Source: Myxococcales bacterium
GTDB taxonomy: Bacteria > Myxococcota_A > UBA9160 > UBA4427
Assembly (NCBI GenBank): GCA_022563535.1
Contig: JADFNE010000033.1
Span: 1-47,761, forward strand
Reading direction: 5' to 3'
Length of the DNA: 47,761 bases
A model generated the notes under the pieces. It searched no databases. It was not told where the DNA came from and worked only from the letters and a program-made list of their open reading frames with translations. Below are positions 1-47,761 of the stretch, one piece after another (positions within the stretch are counted from its first letter, which is position 1; every line of letters begins with the position of its first letter). Both the position numbers and the translations under genes were made by a program.

Positions 1-1
1 C

Positions 2-475
2 TCTCAGGGGTGTGAGCGCGGCGACTTCCGGTTGGTTGAGTATTCCATCCAGCACAATCATCTTCACATGATCGTAGAAGCCGAGTCCCAGGATGCCCTC
101 TCTCGGGGCATGAAGTCGATCGCTGCTCGGTTTGCACTGGCTGTGAATCGCGTCTTTGAGCGCACCGGGAAGGTGATTGCAGGCCGCTGCCACGTTCAGC
201 TTCTCACTTCGCCCCAGCAGGTGCGCAACGCGCTTCGATATGTACTTCTCAATATTCGAAAGCACTTCAAACAGCGAAACGGCCATGCGCCACCAGTGAA
301 GATCGACGAGGCCTCTTCGGGCAGCCAGTTTGACGGCTGGCGCGCAAGCTCCGAGAGCTTGCGCGTGAAGGCATCCACCCAGGAAGAAGTAGGAGTCGCC
401 AAGGCAGCGAGCTGGCTCCTCAGCAAAGGCTGGCGCAGACGCGGCCTAATCGACATCTCCGCAATACCTGGCTGA
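2..475 (+). CDS. Y1/RayT-like (IS200-type HUH) transposase, 5'-truncated by window edge
   Basis: The reading frame is open from the first codon of the window, so the N-terminus lies outside it; a TTG at 32 is probably not the start. The HUH signature is visible as HNHLHM (histidines flanking a hydrophobic residue, nt 50-70). It is followed by the family's helix region and a RYVLLN segment matching the R-Y-(I/V)-x-x-N motif of COG1943 / REP-associated tyrosine transposases. The C-terminus has the SWLL-x4-GWRRRGLI-x5-PG pattern that I associate with this family in deltaproteobacteria, so the 3' end looks complete. Such enzymes cut and join single-stranded DNA at hairpins. A perfect palindrome lies inside the gene (341-365) and further hairpins lie downstream (680-715), which fits a hairpin-recognising enzyme. 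Whether it is active cannot be judged without the N-terminus. Confidence 0.8.
   Translation, partial: SQGCERGDFRLVEYSIQHNHLHMIVEAESQDALSRGMKSIAARFALAVNRVFERTGKVIAGRCHVQLLTSPQQVRNALRYVLLNIRKHFKQRNGHAPPVKIDEASSGSQFDGWRASSESLRVKASTQEEVGVAKAASWLLSKGWRRRGLIDISAIPG
341..365. repeat. Perfect 11-bp inverted repeat with 3-nt loop inside the transposase gene
   Basis: Arms CGCGCAAGCTC and GAGCTTGCGCG flank the loop CGA. A second stem (CAGCC/GGCTG, loop AGTTTGAC, 322-339) sits directly upstream. The 13-bp segment CAGCCAGTTTGAC at 322-334 recurs at 726-738 in the downstream intergenic region. The structure is directly visible. A role as a transposase recognition hairpin is inference. Confidence 0.7.
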
Positions 476-814
476 AAATTCTCCCCCGCCCCGCCCTCTC
501 GCCGACGCCCAACCCGTCCGCCCAGCCAGACCGGGCCTTTTCCCTAACCGCCCAATTGGCAACCAACCCCAGTAAAGCAAGCACCCCCGAGCCTTATCCC
601 CGAAGCCCCGCAATCGGAACGGTGCCGCCCCCCACTTCAACCCCTTCCGAGCTTTTTGCACCCGACTGCACGCGAGTTCGCAGCTCGGCTGCTAGTTTCC
701 CGGAGTCGCTCCGGGCTTTCGCGTCCAGCCAGTTTGACAGGCCTATGCTGGGTTGCTATCCAAGTCGGCGATTTAATTGAACTTTCCTGATGACAAGATC
801 GTGAGAAGCGCGAG
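476..814. other. Intergenic region with tandem hairpins; no gene supported
   Basis: This 339-bp stretch lies between the transposase and aspS. The first part is C-rich and unremarkable. Two hairpins follow: GCAGC-TCG-GCTGC at 680-692 and CCCGGAG-TCG-CTCCGGG at 699-715, six bases apart and both with a TCG loop. A copy of CAGCCAGTTTGAC lies at 726-738. Short open frames here have no recognisable protein character. The hairpin pair may act as a terminator or as a REP-like element tied to the RayT-type transposase. Confidence 0.5.
680..715. repeat. Pair of TCG-loop hairpins (REP-like or terminator-like)
   Basis: Two perfect inverted repeats, 5-bp and 7-bp stems with identical TCG loops, are separated by TAGTTT. 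There is no T-run directly after them, so a classical intrinsic terminator is not clear. The position just downstream of a RayT-like gene makes a REP doublet possible (inference). Confidence 0.45.
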
Positions 815-2629
815 ATGAAGTCCGAAACGATCCGCCTCGATGCGATGGGTTCTCTGCGTCGCAGTCATATGTGCGGTGAGATCGGCAACGAGTCCGTGGG
901 GCAGGAGGTCGTGCTCGCCGGTTGGGTGAATCGCCGCCGGGACCACGGGGGCGTGATTTTTGTCGATCTGCGCGACCGCACGGGCATCGTGCAGGTCGTC
1001 TTCAAACCCGAAGTCGAGAAACAGGCGCACGAACGCGCGGGTTTGCTGCGCAACGAGTATGTGTTGATGGTTCGCGGTGTACTCGAGAACCGCGCCGAAG
1101 ACTCGATCAACGACGAGATGAAATCCGGTCGTGTCGAGGTCACTGTCCAGGAGCTGCGGCTGCTGAACTCCGCAACGCCTCCACCTTTTGCCATCGACGA
1201 AGAGACCGACGCCGATGAGTCGACCCGTCTCCGGCATCGCATTCACGATCTGCGTCGTCCACCTTTGCAGCGCGCGATCGAGGTGCGACACAGACTCGCG
1301 CACGCGGTGCGCGAAGCGCTGGACGGACTCGGCTTCTTGGAAATCGAGACGCCCATTCTGACGCGTTCATCGCCAGAGGGCGCGCGCGACTTTCTGGTGC
1401 CCGCGCGATTGCAACCCGGAAGCTTCTATGCACTGCCCCAGTCGCCTCAGATCATGAAGCAGTTGCTGATGATCGGCGGTTGCGAGCGCTACTACCAGCT
1501 CGCACGCTGTTTCCGCGACGAGGAACTGCGGGCCGATCGCCAGCTCGAATTCACCCAGGTCGACCTCGAGATGTCTTTCGTCGGCGTCGAAGATGTCCTG
1601 GAGGTGCTCGAGGAGGTCACCGAGCGGGGTTGTGCCGCGGCCGCTGGGGTCAAGTTCGATCGGCCGTTCAGGCGCATCTCCTATAAAGAAGCGATGGACC
1701 GCTACGGTTCCGACAAGCCCGACACCCGGATCACCCTCGAACTTTGTGATTTGACCGAGGTATTTGCGGCGAGTGAGTTCAAGGCGTTTCGTTCCAACGT
1801 CGACGCGGGGGGCATTGTCAAATGTCTCCACGTCCCGGATGCCAAGGAGCTGTCTCGCGGCGAAGTCGATCGCCTGGAAAAGCTCGTGCGCAAAGAACTC
1901 GGGGCCAAGGGGCTCGCCTGGATTCGCATCGGCGAGGACGGCGAGTGGAAGTCGCCCATTACAAAGTTTCTCTCCGATGGCGAGCGAGAGGCGATCGCCA
2001 AGGCGACCGGTCTCGGACCCGGCAGCCTTGTCTTCTTCCAGGCCGACGAGGCGGGGCGGGCCAACGCCATCCTGTCGCGTCTGCGCATCGATCTCGGCAA
2101 GCGCCTCGGCCGAACCGACGGTCGCGAATGGGATGTCCTGCTGGTCGTCGACTTTCCGCTTTTCGAACGAGACGCCGAGGGCCAACTCACCTACGTACAT
2201 CAGCCCTTCGTGGCGCCGCTCGAAGAGGACATTCCACTGCTCGACAGCAATCCGGAGGCCGTGCGCGGGACCCACTACGACGTCGTGCTCAACGGGGTCG
2301 AACTCGGCAGCGGCAGTCTCCGCAACCACCGCTGCGATGTCCAGCTCAAGATTCTCGAACTGATGGGGTACACCCGGGAAAGGGCGATGAGCAGTTTCGG
2401 TTTTCTACTCGAGGCCCTCGATACCGGTGCTCCCCCCCACGGCGGTTTCGCGTTCGGCTTCGACCGCTGGGCGATGGTGATGGCCAAGGCCGAGAGCCTG
2501 CGGGACGTCATCCCCTTCCCGAAGACCCAGCGGGGCCAGGATCTGCTGATGCAGGCTCCCTCAGCGGTCGAGGAAAATCAGCTCGAAGAACTTTCGATTC
2601 GGGTTCAAAAACCCAAACCCAATGCCTGA
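815..2629 (+). CDS. aspS: Aspartyl-tRNA synthetase (bacterial type, possibly non-discriminating)
   Basis: Class II aminoacyl-tRNA synthetase charging tRNA-Asp in the cytosol. The 604 residues match the usual bacterial length (about 590). Order: N-terminal OB-fold anticodon domain (about 15-130), class II core interrupted by the bacterial GAD insertion (about 290-430), then the C-terminal core. Visible motifs include FRDEELRADRQLEF (motif 2), GVELGSGSLR, and the ATP-binding GFDRWAMV (motif 3). The ATG at 815 has a moderate purine-rich RBS (GAGAAG); an in-frame ATG at 845 would also give a complete protein. His44 in RRDHGG matches the His31 that marks non-discriminating AspRS of Pseudomonas aeruginosa, which also charges tRNA-Asn. 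The paired Gly83 position seems to be Asp, so dual specificity is only a possibility. Confidence 0.97.
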   Translation: MKSETIRLDAMGSLRRSHMCGEIGNESVGQEVVLAGWVNRRRDHGGVIFVDLRDRTGIVQVVFKPEVEKQAHERAGLLRNEYVLMVRGVLENRAEDSINDEMKSGRVEVTVQELRLLNSATPPPFAIDEETDADESTRLRHRIHDLRRPPLQRAIEVRHRLAHAVREALDGLGFLEIETPILTRSSPEGARDFLVPARLQPGSFYALPQSPQIMKQLLMIGGCERYYQLARCFRDEELRADRQLEFTQVDLEMSFVGVEDVLEVLEEVTERGCAAAAGVKFDRPFRRISYKEAMDRYGSDKPDTRITLELCDLTEVFAASEFKAFRSNVDAGGIVKCLHVPDAKELSRGEVDRLEKLVRKELGAKGLAWIRIGEDGEWKSPITKFLSDGEREAIAKATGLGPGSLVFFQADEAGRANAILSRLRIDLGKRLGRTDGREWDVLLVVDFPLFERDAEGQLTYVHQPFVAPLEEDIPLLDSNPEAVRGTHYDVVLNGVELGSGSLRNHRCDVQLKILELMGYTRERAMSSFGFLLEALDTGAPPHGGFAFGFDRWAMVMAKAESLRDVIPFPKTQRGQDLLMQAPSAVEENQLEELSIRVQKPKPNA

Positions 2630-2720
2630 TCCCTCTGCGACGGTCTGCGAGATGAATTTTGCGATTTTGTGCTTTTGCGATGGAGGCGGAGATCCCTTAC
2701 AAACTCAGCACAGTGATTAG

Positions 2721-3779
<1,059 letters not shown>

Positions 3780-3795
3780 TCACGAAAGAGAATAG

Positions 3796-3851
3796 GGCGG
3801 CGAGCCGCCGGGGGTTGAACGGCCGCAGCGCGTCGGCGCCGTTCGGCGCCG
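3796..3851. repeat. Two GC-rich hairpins between mdh and sucC
   Basis: GGCGGC-GA-GCCGCC at 3796-3809 and the self-complementary octamer CGGCGCCG repeated at 3834-3841 and 3844-3851 with TT between them. Either could fold strongly in the mdh-sucC RNA and set relative expression. There is no T-tract. Confidence 0.5.
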
Positions 3852-3879
3852 CGCAATCGAATCGGATAGGAGAAACTCA

Positions 3880-5046
3880 ATGAACGTTCACGAGTATCAG
3901 GCCAAGGGGTTGCTGCGCGAATTTGGCGTGGCGGTGCCCGAGGGCATCCTGGCTACGACTCCGGCTGAAGCGGAGGCGGCAGCGCGCGAACTCGGCAGCA
4001 AGATCGTGGTGGTCAAAGCCCAGGTTCACGCGGGCGGTCGCGGCAAGGGCGGTGGCGTCATCCTCGCCAAGTCCCCCAGTGAAGCCAAGCAGGCGGCCAG
4101 CGAGATTCTCGGCATGACGCTCCACACGCCCCAGACGCCCCCCGAAGGCAAGCTCGTGCGCAAGGTCTATGTCGAGGCGGGATCGGATATTGCGCGCGAA
4201 CTCTACCTCGCCATTTTGCTGGATCGCTCGGCAGAAAAATTTGCCATCGTCGCGTCCACCGAGGGCGGGATGGAAATCGAAGAGGTCGCAGCCAAGACCC
4301 CGGAGAAGATTCTCACCGTCCACGTCGAGCCCAACGTAGGTTTGCGCGACTATCAGGTGCGACAGCTTGGATTCGGTCTCGGTCTCGACGCCGAGACGAT
4401 CGTGAAGTTCGTACCGTTCGTGCGTGGCCTGTTCGATCTCTTCATGGCGAAAGACGCGTCGCAGGTGGAGATCAACCCATTGGTCATCACCGGTGACGGG
4501 AACGTGATCGCACTCGACGGAAAGATCAACTTCGACGACGGTGCGCTCTATCGCAACCCGGACATCGCCGCGTTGCGCGACCCCGACGAAGAAGACGATC
4601 GCGAACGTCAAGCCACCGAACTCGACCTGGCCTACGTGGGTCTCGACGGCGATATCGGCTGCATGGTGAATGGCGCGGGGCTGGCGATGGCAACCCTCGA
4701 CATGATCACCTTCTGCGGCGGTTCCCCCGCCAACTTCCTCGACGTAGGGGGAGGTGCGGACAAAGAAAAGGTGATGGACGCCTTCAAGCTGATTCTGCGA
4801 GACGACGCGGTGAAGGTGATCCTGGTGAACATCTTTGGTGGCATCGTGCGCTGTGATCTGATCGCGGAGGGCATCCTGGCTGCCGCGGCCGAGTTGGGAA
4901 TCGAAGTGCCCCTGATCGTTCGGCTCCAGGGCACCAATGCCGCCGAAGGGCGCAAGATTCTCGCCGACTCAGATCTCAACATCATCGCGGCCGAGACGCT
5001 GCAGGAAGCGGGCGAACGCGCTGTTGCCGCCCGGGGAGAGGGCTAG
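3880..5046 (+). CDS. sucC: Succinyl-CoA synthetase (ADP-forming), beta subunit
   Basis: Together with SucD it converts succinyl-CoA, phosphate and NDP to succinate, CoA and NTP. The 388 residues are the standard length. The N-terminal ATP-grasp domain begins [17 protein letters not shown] and carries [14 protein letters not shown] (nucleotide binding). VEINPLVI (Mg-site acidic residues) and the C-terminal GGIVRCD loop are also present. The ATG at 3880 has a strong AGGAG seven bases upstream. sucD follows after five bases, so the two subunits are surely co-expressed. Nucleotide preference (ATP or GTP) is not decided by what I can see. Confidence 0.97.
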
Positions 5047-5051
5047 GACCC

Positions 5052-5930
5052 ATGGCAATTCTCTGTGACAAGAATACGAAGCTGCTGATTCAGGGCATGG
5101 GCCGCATGGGAACCTTCCACGCGAAACTCTCGCTGGAATACGGCACCCAGGTGGTCGGGGGCGTGCACCCGGGCCGTGGGGGTTCGACGATCGAGGGAAT
5201 TCCAATCTACAACACCGTGGCCGAAGCGGTGGCGGATACGGGCGCCACGGCATCGGTGATCTTTGTGCCGCCACCGGGGGCGGCCGACGCAATTCTCGAA
5301 GCCGCGGAAGCGGAGCTCGAAGTCACGGTCTGTATCACGGAGGGGATTCCGGCCAACGACATGGCGCGGACCGCGGCGGCGATCAAGGGGGGAAAGACCC
5401 GGCTGGTGGGTCCGAACTGTCCCGGAATCGTGACGCCCGAACAGTGTCGCATCGGCATCATGCCCGCGCAGATTACGCGACCGGGTCCGGTGGGCGTCGT
5501 GTCGCGCTCGGGAACGCTCACGTACGAGGCGGTCGATCAGCTCTCGCGCCTCGGGATCGGGCAGTCGACTTGTCTGGGGATCGGGGGGGATCCGATCATC
5601 GGGACCAACTTCATTGATGCCCTGGCCCTGTTTCAGGCCGATCCCGATACCAAGGGGATCGTGATGATCGGCGAAATCGGCGGCTCCGCCGAAGAAGAAG
5701 CGGCGGAGTTCATCCAGTCGAACGTCGACAAGCCAGTGGCCTGCTTCATCGCCGGACAAAACGCGCCGCCCGGCAAGCGCATGGGACACGCCGGTGCGAT
5801 TATTGCCGGCGGCAAGGGCAAGGCGAGCGACAAGATCGACGCGCTAAAGAAGGCCGATGTGGCGATTGCCGCTTCGCCCGCTGAAATTGGCAAGGCTCTC
5901 GCCGAGCGCGCTCCGGAGCTCGTTGGTTAG
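5052..5930 (+). CDS. sucD: Succinyl-CoA synthetase (ADP-forming), alpha subunit
   Basis: Alpha subunit that binds CoA and is phosphorylated on a histidine during the reaction. It has 292 residues, the usual length. An N-terminal Rossmann-like CoA-binding domain ([12 protein letters not shown], then GGVHPGRGG) is followed by the ligase domain with GPNCPGI and the active-site His246 in [11 protein letters not shown]. The N-terminal glycine loop reads GMGRMG where many homologues have GITGKEG, a mild variation. Its start is five bases after sucC. It ends convergent with korB. Confidence 0.97.
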
Positions 5931-5938
5931 GCTCGATC

Positions 5939-5973
5939 TGTCTTTGTCTTTGTCTTGGTCTTGGTCTTGGTCG
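5939..5973. repeat. Hexanucleotide tandem repeat (GTCTTT/GTCTTG, about 5 copies)
   Basis: Two GTCTTT units then three GTCTTG units lie in the 75-bp gap between the convergent sucD and korB genes. It looks like a slippage-prone microsatellite. No hairpin or clear terminator is seen in this gap. Confidence 0.7.
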
Positions 5974-6005
5974 TAGGTGTCGATCGAGGCACGCCAGGAT
6001 CGGCG

Positions 6006-7034
6006 CTACCCGGGAACCTGCCAGGTATCGCCCGAATGGAGCAGCTTTTCCAGGCTGCCGGGGCCCTTGGTGTCGATCGAGTCCTGGATCTGCGCCTCGA
6101 GCTCGTCCTCGTAGCAGGTCTTCTCGACCTGGCGCAGCACGCCGACGGGCAGCGGGAAGTCTGGACGGCACAACGTGGCCAGGGCGAACGCGTAGGCGGT
6201 CGATTCGAGAAACTCGTCGTGGACCACGATGCCCTTTGCGAGGGGATCCTCGTCGTCTGTCAGGTCAACGACCTGCGGGTTTCCGTCGTTCATCACAATC
6301 CCTTTCAGATTGCCGGGCGTGCCGAATACCAGGGGCTCCCCATGTACCAGAGAGATCGAGTTATCGGGGCGGGTCTTGCGATCCTGGACGTCTTCCCAGA
6401 CTCCGTCGTTGAAGACCGGACAATTCTGCAGGATCTCGACGAAGGCCGTGCCCTTGTGGGCGTGGGCGCGACGCAAGGTCTGCTGCATATGCGTCGCGTC
6501 GACGTCGATGGTTCGGGCGACGAAAGTCGCGCCGGAGCCCAGCGCAAACGAAATTGGATCGATCGGGTGATCGATCGATCCGTGGGGTGAAGATTTGGTC
6601 CGGGTTCCCTCGTCCGATGTCGGCGAGTACTGCCCCTTGGTCAGACCGTAGATCTTGTTGTTGAAGAGCAGGATCTGCAGGTCGAGGTTCCGGCGAATCG
6701 TGTGCAGCAGGTGATTGCCGCCGATCGACAGACCGTCCCCGTCCCCGGTGACGACCCAGACCGAGAGATCGGGATTGCTGGCCTTGATGCCCGTCGCGAA
6801 CGAGGGCGCACGACCGTGAATCGTATGAAAGCCGTAGGTGTTCATGTAGTAGGGAAAGCGGCTGCTACAGCCGATGCCCGAAATGAAGACCACGTTCTCG
6901 CGCTTTTCGACGAACTCCGGCATCACCCGCTGCACGTTGGCGAGGACCGAGTAGTCGCCGCAGCCGGGGCACCAGCGAACGTCCTGGGTGGATACGAAAT
7001 CTTTTCGGGTCAATGGACTCGCGGAAGCAGCCAT
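6006..7034 (-). CDS. korB: 2-oxoacid (2-oxoglutarate):ferredoxin oxidoreductase, beta subunit
   Basis: Thiamine-diphosphate subunit of the enzyme that oxidatively decarboxylates 2-oxoglutarate to succinyl-CoA with ferredoxin, or runs in reverse in the reductive TCA cycle. It has 342 residues. The N-terminal CPGCG (Cys22, Cys25) and the later GIGCSSR cysteine are iron-sulfur ligands. GDGDGLSIGGNH plus the downstream NNKIYGLTKGQ form the ThDP/Mg site. The start is two bases past the korA stop on the same strand, so the two are cotranscribed. Next to sucCD and mdh, 2-oxoglutarate is the likely substrate; the family alone would also allow pyruvate or branched-chain 2-oxoacids. Confidence 0.93.
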   Translation of the reverse strand: MAASASPLTRKDFVSTQDVRWCPGCGDYSVLANVQRVMPEFVEKRENVVFISGIGCSSRFPYYMNTYGFHTIHGRAPSFATGIKASNPDLSVWVVTGDGDGLSIGGNHLLHTIRRNLDLQILLFNNKIYGLTKGQYSPTSDEGTRTKSSPHGSIDHPIDPISFALGSGATFVARTIDVDATHMQQTLRRAHAHKGTAFVEILQNCPVFNDGVWEDVQDRKTRPDNSISLVHGEPLVFGTPGNLKGIVMNDGNPQVVDLTDDEDPLAKGIVVHDEFLESTAYAFALATLCRPDFPLPVGVLRQVEKTCYEDELEAQIQDSIDTKGPGSLEKLLHSGDTWQVPG

Positions 7035-7036
7035 GC

Positions 7037-8881
7037 TCAGTTCACCTCGCGCAAAATTTCGTCGATGGCGCTTCGGATCTCGGCGATCCGGAACGGCTGC
7101 CCAGCGACCTTGTTCAGGGGTTGGATGTCCAACAGAAAGAGAGACCGCAGAATCATGCTCAACTGACCACCGTTGAGTTCTGGCAGCAGGATGTGTTTGA
7201 AATGACTCAGCACATCCTGGAGATTGCTCGGCAGCGGGTTCATGTGCCGGATGTGGATCCGCGAGACGGAGAGCCCGTCCTCTCGCGCTTCATCGACCGC
7301 TGCGGTGATGGCGCCGTTGGTGCTGCCCCAGCCCACCACCAGCAGGTCGCCGGAAGTGGGGCCGTCGACCTCGATGTTGGGAATGTCGGCCACAATTCCC
7401 GCAATCTTATCAGCGCGGAGTTTCAGCATTGCGGCGTGGTTGTCCGGGTCGTAGACCACGTTTCCCGTCACGGGTTCCTTGGTCAGTCCACCCAGACGAT
7501 GCTCGAGTTCCGGTTCGCCCGGAATGGCCCAGGGGCGCGCGAGGGTTTCGGGATCACGCACGTAGGGCATGAACCCCTCTTCTCCGAAGTCCTCGCGCTT
7601 GGCGAAGCGGATCGGCGAGCGCTGAAGTGTCTCGATGTCGGGGATCTTCCAGGGCTCGGAACTGTTCGCGAGGTAGCTGTCCGAGAGCACCATCACCGGC
7701 GTCATGTACTTCACCGCCAGACGGAACGCTTCGATCATCGTGTCGAAGCAGTCGCCGGCGCTCGACGGAGCCAGGATCGGCATTGGGCTTTCGGAGCTTC
7801 GACCGAAGAGGGCGAGGAGCAGGTCGCCTTGCTCGGTCTTGGTCGGCGATCCGGTCGACGGCCCCGCGCGTTGGACATCGATCACCACAAGTGGCAACTC
7901 GACCATGATCGCGAGCCCGATCGCCTCCTGCTTGAGCATGATGCCGGGCCCACTGCTGACGGTGACGCCGAGATTTCCAGCAAACGAAGCGCCGATCGCG
8001 GAACTGACCGCGGCCATCTCGTCCTCGGCCTGGAATGTCTTGATGTCGAAGTTGCGATGTCGCGCGACCTCGTGCAATACGTCGGTGGCCGGCGTGATCG
8101 GGTACGCGCCCAGGAATACCTGGCGGTCCATCAGTACCCGAGCGGCGATGATGCCCCAGGCCAACGCGGTATTGCCCGTGATGTTTCGATAGCTGCCCCC
8201 CTCGATCTTGGCAGCCGGCACCTGGTATGAAACTGGAAACAACTCGGTGGTCTCGCCGAAGGCCCATCCCGAACGCAAGGTGCGGGTGTTGGCTTCGAGC
8301 ACATCCCCCTCGAACTTGTTCCCGAGCCAGCGCTCGGTGCTTTCCATCGGGCGCCCGTACAACCAGGACAACAGGCCCAGGGCGAAGAAGTTCTTGCAGC
8401 GATCGATGGCGCGTTGCGTGAGGTCGAGACCGACCAGGGCTTCGCGATTGAGCGCAGTGAGCGGAATTTCAACCAACTCAAACCGTTCTCGCAAATCGGG
8501 GATTGGGTCTTCGGTGTACCCCGCGCGCTGCCAGGCCTTTTTGTTGAACGCGTCGGAGTTGATGATCAGCATGGCGCCCGGTCGCAGGTCGCCAACGTTG
8601 GCCCTGACCGCCGCCGGATTGAATGCCACGATTACATCCGGGTAGTCGGCAGGCGTGTGGACCCGTTCGGAGGCGAAGTGGATCTGGAACCCCGACACCC
8701 CGGCCAGGGTGCCCGCCGGGGCGCGAATTTCAGCGGGGAAGTCGGGAAAGGTGGAAAGATCGTTGCCCGCCAACGCAGTTTCGTCGGCAAACTTGGTCCC
8801 GGTAAGTTGCATGCCGTCGCCGGAGTCTCCGCAAAAGCGAATAGAAACATCTCGGCGCTTCTCGATTCTTTTGATCTTCAT
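7037..8881 (-). CDS. korA: 2-oxoacid (2-oxoglutarate):ferredoxin oxidoreductase, fused gamma-alpha subunit
   Basis: A 614-residue fused subunit. The N-terminal gamma domain (about 1-190) begins with FCGDSGDGMQLTG, and the alpha pyrimidine-binding domain (about 240-430) has AYPITPATDVLHE and FQAEDEMAAVSSAIGAS. A transketolase-C-like domain completes it. This gamma-alpha fusion is normal for the KorA/OorA class and pairs with KorB immediately downstream. No separate ferredoxin-like delta subunit lies in the window, which is usual for two-subunit KGORs. ATG at 8881 is preferred because it directly precedes the conserved region. The partner genes mdh-sucCD on the other strand support a TCA role. 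Confidence 0.94.
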   Translation of the reverse strand: MKIKRIEKRRDVSIRFCGDSGDGMQLTGTKFADETALAGNDLSTFPDFPAEIRAPAGTLAGVSGFQIHFASERVHTPADYPDVIVAFNPAAVRANVGDLRPGAMLIINSDAFNKKAWQRAGYTEDPIPDLRERFELVEIPLTALNREALVGLDLTQRAIDRCKNFFALGLLSWLYGRPMESTERWLGNKFEGDVLEANTRTLRSGWAFGETTELFPVSYQVPAAKIEGGSYRNITGNTALAWGIIAARVLMDRQVFLGAYPITPATDVLHEVARHRNFDIKTFQAEDEMAAVSSAIGASFAGNLGVTVSSGPGIMLKQEAIGLAIMVELPLVVIDVQRAGPSTGSPTKTEQGDLLLALFGRSSESPMPILAPSSAGDCFDTMIEAFRLAVKYMTPVMVLSDSYLANSSEPWKIPDIETLQRSPIRFAKREDFGEEGFMPYVRDPETLARPWAIPGEPELEHRLGGLTKEPVTGNVVYDPDNHAAMLKLRADKIAGIVADIPNIEVDGPTSGDLLVVGWGSTNGAITAAVDEAREDGLSVSRIHIRHMNPLPSNLQDVLSHFKHILLPELNGGQLSMILRSLFLLDIQPLNKVAGQPFRIAEIRSAIDEILREVN

Positions 8882-9138
8882 TTTTTCTTCATCGGATCGT
8901 TATCGGATCTTCAAAGATGGCAAATTCTCATACCTGAATTGACTGTAGGAGTCTGTTTCTTGGGTCACGGATGCTCACTGATGGGCGCAATGAAGTATCG
9001 ATGTCGTCTAGCTTGAATCGGTTTCTATCTTTCGTCGCATCCTCCTGCCAAGCAGCATCATAATTCAAAGTTCCCACACGAGCGGAACAATTCCTCGCAA
9101 TTGTATCCCTATCTCCTTGCTGCGAAAGCCCCAGATCG
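8882..9138. other. Divergent intergenic region korA / unknown gene
   Basis: This 257-bp gap is AT-richer than its surroundings and must hold the korAB promoter and that of the gene at 9139. A repeated ATCGGATC(T/G) is seen near 8891-8912, and a TTGACT hexamer at about 8939. No convincing -10 partner, riboswitch or small gene could be recognised. Confidence 0.4.
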
Positions 9139-10080
9139 GTGCTTCAACCCGCATTCGGACGATTCGTAAAGGTCCTGAAACCGCAGGGGCTTCCGGGAAT
9201 CGCCTGCACCCAAGAGATGCTCAAGAGTGCGACCGCAAGTTCCGATGAAATGCGCATGTTCATGCCCTGTACTGAAGAACCGCCGGTGCCTGAATCGGCG
9301 ATTGCGGGATTCTGTGTCGCGCTGAATACGCCCGTTGTGAATATCGAGATGCTCGACGTGGAGCCCGCCAGAGCGGGAATCCTGCTCGCCGCGAACGACT
9401 ACGGCGACCTGATCCTGTTGGTTCGGGTGAGCCTGGTCTCGAGCGGGGAGGGGGTCACGTTCAAGTTCCAGGGGGATCCGGCGGACTTTGGAAACACAGC
9501 GGCCGCGCTTGACGCTGCACTCAGCTTTTCAGAGGGGATGGGGTTTCTATTCGACGAAGATCTGCTGAGCCAGGGCAATTCCTCGGGCCGCAGCCGGGCT
9601 TCCAAAATCTGGCATTCCCTGTGCGCGGGACGCCCGGAGCCGAACGCCGAAGTCGACGTGGCCAAACGCAAGACGCCGCCACCCGCGGCCGTGCCCCACG
9701 CAAAAGCGTCGGAAATCGAACTGACCAGTACAGTGCAGAACGGCGAGTCCAAGAGCCCGATCAAAAGCACGGCAAGCGCTTCGATCGCCGATCTGCTCAC
9801 GCAATCGTTCGTCGAATCGGGCGACGAGGTGTTGCGGGACGAAACACCGCGGGAAATTGCAATGGGATCACAGGTGCTCACGAAGTTTCGCGAGCGGCGA
9901 AAGAGCGACCGCAGGAGTTCGACAAGAAAATCAGAGGCGCAGGGGGAGGGAGCGCAAGTCGCTGTTCCGCCCAGGCCCGGATCTGAAATTTTGGCGCGAG
10001 TCGCGATCGAGTCTGAGCGACTCGGAAACGAGTTTGTGGATGACTCGGGTTTCTTGACGCGACTGCTCAGTAGCTTTTGA
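9139..10080 (+). CDS. Hypothetical protein, unrecognised
   Basis: I do not recognise this 313-residue protein. The first about 150 residues look like one folded domain with alternating hydrophobic strands (NTPVVNIEML, AGILLAA, LILLVRVSLVS) and an alpha-helical end. The rest is Ser/Lys/Glu-rich and probably disordered, with a basic patch (KFRERRKSDRRSS). A short hydrophobic C-terminal helix (LARVAIESERLGNEF) follows. There is no signal peptide or membrane segment, so it is probably cytosolic. The start is a GTG at 9139 without a clear RBS; later in-frame ATGs (for example 9217) are possible. The PilF/Tgl-like TPR gene follows directly. A link to pilus assembly is only positional. Confidence 0.6.
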   Translation: MLQPAFGRFVKVLKPQGLPGIACTQEMLKSATASSDEMRMFMPCTEEPPVPESAIAGFCVALNTPVVNIEMLDVEPARAGILLAANDYGDLILLVRVSLVSSGEGVTFKFQGDPADFGNTAAALDAALSFSEGMGFLFDEDLLSQGNSSGRSRASKIWHSLCAGRPEPNAEVDVAKRKTPPPAAVPHAKASEIELTSTVQNGESKSPIKSTASASIADLLTQSFVESGDEVLRDETPREIAMGSQVLTKFRERRKSDRRSSTRKSEAQGEGAQVAVPPRPGSEILARVAIESERLGNEFVDDSGFLTRLLSSF

Positions 10081-10112
10081 GTCTCACACTGATGAGACTG
10101 CTGGAGGGAAGG

Positions 10113-10958
10113 ATGACCATCCGATTTGATCGATTGCGAGTACCGGCAACTGCAGGTCCAGGCATACGGCTAGCGCCGCTATTGCTATGGGTGCTGACGA
10201 TCGTGTTTGCCCTCGTACAGACCGGGTGCATGACGGTTGTCGTCGACCCAAGTCTTCCGACAGAAGCCGAAACGCTACTCTTCCAGGCCGAGGCAAGACG
10301 CGATCTGGGAATGGACTACCTGGCCAAGGGGCACAACGCCATCGCCCTGCGCGAGTTGGTTTTTGCGGCCAAGAGCAACCCCAAGGACCCCAAGACCCAG
10401 CTCTGGCTCGGCGAGGGGTACCGCCGGCAGAGACACAACGATAAAGCCCTGGCGGCGATGCTTCGCGCGATCGAACTCAAGCCGGACTACCAGGAGGCGC
10501 ACAACAACCTGTCCGCCTTTTATCTCCAGTTGGAGCGGTACGAAGATGCCATCACCCACGCGCAGATCCTGATCGAGGACCCGCTCTACCCGTGGCCCTG
10601 GACTGCGTATTCGAATCGAGGCCGGGCCGAGCTCAGTCTCGGCCGCATTGACGATGCGCGCGAGAGTCTGCAAATGGCACTCGAGTTTCGCCGCGACTTC
10701 TGGCCGGCTTCGCTCAATCTCGGGATTCTCGAACGCGAGGCCGGAAACACCCTCAAGGCGGTCAAGCATCTTCGGCGGGTAATCAAGCATCCCATCGGCC
10801 ACGGACCGCGAGCCGAGGCGAGCTTTCACGTGGCACAGATTCTCGTTTCCATGGGACGTCGAGAGAAGGCGATGAAGTATTTTGCGGTCACGGTCAGGAC
10901 CGACCCGGAGGGCCCGTGGGCCGAAGAGTCTCGCGACTACTTGAAGGTCCTGCGCTAA
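10113..10958 (+). CDS. TPR lipoprotein-like protein, PilF/PilW/Tgl family candidate
   Basis: Tetratricopeptide protein of 281 residues from ATG 10113, chosen because GGAGGG stands five bases upstream; ATG 10092 and TTG 10077 are alternatives. An N-terminal hydrophobic stretch ends in QTGC, a near but imperfect lipobox (Gln where Leu/Val is usual). At least five TPR-like helical pairs follow, for example AIALRELVFAAKSNPKDP, KALAAMLRAIELKPDY and YEDAITHAQ. In pilus systems such proteins (PilF/PilW, M. xanthus Tgl) help the secretin PilQ assemble in the outer membrane. The pilus genes in the same window agree, but TPR proteins are common and this gene is 12 kb from pilA. Confidence 0.7.
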   Translation: MTIRFDRLRVPATAGPGIRLAPLLLWVLTIVFALVQTGCMTVVVDPSLPTEAETLLFQAEARRDLGMDYLAKGHNAIALRELVFAAKSNPKDPKTQLWLGEGYRRQRHNDKALAAMLRAIELKPDYQEAHNNLSAFYLQLERYEDAITHAQILIEDPLYPWPWTAYSNRGRAELSLGRIDDARESLQMALEFRRDFWPASLNLGILEREAGNTLKAVKHLRRVIKHPIGHGPRAEASFHVAQILVSMGRREKAMKYFAVTVRTDPEGPWAEESRDYLKVLR

Positions 10959-11003
10959 CGACGAATCTCGTGCCGAGAATTTGCTGAAGTCGGTGGAAGC
11001 CGG

Positions 11004-11031
11004 GCAAAGTCGCGCAAAGTCGGGCTAGAAT
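11004..11031 (+). promoter_or_regulatory. Possible promoter with GCAAAGTCG direct repeat and TAGAAT box
   Basis: GCAAAGTCG occurs twice (11004-11012 and 11014-11022) one helical turn apart, followed by TAGAAT at 11026-11031, about 35 bp before the RodZ-like start. The -10 match is fair, but no good -35 is present. The same octamer GCTAGAAT lies upstream of the DUF4384-OmpA gene (39247-39254). Confidence 0.25.
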
Positions 11032-11065
11032 CGACTCGGAAGCGGGCGATCAAGAGCTCGATCGG

Positions 11066-11770
11066 GTGAGAAACGCCAGCGTGGACTTCAGTCCTGACAT
11101 CGAGAACGACCGCGAGCATTGGGACCCCGATGCGGTTCGGGTCGATTCCGTTGACGGTTCCCAAGGCTCGGCAGCGACTCCCAGCATCGGACGCTACCTC
11201 GCGATGCAGAGAGAGCTGCGCGGCATCTCGCGCAAGGAACTCTGCGACCAGACCCACATCCCCCTGCGCTCGCTCGAGAGACTCGAAGCGGGGATCTTCG
11301 ACAGCTTGAATGACGGCTTCGTGCGCGGCTTCGTGCGCACCGTTGCCGACGCTCTGGGCCTCGATCTGGACGACACCCTGGCGCGAATGTCTCGGGAGCC
11401 GACCTCGCCGAAATATTCTCCGCGGGTGCTCGCCGGCGCCGGCCTGATGCGCTTCGGCGCTCTCGTGGCAGGGCTCTTGCTGGTGCTGATCAGCGTCGGA
11501 CTGGTCGGCGTGGCAGTGCAACTCGTGCCTGGACGAGACGATGCATCTCCATTGGTCATGCGCACAGATCCCGTTCGGGCGCTGGCCGAAGCCGGTGGTG
11601 TGTCGAGTTTCAGCGCGACCCAGGCGCTGGTCCAGCCGACCCCGCAGAAGCTTCCCCAGGCGACCTCGGCCCCCGAAGCGTCCGACTTCCCGCAGCTCCT
11701 GCAGACCGGGTTCCGTGGCGCCGCCAGCGGTGAGCCTGTGCGCGCCGATGCGCACACAGCGGAACCCTGA
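11066..11770 (+). CDS. RodZ-like helix-turn-helix membrane protein
   Basis: A protein of 234 residues with a cytoplasmic helix-turn-helix domain (about 40-105) of the HTH_25/RodZ type: IGRYLAMQRELRGIS, then ELCDQTHIPLRSLERLEAG and GFVRGFVRTVADALGL. One transmembrane helix (about 128-150) is followed by a short, low-complexity periplasmic tail of about 80 residues. RodZ links MreB filaments to the inner membrane. Full-length RodZ usually carries a beta-rich C-terminal domain (DUF4115), which is missing here. The GTG start at 11066 is the only good early candidate. recO starts five bases downstream; an HTH - recO - glyRS - ppdK order is familiar to me from Geobacter-type genomes. Confidence 0.75.
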   Translation: MRNASVDFSPDIENDREHWDPDAVRVDSVDGSQGSAATPSIGRYLAMQRELRGISRKELCDQTHIPLRSLERLEAGIFDSLNDGFVRGFVRTVADALGLDLDDTLARMSREPTSPKYSPRVLAGAGLMRFGALVAGLLLVLISVGLVGVAVQLVPGRDDASPLVMRTDPVRALAEAGGVSSFSATQALVQPTPQKLPQATSAPEASDFPQLLQTGFRGAASGEPVRADAHTAEP

Positions 11771-11775
11771 CCCCA

Positions 11776-12576
11776 TTGGCGACTCACAAGACCGAAGCGA
11801 TCCTGCTGCGCTATGTGGATATCGGGGAAACCGATCGCATCGTACATCTGCTGACTCCGGATCTCGGTCGGGTGACGGCGATGGCGAAGAGTGCTCGCAA
11901 GAGTATCAAGCGCTTCCCCGGCACCCTGGATCTGATGAACCATCTCGATGTCGAGCTGCAAATGCGACCTCGGCGCATGACACACATTGGCCGCGCAAAG
12001 CTGATCTCTCCCTTCCTGGCACTTCGCGGCGATCCCGCGCGCTTTGCGCTCGGCTGCTATTTGGTCGAATTGTTGGGGCGGCTCGCGCCCGAGGGCAGCG
12101 CCGGGGGCGATGCCCAGAGACTCTTCGATTTCGCGCTCTCGGCCATGCAGGATCTAGAGACGGTCGTTCCCAATCCGAAACTGCGCCTATTCCTCAAGCT
12201 CGAGAGTCTGAGTGCCCTGGGACTGCGCCCCGAACTGCGCCATTGCGTGCGCTGCGCGGAAGAACTCCGCGGTGCTGGCGTCTTGTCATTTCACCTGGGA
12301 GATGGCGGCGCCCACTGCGAGGGTTGCCGGGGCCAAGAAGGCAATTTTCTGCCTGTCCACCTCGGGACATTGCGTGCGCTCGAACAGGGACTGCGTTTGG
12401 GAATCCAGAAACTGGATCGTCTCGCAATGGGAAAACGTGAGATGCAAGAAGCCGAGGAGCTGATCGGCCGTTTTCATCGCTTTCACGTCGGACTCGAACT
12501 GCACAGCGAGGCGTTCCTTCGCGATGCCTTCTCGCGACCCGGTTCCACAGTTGGGGGTGGCGCAAGACTCGGCTGA
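11776..12576 (+). CDS. recO: DNA repair protein RecO
   Basis: RecO loads RecA on SSB-coated gaps with RecR (RecF pathway). It has 266 residues, close to the family length. The N-terminal OB-fold starts KTEAILLRYVDIGETDRIV, a strong family signature. A helical core follows, with a zinc-finger module at Cys157, Cys160, Cys181 and Cys184 (CVRC and CEGC). The start is a TTG at 11776, since the conserved N-terminus begins right there and no other start codon fits. Five bases separate it from the gene upstream. Confidence 0.93.
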   Translation: MATHKTEAILLRYVDIGETDRIVHLLTPDLGRVTAMAKSARKSIKRFPGTLDLMNHLDVELQMRPRRMTHIGRAKLISPFLALRGDPARFALGCYLVELLGRLAPEGSAGGDAQRLFDFALSAMQDLETVVPNPKLRLFLKLESLSALGLRPELRHCVRCAEELRGAGVLSFHLGDGGAHCEGCRGQEGNFLPVHLGTLRALEQGLRLGIQKLDRLAMGKREMQEAEELIGRFHRFHVGLELHSEAFLRDAFSRPGSTVGGGARLG

Positions 12577-12650
12577 GGGGAATACTCGGCCCCCAAATTA
12601 CCGCCGTAAATCTCGGCTTCAATCGATCGCAAATCAAGGCATTCAATCTT

Positions 12651-14006
12651 ATGACGGACGGGTCCATGTCTACTACTCAGAGTGCGCGCCAACCCGCCGC
12701 GATGGAAAAGTTGGTCTCACTGTGCGCGGCGCGGGGCTTTATCTTTGCGTCGAGCGAGATCTATGGCGGCATCAATGGATTCTGGGATTACGGGCCCTTG
12801 GGGGTCGAACTCAAGAACAATCTCAAGGCGCTGTGGTGGCAGCGAATGGTGCGTGAGCGCAGCGATGTCGTCGGAGTCGACACCTCGATCATTGCCCATC
12901 CCCGCACCTGGGAAGCCTCGGGTCATGCAGACAATTTCAGTGATCCCATGGTGGACTGTCGAGCCTGCAAGAAGCGCTTCCGGGCAGATCAGCTCGACGA
13001 TGCGGGGCCGTGTCCGTCGCGCGAGGGAACTTCCGAGCACGACCTCACTGAAGCAAAGAACTTCAACCTGATGCTCGAGACCCAGATCGGCGCGTCGGAG
13101 GACGGCAGCCAGTCGGCGTACCTGCGTCCCGAAACCTGCCAATCGATATTCACCGACTTCAAACGGGTGCGCGAAGCCGCGCGACAGAAGGTGCCGTTCG
13201 GGATCGCACAGATCGGCAAAGCGTTTCGCAACGAAATCACGCCGCGCAACTTCACTTTTCGCTCGCGAGAATTCGAACAGGCGGAGATGGAATTTTTCTG
13301 CCATCCCAGCGAACGCGAAAAATGGTTCGAGTACTGGCGAGCAGAGCGCCTGCAGTTCCACCGCGATATCGGTCTCGCCGACGACAAGATTCGCAACCGG
13401 ACGCACGAATCCGATGAGCTGGCTCACTACGCCAAGGTCGCCGTCGACGTCGATTTTGAGTTCCCGTTCGGCTGGCAGGAAATCGAAGGGGTACACGATC
13501 GCGGAGACTGGGATCTCTCTCAGCACACGGAGTTCTCGGGCAAAGATTTGGCACTGACCGACGAAACCACAAAAGAGAAGTACACCCCGATGGTGATCGA
13601 AACCTCAATGGGGATCGATCGCACTTGTTTGGCGCTGCTCTGCAACGCACTGGAAGAAGAGGCTCTAGAAGACGGGGAAACCCGGACCGTGATGCGGCTG
13701 CACCCGGCCATTGCACCAATCAAAGCGGCGGTGTTGCCGCTGTCGAAGAAACTCTCAGAAGACGCGCGCAAGGTCGCTGAGAGCCTGCGCAAACACTGGA
13801 ACATCTACTATGACGAATCGGGCAATATAGGCCGACGTTACCGACGACAAGATGAAGTCGGAACTCCGTTCTGCATTACCTACGACTTCGACTCCCAGGA
13901 CGACCAGAAAGTAACCGTCCGCGAGCGCGACTCCATGCGGCAAGATCGGGTGCCGATCGACGGGCTGGTCGGCTACCTGAGCGACTTACTGGGGTTTGCT
14001 ACGTGA
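12651..14006 (+). CDS. glyQS: Glycyl-tRNA synthetase, single-chain homodimeric type
   Basis: Class II synthetase charging tRNA-Gly, of the alpha2 type found in archaea, eukaryotes and some bacteria, not the alpha2beta2 GlyQ/GlyS pair. The 451 residues agree with that class. Visible are the N-terminal SSEIYGGINGFWDYGPLG, the motif 2 region RPETCQSIFTDF and AFRNEITPRNF, the EFEQAEMEFF signature, and the motif 3 region ETSMGIDRT. The C-terminal anticodon-binding domain is about 345-445. A CRAC pair and a later cysteine in the insertion may bind zinc. Starts at ATG 12651 and ATG 12666 are both possible. Its stop overlaps the GTG start of ppdK. Confidence 0.95.
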   Translation: MTDGSMSTTQSARQPAAMEKLVSLCAARGFIFASSEIYGGINGFWDYGPLGVELKNNLKALWWQRMVRERSDVVGVDTSIIAHPRTWEASGHADNFSDPMVDCRACKKRFRADQLDDAGPCPSREGTSEHDLTEAKNFNLMLETQIGASEDGSQSAYLRPETCQSIFTDFKRVREAARQKVPFGIAQIGKAFRNEITPRNFTFRSREFEQAEMEFFCHPSEREKWFEYWRAERLQFHRDIGLADDKIRNRTHESDELAHYAKVAVDVDFEFPFGWQEIEGVHDRGDWDLSQHTEFSGKDLALTDETTKEKYTPMVIETSMGIDRTCLALLCNALEEEALEDGETRTVMRLHPAIAPIKAAVLPLSKKLSEDARKVAESLRKHWNIYYDESGNIGRRYRRQDEVGTPFCITYDFDSQDDQKVTVRERDSMRQDRVPIDGLVGYLSDLLGFAT

Positions 14007-16816
14007 GCGCCAGGAAGAAGAGCAAGAAGAGTGCGACTAAAAAGAAGAGCGCGAAGAAAAAGAAATCCGCAACCAAAAAGAAGAGCGCGAAGAAAAAGAA
14101 ATCAGCCGCCAATACGCGCCGAGCAAAATCATCGGTCCAGCGCGTCTATTCCTTCGGCGATGGCAAGGCGGATGGTTGCGCGGACATGGGCGACCTGCTC
14201 GGGGGGAAGGGGGCCAACCTCGCCGAGATGTCCGCGCTGGGCATTCCGGTGCCGCCCGGCTTCACAATCACGACCGAAGTCTGTGGCGAGTTCAATCGAA
14301 GGGACGGCGTCATCTCGCGCGGGATCCGTGGGGAGATCGTCGCGGCCATTGCCATGGTCGAGCGGAACATCGGCGCCCGCTTTGGCGACGCCGAAAACCC
14401 GCTGCTGATTTCGGTGCGCTCCGGGGCTCGCGCATCGATGCCCGGCATGATGGACACGATTCTCAATCTCGGACTGACGAACGAAACCGTTCTCGGGCTC
14501 GCCGCGCGTGCGAATGAACGCTTTGTCTACGACAGCTATCGACGCTTCATACAGATGTATGGCGATGTGGTGCTGAACGTCCCGCGAGACCGCTTCGAGA
14601 TGCGGATCGACGATACGAAGCACGCCAAGGGAATCGACCTCGACACCGACCTCGATACCGAGGATCTCAAGCGGTTGGTTCGCGACTTTCTGGAGATCGC
14701 CGAAGAGCACACCGGCGAGCCGTTTCCCCAAAATCCGATGGAGCAACTCTGGGGGGCAATCGGTGCGGTCTTCAGCTCCTGGCAGAACCAACGGGCCAAG
14801 ATTTACCGTCGCCTGCACGGCATCTCGGAGGCCTGGGGCACCGCAGTCAACATTCAGGCGATGGTGTTTGGCAATATGGGCGACGACTGCGCGACCGGCG
14901 TGGCGTTTACCCGGGATCCAGCTACCGGCGAGAAGCAATTCTATGGCGAGTATCTCACGAACGCCCAGGGTGAGGACGTCGTAGCCGGTGTCCGGACCCC
15001 TCAGCCGATTAACGAGGCGAGCCGCACCGCGGACACCAGGGACCTCCCGACCCTCGAATTGGAGATGCCCGGCGCCTATCGGGAACTGGTCGGCATCTAC
15101 AAGCGTCTCGAAAAGCACTACCGAGACATGCAGGACATCGAATTCACCATTCAGCAGGGCAAGCTCTGGATGCTTCAAACCCGCACCGGCAAGCGCACGA
15201 CCACCGCGTCGGTGAGAATTGCCGTCGAAATGGCAGAGGAGCGCTTGATCACCCGCAAGCAGGCCATTTCGCGGGTTGATGCCACCTCGCTGGACCAGCT
15301 CTTGCACCCGACCCTGGATCCCGATGCCGTCTGCGATGTCATCGCGCGGGGCTTGCCGGCCTCGCCCGGGGCGGGGGTAGGCGTCGTGATCTTTGACAGC
15401 GAGCGCGCGGACATGCGCACCAAGGCCGGCGAAAAGGTGATCCTGGTCCGGATAGAAACGTCTGCGGAAGACATCGGGGGTATGCACGCATCCGAGGGGG
15501 TCTTGACGGCTCGCGGCGGGATGACCTCCCACGCCGCGGTCGTCGCGCGGGGTATGGGGAAGAGTTGTGTCACCGGTTGTTCGGCACTCGAGATCGACTA
15601 CGACCAACGCCGGATGCGCGTAGGCGAACTCGTCATCAAAGAGGGAGACGTCGTCACGATCGACGGGGGTACCGGTGAACTGATGTTGGGTGAGGTTGCG
15701 ACGGTGACCCCCGAGGTCGGCGAGTCCTTTGCCAAGCTGATGAGTTGGGCAGACAAAGTGCGAAAAATCCGGGTGCGGACCAATGCCGATACCCCTGCAG
15801 ATGCAAGGCTTGCGCGGGAATTCGGTGCCGAGGGAATCGGCCTCTGCCGCACGGAACACATGTTCTTCGAGCCCGATCGAATCCTGCTCGTGCGGGAGAT
15901 GATTCTCGCCCGCAACGTCGAGGAGCGCGCCAAACCCCTCGCAGAGCTGTTGCCCGTGCAGCGCGACGACTTCGCCGAGATCTTCCGAGCCATGGATGGA
16001 CTGCCGGTGACGATCCGTCTGCTCGATCCGCCACTGCACGAATTCCTGCCCCAGAGCGATGCCGCCATCGTGGAGCTCGCCGAAGCGTTGGGAGTCCAGG
16101 TTGCAAAGGTGCGGGCAAATCTCGCGGCACTTCACGAATTCAATCCCATGCTCGGCCACCGGGGATGCCGCCTGGGGGTGACGTATCCGGACATTTACCG
16201 TATGCAGGTGCGTGCCATCACCGAAGCGGCGTGTGTGGTGGAGGCCGAGGGGATCAAGGTGCTCCCCGAGATCATGATCCCATTGGTGAGCCATCACGGA
16301 GAACTCGCCCTGTTGCGCCGCCAGGCCGAGGTCGTAATCGAAGAGGTGCGAAGCCAATTTGCGGGGTCTCGGGTGCGGCCGAGTATTGGCACCATGATCG
16401 AAGTGCCGCGGGCTTGCCTGACGGCCGACGTGATCGCCCGCGAAGCCGACTTCTTCTCCTTTGGCACCAACGATCTCACGCAGATGGGCTATGCGCTTTC
16501 CCGGGACGATTCTGGGAAGTTTTTGCCCGACTACATCGAGGCCGGGATTCTCGAAGACGATCCCTTCGTCTCCGTGGACGAGGAGGGGATCGGGGAGTTG
16601 GTCAAGATGGGGGCCCAAAAGGGCAGGGCGACCAAGCCAAACCTCAAACTGGGGATCTGTGGTGAGCACGGAGGAGACCCCAAGAGCGTGAAGTTCTTCG
16701 CGCGGATCGGTCTGGACTATGTTTCCTGTTCGCCGTTTCGCGTGCCCGCTGCACGGTTGGCGGCCGCCCAGGCGGCGATCGAAGCCATTGACGGCAGCGA
16801 TGGATCGAGGAGCTAG
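14003..16816 (+). CDS. ppdK: Pyruvate, phosphate dikinase with lysine-rich N-terminal tail
   Basis: Interconverts pyruvate + ATP + Pi and PEP + AMP + PPi. The 937 residues are about 45 more than usual. The canonical protein begins near residue 47 (VYSFGDGKADG). In order it has the ATP-grasp nucleotide domain, the phosphohistidine domain with catalytic His510 in GGMTSHAAVVARG, and the C-terminal PEP/pyruvate barrel with EVPRACL and the near-C-terminal GICGEHGGDP. The extra N-terminus is almost only Lys, Ser and Ala, with a 12-residue unit repeated twice. No start codon lies between the tail and the conserved region, and GTG 14003 overlaps the glyQS stop, so the tail seems truly translated. Its role is unknown; nucleic-acid or membrane association is possible. 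Confidence 0.95.
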   Translation: MSARKKSKKSATKKKSAKKKKSATKKKSAKKKKSAANTRRAKSSVQRVYSFGDGKADGCADMGDLLGGKGANLAEMSALGIPVPPGFTITTEVCGEFNRRDGVISRGIRGEIVAAIAMVERNIGARFGDAENPLLISVRSGARASMPGMMDTILNLGLTNETVLGLAARANERFVYDSYRRFIQMYGDVVLNVPRDRFEMRIDDTKHAKGIDLDTDLDTEDLKRLVRDFLEIAEEHTGEPFPQNPMEQLWGAIGAVFSSWQNQRAKIYRRLHGISEAWGTAVNIQAMVFGNMGDDCATGVAFTRDPATGEKQFYGEYLTNAQGEDVVAGVRTPQPINEASRTADTRDLPTLELEMPGAYRELVGIYKRLEKHYRDMQDIEFTIQQGKLWMLQTRTGKRTTTASVRIAVEMAEERLITRKQAISRVDATSLDQLLHPTLDPDAVCDVIARGLPASPGAGVGVVIFDSERADMRTKAGEKVILVRIETSAEDIGGMHASEGVLTARGGMTSHAAVVARGMGKSCVTGCSALEIDYDQRRMRVGELVIKEGDVVTIDGGTGELMLGEVATVTPEVGESFAKLMSWADKVRKIRVRTNADTPADARLAREFGAEGIGLCRTEHMFFEPDRILLVREMILARNVEERAKPLAELLPVQRDDFAEIFRAMDGLPVTIRLLDPPLHEFLPQSDAAIVELAEALGVQVAKVRANLAALHEFNPMLGHRGCRLGVTYPDIYRMQVRAITEAACVVEAEGIKVLPEIMIPLVSHHGELALLRRQAEVVIEEVRSQFAGSRVRPSIGTMIEVPRACLTADVIAREADFFSFGTNDLTQMGYALSRDDSGKFLPDYIEAGILEDDPFVSVDEEGIGELVKMGAQKGRATKPNLKLGICGEHGGDPKSVKFFARIGLDYVSCSPFRVPAARLAAAQAAIEAIDGSDGSRS
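14039..14103 (+). repeat. 29-bp direct repeat (36-bp period) in the ppdK 5' end
   Basis: Identical 29-base copies at 14039-14067 and 14075-14103 encode the repeated 12-residue Lys/Ser/Ala unit of the PPDK tail. It is purine-rich on the coding strand. Copy number could vary by recombination or slippage in frame, since the period is 12 codons. Confidence 0.85.
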
Positions 16817-16823
16817 CGAACTG

Positions 16824-17459
16824 ATGAAGTCGATTCCAAGCGAGGAGATCTCTTCCAGGGTACAGACAACCGCGAGAGCCCGTCGTCGATCTCGGGGCGG
16901 GACCCTCAGCCTGCTGCCGATCATGCTGCTGCTCGGATTCACGATCGGATGTGCGAATTCCAGCCTGTTCGAAGTGTGGCAGAGTCGATTCGAAAGCGAG
17001 CGCCCGCAAACGCCCCTACCGGCGATCGAGATCGTCGTCGCCGAGTTCGAGGCAGATCTTGCCAAGACCGATTTCGAGGACTTCGAACGCCGCTCGCTGA
17101 CCCGCCTGTCGCGGCTGGCCGATATCTTCTACCAGCGGCTCGCGCATCGGCGGGTCAACAGTATCTCGACCTTCCACGATCCAGCGCTGCGGGAGTTCTT
17201 TCACAGCAAGGAAGCGTTTGCCGACTACTACGCCGATCTCGTGCAGGCCCTGGACCTTCAGCATTTCCGAGCCAACCGTCCCCAGCACATCGAATTGTTG
17301 TCCCTTCACGTCGAAGAGGGGGCAGACCGCGTCGTGACCATCGTGGCGTTTCGCGGCGACAATGCCCTGCCACTGCGCTTCTGGTCGGTTGACTACTCCC
17401 GTCGCGACGTTTGGGAATTTGCTGACGATCGCTGGTGGATCATTCCCGGCAAACTCTGA
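16824..17459 (+). CDS. Putative lipoprotein, unknown function
   Basis: A protein of 211 residues. ATG 16824 was chosen because it follows GAGGAG and lies just past the ppdK stop; earlier starts would overlap ppdK. A basic N-terminus (RARRRSR) precedes a hydrophobic segment ending FTIGC, a weak lipobox, so export and possible lipidation are inferred. The mature part is helical (LTRLSRLADIFYQRL) and then carries beta strands with a tryptophan-rich end (WSVDYSRRDVWEF, WWIIPG). The final segment resembles SnoaL/NTF2-like folds in general pattern, but I cannot assign it. It is probably cotranscribed with ppdK. Confidence 0.65.
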   Translation: MKSIPSEEISSRVQTTARARRRSRGGTLSLLPIMLLLGFTIGCANSSLFEVWQSRFESERPQTPLPAIEIVVAEFEADLAKTDFEDFERRSLTRLSRLADIFYQRLAHRRVNSISTFHDPALREFFHSKEAFADYYADLVQALDLQHFRANRPQHIELLSLHVEEGADRVVTIVAFRGDNALPLRFWSVDYSRRDVWEFADDRWWIIPGKL

Positions 17460-17651
17460 GCCTCCGGCTGCTCGCTCCGCAGATCGTGCAAGATGAGCAA
17501 ATCATTGCCTAGAGGCGAGAAATTAATTCCCTCGATGGGAAAACAATTTCTCTTCGGAGCGATCTGATCGAATCGAGGATTCTCCGGGTTACAACAAGAA
17601 AACCGTAACGATTTCAACTACATAAATTATGAATTGCTCACCTCCAGTGAA

Positions 17652-17667
17652 TGGCACGTCGATTGCT
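17652..17667 (+). promoter_or_regulatory. Consensus sigma-54 (RpoN) promoter
   Basis: TGGCACG-TCGA-TTGCT matches the -24/-12 consensus TGGCACG-N4-TTGC(A/T) exactly, with GG (17653-17654) and GC (17665-17666) ten bases apart. Expected RNA start is near 17678, about 515 bases before the sigma-factor start codon. An enhancer-binding activator would be needed; none is encoded in the window. Confidence 0.75.
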
Positions 17668-17681
17668 TTCTGTGTAAGCCA

Positions 17682-17695
17682 GGGGCGTAAGCCCC
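17682..17695 (+). other. GC-rich hairpin with GNRA-type loop near the predicted RNA 5' end
   Basis: GGGGC-GTAA-GCCCC forms a 5-bp stem with a GUAA tetraloop, followed by AACTTTT. It would be the first structure of the sigma-54 transcript. It could stabilise the 5' end, or, given the T-run, terminate early. Confidence 0.5.
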
Positions 17696-18192
17696 AACTT
17701 TTGAAGAGTTCATTGGATTTGAGGAACCGACAGGGAGAGAGTCAACTTCGCCAGACCCCCCGGAGAATCAACCGAAATGGTTGATCTATGTCGACATCGA
17801 TTTCGATATCGATATCGATAGAGCAAGTCCGGGACAAGGAGTCTGGAGCCTTCGAGTGCTGTTGTGTTGATCGATTGATCAGGGGAACACCCTCAGCAAA
17901 CCTCGAAGAGCCATTTTCGCGAAGTTCGTCAAGATCGACATGCGAACCAAGTGCTGTTGCACACGGAAACCGCGGGTCATGCACGAGCGGCAAGCGAAGA
18001 CGCGATACCGACTGCACTCGGACTGTTGATCGTAGGTTGGGCAAGCACGTTGTTCGATCGCAATATGGGTGGCCACACCAGGCCGGTCGACGCGAATCGA
18101 AACGTCTAAAAAAACCCGCTTCATCGATCGCAGGCCGCGACGCAAAATCTCCAGTCATTTTTCAGATCCCGAGAGTAAGCGGGAGTGACATT

Positions 18193-18864
18193 GTGGCGAG
18201 AGTGGCGAGAGTGGCGAGAAGCACGGCTGAAGCGGCGAAGTCCAAGAAGCGCAAAGAATCGAGACCACAGGAACTGCACGGGAGCTCTGAGAAGGAGAAG
18301 AGCTGGGCGTCGGATCGCGAACTCGTCGACGAAATTCTCGGCGGAAACCTCGAACCGTTCAATCTTCTATACGAAGCGTATTTTCCCCGGGTGTTCCGCT
18401 TTGCGATGAAGCGCCTCGGCGATGCGGGCGAAGCGGAAGATGTGACCCAGGAAGTCTTCATCATTCTGTTGAAGGCGCTGCCCTCGTTTCAGGGGCAATC
18501 CTCTCTGTTGGTGTGGATATTCGGCATCACGCGCAACACCGTGAATCGACGCTTCCGCAAGGTGCGCCCGATTCTCCAGCCTCTCGAATCCGGAAGCGCC
18601 CTGGACGTCGCCGGCCCCGAGGCCCCGGCAGACGAGCGGGCCGATGCGCGCCGCATGCTGGTGCGTTGTGACGACATCATCGAGAACGAGCTCACCCCGC
18701 TGCAGCGCCGAATCTTCCACCTCAAGCACTTGAGGCGCCTGTCGATTCGCGCGATTGCCGAGGCGCTCGATAAATCGGAAGACGCGATCAAGGCAAATCT
18801 CTACCGCATGCGCCGGGTGCTCTCGGACGGGACTCCCGGACTCGAGCCGCTGATTCGCGGCTGA
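18193..18864 (+). CDS. ECF-like sigma-70 family RNA polymerase sigma factor (first of two)
   Basis: A protein of 223 residues from GTG 18193, which has GGGAG eight bases upstream; a longer product from ATG 17788 is possible but unlikely. Region 2 (about 50-120) shows FNLLYEAYFPRVFRFA, GEAEDVTQEVF and WIFGITRN. Region 4 (about 165-212) has LTPLQRRIFHLKHLRRLSIR and a KSEDAIKANLYRMRRVL recognition helix. Regions 1 and 3 are missing, as in ECF sigmas. The N-terminus is basic with three repeats of GTGGCGAGA at DNA level. No classical anti-sigma gene follows; a second sigma gene and a small unknown protein do. The upstream sigma-54 promoter suggests a regulatory cascade. Confidence 0.88.
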   Translation: MARVARVARSTAEAAKSKKRKESRPQELHGSSEKEKSWASDRELVDEILGGNLEPFNLLYEAYFPRVFRFAMKRLGDAGEAEDVTQEVFIILLKALPSFQGQSSLLVWIFGITRNTVNRRFRKVRPILQPLESGSALDVAGPEAPADERADARRMLVRCDDIIENELTPLQRRIFHLKHLRRLSIRAIAEALDKSEDAIKANLYRMRRVLSDGTPGLEPLIRG

Positions 18865-18918
18865 GCCGCGGCTGCACGCTACTGGTCTTTTGGGGCCTCC
18901 CCGTGGGTGTTTTTTTGT
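18856..18918 (+). terminator. Terminator after first sigma gene; stop codon sits in a hairpin loop
   Basis: CGCGGC-TGA-GCCGCG (18856-18870) is a perfect stem whose loop is the TGA stop codon. A second hairpin GGGG-CCT-CCCC (18892-18902) is followed within seven bases by a run of T (18910-18916). The latter looks like an intrinsic terminator. Confidence 0.6.
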
Positions 18919-19029
18919 TTTCTGGAAAAACCCGCACTTTTTTCGCCACCTAGCGTTGTTTATTGCCACTTACATTTCGACGGTGCTGGTTGACCGTCAC
19001 CTTGGGAAGGGTAACGCGAGGTTAAAGCG

Positions 19030-19758
19030 TTGCCCCAAAAAGCTCCTATTGGATCCGCACATTCTTGTGGAAAGCAGAACGGCTCCGGGGTCAGAGTTCG
19101 TCAACCGCGGAAGCCCAACGCAAAGCATCCAGTCGAACGATCAGTAGATTCCGCACCCGTCATTTCTTCGGACAGTGTTGCGCCTTCCGCGCTGACGGAT
19201 CTGGATCTCATTGAAGGCATTCGCGAGCGAAGCGAAGCCCACTTCAACGAGCTCTACAGTCGCTATTTCCAGCGGATCTACAACTTCGTCTACGCGCGAA
19301 TTCGCAATCACGCCGATGCGGAAGAGGTCGTGCAGGAGACGTTTACCATCGTCTTCTCATCCATCGACAAGTACAGCGGGCGCTCGACGCTGCTGTCGTG
19401 GATCTACGGGATCGCCAAGAATACGACCAACAACGGTCTGCGTCAGGCGAAGAACATCACCCAGCGCATGCGAGAAATTGGCCATGAGCAGCTGCGACCG
19501 GCCAAGTGCTTCGCAAACTGTACTCCAGAAGAGCAGCTGTCGATCCAGCGATACTTGAAGAACGTTGTCGATCAGCTCGAAGAGTTTGGTGAATGGCAGG
19601 TGGAAATCTTCGACATGCGCCACCTGCAAAATATGTCGATTCGAGAAATTTCCAAGCGCACACAGCGTTCGAGCGATTCAGTGCGATCGTGCTTGTATCG
19701 GGTCAAGCGATTGCTTCTGGAAACCGCTCAACTAGACAACCTCCCATCACCAATATGA
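19030..19758 (+). CDS. ECF-like sigma-70 family RNA polymerase sigma factor (second of two)
   Basis: A protein of up to 242 residues. The start is uncertain: TTG 19030 has GAGG about nine bases upstream, while the first about 50 residues look poorly conserved and no ATG or GTG lies nearer the sigma domain. Region 2 (about 65-140) has HFNELYSRYFQRIYNFVYA, DAEEVVQETF and WIYGIAKN. Region 4 (about 175-235) has EWQVEIFDMRHLQNMSIREIS and SSDSVRSCLYRVKRLL. Against the gene upstream it shares the fold but few residues, so an old duplication or independent recruitment is likely. A terminator separates them. It may be regulated with the small protein downstream. Confidence 0.86.
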   Translation: MPQKAPIGSAHSCGKQNGSGVRVRQPRKPNAKHPVERSVDSAPVISSDSVAPSALTDLDLIEGIRERSEAHFNELYSRYFQRIYNFVYARIRNHADAEEVVQETFTIVFSSIDKYSGRSTLLSWIYGIAKNTTNNGLRQAKNITQRMREIGHEQLRPAKCFANCTPEEQLSIQRYLKNVVDQLEEFGEWQVEIFDMRHLQNMSIREISKRTQRSSDSVRSCLYRVKRLLLETAQLDNLPSPI

Positions 19759-19885
19759 GCCATGAGATCGCAAGAGCAGGTTTGTCGCAAAGAATCGTTG
19801 TCACGGGTCACAGGCAACATTGGGTATTGAAGGGGTAGCGGGAGTGAAGTCAGAAGTGTCTAATCGAAGAGCGATTGAGGGCAAA

Positions 19886-20125
19886 ATGGCATCGGCCGAA
19901 GCAAAAGGTCCCAAGCAGCGCGTGGATCGACGCAGCAGCGTCGGGGGCGTAACCGCGATCGATGGCGGGCCCGAAGTCCCGGCGACTCGAGCAGAGCTCG
20001 ATGATTTTCTCGCGGCTGACTACCTCGCGATCCACGCCGATCCCGAGTTCAAAGAGCGCCTGCGGAAGGATCTCTGGAATCTCGTAAAGAATCGCTACGG
20101 CGCCGGGCCTTTTTCGTCTAGTTAG
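19886..20125 (+). CDS. Small hypothetical protein downstream of the sigma genes
   Basis: A protein of 79 residues from ATG 19886, which follows GAGGG at a good distance; GTG 19844 and TTG 19820 would extend it. The first half is basic and flexible. The second half is a helical segment (DDFLAADYLAIHADPEF, then KERLRKDLWNLVKNRYG). There is no membrane helix or zinc-binding HxxxCxxC, so it is not a standard anti-sigma factor. Its size, charge and place directly after two sigma genes suggest a small regulator or partner, which is inference only. Confidence 0.55.
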   Translation: MASAEAKGPKQRVDRRSSVGGVTAIDGGPEVPATRAELDDFLAADYLAIHADPEFKERLRKDLWNLVKNRYGAGPFSSS

Positions 20126-20132
20126 CGTGAGC

Positions 20133-20176
20133 CCGGTAACCGGTCCCCATCTAGCCGGCATTATTATGCGGGCTAG
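20133..20176. repeat. Adjacent palindromes upstream of the methyltransferase-like gene
   Basis: CCGGT-A-ACCGG at 20133-20143, then a 26-nt hairpin at 20151-20176: CTAGCC, unpaired G, GCAT, loop TATT, ATGC, unpaired G, GGCTAG, giving ten base pairs and one G-G mismatch. No T-run follows. It could be a terminator of the preceding gene or an operator for the next. Confidence 0.55.
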
Positions 20177-20226
20177 GTACAAGTCGCGTTGCCGAAATCG
20201 ACAAGCCTGTCTAGCTTTCGGCTTTC

Positions 20227-20814
20227 ATGCGCAACCCGATTCGCCTCAAGAATCTAAAGCTCCGCTTTGCCCTGCTCTACGGCCTGGGCATACTGGCTGT
20301 CGTCTTTCTTCGACCTCATCCGTTGAGTATTGGGGTGGGGGGCGGACTAGTGATTCTCGGTGCGGCCCTGCGCGGTTGGGGGGCGGGCCATCTGGTCAAG
20401 AACAATTTCCTCACCGTCACCGGACCGTACGCTCACCTGCGCCATCCACTGTATGCCGGGACCTTGCTCGTCGGCACGGGGTTTGCGCTGATTGCCGGAG
20501 GCCCCGCATCGTTGGTCCTGATGGCTGTGTTCTTGCCGTGGTTCTTCATGCTGTACTTCCCGCGCAAAGAGCGAATCGAGAGTGAACGGCTCGTACTCCT
20601 CTATGGAGATCGCTACGCGTGCTACCGCGACGCGGTGCCGGCACTTCTCCCCGCGTTTCGAGCATGGCGTCCCCGGGTCGACGAGGTTGTTGGCGAGGAG
20701 TTCAGTCGATCCTGGAATTCCCAGCGCTACGTCGACAACAACGAACTTGGGACCTTGATCGCGCTGCTCGCCGGTCTGCTGGTCTTTGCCCTGCGGGCAC
20801 AGTTTGGTCCCTGA
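20227..20814 (+). CDS. Isoprenylcysteine carboxyl methyltransferase (ICMT)-family membrane protein
   Basis: Integral membrane protein of 195 residues with about four to five transmembrane helices. The ICMT/PEMT-type S-adenosylmethionine motif is clear: VTGPYAHLRHPLYAGTLL (about 60-78). The later ERLVLLYGDRYACYR also matches the family's C-terminal pattern. In bacteria the substrates of these enzymes are mostly unknown; lipids or small isoprenoids are likely, since prenylated proteins are absent. A last hydrophobic helix extends beyond the catalytic region. The kinase-like gene starts one base after its stop, so both are in one operon. Confidence 0.82.
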   Translation: MRNPIRLKNLKLRFALLYGLGILAVVFLRPHPLSIGVGGGLVILGAALRGWGAGHLVKNNFLTVTGPYAHLRHPLYAGTLLVGTGFALIAGGPASLVLMAVFLPWFFMLYFPRKERIESERLVLLYGDRYACYRDAVPALLPAFRAWRPRVDEVVGEEFSRSWNSQRYVDNNELGTLIALLAGLLVFALRAQFGP

Positions 20815-20815
20815 A

Positions 20816-21481
20816 ATGTCGGAGCCCGTGTCCAATACCGCTGCAGAGCCGGCGTACGATGTCGCGAGGAGGTCGGGAATCTCGGCCCCAGCTGGACTCG
20901 AGCGTCGAGATCTGGCCGGTCGCACACGCGAAATCTTGCACCGGGGCAATTGGGCGAATCCCGATGTTCTGTTGGTCGAGCTTCGCGACGGTCAACATGT
21001 AGTCGTCAAGGACTACGAACCCCGCAGCCGGATCGTCCGAGCAGTTTACGGCCGCTGGCTGACGCGACGAGAGGCCAGGGCATACCGCCTCCTCGCGGGC
21101 TCTCCGCGGGTGCCCAGCCTGCTGGGGCTGCTCGATCCCCTCGCGTTGGTGATCGAATACCGACCGGGTGTCCGCATGACCCGGGATCTGGCCGGCAAGT
21201 TGCCCGAGACCTTCATCGACGAACTCCGCTCGGCAGTTCGCGCCATGCATCTCCGGGGCATCGTCCATCTCGATCTCAGACATCGCAGCAACGTGCTCGC
21301 GGACCCACAAGGTCATCCCGTCCTGATCGATTTCGGCTCGTCGGTCTACTTCAGGCCAGGGGGACTGCTCTCAAAGACGCTCGCACCGATCCTTGCTCGC
21401 ATCGATTGGGGAGCGATCCGCAAGTGGCAGGTCCGCATCGAGCCGAATCCATCGGAAACCGGCCGGGCTGATCGCGTCTGA
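20816..21481 (+). CDS. Lipopolysaccharide-kinase/RIO-like protein kinase-fold protein
   Basis: A protein of 221 residues from ATG 20816. It has a short kinase fold: the ATP-binding lysine in VVVKDYEP, a helix-C glutamate in RREARAYRLL, a catalytic loop HLDLRHRSNVL in place of HRDxxxxN, and the metal-binding DFGSS. No glycine-rich loop of Ser/Thr kinase type is seen. The arrangement fits WaaP/KdkA-type sugar kinases of lipopolysaccharide or RIO-like kinases. The coupling to an ICMT-like membrane enzyme suggests a lipid or envelope substrate. The substrate is not known. Confidence 0.75.
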   Translation: MSEPVSNTAAEPAYDVARRSGISAPAGLERRDLAGRTREILHRGNWANPDVLLVELRDGQHVVVKDYEPRSRIVRAVYGRWLTRREARAYRLLAGSPRVPSLLGLLDPLALVIEYRPGVRMTRDLAGKLPETFIDELRSAVRAMHLRGIVHLDLRHRSNVLADPQGHPVLIDFGSSVYFRPGGLLSKTLAPILARIDWGAIRKWQVRIEPNPSETGRADRV

Positions 21482-21509
21482 AACGTCGCGCAGATTTCGG
21501 GAGACTGGG

Positions 21510-22070
21510 CTATGCCGGAGGCTTGGGCGCCAGCGCACCGATGAAGTGGCGAAACGTTTCCAGGGTCAGGCGGGTATCGGCCATGGCCCGGTGCTCAACG
21601 GCACCATTGAGCAGTCCGGCGGTCTGTGCGGCCTGACGCAGGGAAAGGGCGCTCGGTTCTTCGCCCGAGACCAGGGACCAACTGTAGAATAGCGTCGCCA
21701 GATCGATCACGTGATAGTCGAACGGGTAATCCATCTCGCAGTTGCGGAATGCGCGTTCCAGGAAGATCACATCCATGCGCACGTTCTGGCCGGCGGGCAT
21801 GACTTTCGCTCGTTTCGGCAGCATCTCGACCAACTCGGTCAAAACCTGCCGGATGCCAGGGGCCTTGTCCCAGATTTCCTTGTCGTAGCCAAAGATTGCG
21901 GCAGCTTCGGCGGAAACACGCTCGGGTCTCGCCCGGACCTTCCACTCGGCGGCCTCGATTTCGACCAGACGAGAATCGGTCAGGATGATGGCCACTTCGG
22001 TCAGGTCGTGTTTTTCGACATCGAGTCCACCGAACTCACAGTCGATCCAAGCCAATACGAGATTCGCCAC
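21510..22070 (-). CDS. orn: Oligoribonuclease-like DEDDh 3'-5' exonuclease
   Basis: A protein of 186 residues, close to Orn (about 180). It carries the DEDDh acidic residues: Asp10 and Glu12 in AWIDCEFGGLD, and His160 and Asp165 in EHRAMADTR, with VIDLATLFYSW between. Oligoribonuclease degrades two- to five-base RNA fragments, including pGpG from cyclic-di-GMP turnover. The start was set at GTG 22070, which has GGAGAAG five bases upstream. A longer frame exists, but it would run through tRNA-Glu and is therefore false. Divergence from Orn (CEF for LEM) leaves a related DnaQ-family exonuclease possible. Confidence 0.78.
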   Translation of the reverse strand: MANLVLAWIDCEFGGLDVEKHDLTEVAIILTDSRLVEIEAAEWKVRARPERVSAEAAAIFGYDKEIWDKAPGIRQVLTELVEMLPKRAKVMPAGQNVRMDVIFLERAFRNCEMDYPFDYHVIDLATLFYSWSLVSGEEPSALSLRQAAQTAGLLNGAVEHRAMADTRLTLETFRHFIGALAPKPPA

Positions 22071-22163
22071 GAGAGCTTCTCCATGCGCGTATGGGGCGAT
22101 AGCGGGTTCGCTGTGGCCGGCGGGCGCTGGTACTAGACGTTTCTGTGTTCTACGAGGATCCGG

Positions 22164-22239
22164 TGGCGCTCCCAACGGGAATCGAACCCGTGTTTGAGCC
22201 TTGAGAGGGCCCCGTCCTAGGCCGCTAGACGATGGGAGC
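22164..22239 (-). tRNA. tRNA-Glu (anticodon CTC)
   Basis: A 76-nt cloverleaf with encoded CCA. The acceptor GCTCCCA pairs with TGGGAGC, G73 as expected for Glu. The D-arm is GTC/GAC, the anticodon stem GGGCC/GGCTC with loop CTCTCAA (anticodon CTC), and the T-arm ACGGG-TTCGAAT-CCCGT. It decodes GAG. It lies upstream of orn on the same strand. Confidence 0.95.
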
Positions 22240-22784
22240 GAGCGCCGATTTGGCGGGCGCAACATTGCCACCTGCTCCTGTGAATGTCAACTCTGGACGG
22301 TTGTTGCGGATTTGCGGTCGGCCCCCGAGCGGCACGCTTCGAGTCAGGTGCATTTTTGTGATCAGATGGGAATCGCCTTCAGATCGTCTCCGTTGAAGCA
22401 AGCAAATCAGGGCGCCGCACTTCGCTCTGTTTGAGCCCGGTGCTGTTCCCGAGGCGCTCCATGAAAGCTCGCAACCGGCGCCGGTCTTTGACCGGAGTGC
22501 CGAACTTCGGTGATCGGGGGGACGAAAATTGTCACTGTAGCGGTGCCCGCCCACTGGATTCGCGGTACTCGCAACATTTCTCCGTCATCTGATTCTCCTG
22601 TGGGGCTCAAGCATGGTGGGGTGATTTGCCGATAAGAGTTCAAAGTCGAGTTGTCTTGGCACGTGTGCTGCAACGAGGTTTGGACAACACGGCATACCGG
22701 GCCGTCTCCGGTAGCCGAACAAAGTGAATGTCCCGACGGCACATCGAGCCCGAAGGCAAACAGAAAAGAGAGAAAGGACTGCAC
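22240..22784 (+). other. Intergenic region tRNA-Glu / pilA with sigma-54 promoter
   Basis: A 545-bp region that holds the pilA control elements. It has a sigma-54 promoter at 22657-22671, and a hairpin CCGGTC-TTT-GACCGG at 22481-22495 with an outer GGC/GCC pairing. The remaining sequence shows no gene. Enhancer sites for a PilR-type activator would be expected about 100-200 bp upstream of the promoter, but none could be recognised. Confidence 0.5.
22657..22671 (+). promoter_or_regulatory. Sigma-54 promoter of pilA
   Basis: TGGCACG-TGTG-CTGC fits the RpoN consensus with one change in the -12 box (CTGC for TTGC). GG at 22658-22659 and GC at 22670-22671 are ten bases apart. Predicted RNA start is near 22683, about 100 bases before the pilA ATG. 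Sigma-54 with PilS/PilR controls pilA in Pseudomonas, Myxococcus and Geobacter. Confidence 0.8.
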
Positions 22785-23345
22785 ATGAATAAGTTCCTTG
22801 GGAAGAGCCAGAAGGGCTTTACGCTCATCGAGTTGATGATCGTTGTGGCAATCATCGGTATTTTGGCTGCCATCGCAATTCCGAACTTCGTTCGCTTCCA
22901 GCTGAAGGCTAAGACTTCAGAAGGCAAGGTGAACGTTGCCGCCATTCGCACCGCAGAAGAGGCTTACTTCTCGGAGTTTGGTAACTACGTAAACGGTTTG
23001 GTTTCACCGGCCGCCAACGGTGGTACTTCGAAGACGAGCTTCACCGATGTTGGTGGCTTTGGCGTCATTGGTTGGGCGCCCGAGGGCCAGGTGTACTTCA
23101 ACTACGAAGTAGTCGTTTCGACCAGCAACACGGCCTACACGGCGAACGCTGGTGCGGACATCGACGGCAACGGCACCGACCAGGCTTGGGGCTATATCCA
23201 TCCGGCACCGGGTGGCACGAGCTCCAACGCGAGCGGAACCCTGGCTGGTGGCGCATGCCCGGCCACGGGAATTGTCGTTGGATCCGCATCGGTGTTCAAC
23301 CAGGTCTTGCCCTGCCTTCCGGCCTACGGTCAGAGCGAGTTCTAA
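22785..23345 (+). CDS. pilA: Type IV major pilin
   Basis: Structural subunit of the type IV pilus. 186 residues from ATG 22785 with AAAGGA six bases before. It has a short basic leader (10 residues and Gly11), then the prepilin cleavage site G-FTLIE with Glu at mature position 5. The hydrophobic N-terminal helix MIVVAIIGILAAIAIPNF follows. The globular part is Gly/Thr/Asn-rich with a C-terminal disulfide pair candidate (GGACPATG and LPCLPAYG). A strong hairpin follows the stop. The sigma-54 promoter, second pilin, PilGHI and PilD around it make this the main pilin locus. Confidence 0.95.
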   Translation: MNKFLGKSQKGFTLIELMIVVAIIGILAAIAIPNFVRFQLKAKTSEGKVNVAAIRTAEEAYFSEFGNYVNGLVSPAANGGTSKTSFTDVGGFGVIGWAPEGQVYFNYEVVVSTSNTAYTANAGADIDGNGTDQAWGYIHPAPGGTSSNASGTLAGGACPATGIVVGSASVFNQVLPCLPAYGQSEF

Positions 23346-23364
23346 AGACCGAGCGGGAAAATTC

Positions 23365-23396
23365 GGGGAGAGTCGGCTCTTTGGCCGGCTCTCCCC
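23365..23396 (+). terminator. Strong 13-bp hairpin after pilA
   Basis: Arms 23365-23377 and 23384-23396 pair over 13 positions with one G-U wobble and a TCTTTG loop. No T-run follows, so it may be a partial terminator or an RNA-protecting stem that sets high pilA and lower downstream expression. Confidence 0.7.
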
Positions 23397-23470
23397 AAAC
23401 CCGTTTCAAGAATCGAAACACCTTTTCGAGCTGCCCCCCAACTCGACTGCATCTTTAGGGAGATCACCCC

Positions 23471-24052
23471 GTGGTCATCAAATCCATCGCAGAGCGTCGC
23501 AGAGAGGGGTTTACGCTCATCGAACTCATGATCGTCGTGGCGATCATCGGCATACTTGCATCGGTTGCGATTCCCTCTTTCTCTCGGTATCAGAATCGAG
23601 CACGCAGAAGCGAGGCGTTTGCAAACCTCAGTTCATTGGGTAGAGCTCAAAAATCCTACTTCGCCGAATTCGGATTATTTATTGGCGCCGAGATGGTTCC
23701 CTCGACCGTGACCAATGAAGATCCGAGCTCTGTCCAACGCGACTCGTCGGCGATCGCCGTCGAGTTCGCAGGGGTCGGATGGCACCCCGAGGGAAGAGTC
23801 TACTACGATTACGACACCAACACCGGCGGATTCGGTAGCAGCTGCAGCTGCCCGACCTGTTTCACGTCCACCGCATACGGCGATGTCGACGGTGACGGCT
23901 CGGTGGCCTTGATCATGTTCACACACCCCAACGTAGACCACACGGACGCCTGCTCGAGTCTCTACTTTGCAGGACAGGGGATTCCCCAGATTCGCAATGG
24001 CAACACGGTGTACGACGAACCGGTGCAAGTCGTTGGGGGTGACGACTTCTAA
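23471..24052 (+). CDS. Second type IV pilin / pilin-like protein
   Basis: A protein of 193 residues from GTG 23471, with AGGGAG upstream. The leader is 13 residues and ends REG-FTLIE; the following helix is nearly the same as in PilA. The globular domain differs and holds a cysteine cluster (CSCPTC), a further cysteine near the C-terminus and a DGDG segment that may bind calcium. It is separated from pilA by a strong hairpin, so it is probably expressed at a lower level. It could be a minor pilin, a tip component or an alternative major pilin. A recent duplication is suggested by the near-identical N-terminus. Confidence 0.9.
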   Translation: MVIKSIAERRREGFTLIELMIVVAIIGILASVAIPSFSRYQNRARRSEAFANLSSLGRAQKSYFAEFGLFIGAEMVPSTVTNEDPSSVQRDSSAIAVEFAGVGWHPEGRVYYDYDTNTGGFGSSCSCPTCFTSTAYGDVDGDGSVALIMFTHPNVDHTDACSSLYFAGQGIPQIRNGNTVYDEPVQVVGGDDF

Positions 24053-24137
24053 GTTTTCGAATCGAAGTGACCGATTCAAGAATGAGAGAATAAACGTCGG
24101 GTCGAATCACTTGTTCGAAGAGTCTCCGGGGGGGATT

Positions 24138-25082
24138 GTGAGCGTCAGGATCATTCGTTGGGCCCTGTGGCTGCTAGCGCTGGCTGGTACCTACGGCGTC
24201 CACCAGCAAATTCCCAACACCCCGGCCGCTTCACGTGAGGAAGTCTTCCTCCCCGTGCCAGCACTGGCGAAGCTGGCCTCCCTGGGCTTCGACACAGTCA
24301 TCTCGGACTATTATTGGATCCAGGCCATTTACAAGGTCGGCGCAACCCGAGAGCTACCCGGCCAGTTCGCTTCGTATATTTATAAAATTATCGACGTGGT
24401 GACGACGCTTAATCCCCATGTCAGTCATCCATACCGGTTCGGCGCGATCTGGCTCGACGACAGCAAGGAGAGTGTGCGCAAGGGGAATGAGTTGTTGCGT
24501 CGCGGCATCCAGTACCACCCGGATGATTGGCGCAATTATTTCCATCTCGGGTACAACCTGTTCTACTACTTGCACGAGAATGAGGCCGCCGCTGCGGCAC
24601 TCGAGAAGTGCAGCCAGATCGAAGGTTCTCCCAAGTACCTGCCGAGGCTGGTGGCGCGTTTGCGCTCAGAACACGCCGATCTCGAGACCTCGGCCATATT
24701 TCTCAGCGAGTTGATCCGGTCGACCGAAGCCGAGGACGCTGTCGCGATCTATCGGGGTGCGCTCGACGAGATCGACGTCGAAATCAAGGCCCGCTATCTG
24801 GACCGCGCTCGCGATGCGTACCAGAAGCTCTTCGGCCGGGACATCACGTCGATCGAGGATCTGCAATCTGGTGAGCATCCGGTGCTTGCGAAACTCCCGC
24901 CGCCGGAGCCCCAGGACCTTCCCCCCGGACTCAAGAAGGGCGACCGCTGGTTCTTGGATCCAAAGACCGGCCGTATCACATCGACCTACTACAACCGTCG
25001 TTATCGAATCAACGTTCGCGCCATTGGCGAGCAATGGGACGAGGATCCGGCGATTGCTAGCGCGAAAGGAGCGAGTCTTTAA
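24138..25082 (+). CDS. pilG: PilG-like protein of the PilGHI pilus ABC system
   Basis: A protein of 314 residues from GTG 24138. An N-terminal membrane anchor (IIRWALWLLALAGTYG) is followed by a periplasmic helical domain with TPR-like repeats (GNELLRRGIQYHPDDWRNYFHLGYNL, split by families into helix pairs) and a C-terminal segment rich in Pro and Tyr (LDPKTGRITSTYYNRRYR). Assignment as PilG rests on its position between the pilins and an ABC ATPase/permease pair followed by a prepilin peptidase, the same order as M. xanthus pilA-G-H-I-D. There PilG is needed for pilus formation, but its mechanism is unclear. Its stop precedes the pilH start by one base. Confidence 0.75.
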   Translation: MSVRIIRWALWLLALAGTYGVHQQIPNTPAASREEVFLPVPALAKLASLGFDTVISDYYWIQAIYKVGATRELPGQFASYIYKIIDVVTTLNPHVSHPYRFGAIWLDDSKESVRKGNELLRRGIQYHPDDWRNYFHLGYNLFYYLHENEAAAAALEKCSQIEGSPKYLPRLVARLRSEHADLETSAIFLSELIRSTEAEDAVAIYRGALDEIDVEIKARYLDRARDAYQKLFGRDITSIEDLQSGEHPVLAKLPPPEPQDLPPGLKKGDRWFLDPKTGRITSTYYNRRYRINVRAIGEQWDEDPAIASAKGASL

Positions 25083-25083
25083 A

Positions 25084-26025
25084 ATGGGCGCCGAGAGCGG
25101 AATCATTCACGTGCGCGACATCGTCAAGGACTTTCGTCCGGGCTTTGGCATCCGCAAGAAGCGGGTTCTGCACGGGATCTCCTTTGACGTAGCGGCCGGA
25201 GAAATCTTCGGCTTCGTCGGCCCCAATGGGGCTGGCAAGACCACGACCCTCAAGGTTTTGATGGGGTTGATTCGCGCGACCTCGGGCAGCGCTTCCATCC
25301 TTGGACACGACGTCACCGAGACGGCTTTTCGACGCGAGATCGGTTTTCTTCCGGAGAACGCGTACTTCTACGACTACCTGACGGGTCGTGAATTGCTCGA
25401 ATTCTATGCGCGACTGTCGGGCGTCCCAGCCGCTCGACGAGCCGATCGCGTAAGCACGTTGCTCGACTGGGTGGGGTTGACGGACGCAGCGGAGGTGCGA
25501 GTCCGGGCGTATTCCAAGGGCATGGCCCAGCGGGTCGGTATCGCCCAGGCATTGGTTCACGATCCGAGCGTGGTGTTTCTCGACGAGCCCATGAGCGGGC
25601 TCGACCCCATTGGACGCAAGGAGATTCGCGATCTCATCATTCGCCTGCGCAGCGAGGGCAAGACGGTCTTCATGAACACCCACATCCTCTCCGACGTCGA
25701 GATGGTATGCGATCGCGTCGCGATCATCGTCCACGGGAGGATCAGGTATCAAGGGCGCACCGAAGAGTTCCTGAGCGATGGCGAGCAAATGTGCGAGATC
25801 GTTGTTGCGGGTGTCAGTTCCGAGTTGGCATCGAAACTCGAGGAAGACTTTGAGGCGCCGCTGCGTGGCGTGGGTGAGCGAATCGAAATGCTCGTCAAGG
25901 AAAAACAAGTCGAAGCCGTGCTGGCGGCCGTACTCGAAGATCAGGGAAAGGTGATGGCGGTGACCCCCCAGCGCGTTTCGCTCGAGAGTATCTTCATGGA
26001 CGCGGTAAGGGGGGAAGCAGGATGA
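25084..26025 (+). CDS. pilH: ABC transporter ATP-binding protein PilH
   Basis: A protein of 313 residues from ATG 25084. Walker [10 protein letters not shown] (46-54), Q-loop region [10 protein letters not shown], signature YSKGMAQRV (a common variant of LSGGQ), Walker B VVFLDEP and switch histidine NTHILSD are all present. A C-terminal domain of about 90 residues follows, as in drug- and NatA-type exporters. It pairs with PilI (4-bp overlap). In M. xanthus PilH/PilI are required for pili. The exported substrate is unknown. Confidence 0.88.
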
Positions 26026-26798
26026 TTTCTCCGAGTCGGATCTGGACCATCGGCCTGAACACCATGCGCGAGGCGATCCGCAACAAACTGCTCTATACGC
26101 TGCTCTTCTTTGCAATCGTGATGATCGGCACCGGGGTCATCGTCGGATCGATCTCCTACGTCGAAGGGTCGCGCATCTTGCAGGATGTGGGCTTGGCCTC
26201 GATTCGTCTGTTTAGTACGGGCATTGCGATCTTCGTCGGCGTCGGTTTGATTTACAGCGAGGTCTACCGCCGCACGATCTATACGATTCTCTCCAAGCCG
26301 GTGTCTCGTGCCGAGTTCTTGGTCGGAAAGTTCGTTGGGTTGGTGATGACGATCTGGCTCCAGCTAGTGATCATGTCAGTGGCGTTCATCGTCGTTTCGC
26401 TCTCCTCGGGGGCCCCGATCGATTCGGGGCACATTGCAGCACTGGCACTGTTGGGTGTCGAACTCGCAGTGGTCGTGGCGGTCGCAACACTGTTCTCGGC
26501 TTTTACCACTCCGATGCTTGCCTCGTTCTTTACCCTTGGGATCTACATGATGGGTCATCTGTCTCGCAACCTGTTGCAAATTGGTGAGCGGGGCGAATCT
26601 GAGAGCATGCGCCAGTTGACGCGAGTCATATACGAACTTTTGCCCGACCTCGAGAGTTTCAACCTCAGCGTCCAGGCGGTTCACCAGCTCCCCATCGCGA
26701 CCGAGGAGGTGGTGCTGCCGGTGCTCTATGCAGTGGGCTATATCGCGGCACTGTTGTTTGCAGCGACATTCATCTTTGAGCGCCGCGACTTCAAATGA
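26022..26798 (+). CDS. pilI: ABC transporter permease PilI
   Basis: A protein of 258 residues with about six transmembrane segments, for example LLYTLLFFAIVMIGTGVIV, IAIFVGVGLIY, LVIMSVAFIVVSL and LPVLYAVGYIAALLFAATF. The YRRTIYTILSKPVSRAEFLVGKF loop, which I know from ABC-2 type permeases (split here by a short loop), supports this family. The start overlaps the pilH stop by ATGA, so expression is coupled. It completes the transporter half of the PilGHI system. Confidence 0.87.
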   Translation: MISPSRIWTIGLNTMREAIRNKLLYTLLFFAIVMIGTGVIVGSISYVEGSRILQDVGLASIRLFSTGIAIFVGVGLIYSEVYRRTIYTILSKPVSRAEFLVGKFVGLVMTIWLQLVIMSVAFIVVSLSSGAPIDSGHIAALALLGVELAVVVAVATLFSAFTTPMLASFFTLGIYMMGHLSRNLLQIGERGESESMRQLTRVIYELLPDLESFNLSVQAVHQLPIATEEVVLPVLYAVGYIAALLFAATFIFERRDFK

Positions 26799-26890
26799 TC
26801 GGATTCCGCAGGGTGCGAATGGGCACGCGTCGCCGCGGGGGCGACCCGACGCCGCAACGCGCTACCGTGCACCCCGAGTAGGGGACCCAC

Positions 26891-27784
26891 ATGGTCAGTG
26901 AAACCGAAGCGTTCTGGGCTCTCGTCAACCAACCGATCTGGCTCGGGACTGTTGGACTTTTGTTCGGTCTCGCGATCGGCTCGTTCCTCAATGTGGTGAT
27001 CTACCGGTTGCCCCACGGAGAATCGATTGTCTATCCGCCCTCGCACTGTCCTTCTTGTCAGACCAATATCAAACCGTGGGACAACATTCCGATCGTCTCG
27101 TATCTCTGGCTGCGCGCGGCCTGTCGCCACTGCGGACAGCGAATCTCGCTTCGCTATCCCGTGGTCGAGTTGCTCACGGGAATCGTCTTCGCGCTGATCG
27201 CGCTTCGTTTCGGTTTTACCTTCGGGACCCTGATCTTCTCGGTGTTTTCCGCCGGGCTGATCGTGGCCGGACTGGTGGATATCGATCATCAAATCATTCC
27301 AGATGAGATCTCGTTGGGTGGCCTCGCCCTGGGCCTGGTCGCGATGCCGTCGTGGATGGTCTATTCCGGGGCATCCGTCGCTTCGGCTCTACAATACAGC
27401 CTCGTGGGTGCATTGATCGGCGGAGGAATGCTGTGGATTGTCGGCTTTGCCCACGCCCGTGTCTGCGTAGCGGTCGGAAGAAAGTTCGAACACTGGCCCG
27501 GCGAGGGAGAAGAAAACCCTCGCCCAAGTGATCCCGACTATTGGATGTGGTTTCCGGGCATGGGTTTTGGAGATATCAAGTTGCTCGCGATGATCGGGGC
27601 CTTTCTCGGCCCGGTCGGAGTGGTGACGACCGTCTTGCTCGCCTCGGTTCTGGGTCTCGTTCTCGGCGTGGGGTGGGCGGTTGTTTCGCGCAGTTGGAAC
27701 AGCCCGTTTGGATTTGGTCCCGCGATCGCGGGTGCGGCCCTGCTGTCTTTGTTTCTCCCTTCTCCTCTCTTCCTGATGGGCTGA
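26891..27784 (+). CDS. pilD: Type IV prepilin peptidase and N-methyltransferase
   Basis: Bifunctional inner-membrane aspartic protease that cleaves prepilin leaders after glycine and methylates the new N-terminus. It has 297 residues and multiple transmembrane helices. The cytoplasmic loop has the zinc cysteines Cys53, Cys56, Cys78 and Cys81 (CPSC and CRHC). Catalytic aspartates are Asp130 (GLVDIDHQIIPD) and Asp228 (GFGDIKL). An insertion of about 25 polar residues (EGEENPRPSDPDYW region) precedes the second aspartate. ATG 26891 is used. It likely processes both pilins encoded upstream. Confidence 0.95.
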   Translation: MVSETEAFWALVNQPIWLGTVGLLFGLAIGSFLNVVIYRLPHGESIVYPPSHCPSCQTNIKPWDNIPIVSYLWLRAACRHCGQRISLRYPVVELLTGIVFALIALRFGFTFGTLIFSVFSAGLIVAGLVDIDHQIIPDEISLGGLALGLVAMPSWMVYSGASVASALQYSLVGALIGGGMLWIVGFAHARVCVAVGRKFEHWPGEGEENPRPSDPDYWMWFPGMGFGDIKLLAMIGAFLGPVGVVTTVLLASVLGLVLGVGWAVVSRSWNSPFGFGPAIAGAALLSLFLPSPLFLMG

Positions 27785-27803
27785 GCCGGGGGGACGCCGA
27801 GAC

Positions 27804-29597
27804 ATGTCTACCACCACGCACAAAACGAAAGACAATGGGAGTGCCGGTAGCGGCCCATGGATGGATTCACGGCGCGTCGTCCTGCTGTGCGGGGTGATCG
27901 CCATCGTTGTGGTTCGCTTGCTTTCCATCTACACCGAGAGTGTGAACTGGGACGAATTCAACATCGTTCACAACGCCGCCTGGACGGTTCAATCCGGCGA
28001 ATTGCACGCGGGAGGGCGACCGGGTCTGGCCGTGTTGGTGCTGCTTCCGTTCGTTGCCGATTGTCAAAACGAAATTGTGGTTGTGCAGAGGGCGCGGATC
28101 CTCTGGATGGTCTTCACCCTGGTGAGTCTTGTCGGCTTCGGATGTCTGATCCGACAGCTGGGGCAGAGCCTCTCGCGACGCAATACCGATGCGCTGCTGG
28201 GTGTCGCGCTGCTCGCGTTGGTGCCGGATTTTCTGGTCTGGTCGATCCAAATACGCGCCGATCAGCTCGCGATCGCTGCGGCGATGTGGGGTGGTGTTGC
28301 CTTGATGGCGTCCCGTCGTGTACCGGGCTGGGCATCGGCTGCGGGACTCTTGTTCGGCTTGGGGACCCTGTCGAGTCAGAAAGCAGTCTACTTGATTGCA
28401 CTGTTCGGGCTGTTGGCAGCCGCTGACGTGTGGCGAGCGCGCGAGCGTCAATTTACCCGGGAAGGGCTTCGCTGCGTTCTGTGTTTTTCGGCGATGGGAA
28501 TGGTGATCGTCGGGTTCTACACACTGATGCCACAGATTTTTGGTGCCGGCGCCGAAGCTCATGCGAATGCGCTTTCTGTACCGCTGCCGGCACTCACCGC
28601 CGAGAGCGCGGGAAACCAGTTGAAGTTTCAGTTGAACGTCTTCGACTATTACCGGTCGACCATCGGATATTCACAGTATGTCGAAATGTTGCCGACCCTG
28701 GTTCCCCAGCTGTGCCTAGCCGGATTGATGGCGATCGCGACGCTGCGGCTTGCAGTGCGAAGACGCCTTCCGCCTTTTTCGTTGGTCGTGGCCTGGGCCG
28801 TCATGGCGCTTGGACTGGCGGTCGGATTGTTTCACGCCGGAGCCTTCAAGTACTTCTGGATGACCTTGGGGGTGTTTCCAGCGGTAGCACTGGTGCTTGC
28901 TCGTGAATCCGTCGAAGCGCTTCTCGATTCGTGGGGGCAGCCCCTGCGCCGGGGCGCAGTCGTTTTGTTTTGGTGTGTGCTGATCGTTCCCGCGCTGGTC
29001 CAGAGCGTGCAGTTGCTTTCGGATACCCAGGAGGTTCAGCGACAGACCTTCGATTTTGCCCGGAGCAACTTCGCGCCATACGAAGCGGGGTTTCACGCAG
29101 AGGCGGGGCTCTTCTGCAGTGATGATGCGAATCAATTTCCGGCCTATTTCTCGCAGTTGATCGAGCGAAAATTTGGCGCCGCGGCCGGCTGCGCGGAGTG
29201 CGCGCCCAATCTGATCCGCGAGTTCGAACAGAAGCAAGTCAAGTACGTGGTGGCTTCGTTTCGGCTGACTCAATTTCCGCCGATCGTTCAAACGTTCTGG
29301 CAGGAGAACTACTTGCCGTACCACGGTTCGCTGATGGTGGCAGGAAAGTTCTTGAAGGCAGATCGCGACCAGGGACACCTCGAACTCGTGATCGACGGAG
29401 ACTACCTATGGCTTCCCAACAAGCCGCCTGCGGAAGTAACGATCGACGGCAAACTCGTCCGCACGGGAGAGCGAGTGACGCTTGTGAGGGGAGGGCACGA
29501 GGTGCGCTTTAGCGATCGCGATACTGCTGGCATGCTTGTGTTGGCGATGGACGGTCCGCCGCAGTTGCCACTTCGTCAGTTCTATCGGGATTTCTGA
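27804..29597 (+). CDS. GT39/ArnT-like membrane glycosyltransferase
   Basis: A GT-C fold protein of 597 residues. At least nine hydrophobic segments are followed by a soluble domain of about 170 residues at the C-terminus. The first periplasmic loop carries NWDEF with Asp50-Glu51, the position of the catalytic acid in PMT/ArnT/PglL-type enzymes. Such enzymes take a sugar from a polyprenyl-phosphate donor and add it to protein or lipid on the periplasmic side. The start is 19 bases after pilD on the same strand, so pilin glycosylation is a reasonable guess. The C-terminal soluble part has two paired cysteine motifs (CSDD and CAEC). Confidence 0.82.
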   Translation: MSTTTHKTKDNGSAGSGPWMDSRRVVLLCGVIAIVVVRLLSIYTESVNWDEFNIVHNAAWTVQSGELHAGGRPGLAVLVLLPFVADCQNEIVVVQRARILWMVFTLVSLVGFGCLIRQLGQSLSRRNTDALLGVALLALVPDFLVWSIQIRADQLAIAAAMWGGVALMASRRVPGWASAAGLLFGLGTLSSQKAVYLIALFGLLAAADVWRARERQFTREGLRCVLCFSAMGMVIVGFYTLMPQIFGAGAEAHANALSVPLPALTAESAGNQLKFQLNVFDYYRSTIGYSQYVEMLPTLVPQLCLAGLMAIATLRLAVRRRLPPFSLVVAWAVMALGLAVGLFHAGAFKYFWMTLGVFPAVALVLARESVEALLDSWGQPLRRGAVVLFWCVLIVPALVQSVQLLSDTQEVQRQTFDFARSNFAPYEAGFHAEAGLFCSDDANQFPAYFSQLIERKFGAAAGCAECAPNLIREFEQKQVKYVVASFRLTQFPPIVQTFWQENYLPYHGSLMVAGKFLKADRDQGHLELVIDGDYLWLPNKPPAEVTIDGKLVRTGERVTLVRGGHEVRFSDRDTAGMLVLAMDGPPQLPLRQFYRDF

Positions 29598-29632
29598 ACT
29601 GGGTTGTTCGGAGACGCCAGAATCGGCGAGGG

Positions 29633-31024
29633 TTAGTAGGCGCCCTTTCGGGTGAGTACGACTCCGATGGTTCGCAGCATGATCGAGAAATCGAACAGGA
29701 GAGATCGGTTGCGGATGTAGTAGAAGTCATACTGAAGGTTCTCTGTCATCGGGAGTTCCTTGCGGCCTAGGATCTGCCACAGGCCGGTGATCCCCGGCAG
29801 CACCGCGAGTCTTCGGCGCTCCCATTCATCGTATTTTTCGACCAGGAACGGCATTTCGGGGCGAGGGCCGACCAGGCTCATCTCGCCTCGCAGCACATTC
29901 ACCAGTTGTGGGAGTTCGTCGATACTGGTGTTGCGCAACCATTGGCCGAAGCGAGTGAGGCGCGGGTCATTGCCGCGCTCGGGAGAAGCCGCGTAGGAAT
30001 CAACGTCGGTGCGCATGGTTCGGAGCTTGTAGGTGATGAAGGGCTTGCCGGACTTGCCGATGCGGGTCTGGGTAAAGATGGCCGGCCCTGGACTTTCTTG
30101 TCGAATACGCATGGCGCACAGCGCCAGGATCGGGAGGCTGAGCGCGAGCATGATGCTTCCCAAGACCAGGTCGGTCCCGCGCTTGGCCACGTCATAGAAC
30201 ACGTGTACTCCCGGACGTCCCAGGCGTACCAAGGGCAGATCGTCGATCAAGTCGACGGGGGTACCCGCGGTCAGAACTTCGAACAGGTTGGTCACCACCC
30301 GGAACGTCATTCCGAGATCTTCCAGGTCGAGCACCATGGCGAGCATTCGCGTATGTCCCATCGAGGGCAGCGCCACGAAGACTTCTTCGACCTGCTGTTC
30401 GACGGCGACCCTGCGGATATCGTCCACCAGGCCCAGGACCGGACGGTTGGAGATGTCCTTGGGAAGCTCTGCCGGGTCTTCGGTCAGAAAACCGACCACG
30501 CGGTAACCCGTCTCGGGATGATCTTGCAGCTTCTGCAGGAGTCGAATCGCGTTGATTCCGGTTCCGATAATCAGCGCTGGAACTTCGGACTTGCCATTGC
30601 GTTGAAGGTGTCGGGAAATCTTGTAAAAGGCGACGCGGCTGGTTCCCTGAAGGACCAGGTTCAGCCCGCCCAGGAGCAGGATGACGGTTCGGCTGAATTC
30701 GAACTGCTTGAAGAAAAAGAAGCTCACCGCACTGATCACGACCACGCCGAGGAACACCCCTTTGAACAGGTTCTGGATGTGATCGACCAGGGTGCTCATG
30801 CGTGCGCTTCGATAGATGTCGAACCACCAGCAGGTCGCGATCCATGGGACGACGATCGCGGGCAGCGCAACTCGATAGGCATCGAAAGCGTTCGGAGGGT
30901 TGCCGATCACGCCGCTGAGGGCGACGCGAAGCCAATAGGCGCCGACCCAGGCCGCAGAGACCAGCAGAATGTCGGTTCCGATATGAATGCGGCGCAGGGT
31001 TTTCGCATTGATCTTCGTCATCAT
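29633..31024 (-). CDS. Undecaprenyl-phosphate sugar phosphotransferase (WbaP/WcaJ type)
   Basis: Starts polysaccharide repeat synthesis by moving a sugar-1-phosphate from a UDP-sugar to undecaprenyl phosphate. It has 463 residues from the paired ATGs at 31024. In order: four N-terminal transmembrane helices, a CoA-binding-like Rossmann domain ([14 protein letters not shown]), a fifth membrane element, and the C-terminal bacterial sugar transferase domain. The last domain has [30 protein letters not shown] with VGPRPE, and [10 protein letters not shown] longer frame upstream looks non-coding. It converges on the GT39 gene with 35 bases between stops. The acceptor/donor pair is likely UDP-glucose or UDP-galactose but is not shown. 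Confidence 0.93.
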
Positions 31025-31333
31025 GGTGGGGGCGTTCAGGCCTCCTCGGGCCCGGCCGTATTCGTGAGCGAGAACGGTTCTGAGTGTCGATCCTTTGTCG
31101 GATGGTCCGCGACTGCGCTTGAGACGCGACGGGCGTGCCCACAGGGCGATCCTGGGGGCCGCTCCCGGGGAAAGAGGAGTGAGAATCAACTTCTCGGCCT
31201 TGAGTTGCATCGCGGTGCGGCCGATGGACCAAAGACGCGGGCCGCGGCGGGGGCGGCGTTCTCTGTCCCAATCCACCCGTGCGCGAAGTACCACAGCAAA
31301 TACAAGACCACGATTGCACTTGCACTCTAGGGG
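31025..31333. other. Divergent promoter region between sugar transferase and MBL operon
   Basis: 309 bp between divergent genes. Several GC-rich runs are seen (for example around 31240-31260), but no clear hairpin, sigma-54 site or small gene. It must contain promoters for the minus-strand sugar transferase and for the plus-strand six-gene operon. None could be placed with confidence. Confidence 0.35.
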
Positions 31334-32104
31334 ATGGATGTGGGAATCGAGCTTAGCTGGCTGGGACAGTCTGGAGTCAGGCTGAACGCCAATGGCATTG
31401 TTCTTTATGTCGATCCCTACCTCTCTGACTCGGTCGAGAATGTCCACGGTCCCGAGTATCGGCGTCAGCGGCCAATCCCGATGGCGCCTGCCGAAGTCGA
31501 TGACGCCGACTATGTACTGATTACCCACGAGCATCTCGATCACTGCGATCCCGAGACCCTTCCCGCAATCGCCGTCGCTTCGCCCGGGTGTTCGTTTCTG
31601 GCGCCCCGGGAACTTCGGAAAACGCTGCTCGGATTTGGCATTGGCGAGGAGAGAATCCTGCCCGCAGACGAGTCTTGGTTATCGCTTGGGCCCGGAGTTC
31701 AGGTGCATCCAGTTCCCGCAGCGCACCCGGCCGTGGAACGCGATGGAGACGGTTGCCTCCGCTACTTGGGGTTCGTGATCGATTGTGGGGGAAAGAGGAT
31801 CTATCACGCGGGGGACACGTCACCCCACGAACACGTGATCGAAGCGCTGAACGCGCTCGCGCCCATTGCTGTGGCCATCTTGCCGGTCAACGAATTCAAT
31901 TTCTTCCGCAGTCGAAAGGGAATCGTCGGGAACATGAGCGTGCGTGAAGCTTTTGGCCTGGCCGAAGAAATTGGAGCCGAGATGGTGGTGCCTGTTCACT
32001 GGGACATGTTTGCGCCGAACTGCACCTACCCTGAAGAAATCGAGTTGATATACGACAAGTTGGAGCCCCCTTTTGAACTCTGTTTCGAACCGTCGGAGTT
32101 CTAG
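31334..32104 (+). CDS. UlaG-like metallo-beta-lactamase fold hydrolase
   Basis: A protein of 256 residues. Metal ligands His65, His67, Asp69 and His70 (HEHLDHCD), then HAGDT (His158, Asp161) and a late histidine in VPVHWDMFAPN, which resembles UlaG (L-ascorbate-6-phosphate lactonase). It is soluble and probably binds two metal ions. It heads a compact operon of sugar enzymes: GT2 follows after nine bases. A lactonase or phosphodiesterase step on a sugar acid is plausible. The family is broad, so the real substrate is open. Confidence 0.82.
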   Translation: MDVGIELSWLGQSGVRLNANGIVLYVDPYLSDSVENVHGPEYRRQRPIPMAPAEVDDADYVLITHEHLDHCDPETLPAIAVASPGCSFLAPRELRKTLLGFGIGEERILPADESWLSLGPGVQVHPVPAAHPAVERDGDGCLRYLGFVIDCGGKRIYHAGDTSPHEHVIEALNALAPIAVAILPVNEFNFFRSRKGIVGNMSVREAFGLAEEIGAEMVVPVHWDMFAPNCTYPEEIELIYDKLEPPFELCFEPSEF

Positions 32105-32113
32105 GTCAAATTC

Positions 32114-33055
32114 ATGCTGGTGAGCATCATCATTCGCACGCTGGACGAGGAACGGCACCTTCAGTCGTTGCTCGAAGGAATCGAGTCCCAGGAGACTCCG
32201 GGTCTCGAGGTTGAAACCGTGCTGGTCGATTCCGGGTCGGAGGATCGAACCCTCGAGATCGCCGAGGAGTACGGCTGCAAGATCGAACACATTTCGCGCG
32301 AAGACTTCAGCTTCGGACGTTCGCTAAACCAGGGCTGTGCTCGGAGCCAGGGCGAAATTCTGGTCTTCGTAAGCGGCCACTGCGTCCCCTGCGATGCGCA
32401 CTGGCTCGCGCGCCTCTGCGAGCCCATCCGGGACGGTCGAGTGCAGTACGTCTACGGAGCACAGTACGCCGGGCCGACGACCCGCTTTAGCGAGGCTCGG
32501 TTGTTTGAACGGCAATACCCGGAGACCAGTGCCGTCCCCCAACAGGGAATATTCTGCAACAACGCAAACGCCGCGCTGCGACGCGATGTCTGGGACAAGT
32601 TTCAATTTGCGACCCATTGCTCGGGTCTCGAAGACATGGAGTTGGCGAAGCGGATTACTCGAGCGGGTCACGCGATTGGCTATGAGGCCGGGGCCAAGGT
32701 CTTCCATCACCACGACGAGCGCTGGAAGGAAATTCGCTGGCGGTTCGAACGCGAAGCCCTGGCACTTCAAGAAATCTTGCCGGACGTGCACATCAGTCGG
32801 ATGGATTTTGCGCGCTACTTCGTGAGCGCGGTGGCGCACGACCTGGCTCGGGCCCGGGAGCAGGGAATCGCGATTCGCAAACTCCACGAAATCGTTTGCT
32901 TTCGCTGGCAGCAGTATCTCGGGTCTTATCGCGGCAATCACAAGCTGCGGATGCTCTCGCGCCGAATCAAGGATCAATACTTCTATCCGAAGCGGATCGA
33001 TCTCTCCGATCATGTTGACGATGCTCGCCCGGATACCGGAGCCCATCGTGAGTGA
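32114..33055 (+). CDS. Family 2 glycosyltransferase
   Basis: A protein of 313 residues with a GT-A fold. The N-terminus SIIIRTLDEERHLQ is typical of GT2. VLVDSGSEDRT carries the nucleotide-binding aspartate, and a second acidic motif lies near VSGHCVPCD where DxD is usual. GLEDMEL matches the ED catalytic motif. No transmembrane helix is evident, so it works at the cytosolic membrane face. The C-terminal 80 residues are basic and helical. It belongs to the coupled operon; the next gene starts inside its last codons. Confidence 0.9.
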   Translation: MLVSIIIRTLDEERHLQSLLEGIESQETPGLEVETVLVDSGSEDRTLEIAEEYGCKIEHISREDFSFGRSLNQGCARSQGEILVFVSGHCVPCDAHWLARLCEPIRDGRVQYVYGAQYAGPTTRFSEARLFERQYPETSAVPQQGIFCNNANAALRRDVWDKFQFATHCSGLEDMELAKRITRAGHAIGYEAGAKVFHHHDERWKEIRWRFEREALALQEILPDVHISRMDFARYFVSAVAHDLARAREQGIAIRKLHEIVCFRWQQYLGSYRGNHKLRMLSRRIKDQYFYPKRIDLSDHVDDARPDTGAHRE

Positions 33056-33752
33056 AACCGGAACGTCAAATCGAGTTGTCGCGCTACTTCCGATGAAGGC
33101 GCACAGTGAACGGCTCTCGGGCAAGAATTTCCGAGAGTTTTGCGGCAAGCCACTGTTTCGCTGGGTGCTCGACGCGTTGCTCGGTGTCGAAGAAATCGAT
33201 CTGGTCGTAATCAATACCGACGCCCGAGAGATCCTGGCGAGCCACGGTCTGGAGGCGGGCGACCGAGTGCAGATTCGCGACCGCAAGGACGAACTGTGCG
33301 GCGACTTCGTCAGCATGAATCTCATTCTCGAAGACGACCTCCGGGCCGTGCCCGCCGACAGCTACCTGATGACCCACACGACCAACCCGCTGCTGAGTCG
33401 CGGCACCATCCAAAGCGCACTCGCGAGCTACTTCGAGGGAAAGAAGGAAGGGCTCTGCGATTCGCTCTTCACCGTCAACAGGTTCCAGACTCGCTTCTAT
33501 CGCGGTGATGGCAGCGCGGTCAATCACAACCCCGAGCAGTTGCTTCGTACCCAGGATCTCGAAGTCTGGTACGAGGAAAATTCGAACCTCTACATCTTCG
33601 ATCGCGAGAGCTTTGCGCAGACGCACGCCCGCATCGGTAGCGAACCGAAGTTCTTCGAATCGCCGCTCTGCGAGGCGGTCGACATCGACGACGCCGCGAG
33701 CTGGCACCTGGCCGAGTTGATCGCACGGGGCATGACGGGAGAAGCCTCGTGA
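33048..33752 (+). CDS. NeuA/CMP-acylneuraminate synthetase-like cytidylyltransferase
   Basis: A protein of 234 residues from GTG 33048 (GGAG upstream, overlapping the GT2 stop); ATG 33012 is an alternative. The N-terminal pattern LLPMKAHSERLSGKNFREF corresponds to the CTP-binding P-x-R-x(4)-R-x-x-x-K-N motif of CMP-sialic acid and KdsB-type synthetases, with Met-Lys in place of Ala-Arg. FESPLCEAVDIDD near the end matches the conserved acidic metal site. It should activate a 2-keto-3-deoxy sugar acid or related acid with CTP. No NeuB/KdsA-type synthase is in the window. It is shorter than many NeuAs but within range. Confidence 0.85.
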   Translation: MSETGTSNRVVALLPMKAHSERLSGKNFREFCGKPLFRWVLDALLGVEEIDLVVINTDAREILASHGLEAGDRVQIRDRKDELCGDFVSMNLILEDDLRAVPADSYLMTHTTNPLLSRGTIQSALASYFEGKKEGLCDSLFTVNRFQTRFYRGDGSAVNHNPEQLLRTQDLEVWYEENSNLYIFDRESFAQTHARIGSEPKFFESPLCEAVDIDDAASWHLAELIARGMTGEAS

Positions 33753-34702
33753 AGATTTTGATCACCTGCCCGCCGATGCTGGGATTCATCGAGCAGTTTG
33801 CCCCGCTGATGCGCGAACGGGGCCTGGACTTCGATGCCCCCAGCCTCACCCAGACCATGCCCGAACGAGAACTCGAGAAGTGCATTGGTGATTACGACGG
33901 TTGGATCATCGGGGACGATCCCGCGACTCGGGCGGTCTTCCAGGCCGGCGTGCGCGGAAACCTCAAGGCCGCGGTCAAGTGGGGGGTCGGAATCGACAAC
34001 GTCGATATGGCGGCTGCCCGGGAACTCGGAATCCCCATTGCCAACACGCCGCAGATGTTCGGCGATGAAGTCGCCGATGTTGCGCTCGGATACTTGATCG
34101 GACTCGCCCGAGATCTATTCGTCATCGATCGATCGGTTCGCGATGGGGGATGGGATAAGCGCCGGGGAATTTCGCTGTCGGGAAAGTGTGCCGCGCTGGT
34201 CGGTTTCGGCGACATCGGTCGTGCACTGGCGCGGCGGTTGGTCGCGATTGGCATGAAAGTCATTGCTTACGATCCAAACTTTGTGCCTCAGCCGGGGCTC
34301 GAAGCGATCGAATCCGCAGTCTGGCCGGATCGACTCGAAGAAGCCGACGCGTTGTTGTTCACCTGTGCGCTGAACGAGAAGAACCATCACATGCTCGGTC
34401 CGGCAGAACTCGCACGGGTAAATCCCGGCCTGCGTGTCGTCAATGTGTCCCGGGGTGGGCTGATCAATGAATCGGCCCTGATCAGCGCGCTCGAGCAGGA
34501 GCGTGTTCACTCCGTTGCGCTGGATGTCTTTGAGACGGAGCCGTTGCCCGAGCGATCGCATTTGCGTGCCTTTGGCGATCGGGTCGTATTTGGTGCGCAC
34601 AATGCTTCCAATACCGAGGACGCCGTGATCCGCGCAAGCTATCGCGCTCTCGACCTGCTCTGCGGGTTCCTCGGTATTCCGGTCTCGGACACCTCCCCAT
34701 GA
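33749..34702 (+). CDS. D-isomer-specific 2-hydroxyacid dehydrogenase (SerA-like)
   Basis: A protein of 317 residues whose GTG start overlaps the previous stop (GTGA). It has the NAD domain with VGFGDIGRALARRL, and the catalytic set Arg235 (NVSRGG), Glu262/Glu264 (DVFETEPLP) and His284 (GAHNAS). The WGVGIDNVDMAAARELGI segment is typical of phosphoglycerate dehydrogenases. No regulatory ACT domain is present. Within a sugar operon it more likely oxidises or reduces a 2-hydroxy acid of the sugar pathway than makes serine. That role is inferred from context only. Confidence 0.87.
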   Translation: MKILITCPPMLGFIEQFAPLMRERGLDFDAPSLTQTMPERELEKCIGDYDGWIIGDDPATRAVFQAGVRGNLKAAVKWGVGIDNVDMAAARELGIPIANTPQMFGDEVADVALGYLIGLARDLFVIDRSVRDGGWDKRRGISLSGKCAALVGFGDIGRALARRLVAIGMKVIAYDPNFVPQPGLEAIESAVWPDRLEEADALLFTCALNEKNHHMLGPAELARVNPGLRVVNVSRGGLINESALISALEQERVHSVALDVFETEPLPERSHLRAFGDRVVFGAHNASNTEDAVIRASYRALDLLCGFLGIPVSDTSP

Positions 34703-35451
34703 AGACCGCGCTGATCACCGGGGCCGCCGGCGGAATTGGACAAGCGCTCTGCCTGGCGTTTCGCCGGGCGGGATATCGCGTGGTCGGAACGGACCTGAAG
34801 CCCGATGCGCACGACGGCAATGACGGTCCGGACTGCGATGCCTTCGTCTGTGCCGATCTCTTGTCGATCGTGCAAGACGAGCAAATCCAATGCGACGTCG
34901 TCCAGAGTCTACGAGCAGCACTCGGGACGACGGAATTGACGGTCTTGGTGAACAATGCGGCGCTTCAGGTCGTCGGGCGTGCAGCAGACCTGACCGTTCG
35001 CGACTGGCAGCGCAGTCTCGACACCAACGTCGTCGCCCCCTTTGCGTTGATCCAAGGGCTGTTGCCCGAACTCAAGAGGGCGCGGGGCTCGGTGGTGAAC
35101 ATTGCGAGTGTTCACGCGCAGCTCACCAAGCCCGGCTTTGCGGCCTATGCGACGAGCAAGGCCGCGCTGGTCGGACTCACGAAGAGCCTGGCGGTCGATC
35201 TCGAGGGTTCGGTACGCGTGAACTGCATCAGTCCTGCGGCCACCGAAACGCCAATGCTCGTCGCAGGTTTCAACGGTCGCGAAGAAGCCCTCGCGCAACT
35301 CGCGCAGTGTCATCCGCAGGGCCGGATCGCTGCGCCCGACGAAGTCGCCCGGGTCGCGGTGTTTCTGGCGAGTGACGATGCATCGTTCGTGAATGGCGCG
35401 GTCCTCGATGTCAACGGAGGGATCGGGGCCCGGCTCCACGATCCGGAGTAG
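34699..35451 (+). CDS. Short-chain dehydrogenase/reductase
   Basis: A classical SDR of 250 residues. TGAAGGIG (7-14) binds NAD(P), and NNAAL, the IASVHA serine, and Tyr150/Lys154 (YATSK) form the active site. DVNGGIGA closes the fold. An ATGA overlap couples it to the dehydrogenase. In Campylobacter, PtmA (SDR) and PtmB (NeuA-like) likewise stand together in nonulosonic acid synthesis, which supports a sugar role. The cofactor preference is not clear, although Asp in GTDLKP favours NAD(H). Confidence 0.9.
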   Translation: MKTALITGAAGGIGQALCLAFRRAGYRVVGTDLKPDAHDGNDGPDCDAFVCADLLSIVQDEQIQCDVVQSLRAALGTTELTVLVNNAALQVVGRAADLTVRDWQRSLDTNVVAPFALIQGLLPELKRARGSVVNIASVHAQLTKPGFAAYATSKAALVGLTKSLAVDLEGSVRVNCISPAATETPMLVAGFNGREEALAQLAQCHPQGRIAAPDEVARVAVFLASDDASFVNGAVLDVNGGIGARLHDPE

Positions 35452-35456
35452 TTGCG

Positions 35457-37415
35457 ATGCAAAGCCCTTCGTTTCGTCTCCGCAGCTGTCTGCCCATCCT
35501 CCTGCTCGCATTGATATTGCGCCTCGCTGGCATTGCGACCGAGTCGTTTTGGGTCGACGAAGCCTTTAGCGCGACCGCGAGCCAGGGCTCTTTGAGCGAG
35601 ATCCTGGAAACGAACGCGCGGGATACCCATCCCCCGGCGTACTACCTGGGCCTGTCCCTGTGGCGGCAGATGTTGCCGAGCGACGAATCCCAGACGGACC
35701 CGACAACCCTGGCCGTCGCCCTGCGCGGATACAGCGTAGTTTGGAGCCTGCTCGGAATTTTTCTGTTGATGGAACTCGCCAGAACCATGGCGGGCAACGG
35801 CACCGCGCAATTCGCCGGGATCTTTGCCGCTGTAAACCCGCTCGAGATCTACTTCGCCGACGAAGCCCGTATGTACACCCAGGCGGCTGCCCTTTCACTC
35901 GGCTCCGCTCTGGCCTTGTGGCACTGGACGCGCGCTGTGAGAAACGGTGCGGCGGTAGCCGTCTGGTGGAAGGCCGCGGCGGCGTTCGCCCTGTGCGGAG
36001 TAGCGTTGCTCTTCACTCACTACGTTGGTGCGACGCTACTCGTGGGACAAGGGATGTTGGCGTTGCTGATCTTTGCGCGGCAAAGAGCGTGGTCCGCCGT
36101 TGCCGGTCTGGCGCTCGCGGCCATCGCGGTCGGCTTGATGTTCTCGCCCTGGCTCTTCTACGTCCTGGGATTCCGGGAGTCCCTCGTCAACGAGGTGGGC
36201 CTGGACTGGATGCCGTTTCCCGGTGTCGTCGACTACTTCTCCTTCGTCGGTCGCGAGTTCTTCTGGGGCAGGGCGCTCACGATTCATCAGCACGCGCAAT
36301 GGTGGATTCCAACAGCCTTGCTACCCGTGGGCATCTTTGCCGCGGCGATCTACCTGCGCGCACACGACGCGTCGCGCTCCGGTCGCGACGCTGCCCTGCA
36401 TTTGCTCGGACATATCGCCTTTCCCCTGCTGGTCTGTGCAGTGATTTGTGCCAGCTATCAGGTGGTCTATTACCGACCTCGCTACAGCATCTTTCTGCTT
36501 CCGTATTTCCTGATCGGGCTGGCGATGGCGTGTCGAGGGCTCGGTTCGCGACCTGCGATCAAACTGTCCGCACTGGCCGTGGTCTGCATGATGCTCGTCG
36601 GGGCGGGAGTACAGGAACAGACTGCTCAAAAACACGCCTGGCGCGAAACTGCAGAGGGTTGGCCGGCGATGGACGCCCCCGCCTTCTATGTCGTGCTTCC
36701 CGCTCGCCATCAACGGCCGCTCGGCCACTATCTGGGCGGCCGAATTCGCCACACCCCTCGCCACGTTCTCGAGCGACTCGGACCGCTGCCCAGAGGTGCT
36801 GTCATCTGGGTTGCGAACTGGCCCGAGTCTCTTGAGCCAGCGGATGCAAAGTACCGAGATTGGTTGAAAAGTGTGGGGTCAGCACGCCACCAAACATTGT
36901 CCAGCTACTACAGTCTCACCCAGGTCGAACCCGAGGGTGGCGAGGCAATACCCTCGTATGCCGCAGAGCGATTTCGCGCGTGGTATCGCCCCTTCGATGT
37001 TCGCGGCGAGGTCGCGGGCTTTAGCGACGCTGCTCGCTTCGGGCCGCTTTCTTTCGACGCGCTGGGGCAGGCGGTGCGAAAGAGTGAGCACAGCGCCTGG
37101 CTTCGCTTTGATCGAATCGTGGCGGGTGATGTGCTGGTTCTTCGGGCCAGCCCGCAAGGCAGCCCGCAAGGTGTAGAAGAGGGGGCTGCTCTCAGCCTGC
37201 GTGCGCTTCGCGCCGAGGATCCGAGTCGACTCTTCACCGCGGGCACTGATGTGAGCTTCGACGCGGCGAGTTCGGAGTATCAGGTGACCGCACCGCCCGG
37301 CGATGCGCCATTCTGGATCGGCTGGCAGATCCCCGAAGCCTCGGGAAACGCTCTGTTGCTGCACTGGGTCGGGATTGCGCCGGGCCGAGCAGTGGGGATG
37401 GCAATCCTCGACTGA
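35457..37415 (+). CDS. GT39-like membrane glycosyltransferase (second)
   Basis: A GT-C protein of 652 residues with about ten membrane helices in the first 400 residues and a periplasmic beta-rich C-terminal domain of about 250. FWVDEAFS (Asp34-Glu35) is the catalytic loop, followed by a THPPAYYL motif in the second half of the same loop, as in many PMT_2 family members. It starts five bases after the SDR. It could transfer the sugar made by the operon onto a lipid or protein. It differs clearly in sequence from the first GT39 gene next to pilD. Confidence 0.86.
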   Translation: MQSPSFRLRSCLPILLLALILRLAGIATESFWVDEAFSATASQGSLSEILETNARDTHPPAYYLGLSLWRQMLPSDESQTDPTTLAVALRGYSVVWSLLGIFLLMELARTMAGNGTAQFAGIFAAVNPLEIYFADEARMYTQAAALSLGSALALWHWTRAVRNGAAVAVWWKAAAAFALCGVALLFTHYVGATLLVGQGMLALLIFARQRAWSAVAGLALAAIAVGLMFSPWLFYVLGFRESLVNEVGLDWMPFPGVVDYFSFVGREFFWGRALTIHQHAQWWIPTALLPVGIFAAAIYLRAHDASRSGRDAALHLLGHIAFPLLVCAVICASYQVVYYRPRYSIFLLPYFLIGLAMACRGLGSRPAIKLSALAVVCMMLVGAGVQEQTAQKHAWRETAEGWPAMDAPAFYVVLPARHQRPLGHYLGGRIRHTPRHVLERLGPLPRGAVIWVANWPESLEPADAKYRDWLKSVGSARHQTLSSYYSLTQVEPEGGEAIPSYAAERFRAWYRPFDVRGEVAGFSDAARFGPLSFDALGQAVRKSEHSAWLRFDRIVAGDVLVLRASPQGSPQGVEEGAALSLRALRAEDPSRLFTAGTDVSFDAASSEYQVTAPPGDAPFWIGWQIPEASGNALLLHWVGIAPGRAVGMAILD

Positions 37416-37470
37416 TTTTGCATTGTCTGTCGAGTCGATACGCCCAGCCAATCCCAGCCAAGCAAAGAAA

Positions 37471-39189
37471 TTGGAGAAGGTTTTGCCCGGACCCGGTAAT
37501 TGGAACTTGATTGGACAGACCCTGTCCAATCGCTACGTGGTCGAATCGGAGTTGGGCGCTGGAGGCATGGCGACGGTCTATTCCTGTATGGACCAGACCC
37601 TCGGCCGCAAAGTTGTCATCAAGGTTCCCCACGCCGAGTTGCTGCAACAACCCGGCTTTCGCGAGCGCTTCATCGAAGAAGTGCGCAGTCTGATCGCCCT
37701 CGTGCATCCCCATATTCTGCCCATCCAGGACTACGGTGAGTTCGAAGGCGTCCCCTTTTGCGTAGTGGCCTATTTCTCGGGCGGCGATCTCCGGATGAAG
37801 ATGGACGCGTCCGATGGTCGTATCGCCCTCAGCGAACTCGATCAGTGGGTTCCCCAGATTGCGAGCGCCCTCGACTTCATGCACTCGAAGGGCATCGTCC
37901 ACCGGGACATCAAGCCAGACAACATCTTGTTCGACGAACAGGGCAATGTGTTGCTTTCCGATTTTGGTATCGCCACGGTGATGCACGATCTGAGTCCGGA
38001 TCAAACCCAGATTGCCCCCCAGCTCACCCAGGTCGGAACCTTCGTCGGCACCACTGCATACGCTCCTCCCGAGGCGATTCGGCGCGAACTGTCTGGGGCC
38101 TACGATCAGTACAGTCTCGGGGTCACGATCTATCTCGGGCTTTCTGGCGAGATGCCGATTCGGGCGTCGACTCCCGAAGAGACGCTCGTCCTCAAGTCCA
38201 GCCAGGATGCGATTCCGATCAGCGACGTGGTGAAGGATATTCCGGACGCAGTTGCAAAGGTGATCATGAAGTCGATCGCCCGGGATCCCAAGGAGCGATT
38301 CGCCTCCTGTACCGAGTTTGCCAGGGCATTGTCCCGCGCGACGGCCCCCGCATCGCCGCAGTCACGCAACACCATCGCGGCGATCGCCGGATTATTTGCG
38401 CTCGGGGCTCTAGCCTTTGGACTGTACTTCTTCACCCGCAGCGAAGAGATCGCAGTTCCGGCGTCACTCCCCGGAACCGTCTTCGAGGCGGGCAGCACCC
38501 CAGAAGAGATTTCCGCCGCGATGACCCTGTGCGCGCAATACCAGCAGAGCTGCGATCCTCGCGACTACGAATCGGAGATTCTGCGGGAGGTCCGGATCGC
38601 GGACATCGAGGCCGATCGCACCGAGGTCACAAACGCCGAGTTTGCCGAGTTCGCAACTGCGACGGGTCATATCACCGATGCCGAGACGAAGGGTTTGAGC
38701 CACCACGATGGTTGGATTGAACAGGCGGGATGGAATTGGCGCAACGTCGATGGCTCCGGGGCGACCCCCAGTGTCGAGCACCCGGTGGTCCACGTGAGTC
38801 AAAAGGATGCGGCTATGTACTGCGAATGGGCGGGCAAGCGTCTGCCGACCGAAGTCGAATGGGAGTTCATCGCCCGAGGCGTCGAACGGCGAGTCTTTCC
38901 GTGGGGCAATGAGTGGGATGGGTCGCGGGTTCGTTGGAAGGACGGGTCCAAGATCTCGCTCGAACCCGTGGGTTCATATCCACTCGGCGCGACCCCCGAT
39001 GGCTTGCAAGACCTCGCGGGCAATGTCTGGGAATGGACTTCGAGCCGTACGAATGCCGGGAAGTCGGTCTTGAAAGGTGGTGCCTGGAATACCGACAATC
39101 CTGCGTACTTGCGCTCGGCGATGCGCGCTGACGAGCTGGCGGACTTCAGCAGCGACGACGCCGGTTTCCGCTGCGTTCTCGACCTGTAG
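37471..39189 (+). CDS. Ser/Thr protein kinase fused to an FGE/SUMF1-like domain lacking catalytic cysteines
   Basis: About 572 residues; the start is uncertain (TTG 37471 used, TTG 37483 or 37507 possible). Cytoplasmic kinase domain: GAGGMATVY, Lys51, HRDIKPDN (144-151), DFGIA (164-168) and APPE in place of APE. A single membrane helix follows at about 300-322, then a periplasmic domain with the FGE-sulfatase/SUMF1 fold: VTNAEFAEF, GKRLPTEVEWEFIARG, FPWGNEWD, LQDLAGNVWEW and GGAW...GFRC. True formylglycine-generating enzymes need two cysteines after the GGS segment. Here those places are NTD and AYL, so the domain probably acts as a ligand sensor. The DUF4384-OmpA gene follows on the same strand. 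Confidence 0.9.
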   Translation: MEKVLPGPGNWNLIGQTLSNRYVVESELGAGGMATVYSCMDQTLGRKVVIKVPHAELLQQPGFRERFIEEVRSLIALVHPHILPIQDYGEFEGVPFCVVAYFSGGDLRMKMDASDGRIALSELDQWVPQIASALDFMHSKGIVHRDIKPDNILFDEQGNVLLSDFGIATVMHDLSPDQTQIAPQLTQVGTFVGTTAYAPPEAIRRELSGAYDQYSLGVTIYLGLSGEMPIRASTPEETLVLKSSQDAIPISDVVKDIPDAVAKVIMKSIARDPKERFASCTEFARALSRATAPASPQSRNTIAAIAGLFALGALAFGLYFFTRSEEIAVPASLPGTVFEAGSTPEEISAAMTLCAQYQQSCDPRDYESEILREVRIADIEADRTEVTNAEFAEFATATGHITDAETKGLSHHDGWIEQAGWNWRNVDGSGATPSVEHPVVHVSQKDAAMYCEWAGKRLPTEVEWEFIARGVERRVFPWGNEWDGSRVRWKDGSKISLEPVGSYPLGATPDGLQDLAGNVWEWTSSRTNAGKSVLKGGAWNTDNPAYLRSAMRADELADFSSDDAGFRCVLDL

Positions 39190-39292
39190 GGAACCTTTTG
39201 ACGCTTTCGGGAACCCTACTGTCGCCGTGCAAAGAGCGCGGCCGGAGCTAGAATATCCAACGATCTCAAGCTTCATTCGGTGGAGTGTTTCG

Positions 39293-40255
39293 ATGAAATC
39301 AGCCGCGATGTACACGATTGCCCTGGCGACTTCGCTCGCGTTCGGTGCATTCGCCACGGTGAGTGGCGCAGCACCTCGAGATGAGGTGCTGGAAATTCTC
39401 AAACAGGTCGTGTCGCCCAGCGACAGCCTGAAGGTCTGGGCCAACGATGGAGACGGCCTTCCCCTGGAAGAAGGCACGCCGATTGCCTTTCACTTCGCAT
39501 CGAGCGACGACGTCCATCTGACGGCCATATACCTCGACGCCGATGGCAACCTGGTACTGCTTTATCCTGCGCCGGAAGGGACGATCCTGAGCGGTCAGCA
39601 ACAACTGGATCTCGACGTCGGGGAAGCCACGACCCCGTACGGGCAGGAATCACTCTTTGTCGTGGCGAGCAAGCAACCGATCACCCGCGAGTCCCTCGGG
39701 ATTCAGTCGTCAGACGAGTATGCGATGGTCGGAAGCGACGATGCCATGGCGGTAGCAAAAAAGTTGCGGGATATTGTTGCCCAGGGCGGCGCCGGAGTTT
39801 CGGGTGCGCAGGTCGATCTCCATATCGTGCCGGGCAGGAAAACGGGGCAAGGCTATACCCGAGGTGGCATCGTTCAGTATTTCTCCGAGGCCACTCGCTC
39901 CCTTCACCGTCCGAAGCTCGCCCTCGACATCAACTTCGAATCCGGATCTTCGGATCTGCGCGACGACGTGCGCGGTGACCTGGACGTCGTGGGTGCGGCC
40001 CTGAGCGACGAACGACTCAGGGACAAGCGCTTCATGCTGGTCGGCCACACGGACCATCTGGGCGACGCGGCCTACAACCAGGCGCTTTCCGAGATGCGCG
40101 CCGAATCCGCCCGGCAGTATCTGATCGATACGTATCAGATCGCTCCCGAGCGCATCCAGTTCAAGGGCTTAGGCGAGTCGCAGCCCATGATGAAAGGGCA
40201 AGATGCAGCCGCGATGAAGCGCAATCGCCGCGTCGAACTCGAGCTGGTTCCCTAG
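39293..40255 (+). CDS. DUF4384 domain protein with OmpA-like peptidoglycan-binding domain
   Basis: A protein of 320 residues from ATG 39293, with a Sec signal peptide ending near SGA-AP. The first domain (about 45-130) has the DUF4384 pattern FHFASSDDVHLTAIYLDADG with LVLLYP. The second (about 205-318) is OmpA-like: INFESGSSDLR, GHTDHLGD with the diaminopimelate-binding aspartate, and NRRVELE with the partner arginine. It should be periplasmic and tied to peptidoglycan. DUF4384 is often found beside or fused to bacterial Ser/Thr kinases, and here the gene upstream is one. Its stop is immediately next to the stop of the convergent epimerase gene. Confidence 0.88.
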   Translation: MKSAAMYTIALATSLAFGAFATVSGAAPRDEVLEILKQVVSPSDSLKVWANDGDGLPLEEGTPIAFHFASSDDVHLTAIYLDADGNLVLLYPAPEGTILSGQQQLDLDVGEATTPYGQESLFVVASKQPITRESLGIQSSDEYAMVGSDDAMAVAKKLRDIVAQGGAGVSGAQVDLHIVPGRKTGQGYTRGGIVQYFSEATRSLHRPKLALDINFESGSSDLRDDVRGDLDVVGAALSDERLRDKRFMLVGHTDHLGDAAYNQALSEMRAESARQYLIDTYQIAPERIQFKGLGESQPMMKGQDAAAMKRNRRVELELVP

Positions 40256-41230
40256 CTATTCGCCCGATCGGGTTTCGAGCTGCGCTTTGATCCAGCTGTA
40301 GGTCAGTTCGAGACCCCGCTCCAGGCTTACCTGGGGTACCCAAGCTAGAACCTCGCGCAAGCGCGCATTGTCGCTGTTGCGCCCGCGCACGCCCTGAGGT
40401 TTGTCGAGGTTGTAGCGGCGCTTGACGTCCTTCTCCGCGATTTCGGAGACGATCGTGACGAGTTCATCGATCGACAGCATGCGATCCTGGCCGAGATTGA
40501 GTGGTTCGCAGTAGTCCGACCGCATGATCCGCTGCAGTCCCTCGACGCAATCGTCGATGTAGCAATAGGATCGCGTTTGCTTGCCGTCGCCCCAAATTTC
40601 GATCTCGTCACCGGGGTTGGCCAGCGCGAGCTTGCGACAAATTGCAGCCGGAGATTTTTCGCGGCCACCGTCGTAGGTTCCCAACGGGCCAAAAATGTTG
40701 TGAAAGCGCACGATGCGCGTTTCGAGTCCATAGTCTTCGCGGTAGTGCGTGCACTGTCGCTCGGAGAACAGTTTCTCCCAGCCATAGCCGTCTTCCGCAT
40801 CCGCGGGGTAGGCGTCCTCTTCCTTGAGAGCTTCGCAATCGGTTTCGGTCTGGCGGTACATCGGATACACGCAGGCCGAGGAAGTGTAGAGGTAGCGCTC
40901 AACGCTGTGCTGTCTCGCCGCTTCGAGCATGTGGATATTGATCAACACATTGTCGTGCATGATCTCGGCCTTGTTTCCCGAGATGAACCCGATGCCGCCC
41001 ATGTTTGCCGCGAGGTTGTAGACCTCATCGATCTGTTCGCTGGCCTCGAGACAATTTTCCCAGCGCCGCAGGTCGAGCAGCGCGAATTCCTGGGCAATCG
41101 ACGGCTCGAACTCGGGTTCCTTGATGTCCACGCCGCGGACCCAATGTCCCTGATCGACCAGGGCATTGACCAAATGGTGTCCAATGAAACCCCCGGCTCC
41201 GGTTACGAGTATCCGCTTCTTCTGCTTCAC
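40256..41230 (-). CDS. GDP-mannose 3,5-epimerase-like NAD-dependent epimerase
   Basis: An extended SDR of 324 residues from GTG 41230 (GGAG eight bases before). VTGAGGFIGHHL is the NAD site, SSACVYP and YGWEK (Tyr-x-x-x-Lys) the active site. LAANMGGIGFI is a segment I know from plant and bacterial GDP-mannose 3,5-epimerases, which make GDP-L-galactose and GDP-L-gulose. A nucleotide-sugar role fits the surrounding glycan genes. The exact epimerisation is not proven. The WecG-type gene lies upstream on the same strand, 44 bases away. Confidence 0.88.
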   Translation of the reverse strand: MKQKKRILVTGAGGFIGHHLVNALVDQGHWVRGVDIKEPEFEPSIAQEFALLDLRRWENCLEASEQIDEVYNLAANMGGIGFISGNKAEIMHDNVLINIHMLEAARQHSVERYLYTSSACVYPMYRQTETDCEALKEEDAYPADAEDGYGWEKLFSERQCTHYREDYGLETRIVRFHNIFGPLGTYDGGREKSPAAICRKLALANPGDEIEIWGDGKQTRSYCYIDDCVEGLQRIMRSDYCEPLNLGQDRMLSIDELVTIVSEIAEKDVKRRYNLDKPQGVRGRNSDNARLREVLAWVPQVSLERGLELTYSWIKAQLETRSGE

Positions 41231-41274
41231 GGTCCTGCTCCAATGTTTGTACGTAGCTGCGCCGCGGTTTCCGC

Positions 41275-42105
41275 TCAGCCTGCCGCCCGCCGTGCCAGTC
41301 GCTCCCGGCACACTTGAACGGCGAAGGCCCAGATAAACCTCGGGTTGTTGTAGAGGTAACGGCGCCATAGGCGCCCAGGTTCAGTCAAAAGTCGAAAAAG
41401 CCACTCGAGCCCGGCTCGTTGGAGCCAGCCCGGTGCCTGGAGCTTGCTGCCGGCGATGAAATCGAATGCCGCTCCGACGCCGACCGAGGTGCAGTGCAGT
41501 CGGTCGCGATGTTCGGCCATCCAACGTTCCTGCTTGGGACAACCGAGTCCCACGAAGAGAATCTGGACCCCCGCAGCTTCGATGGCGGCGACCAGCGATG
41601 CGTCTTCGTCCGGGGTCAGAGGGCGAAAGGGCGGAGCATGGCTGAAGACGATGTCGAGCTTCGGAAAGTCCCGGCGGAGCTGCCGAGAAAGCGCAGCCAG
41701 GGTTTCTGCGGTGCCGCCCAGGAAGCCTACCCGGCATCCGGTGGCTTCGGCTTTGGCGCACAATTTTGGGGTCAAGGTCGGACCGTAGACTCGTTCGGCG
41801 CGGGGTAGGCCGAGGAGTCTGAGTCCCCACACCAACGGCACACCATCCGAGGTGACGAGGTCCGCACCGTTTACGACCCGGCGATAATCCGGATCGTCAT
41901 AGGCTTCCATCACCATGTGCACGGTCGCTACACACACGCTCGCTCCGCGTTGGCTGCGACTGAGCTGGCAGATCAGCTCGACGGCTTCTGCGTAGTGTGT
42001 GCAGTCCACCCGCATACCCAGGATGTGACGGGATTCGAGGCCGATACGACTCTTCGACTCGTCTCGGATCGAGTCGCCAGGTTCGGCTTGCAATGAGGCA
42101 TTCAT
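41275..42105 (-). CDS. WecG/TagA/CpsF family glycosyltransferase (GT26)
   Basis: A protein of 276 residues from ATG 42105; a TTG at 42159 would extend it. The family signatures are VATVHMVMEAY, the SDGVPLVWGLRLLG segment with the catalytic-type aspartate, FLGGTAET, FVGLGCPKQERWM and a VGAAFDFIAG tail. These enzymes add the second sugar (for example ManNAc(A)) to a polyprenyl-diphosphate-linked first sugar. A basic C-terminal stretch may bind the membrane. Together with the WbaP-type protein it would carry out early steps of a surface polysaccharide. It is divergent from the lipoprotein gene. Confidence 0.92.
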   Translation of the reverse strand: MNASLQAEPGDSIRDESKSRIGLESRHILGMRVDCTHYAEAVELICQLSRSQRGASVCVATVHMVMEAYDDPDYRRVVNGADLVTSDGVPLVWGLRLLGLPRAERVYGPTLTPKLCAKAEATGCRVGFLGGTAETLAALSRQLRRDFPKLDIVFSHAPPFRPLTPDEDASLVAAIEAAGVQILFVGLGCPKQERWMAEHRDRLHCTSVGVGAAFDFIAGSKLQAPGWLQRAGLEWLFRLLTEPGRLWRRYLYNNPRFIWAFAVQVCRERLARRAAG

Positions 42106-42233
42106 CGGGGCTTGTATCGGCGAATTGTGGATCGGAGTTGAGCAACCCGAATACGCCAAAAGACTCGCAAGACGGCGGACTTCTCCCTGAATCTGCTCAA
42201 GCGGGTGTCTAGCGTTCCCGATGCAGATCGGAG

Positions 42234-43475
42234 ATGAGGACGATTGTGCGAGTCATCGAGGTCCAGTCCGAAGTGGCCCATTCTACGAATACGCGAATAG
42301 TCGAGCGGCCCCGGTACGCGCTGCAGGGTGGCCTGCTGTGCCTGCTGGGTCTAGGGCTCTGGCTCCTGAGCGGCTGCGCTGTGGATGAACCCGCACCCAC
42401 GCTGCCCCCCGGACATTGGATCTACGGCGACGCCCAGGTGGTTTCGGAGATTCTCGAGTCGCTCGAATCGCTGCGCGGAACGCCGGTGGCTCGCGCGGCC
42501 GTTCAGCTGCGAGAACGTCTGGCAGACTGCGATGATTTTCTGGCCCACCCTGCGGACCTCGAAACGCAAAATTGGATCGACGACGTGCGCTGCGCGACCG
42601 CGGCCCAGGTGCCCGATTCACTCGTTGCACTGAGGGCCGACGCCGACCTCGCCATCGTGGTGGAGACCCAGCCGGGGCGTCAACTCAGTGGACAGCTCGT
42701 GCGCACGCCCACGGGAGCGATCTCGATCGTCGCCAGGGTCGACACCCCGACCGAATTGAGGCTCGCCGGGCTGTTGGTCCCAGGCGAAGATCCGGCGGGT
42801 GCAAACGCATTGAGCGCCGCCGAAACCCTGGTGCACGCGCGGTTGCGCCCCGCCTCGGGTTTAAACGTCGCCGCCCTGGTATCCCAAGACAGCCAGGCCG
42901 ATCAGATGTTTCGCCTGCGCAGCGAGTTGTTCCTGGGACAAGTTCTCGACGGCACCTGGGAAGTTGCGATCTACATGCCCCGAGAGGGGCTGCTCACGCC
43001 GCCGGTAGCGCTTGCCCTCGACTACTCCCTGCGCCCCGCGGCGAAAGCCGCAATGGAACAGTTCGTGTCCGAACTCGAAGCCACCTGGCCCATTCATCAC
43101 ACGGACTACGTTCACGACATGCCCAATGGCCAGGGCAAGTTCGCAGGCGCCTGCTTCCACGACCTGCGTCTGCTGCCGGACTTGGTTCCGTGTTACGTCT
43201 TGACCGAGCGCAGCATCGTGATCGGTTGGAATCCGATGAGCATCAACCTCGCGCTGAAATCCTCCGCCCAGCCGACACTCTTCGGAGAAAGCGGTGGACT
43301 CGTCGTCCATCTCGATCGGCTGCCCGAAGCCGATCGCCGGCTTCAGCAACAGCTGGGTACCGGTGAGGGCAGGGCGAACTTCGATTACGTGTGGGACCAA
43401 CTTCGGATCGACGGATCGAACGACGGCGAACGTCTAGAGCTTCGCGTTCAGCTCGCATTGGATGGGGCGTCATGA
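42234..43475 (+). CDS. Large putative lipoprotein, unknown function
   Basis: A protein of 413 residues. A hydrophobic segment ends in a good lipobox LLSGC (Cys48). The region before is unusually long for a signal peptide, so a later start (for example GTG 42246 or 42273) is possible. The mature protein has no domain I recognise. It alternates beta strands (AISIVARV, WEVAIYM) and helical parts, resembling DUF3352-type or similar envelope proteins only in general. Its stop overlaps the start of the next gene by ATGA, so both are made together and may form one envelope complex. Confidence 0.7.
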   Translation: MRTIVRVIEVQSEVAHSTNTRIVERPRYALQGGLLCLLGLGLWLLSGCAVDEPAPTLPPGHWIYGDAQVVSEILESLESLRGTPVARAAVQLRERLADCDDFLAHPADLETQNWIDDVRCATAAQVPDSLVALRADADLAIVVETQPGRQLSGQLVRTPTGAISIVARVDTPTELRLAGLLVPGEDPAGANALSAAETLVHARLRPASGLNVAALVSQDSQADQMFRLRSELFLGQVLDGTWEVAIYMPREGLLTPPVALALDYSLRPAAKAAMEQFVSELEATWPIHHTDYVHDMPNGQGKFAGACFHDLRLLPDLVPCYVLTERSIVIGWNPMSINLALKSSAQPTLFGESGGLVVHLDRLPEADRRLQQQLGTGEGRANFDYVWDQLRIDGSNDGERLELRVQLALDGAS

Positions 43476-45781
43476 TGCTGCGGGCCCTCGGCGTCGTCGC
43501 AATGTCCGTAGCCGTGGCGGTCGCACTGTGGCTAGTCAACGCCGCCGGGCGTCCGTCAGAGCGCCAGCAGCTGATTGTGGCGATGTGCGATGCGGTGGGG
43601 GACGGCCAGTACGACGAAGCGATTGCGTCATCGGCTTCGCTGGTTTCTCCGGACCCCGACGGCCGCACCGCGGCCGAATGTCGTTGCTGGGCCCTGCTCA
43701 ACCGCGATCGCCGGGACGACTGCGCAAGCCTGATCGACGAACTGCTGCTCGCGGAGCCCGAGGCACCCTGGGTTCCCCATCCGGTGCTTGCGACCCTGGT
43801 GTCGCGAGTTCGCTCGCAACAGGGGCGCGTCGTCGAGGCGGCGAACCTCGCTCGCAAGGCGGCGGCCGCGCACCCCGGAGACCTCAAGCTGCTCGAACTC
43901 GAAATCTTGACCCGCACTGCAGTCGAGGGCCAGCAGGCCAGCCATGCAGCGATGGAGGCGCGCATCGGCGATGGGCTCGAATCGTTTCCACTCCGCATCG
44001 CGATCGCATCCTCTCATCTGGGCCACTTTGATGCCGAAGCTGCAATGCGAGTGCTGGGCGAGAAGCCTCCGCCCAAGGGTCATCCGTTGCTGCTGATCTG
44101 GTTCGAAACCCGCGCCAGCGCAATCGCGACCCAGGGTGAAATCGGCGCGCTCAAGCGTCACTTTGAAGTGTGGGAAAACACGGGGGCCGATCCGGCAGAC
44201 CTTCGCGCGCGCTACGCGTTGCGGGTCAGCGTCTCGCACCTGCGCGATCCCGACAAGACCGCCATCGCGCTGCTCGAAGAGGCTTTGGTCGACCAGGCCT
44301 CGCTGGGGGACGCTCACTTGCGCTGGGCGCTCTTCCGGCGGTTGATCGGAAGCTTGATCGCCGACAGGCGTATTGACGACGCGTTGGCGCTCTATGACGA
44401 CGCTCTTCAATTTGTTGCGTTTCCCAATCTCACGCGGGCAGAAATCGCCCGGGCGACCTCACCGCTTCCAGTTGCAGATGTCGCCGCAGCGTCGACCCAA
44501 ACCGGGCGTTTCCTGTTTCGACTCGGCGCAAACGCACAGGCCGGTGGAACGCTGCTGGTATCCCCCGATTCGAGCGAACCCCCGGACCGTGACTACGAAG
44601 CCTTTGCCCTCGAACCGGGACAAACGATAGAAATTGCGCGCAGCCTGTCCTTTACGCCCCAGCGCTGGGTCTTTCGCGACCATCAAGGGCGGACCCGGGG
44701 GTCCGGCATGGCCTGGCCATTGGCGGGCAGCCAGGTCGGGGTCACGATCGAACCTCGCCCTCCAGTCGAATCCGTGGAGAGCGAGATCGTGGGTCCCACC
44801 CGAGCGCCCGACGGTCAACGGCGCTTGTTCACGATCATTCTCGATTGTGCGGATTGGCGCCTCACCCAGTACCTGCGGGCCCGGGGCGAATTGCCGCTGC
44901 TCGACCATCTGCTGGTTCATGGCTATCGGGCCGTGCTCGAAAGCAATCCGGCTTTTACCGCCGCGGCCATGGAAGCGCTGGTCTGGCCCATGCGCGGTCG
45001 CTCGGTGAGTTTCCTCGGTCTGGTGCAGCGGATGGGTCTCGAACTCGGAGGCCTGGCGTCGGTGGGGGATAATCCGCTGGGTTTTCTGTCCGCCGTGCTG
45101 CCCGAGAGTGAGAGTCTCTTCGAGCGGGTCGGCTCCGGGGAACTCGTCGCCGCCAACATGCTCTTTTCGCACGGGGGCATCGACGCTGGCCATCACGCGC
45201 AAATGATCGGACCGTTGGGCGCGCGGCGAAAGCTCTTGCTCGCGAACTCCGTTCGAACCTTGACGGGCGAAGAGCTCAGTCGCTTTCCGGGGATCGACAT
45301 GGGTCCGCGTCAGCGTCGTCGCATGGAGACCATTGCCGCCGAGTTCGATACCGCAGTAGAGATCATTCGCCGGGGAGAGATCGATTTTCTGGTGTTGCGA
45401 ATCGAGCCCCTGGACCTGTTGACCCACGCGTTCTTCCGAGACTTGCTTTCGGGGGGACAGGACGACGGCAAGAGTCCGCTCCTGGCCGCGTATCGCTATA
45501 TCGATGCCCGACTCGCCGAGGTTTACGCAGCGATGGATCGCGACGACATCCTGCTCGTCATGTCGGACCACGGAATTCGCACCCCGATGGAGCACGAAAC
45601 CGATGCGCTCTTCGTGCTTGCAGGGGCCGGGGTTCCGACCGGACGTGCGCCGGGCCAACCGCATCTGCGCGGGGTTCCGCGCATTCTCGCGGGCTTGCTC
45701 GGCATCGAAACCGAGTGGCCCGATTCGGGGGTGGCCTCCTGGGTCGAGGTGCCCGCGTCCTCCCAGGCCGCGTCGCTTTAG
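43472..45781 (+). CDS. TPR-like N-terminus with alkaline-phosphatase-superfamily domain
   Basis: A protein of 769 residues from ATG 43472. An N-terminal membrane anchor or signal (VVAMSVAVAVALWLV) is followed by a helical repeat region (about 30-330) of TPR character. Next come a beta-rich linker and, from about 450, a phosphodiesterase/nucleotide-pyrophosphatase-like domain. The last has IILDCADWRLT (first metal aspartate), ESNPAFTAAAMEALVWP (likely threonine nucleophile region) and LLVMSDHGIRTP (metal Asp-His). Such enzymes can move phospho-groups on glycans or lipids. It is coupled to the lipoprotein gene upstream. Substrate unknown; the active site looks complete but not typical. Confidence 0.78.
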   Translation: MMLRALGVVAMSVAVAVALWLVNAAGRPSERQQLIVAMCDAVGDGQYDEAIASSASLVSPDPDGRTAAECRCWALLNRDRRDDCASLIDELLLAEPEAPWVPHPVLATLVSRVRSQQGRVVEAANLARKAAAAHPGDLKLLELEILTRTAVEGQQASHAAMEARIGDGLESFPLRIAIASSHLGHFDAEAAMRVLGEKPPPKGHPLLLIWFETRASAIATQGEIGALKRHFEVWENTGADPADLRARYALRVSVSHLRDPDKTAIALLEEALVDQASLGDAHLRWALFRRLIGSLIADRRIDDALALYDDALQFVAFPNLTRAEIARATSPLPVADVAAASTQTGRFLFRLGANAQAGGTLLVSPDSSEPPDRDYEAFALEPGQTIEIARSLSFTPQRWVFRDHQGRTRGSGMAWPLAGSQVGVTIEPRPPVESVESEIVGPTRAPDGQRRLFTIILDCADWRLTQYLRARGELPLLDHLLVHGYRAVLESNPAFTAAAMEALVWPMRGRSVSFLGLVQRMGLELGGLASVGDNPLGFLSAVLPESESLFERVGSGELVAANMLFSHGGIDAGHHAQMIGPLGARRKLLLANSVRTLTGEELSRFPGIDMGPRQRRRMETIAAEFDTAVEIIRRGEIDFLVLRIEPLDLLTHAFFRDLLSGGQDDGKSPLLAAYRYIDARLAEVYAAMDRDDILLVMSDHGIRTPMEHETDALFVLAGAGVPTGRAPGQPHLRGVPRILAGLLGIETEWPDSGVASWVEVPASSQAASL

Positions 45782-45811
45782 CGAGTCAGAGTCAGCCTAG
45801 AACGGGGTCCT

Positions 45812-47035
45812 CTAGAATCTCGCAATGATGTTGGTCTGAATGCGGATTCGTTTTATTGGCGTCACACTCTGATGTCCCCTCAAGTCGCGATTGAGCACCT
45901 TGCCAAAGTAGGTGTGGAGATCGAAATCGATGTTCTTCCAAATTTGGCGGATGACGAAGGCTTGAAATCCCTTGCCGTTGGTAATTCCGTCAAATAGGGA
46001 ACTGTCGCCCAGCATCGAGGGAACGGCGTCCGCTTCGATTTCGAAGTAACCCAGGCCCAACCTGACCGTGGCGGTCTTGCTGCCCACTTCGAAGCCAGCT
46101 CCGAAGCCTAGATTCTGTTTCCCCTGCCCGATGCCAACCGCACTGGCGTTATAAATCAGATTGCCCCAAACGGTGAGAGGCCAGTTTTCGCAGCCCGTCC
46201 ACGTCATCGCGCCGTGAAATTCGATCAAGTCGATCTCGTTGTTCTTGGAAAGCCCGCTCGTATTGCCGCCAAATCCGAAATTTTCCCCAGCCTCGCCCAA
46301 GCTGCGTTCAAAAAAGTCATCATTCAATTTGCGCAAGGCGTAATAGCTGAGTTGAGTCTTGAGGTGCAGTTGTTTGTGTGCCTTCAAGTCGTTTTCGAGC
46401 TGTACGCCCAAGATTATCGGGTCACGCTTAAAGGCATTTTCGTCGATCACGAAGTAGCCCACGTCGAGGTTCGTGGTCCAGCGGTCAGCTGGGGTGGCGG
46501 ACCAGCCCAGTGCTACGCCCTCTGGCATCTGGTCGACGTCCCACATGAGCAAGGCCGGGCCGAGTCCTTTCGGTTTGAAGGGGTTCGACATCTTCCCGAA
46601 CGTCAATGCCAGTGAGTCACCGAAGATCGGCTTTTCACTGCCGTGGGGTTGGAAGGTCAGGTAGGCCCGATCGATGAAAACCCCATCGGGGTCGAAGTCG
46701 TCTCCAGAACCAAGGGTTTGGTTGGAGGTGTTTGCACCCGATCCCGTAGCAAGCCTGAAACCCGCGTCGAAGTAGTCATTGAGTTCGGTTGTCGCGCCCA
46801 GACGCAGTCGATACCGCAGTCGATGACGATCTCTGCGTCCAGAGACGATGAATTCTTCGCTGCGCGCGCGAAAGTCTCCGCCAAAGTCGATGCGCTCGTA
46901 CCAGCTCGCCTGGTCCTCGCTGGCTCGCGTGGGATTTGCGATTCCAAGCGCCAGGCCCGTCGCGATTGCCGCAGCCACGATCGATGTCATCGATGTCAAC
47001 GTGGACTTACACAAACCAGATTTTGCCACGGGCAT
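45812..47035 (-). CDS. Outer-membrane porin-like beta-barrel protein
   Basis: A protein of 407 residues with a signal peptide (SIVAAAIATGLALGIANPTRASE). Alternating amphipathic strands run through the whole mature part: FGGDFRARSEEF, RYRLRLGATTEL, GFRLATGSG and others. The last residue is Phe, and IRIQTNIIARF is the expected beta-barrel C-terminal signal. The pattern resembles the putative porin family (Porin_5-like) of deltaproteobacteria. A purine-rich RBS (AAAGGA) precedes ATG 47035. It is probably a monocistronic gene for small-solute diffusion; the substrate is not known. Confidence 0.82.
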   Translation of the reverse strand: MPVAKSGLCKSTLTSMTSIVAAAIATGLALGIANPTRASEDQASWYERIDFGGDFRARSEEFIVSGRRDRHRLRYRLRLGATTELNDYFDAGFRLATGSGANTSNQTLGSGDDFDPDGVFIDRAYLTFQPHGSEKPIFGDSLALTFGKMSNPFKPKGLGPALLMWDVDQMPEGVALGWSATPADRWTTNLDVGYFVIDENAFKRDPIILGVQLENDLKAHKQLHLKTQLSYYALRKLNDDFFERSLGEAGENFGFGGNTSGLSKNNEIDLIEFHGAMTWTGCENWPLTVWGNLIYNASAVGIGQGKQNLGFGAGFEVGSKTATVRLGLGYFEIEADAVPSMLGDSSLFDGITNGKGFQAFVIRQIWKNIDFDLHTYFGKVLNRDLRGHQSVTPIKRIRIQTNIIARF

Positions 47036-47117
47036 GAACAGAATGTCCTTTCCGATCCTTTATGACGATACGATGCAATATCAACGGCACGGGTGTTCAT
47101 CGGTCAGCCGTGCGGCT

Positions 47118-47153
47118 TGGATCCCCGGGGAGGATTTGAACCTCTATGGACTC
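47118..47153 (-). other. tRNA 3'-end-like fragment, candidate attachment site
   Basis: On the minus strand AGAGG-TTCAAAT-CCTCC has the length and loop of a tRNA T-arm (one A-C mismatch at the base). It is followed by CCGGGGA, T and CCA (47120-47118), as in an acceptor 3' strand. The matching 5' acceptor TCCCCGG is not found at the expected 70-95 bases upstream, so no full cloverleaf exists. A tyrosine recombinase lies nearby, and such enzymes often use tRNA 3' ends as att sites. Confidence 0.35.
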
Positions 47154-47269
47154 GCTGAGGAAGCCGAGTTCGGCCTCTAATCGGTGGTTTTGAGCACTTG
47201 TTTTTTTCAGCAGCAGCGTAGCAGCAATCGTTCTTGCTGAACCGCACACTGAACTGTGTTGTGTTTCGG

Positions 47270-47761
47270 TCAACTTTCGCCACCTTGTCTGGCTTTTCTG
47301 CGCGGTTCCTCGGCCAGTTCACCGAGCGTCACGACTACTCCGTCACGCTCAGGTCGCCCGTCATCATAAGATTCAAGCATCTCTGCACTGGCCCATCGGC
47401 ACTGCTCAACGATGTCATCACGGCTGACCCCAAAGGCTCTGAGGGCGCTCACCTGCGTATGTTTCAGCGCTTGGTACACCGGCATCCAGGGCAGGCCAGA
47501 TCGGTCTGTGGCGCGCTTCCACATCTGTCTGAGCGCATCCTCACCCCAGAGTGGACCGACTGCTTGCGGATGACAGTTCTTGAACAGCGGCGTTTTCTCA
47601 TCGAACCTGGCACCGGTGCAGTGCTGCTGAATCAATTCCTGAACAAAGGGTGGCATCAGGTAGTCGCCGTCATGGTCATTCTTGGTCTTGTCCAGGATCG
47701 CAGCCGTAGATGCCGGGCCTGCAGCACTCCGCTCGATGTAAATCCGGCCATCCACATAGTC
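47270..47761 (-). CDS. Tyrosine recombinase/phage integrase, C-terminal part, cut by window edge
   Basis: At least 163 residues; the frame is open through the right edge, so the N-terminal part is missing. Catalytic-domain features: TKNDHDGDYLMPP resembles the beta-hairpin TK motif; YQALKHTQVSALRAFGVSRDDIVEQ corresponds to the HxxR helix and the next turn-helix; RWASAEMLESYDD holds the nucleophile tyrosine. The HxxR arginine seems to be Lys and the GHSS motif is RWAS, so the site is degenerate. It may be an inactive or divergent integrase. The tRNA-like fragment downstream fits an integrated element that continues to the right. Confidence 0.7.
   Translation of the reverse strand, partial: DYVDGRIYIERSAAGPASTAAILDKTKNDHDGDYLMPPFVQELIQQHCTGARFDEKTPLFKNCHPQAVGPLWGEDALRQMWKRATDRSGLPWMPVYQALKHTQVSALRAFGVSRDDIVEQCRWASAEMLESYDDGRPERDGVVVTLGELAEEPRRKARQGGES

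Follow-up and report, generated by a model that had tools for sequence, protein, structure and literature searches.

Organization of the locus

The window (the whole stretch of DNA analyzed here, 47,761 nucleotides) corresponds to one complete contig in a draft genome of 4.6 Mb. Its open reading frame (ORF) listing contains six co-directional genes at positions 31334–37415 whose junctions are short gaps or overlaps, in agreement with the initial annotation, which had described a run of six genes with gaps of nine bases or less, or overlaps. The family labels given there are borne out by Pfam and NCBIfam for five of the six genes; the label GT39 for gene six is not, as this gene has no match in either collection. 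The genes, with their Pfam matches, and the divergent gene upstream are as follows.

31334..32104, + strand: MBL-fold hydrolase, UlaG-like, proposed lactonase (Lactamase_B_2, 1.4e-22)
32114..33055, + strand: GT2-fold glycosyltransferase in which SGH replaces the metal-binding DxD (Glycos_transf_2, 7.4e-19)
33012..33752, + strand: NeuA-like cytidylyltransferase (CTP_transf_3, 1.8e-15)
33749..34702, + strand: D-2-hydroxyacid dehydrogenase, proposed aldonate 2-dehydrogenase (2-Hacid_dh_C, 1.7e-42)
34699..35451, + strand: short-chain dehydrogenase (SDR), proposed aldose 1-dehydrogenase (adh_short_C2, 3.4e-49)
35457..37415, + strand: polytopic membrane protein that looks GT-C-like; sixth gene, specific to the lineage
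29633..31543, − strand: divergent polyprenyl glycosylphosphotransferase; context, outside the cassette, with an N-terminally over-long ORF

A gap of 9 bases separates the MBL and GT2 genes. The overlap between the GT2 and NeuA-like genes measures 44 bases when the latter is taken as the full ORF from 33012. Homologues of the NeuA-like protein begin near residue 13, which corresponds to a GTG at 33048 that shortens the overlap to 8 bases (GTGAGTGA); judged from these homologues, this GTG is probably the true start. The NeuA-like and dehydrogenase genes meet in GTGA and the dehydrogenase and SDR genes in ATGA, while a 5-base gap lies between the SDR and membrane protein genes. The divergent glycosylphosphotransferase matches Bac_transf (1.3e-60), scores over the cut-off of TIGR03025, and occupies the same position in two relatives (L020 and L059). 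Downstream of the cassette lie a nucleotide-sugar epimerase-like gene and one that, judged by the look of its sequence, is WecG/TagA-like. Together, these flanking genes place the cassette in a surface-polysaccharide setting. The neighboring ORF at 27804–29597 has only a sub-threshold match to PMT_2.

Conservation and distribution of the cassette

We scanned 84,980 species genomes and kept as loci the best 80 of 172 confirmed candidates. The conserved cassette is the first five genes (MBL, GT2, NeuA-like, dehydrogenase, and SDR). NeuA-like relatives at the best 80 of 172 loci are 60–74% identical and come from at least nine bacterial phyla, labeled Pseudomonadota (41 loci), Verrucomicrobiota (14), Cyanobacteriota (8), Planctomycetota (6), Nitrospirota (5), and four more. 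The GT2 and NeuA-like genes adjoin each other in 64 of these 80 loci and the NeuA-like and dehydrogenase genes in 62; all three are contiguous in 56, are joined by the SDR in 32, and form the complete five-gene set in 15, counts that are lower bounds because some contigs are cut. Cut contigs also bear on the 30 loci that show no SDR and the 41 that show neither lactonase discussed below. Gene order and strand thus recur in other genomes, which indicates that the clustering is not due to chance.

The closest relative in the scan belongs to the same genus and is labeled Myxococcota. Three other genomes of the same taxonomic order share the order MBL–GT2–NeuA–dehydrogenase–SDR, although one contig ends inside the dehydrogenase. 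What recurs elsewhere is this five-gene order and not the six-gene order that the initial annotation had treated as one set: a homologue of gene six (50% identical) adjoins the SDR only in a related genome (L013/L059), and gene six was dropped from the cassette as a feature of close kin.

Only 4 of 284 Myxococcota genomes carry the cassette, and phyla are intermixed in the NeuA tree, which indicates that the cassette is patchy in distribution and probably mobile. Resolution within the tree is weak, with 40 of its 83 inner branches open, and lineages are therefore counted cautiously. Cultured carriers include Richelia, Methylobacillus, Desulfobulbus, Sulfitobacter, and Solimonas. A search of viral contigs and phage records found no relatives. 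MptE-like proteins (PF01973), which may be further transferases, are encoded in 47 of the best 80 of 172 loci.

Structural analysis of the NeuA-like protein

The NeuA-like protein scores 57.7 bits against the CTP_transf_3 profile (curated cut-off 22.6). Its AF2 model (pLDDT 88.5) most closely resembles the CMP-Kdn synthetase PpNeuA (9t4z), with a Z score of 25.6 and an rmsd of 2.2 over 217 residues. NeuA enzymes occupy all of the top eight ranks. NeuA-type structures reach Z 20.2–25.6, IspD and TarI 20.1 or less, and KdsB 19.8 or less. The Asp pair that binds Mg (D224 and D226, corresponding to D209 and D211 of the Neisseria meningitidis enzyme) is kept in 81 of 81 sequences, and S32, K38, N39, Q181, and N190 are also kept. 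The initial annotation had raised the possible loss of catalytic residues and asked for a comparison of structures; the result is a NeuA fold with its metal-binding aspartates in place and a remodeled sugar pocket. On the basis of sequence and model, we read the protein as a working sugar-acid activator.

Roles of the sugar-binding residues were taken from the N. meningitidis enzyme (PMC2901514). Relative to that enzyme, Gln104 is replaced by His and Lys142 by Gln, and the carboxylate-binding Arg165 corresponds to Thr180 in 81 of 81 NeuA-like sequences. The Phe192-Phe193 pair of the N-acetyl pocket becomes Arg207-Ile208, so that both marks of a Neu5Ac-specific pocket (Arg165 and the Phe pair) are absent. 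At the position of the Phe pair, the protein shares the motif Arg-[Ile/Leu]-Gly with a CMP-Kdn synthetase, in which it reads Arg-Leu-Gly. This one motif suggests that the activated sugar probably lacks a 5-N-acetyl group. Thr in place of Arg165 might be taken to argue against any ulosonic acid; we discarded this argument because the CMP-Pse synthetase 9ftb carries Ser at that site. The window protein scores 69.8 bits against the PseF (CMP-pseudaminate) equivalog, below the cut-off of 205.7, and 27.2 bits against the best KdsB equivalog (cut-off 193). The PseF model is matched by all 75 members; the comparison with its cut-off covers the window protein only.

Dehydrogenases, putative lactonases, and glycosyltransferase

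The 2-hydroxyacid dehydrogenase exceeds the cut-offs of both Pfam domains, and its catalytic R235, E264, and H284 are at least 95% conserved among 69 sequences. Its best NCBIfam and PDB scores are to phosphoglycerate dehydrogenases; one relative listed in the PDB carries the name 2-ketogluconate reductase. The SDR retains the TGxxGIG motif (T7-G8 and G11-G12-I13-G14), and S137, Y150, and K154 are at least 95% conserved among 49 sequences. Its best NCBIfam model is the glucose 1-dehydrogenase subfamily (168.8 bits, under the cut-off of 215).

Seven Verrucomicrobiota loci have a different enzyme instead of the dehydrogenase: an HpcH/HpaI aldolase adjoins or lies near the NeuA gene, and the dehydrogenase, the cassette GT2, and the SDR are all absent. 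None of the 70 dehydrogenase-bearing loci among the best 80 of 172 contains the aldolase (Fisher 4e-8, unadjusted for kinship and spanning at least two lineages). A plasmid of Acuticoccus encodes the aldolase, NeuA, the dehydrogenase, and a HAD phosphatase together, in that order.

UlaG structures appear among the PDB sequence matches of the MBL protein, which scores 53.5 bits against the NCBIfam equivalog for UlaG (L-ascorbate-6-phosphate lactonase; cut-off 306). Its metal ligands (H65-x-H67-x-D69-H70, H131, D161, and H222) are invariant in an alignment of 32 sequences. Eight of the best 80 of 172 loci contain an unrelated SMP-30/gluconolactonase, versus 0.36 expected from approximately 72 strong matches in 50 genomes with genome size taken as 4.4 Mb. 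The SMP-30 gene directly follows the SDR in five loci, and all eight lack the MBL gene; an MBL orthologue is absent genome-wide in those MBL-less cassette genomes that were searched. Taken alone, the mutual exclusion of the two is modest (P 0.016), and the loci are related by descent. The resemblance to UlaG, together with the presence of SMP-30 where MBL is absent, suggests that the MBL protein may hydrolyze lactones. Nine other loci among the best 80 of 172 encode the MBL protein and the GT2 as a single in-frame fusion; the joining of MBL to this enzyme and not to a dehydrogenase raises the possibility that the MBL protein acts near the transfer step.

GT2-type structures lead the matches to the AF2 model of the glycosyltransferase (pLDDT 89.7; Z ~22). 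Where GT2 enzymes have the DxD metal motif used with nucleotide-diphosphate donors, this protein has S87-G88-H89, with SGHC invariant in 61 of 61 sequences; S87 occupies the column of the first DxD Asp of TarS. The acidic base is retained as an invariant E173-D174. CMP-sugar transferases require no metal for a diphosphate, and the missing DxD therefore fits a CMP donor. We rejected it as proof of such a donor, as the His could still bind metal.

A proposed oxidative route

The initial annotation had argued that a lactonase, dehydrogenases, and a CTP-using activator together suit an acid-sugar route. The conserved cassette with its intact catalytic residues fits that idea. As reactions of the dehydrogenase and the aldolase would both yield a 2-keto acid, we propose the sequence aldose, lactone, aldonate, 2-ketoaldonate, CMP-ulosonate. 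In this model, the SDR would oxidize an aldose at C1 to a lactone, which the MBL enzyme, or the SMP-30 lactonase in other genomes, would open to the aldonate. The 2-hydroxyacid dehydrogenase would then oxidize C2 to give a 2-keto acid that cyclizes; the NeuA-like enzyme would couple this acid to CMP, and the GT2 without DxD would transfer the ulosonate to a surface glycan. We infer each reaction, the order of the steps, and the identity of the sugar. Our tentative reading, which we hold at somewhat less than an even chance, is that the five genes direct the synthesis and transfer of a CMP-activated ald-2-ulosonic acid with no condensation by NeuB or KdsA. Several observations run against it: the Thr at the carboxylate position, the fusion of MBL to the GT2 and not to a dehydrogenase, the modest statistics of the MBL/SMP-30 exclusion among loci of common descent, the loci that have no SDR or neither lactonase, the coexistence of aldolase and dehydrogenase in Acuticoccus, and a NeuB in the window's own genome that has no cytidylyltransferase beside it.

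Alternative sources of the activated acid

The NeuA-like protein could instead activate an ordinary nonulosonic acid or Kdo supplied by NeuB or KdsA encoded elsewhere, with the dehydrogenases and MBL protein tailoring that sugar. Of 53 cassette genomes, 26 have a NeuB (a match of at least 150 bits; weaker matches were read as DAHP-synthase-like) and most have KdsA. The window's own genome has its NeuB on another contig, and the lack of an adjoining cytidylyltransferase there is in keeping with this alternative. However, 27 of the 53 are without NeuB. Five (Richelia sinica, Aphanocapsa, a Gloeobacterales MAG, a Kuenenia-labeled MAG, and Sphingomonadales EhC05) are without both NeuB and KdsA over the cut-off, an absence that is not absolute because several of these genomes are drafts. 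Neither synthase was found within the cassette, as the initial annotation had noted, and no NeuB occurs in any of the best 80 of 172 loci. An origin of the NeuA-like protein among NeuB-linked enzymes was also rejected, since the nearest NeuB-linked cytidylyltransferases are only ~30% identical and fall outside the cassette clade. We therefore regard a supply from elsewhere as unlikely and consider NeuB-independent activation of a sugar acid well supported.

It is equally improbable that the product is a CMP or CDP ester of a short-chain 2-hydroxy acid, free or phosphorylated (a glycerate, for example), with the dehydrogenase working in the reducing direction. The kinship of the dehydrogenase with phosphoglycerate dehydrogenases, the missing carboxylate Arg of CMP-Neu5Ac synthetase, and a fold common to the phosphate users IspD and TarI would suit such a product, but NeuA-type structures outrank those two enzymes, and the lactonase and sugar dehydrogenase would be superfluous. 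A CMP-3-deoxy-ulosonic acid could also arise through an HpcH/HpaI-type aldolase encoded elsewhere, with the dehydrogenase supplying or removing (hydroxy)pyruvate. The seven loci with an aldolase next to NeuA and the Acuticoccus plasmid, where it accompanies the dehydrogenase and phosphatase, lend this idea some substance; the lack of the aldolase from every dehydrogenase-bearing locus and the recurrent lactonase and SDR, which it leaves unexplained, give it as little probability as the other two.

Relationship to known pathways

CMP-activated sugar acids are generally attributed to NeuB- or KdsA-type condensations. The proposed oxidative route shares with the NeuB–NeuA pathway (CMP-Neu5Ac, CMP-Leg, CMP-Pse, and CMP-Kdn) a CTP-dependent activator of NeuA fold with conserved metal aspartates that adjoins glycosyltransferase genes in surface-glycan regions. 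Unlike that pathway, the cassette has no NeuB, phosphatase, or amino-sugar genes and instead contains oxidative enzymes and a lactonase, and the sugar pocket of its activator is changed. CMP activation of a 2-ulosonic acid, as proposed here, is also a feature of the Kdo pathway (KdsA–KdsC–KdsB), but the cassette lacks KdsA, and in structure its activator resembles NeuA more closely than KdsB. The proposed use of an SDR, a lactonase (SMP-30 or MBL), and aldonate oxidation recalls oxidative aldose catabolism, whereas the cassette adds a CTP activator and a glycosyltransferase and has no dehydratase; its union with these two enzymes indicates that it is biosynthetic rather than catabolic.

The open-access papers searched hold no description of the five-gene set, nor any homologous operon assigned to a known nonulosonic acid or Kdo route, a possibility that the initial annotation had left to be checked. 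According to Dengler et al. 1988, as cited in PMC10433991, the capsule of E. coli K3 contains a 4-deoxy-2-hexulosonic acid. On that account, a bacterial surface polysaccharide can include a short-chain 2-ulosonic acid; the likeness to the proposed product is one of sugar type only.

The wider proposal, a widespread and horizontally spread oxidative route to CMP-ulosonic acids that dispenses with NeuB and KdsA and in which the DxD-less GT2 uses a CMP-sugar donor, is more doubtful than the reading of the cassette itself. If true, it would constitute a second, oxidative route in nine phyla, including cyanobacteria, Nitrospira, planctomycetes, and roseobacters. The label "acylneuraminate cytidylyltransferase" on such genes, for example on a plasmid copy, would change its meaning, and new enzymes for CMP-sugar synthesis would become available. 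Its products would represent a class of acidic surface sugars overlooked by genome surveys based on NeuB.

Gene neighborhoods of the cassette and its relatives

The MBL hydrolase and GT2 are combined in a single reading frame of 551–595 amino acids in nine of the compared loci (L030, L033, L035, L048, L060, L080, L086, L089, and L095). On an Acuticoccus plasmid (L101), all four genes from an aldolase to a HAD hydrolase form a single gene run.

L101 7201-10362, HpcH/HpaI aldolase, NeuA-like protein, 2-hydroxyacid dehydrogenase, HAD hydrolase

The Roseicyclus MAG L068 carries a pair of NeuA-family genes less than 7 kb apart.

L068 7504-8175, NeuA-family copy, 64% identical to the window's protein
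L068 13686-14345, NeuA-family copy, 49% identical

At locus L015, a NeuB-domain gene adjoins an ORF that carries epimerase-like and ATP-grasp-like stretches; the surrounding 18 kb examined contained no relative of the cassette cytidylyltransferase.

L015 8266-9147 (G000:C31), NeuB-domain gene

Directly 3' of the six-gene run in the window lies a gene whose single product, as revealed by domain search, fuses a Ser/Thr protein kinase domain to a formylglycine-generating-enzyme (FGE-sulfatase) domain.

Window 37303-39189 (+), kinase-FGE fusion gene

In 47 of 80 loci (the best 80 of 172 confirmed candidates), the neighborhood of the cassette encodes MptE-like (PF01973) proteins that carry an NGPSL motif. 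These proteins could be transferases that use the same donor as the cassette.

L036 15391-16191, MptE-like (PF01973) protein
L100 2146-2865, MptE-like (PF01973) protein
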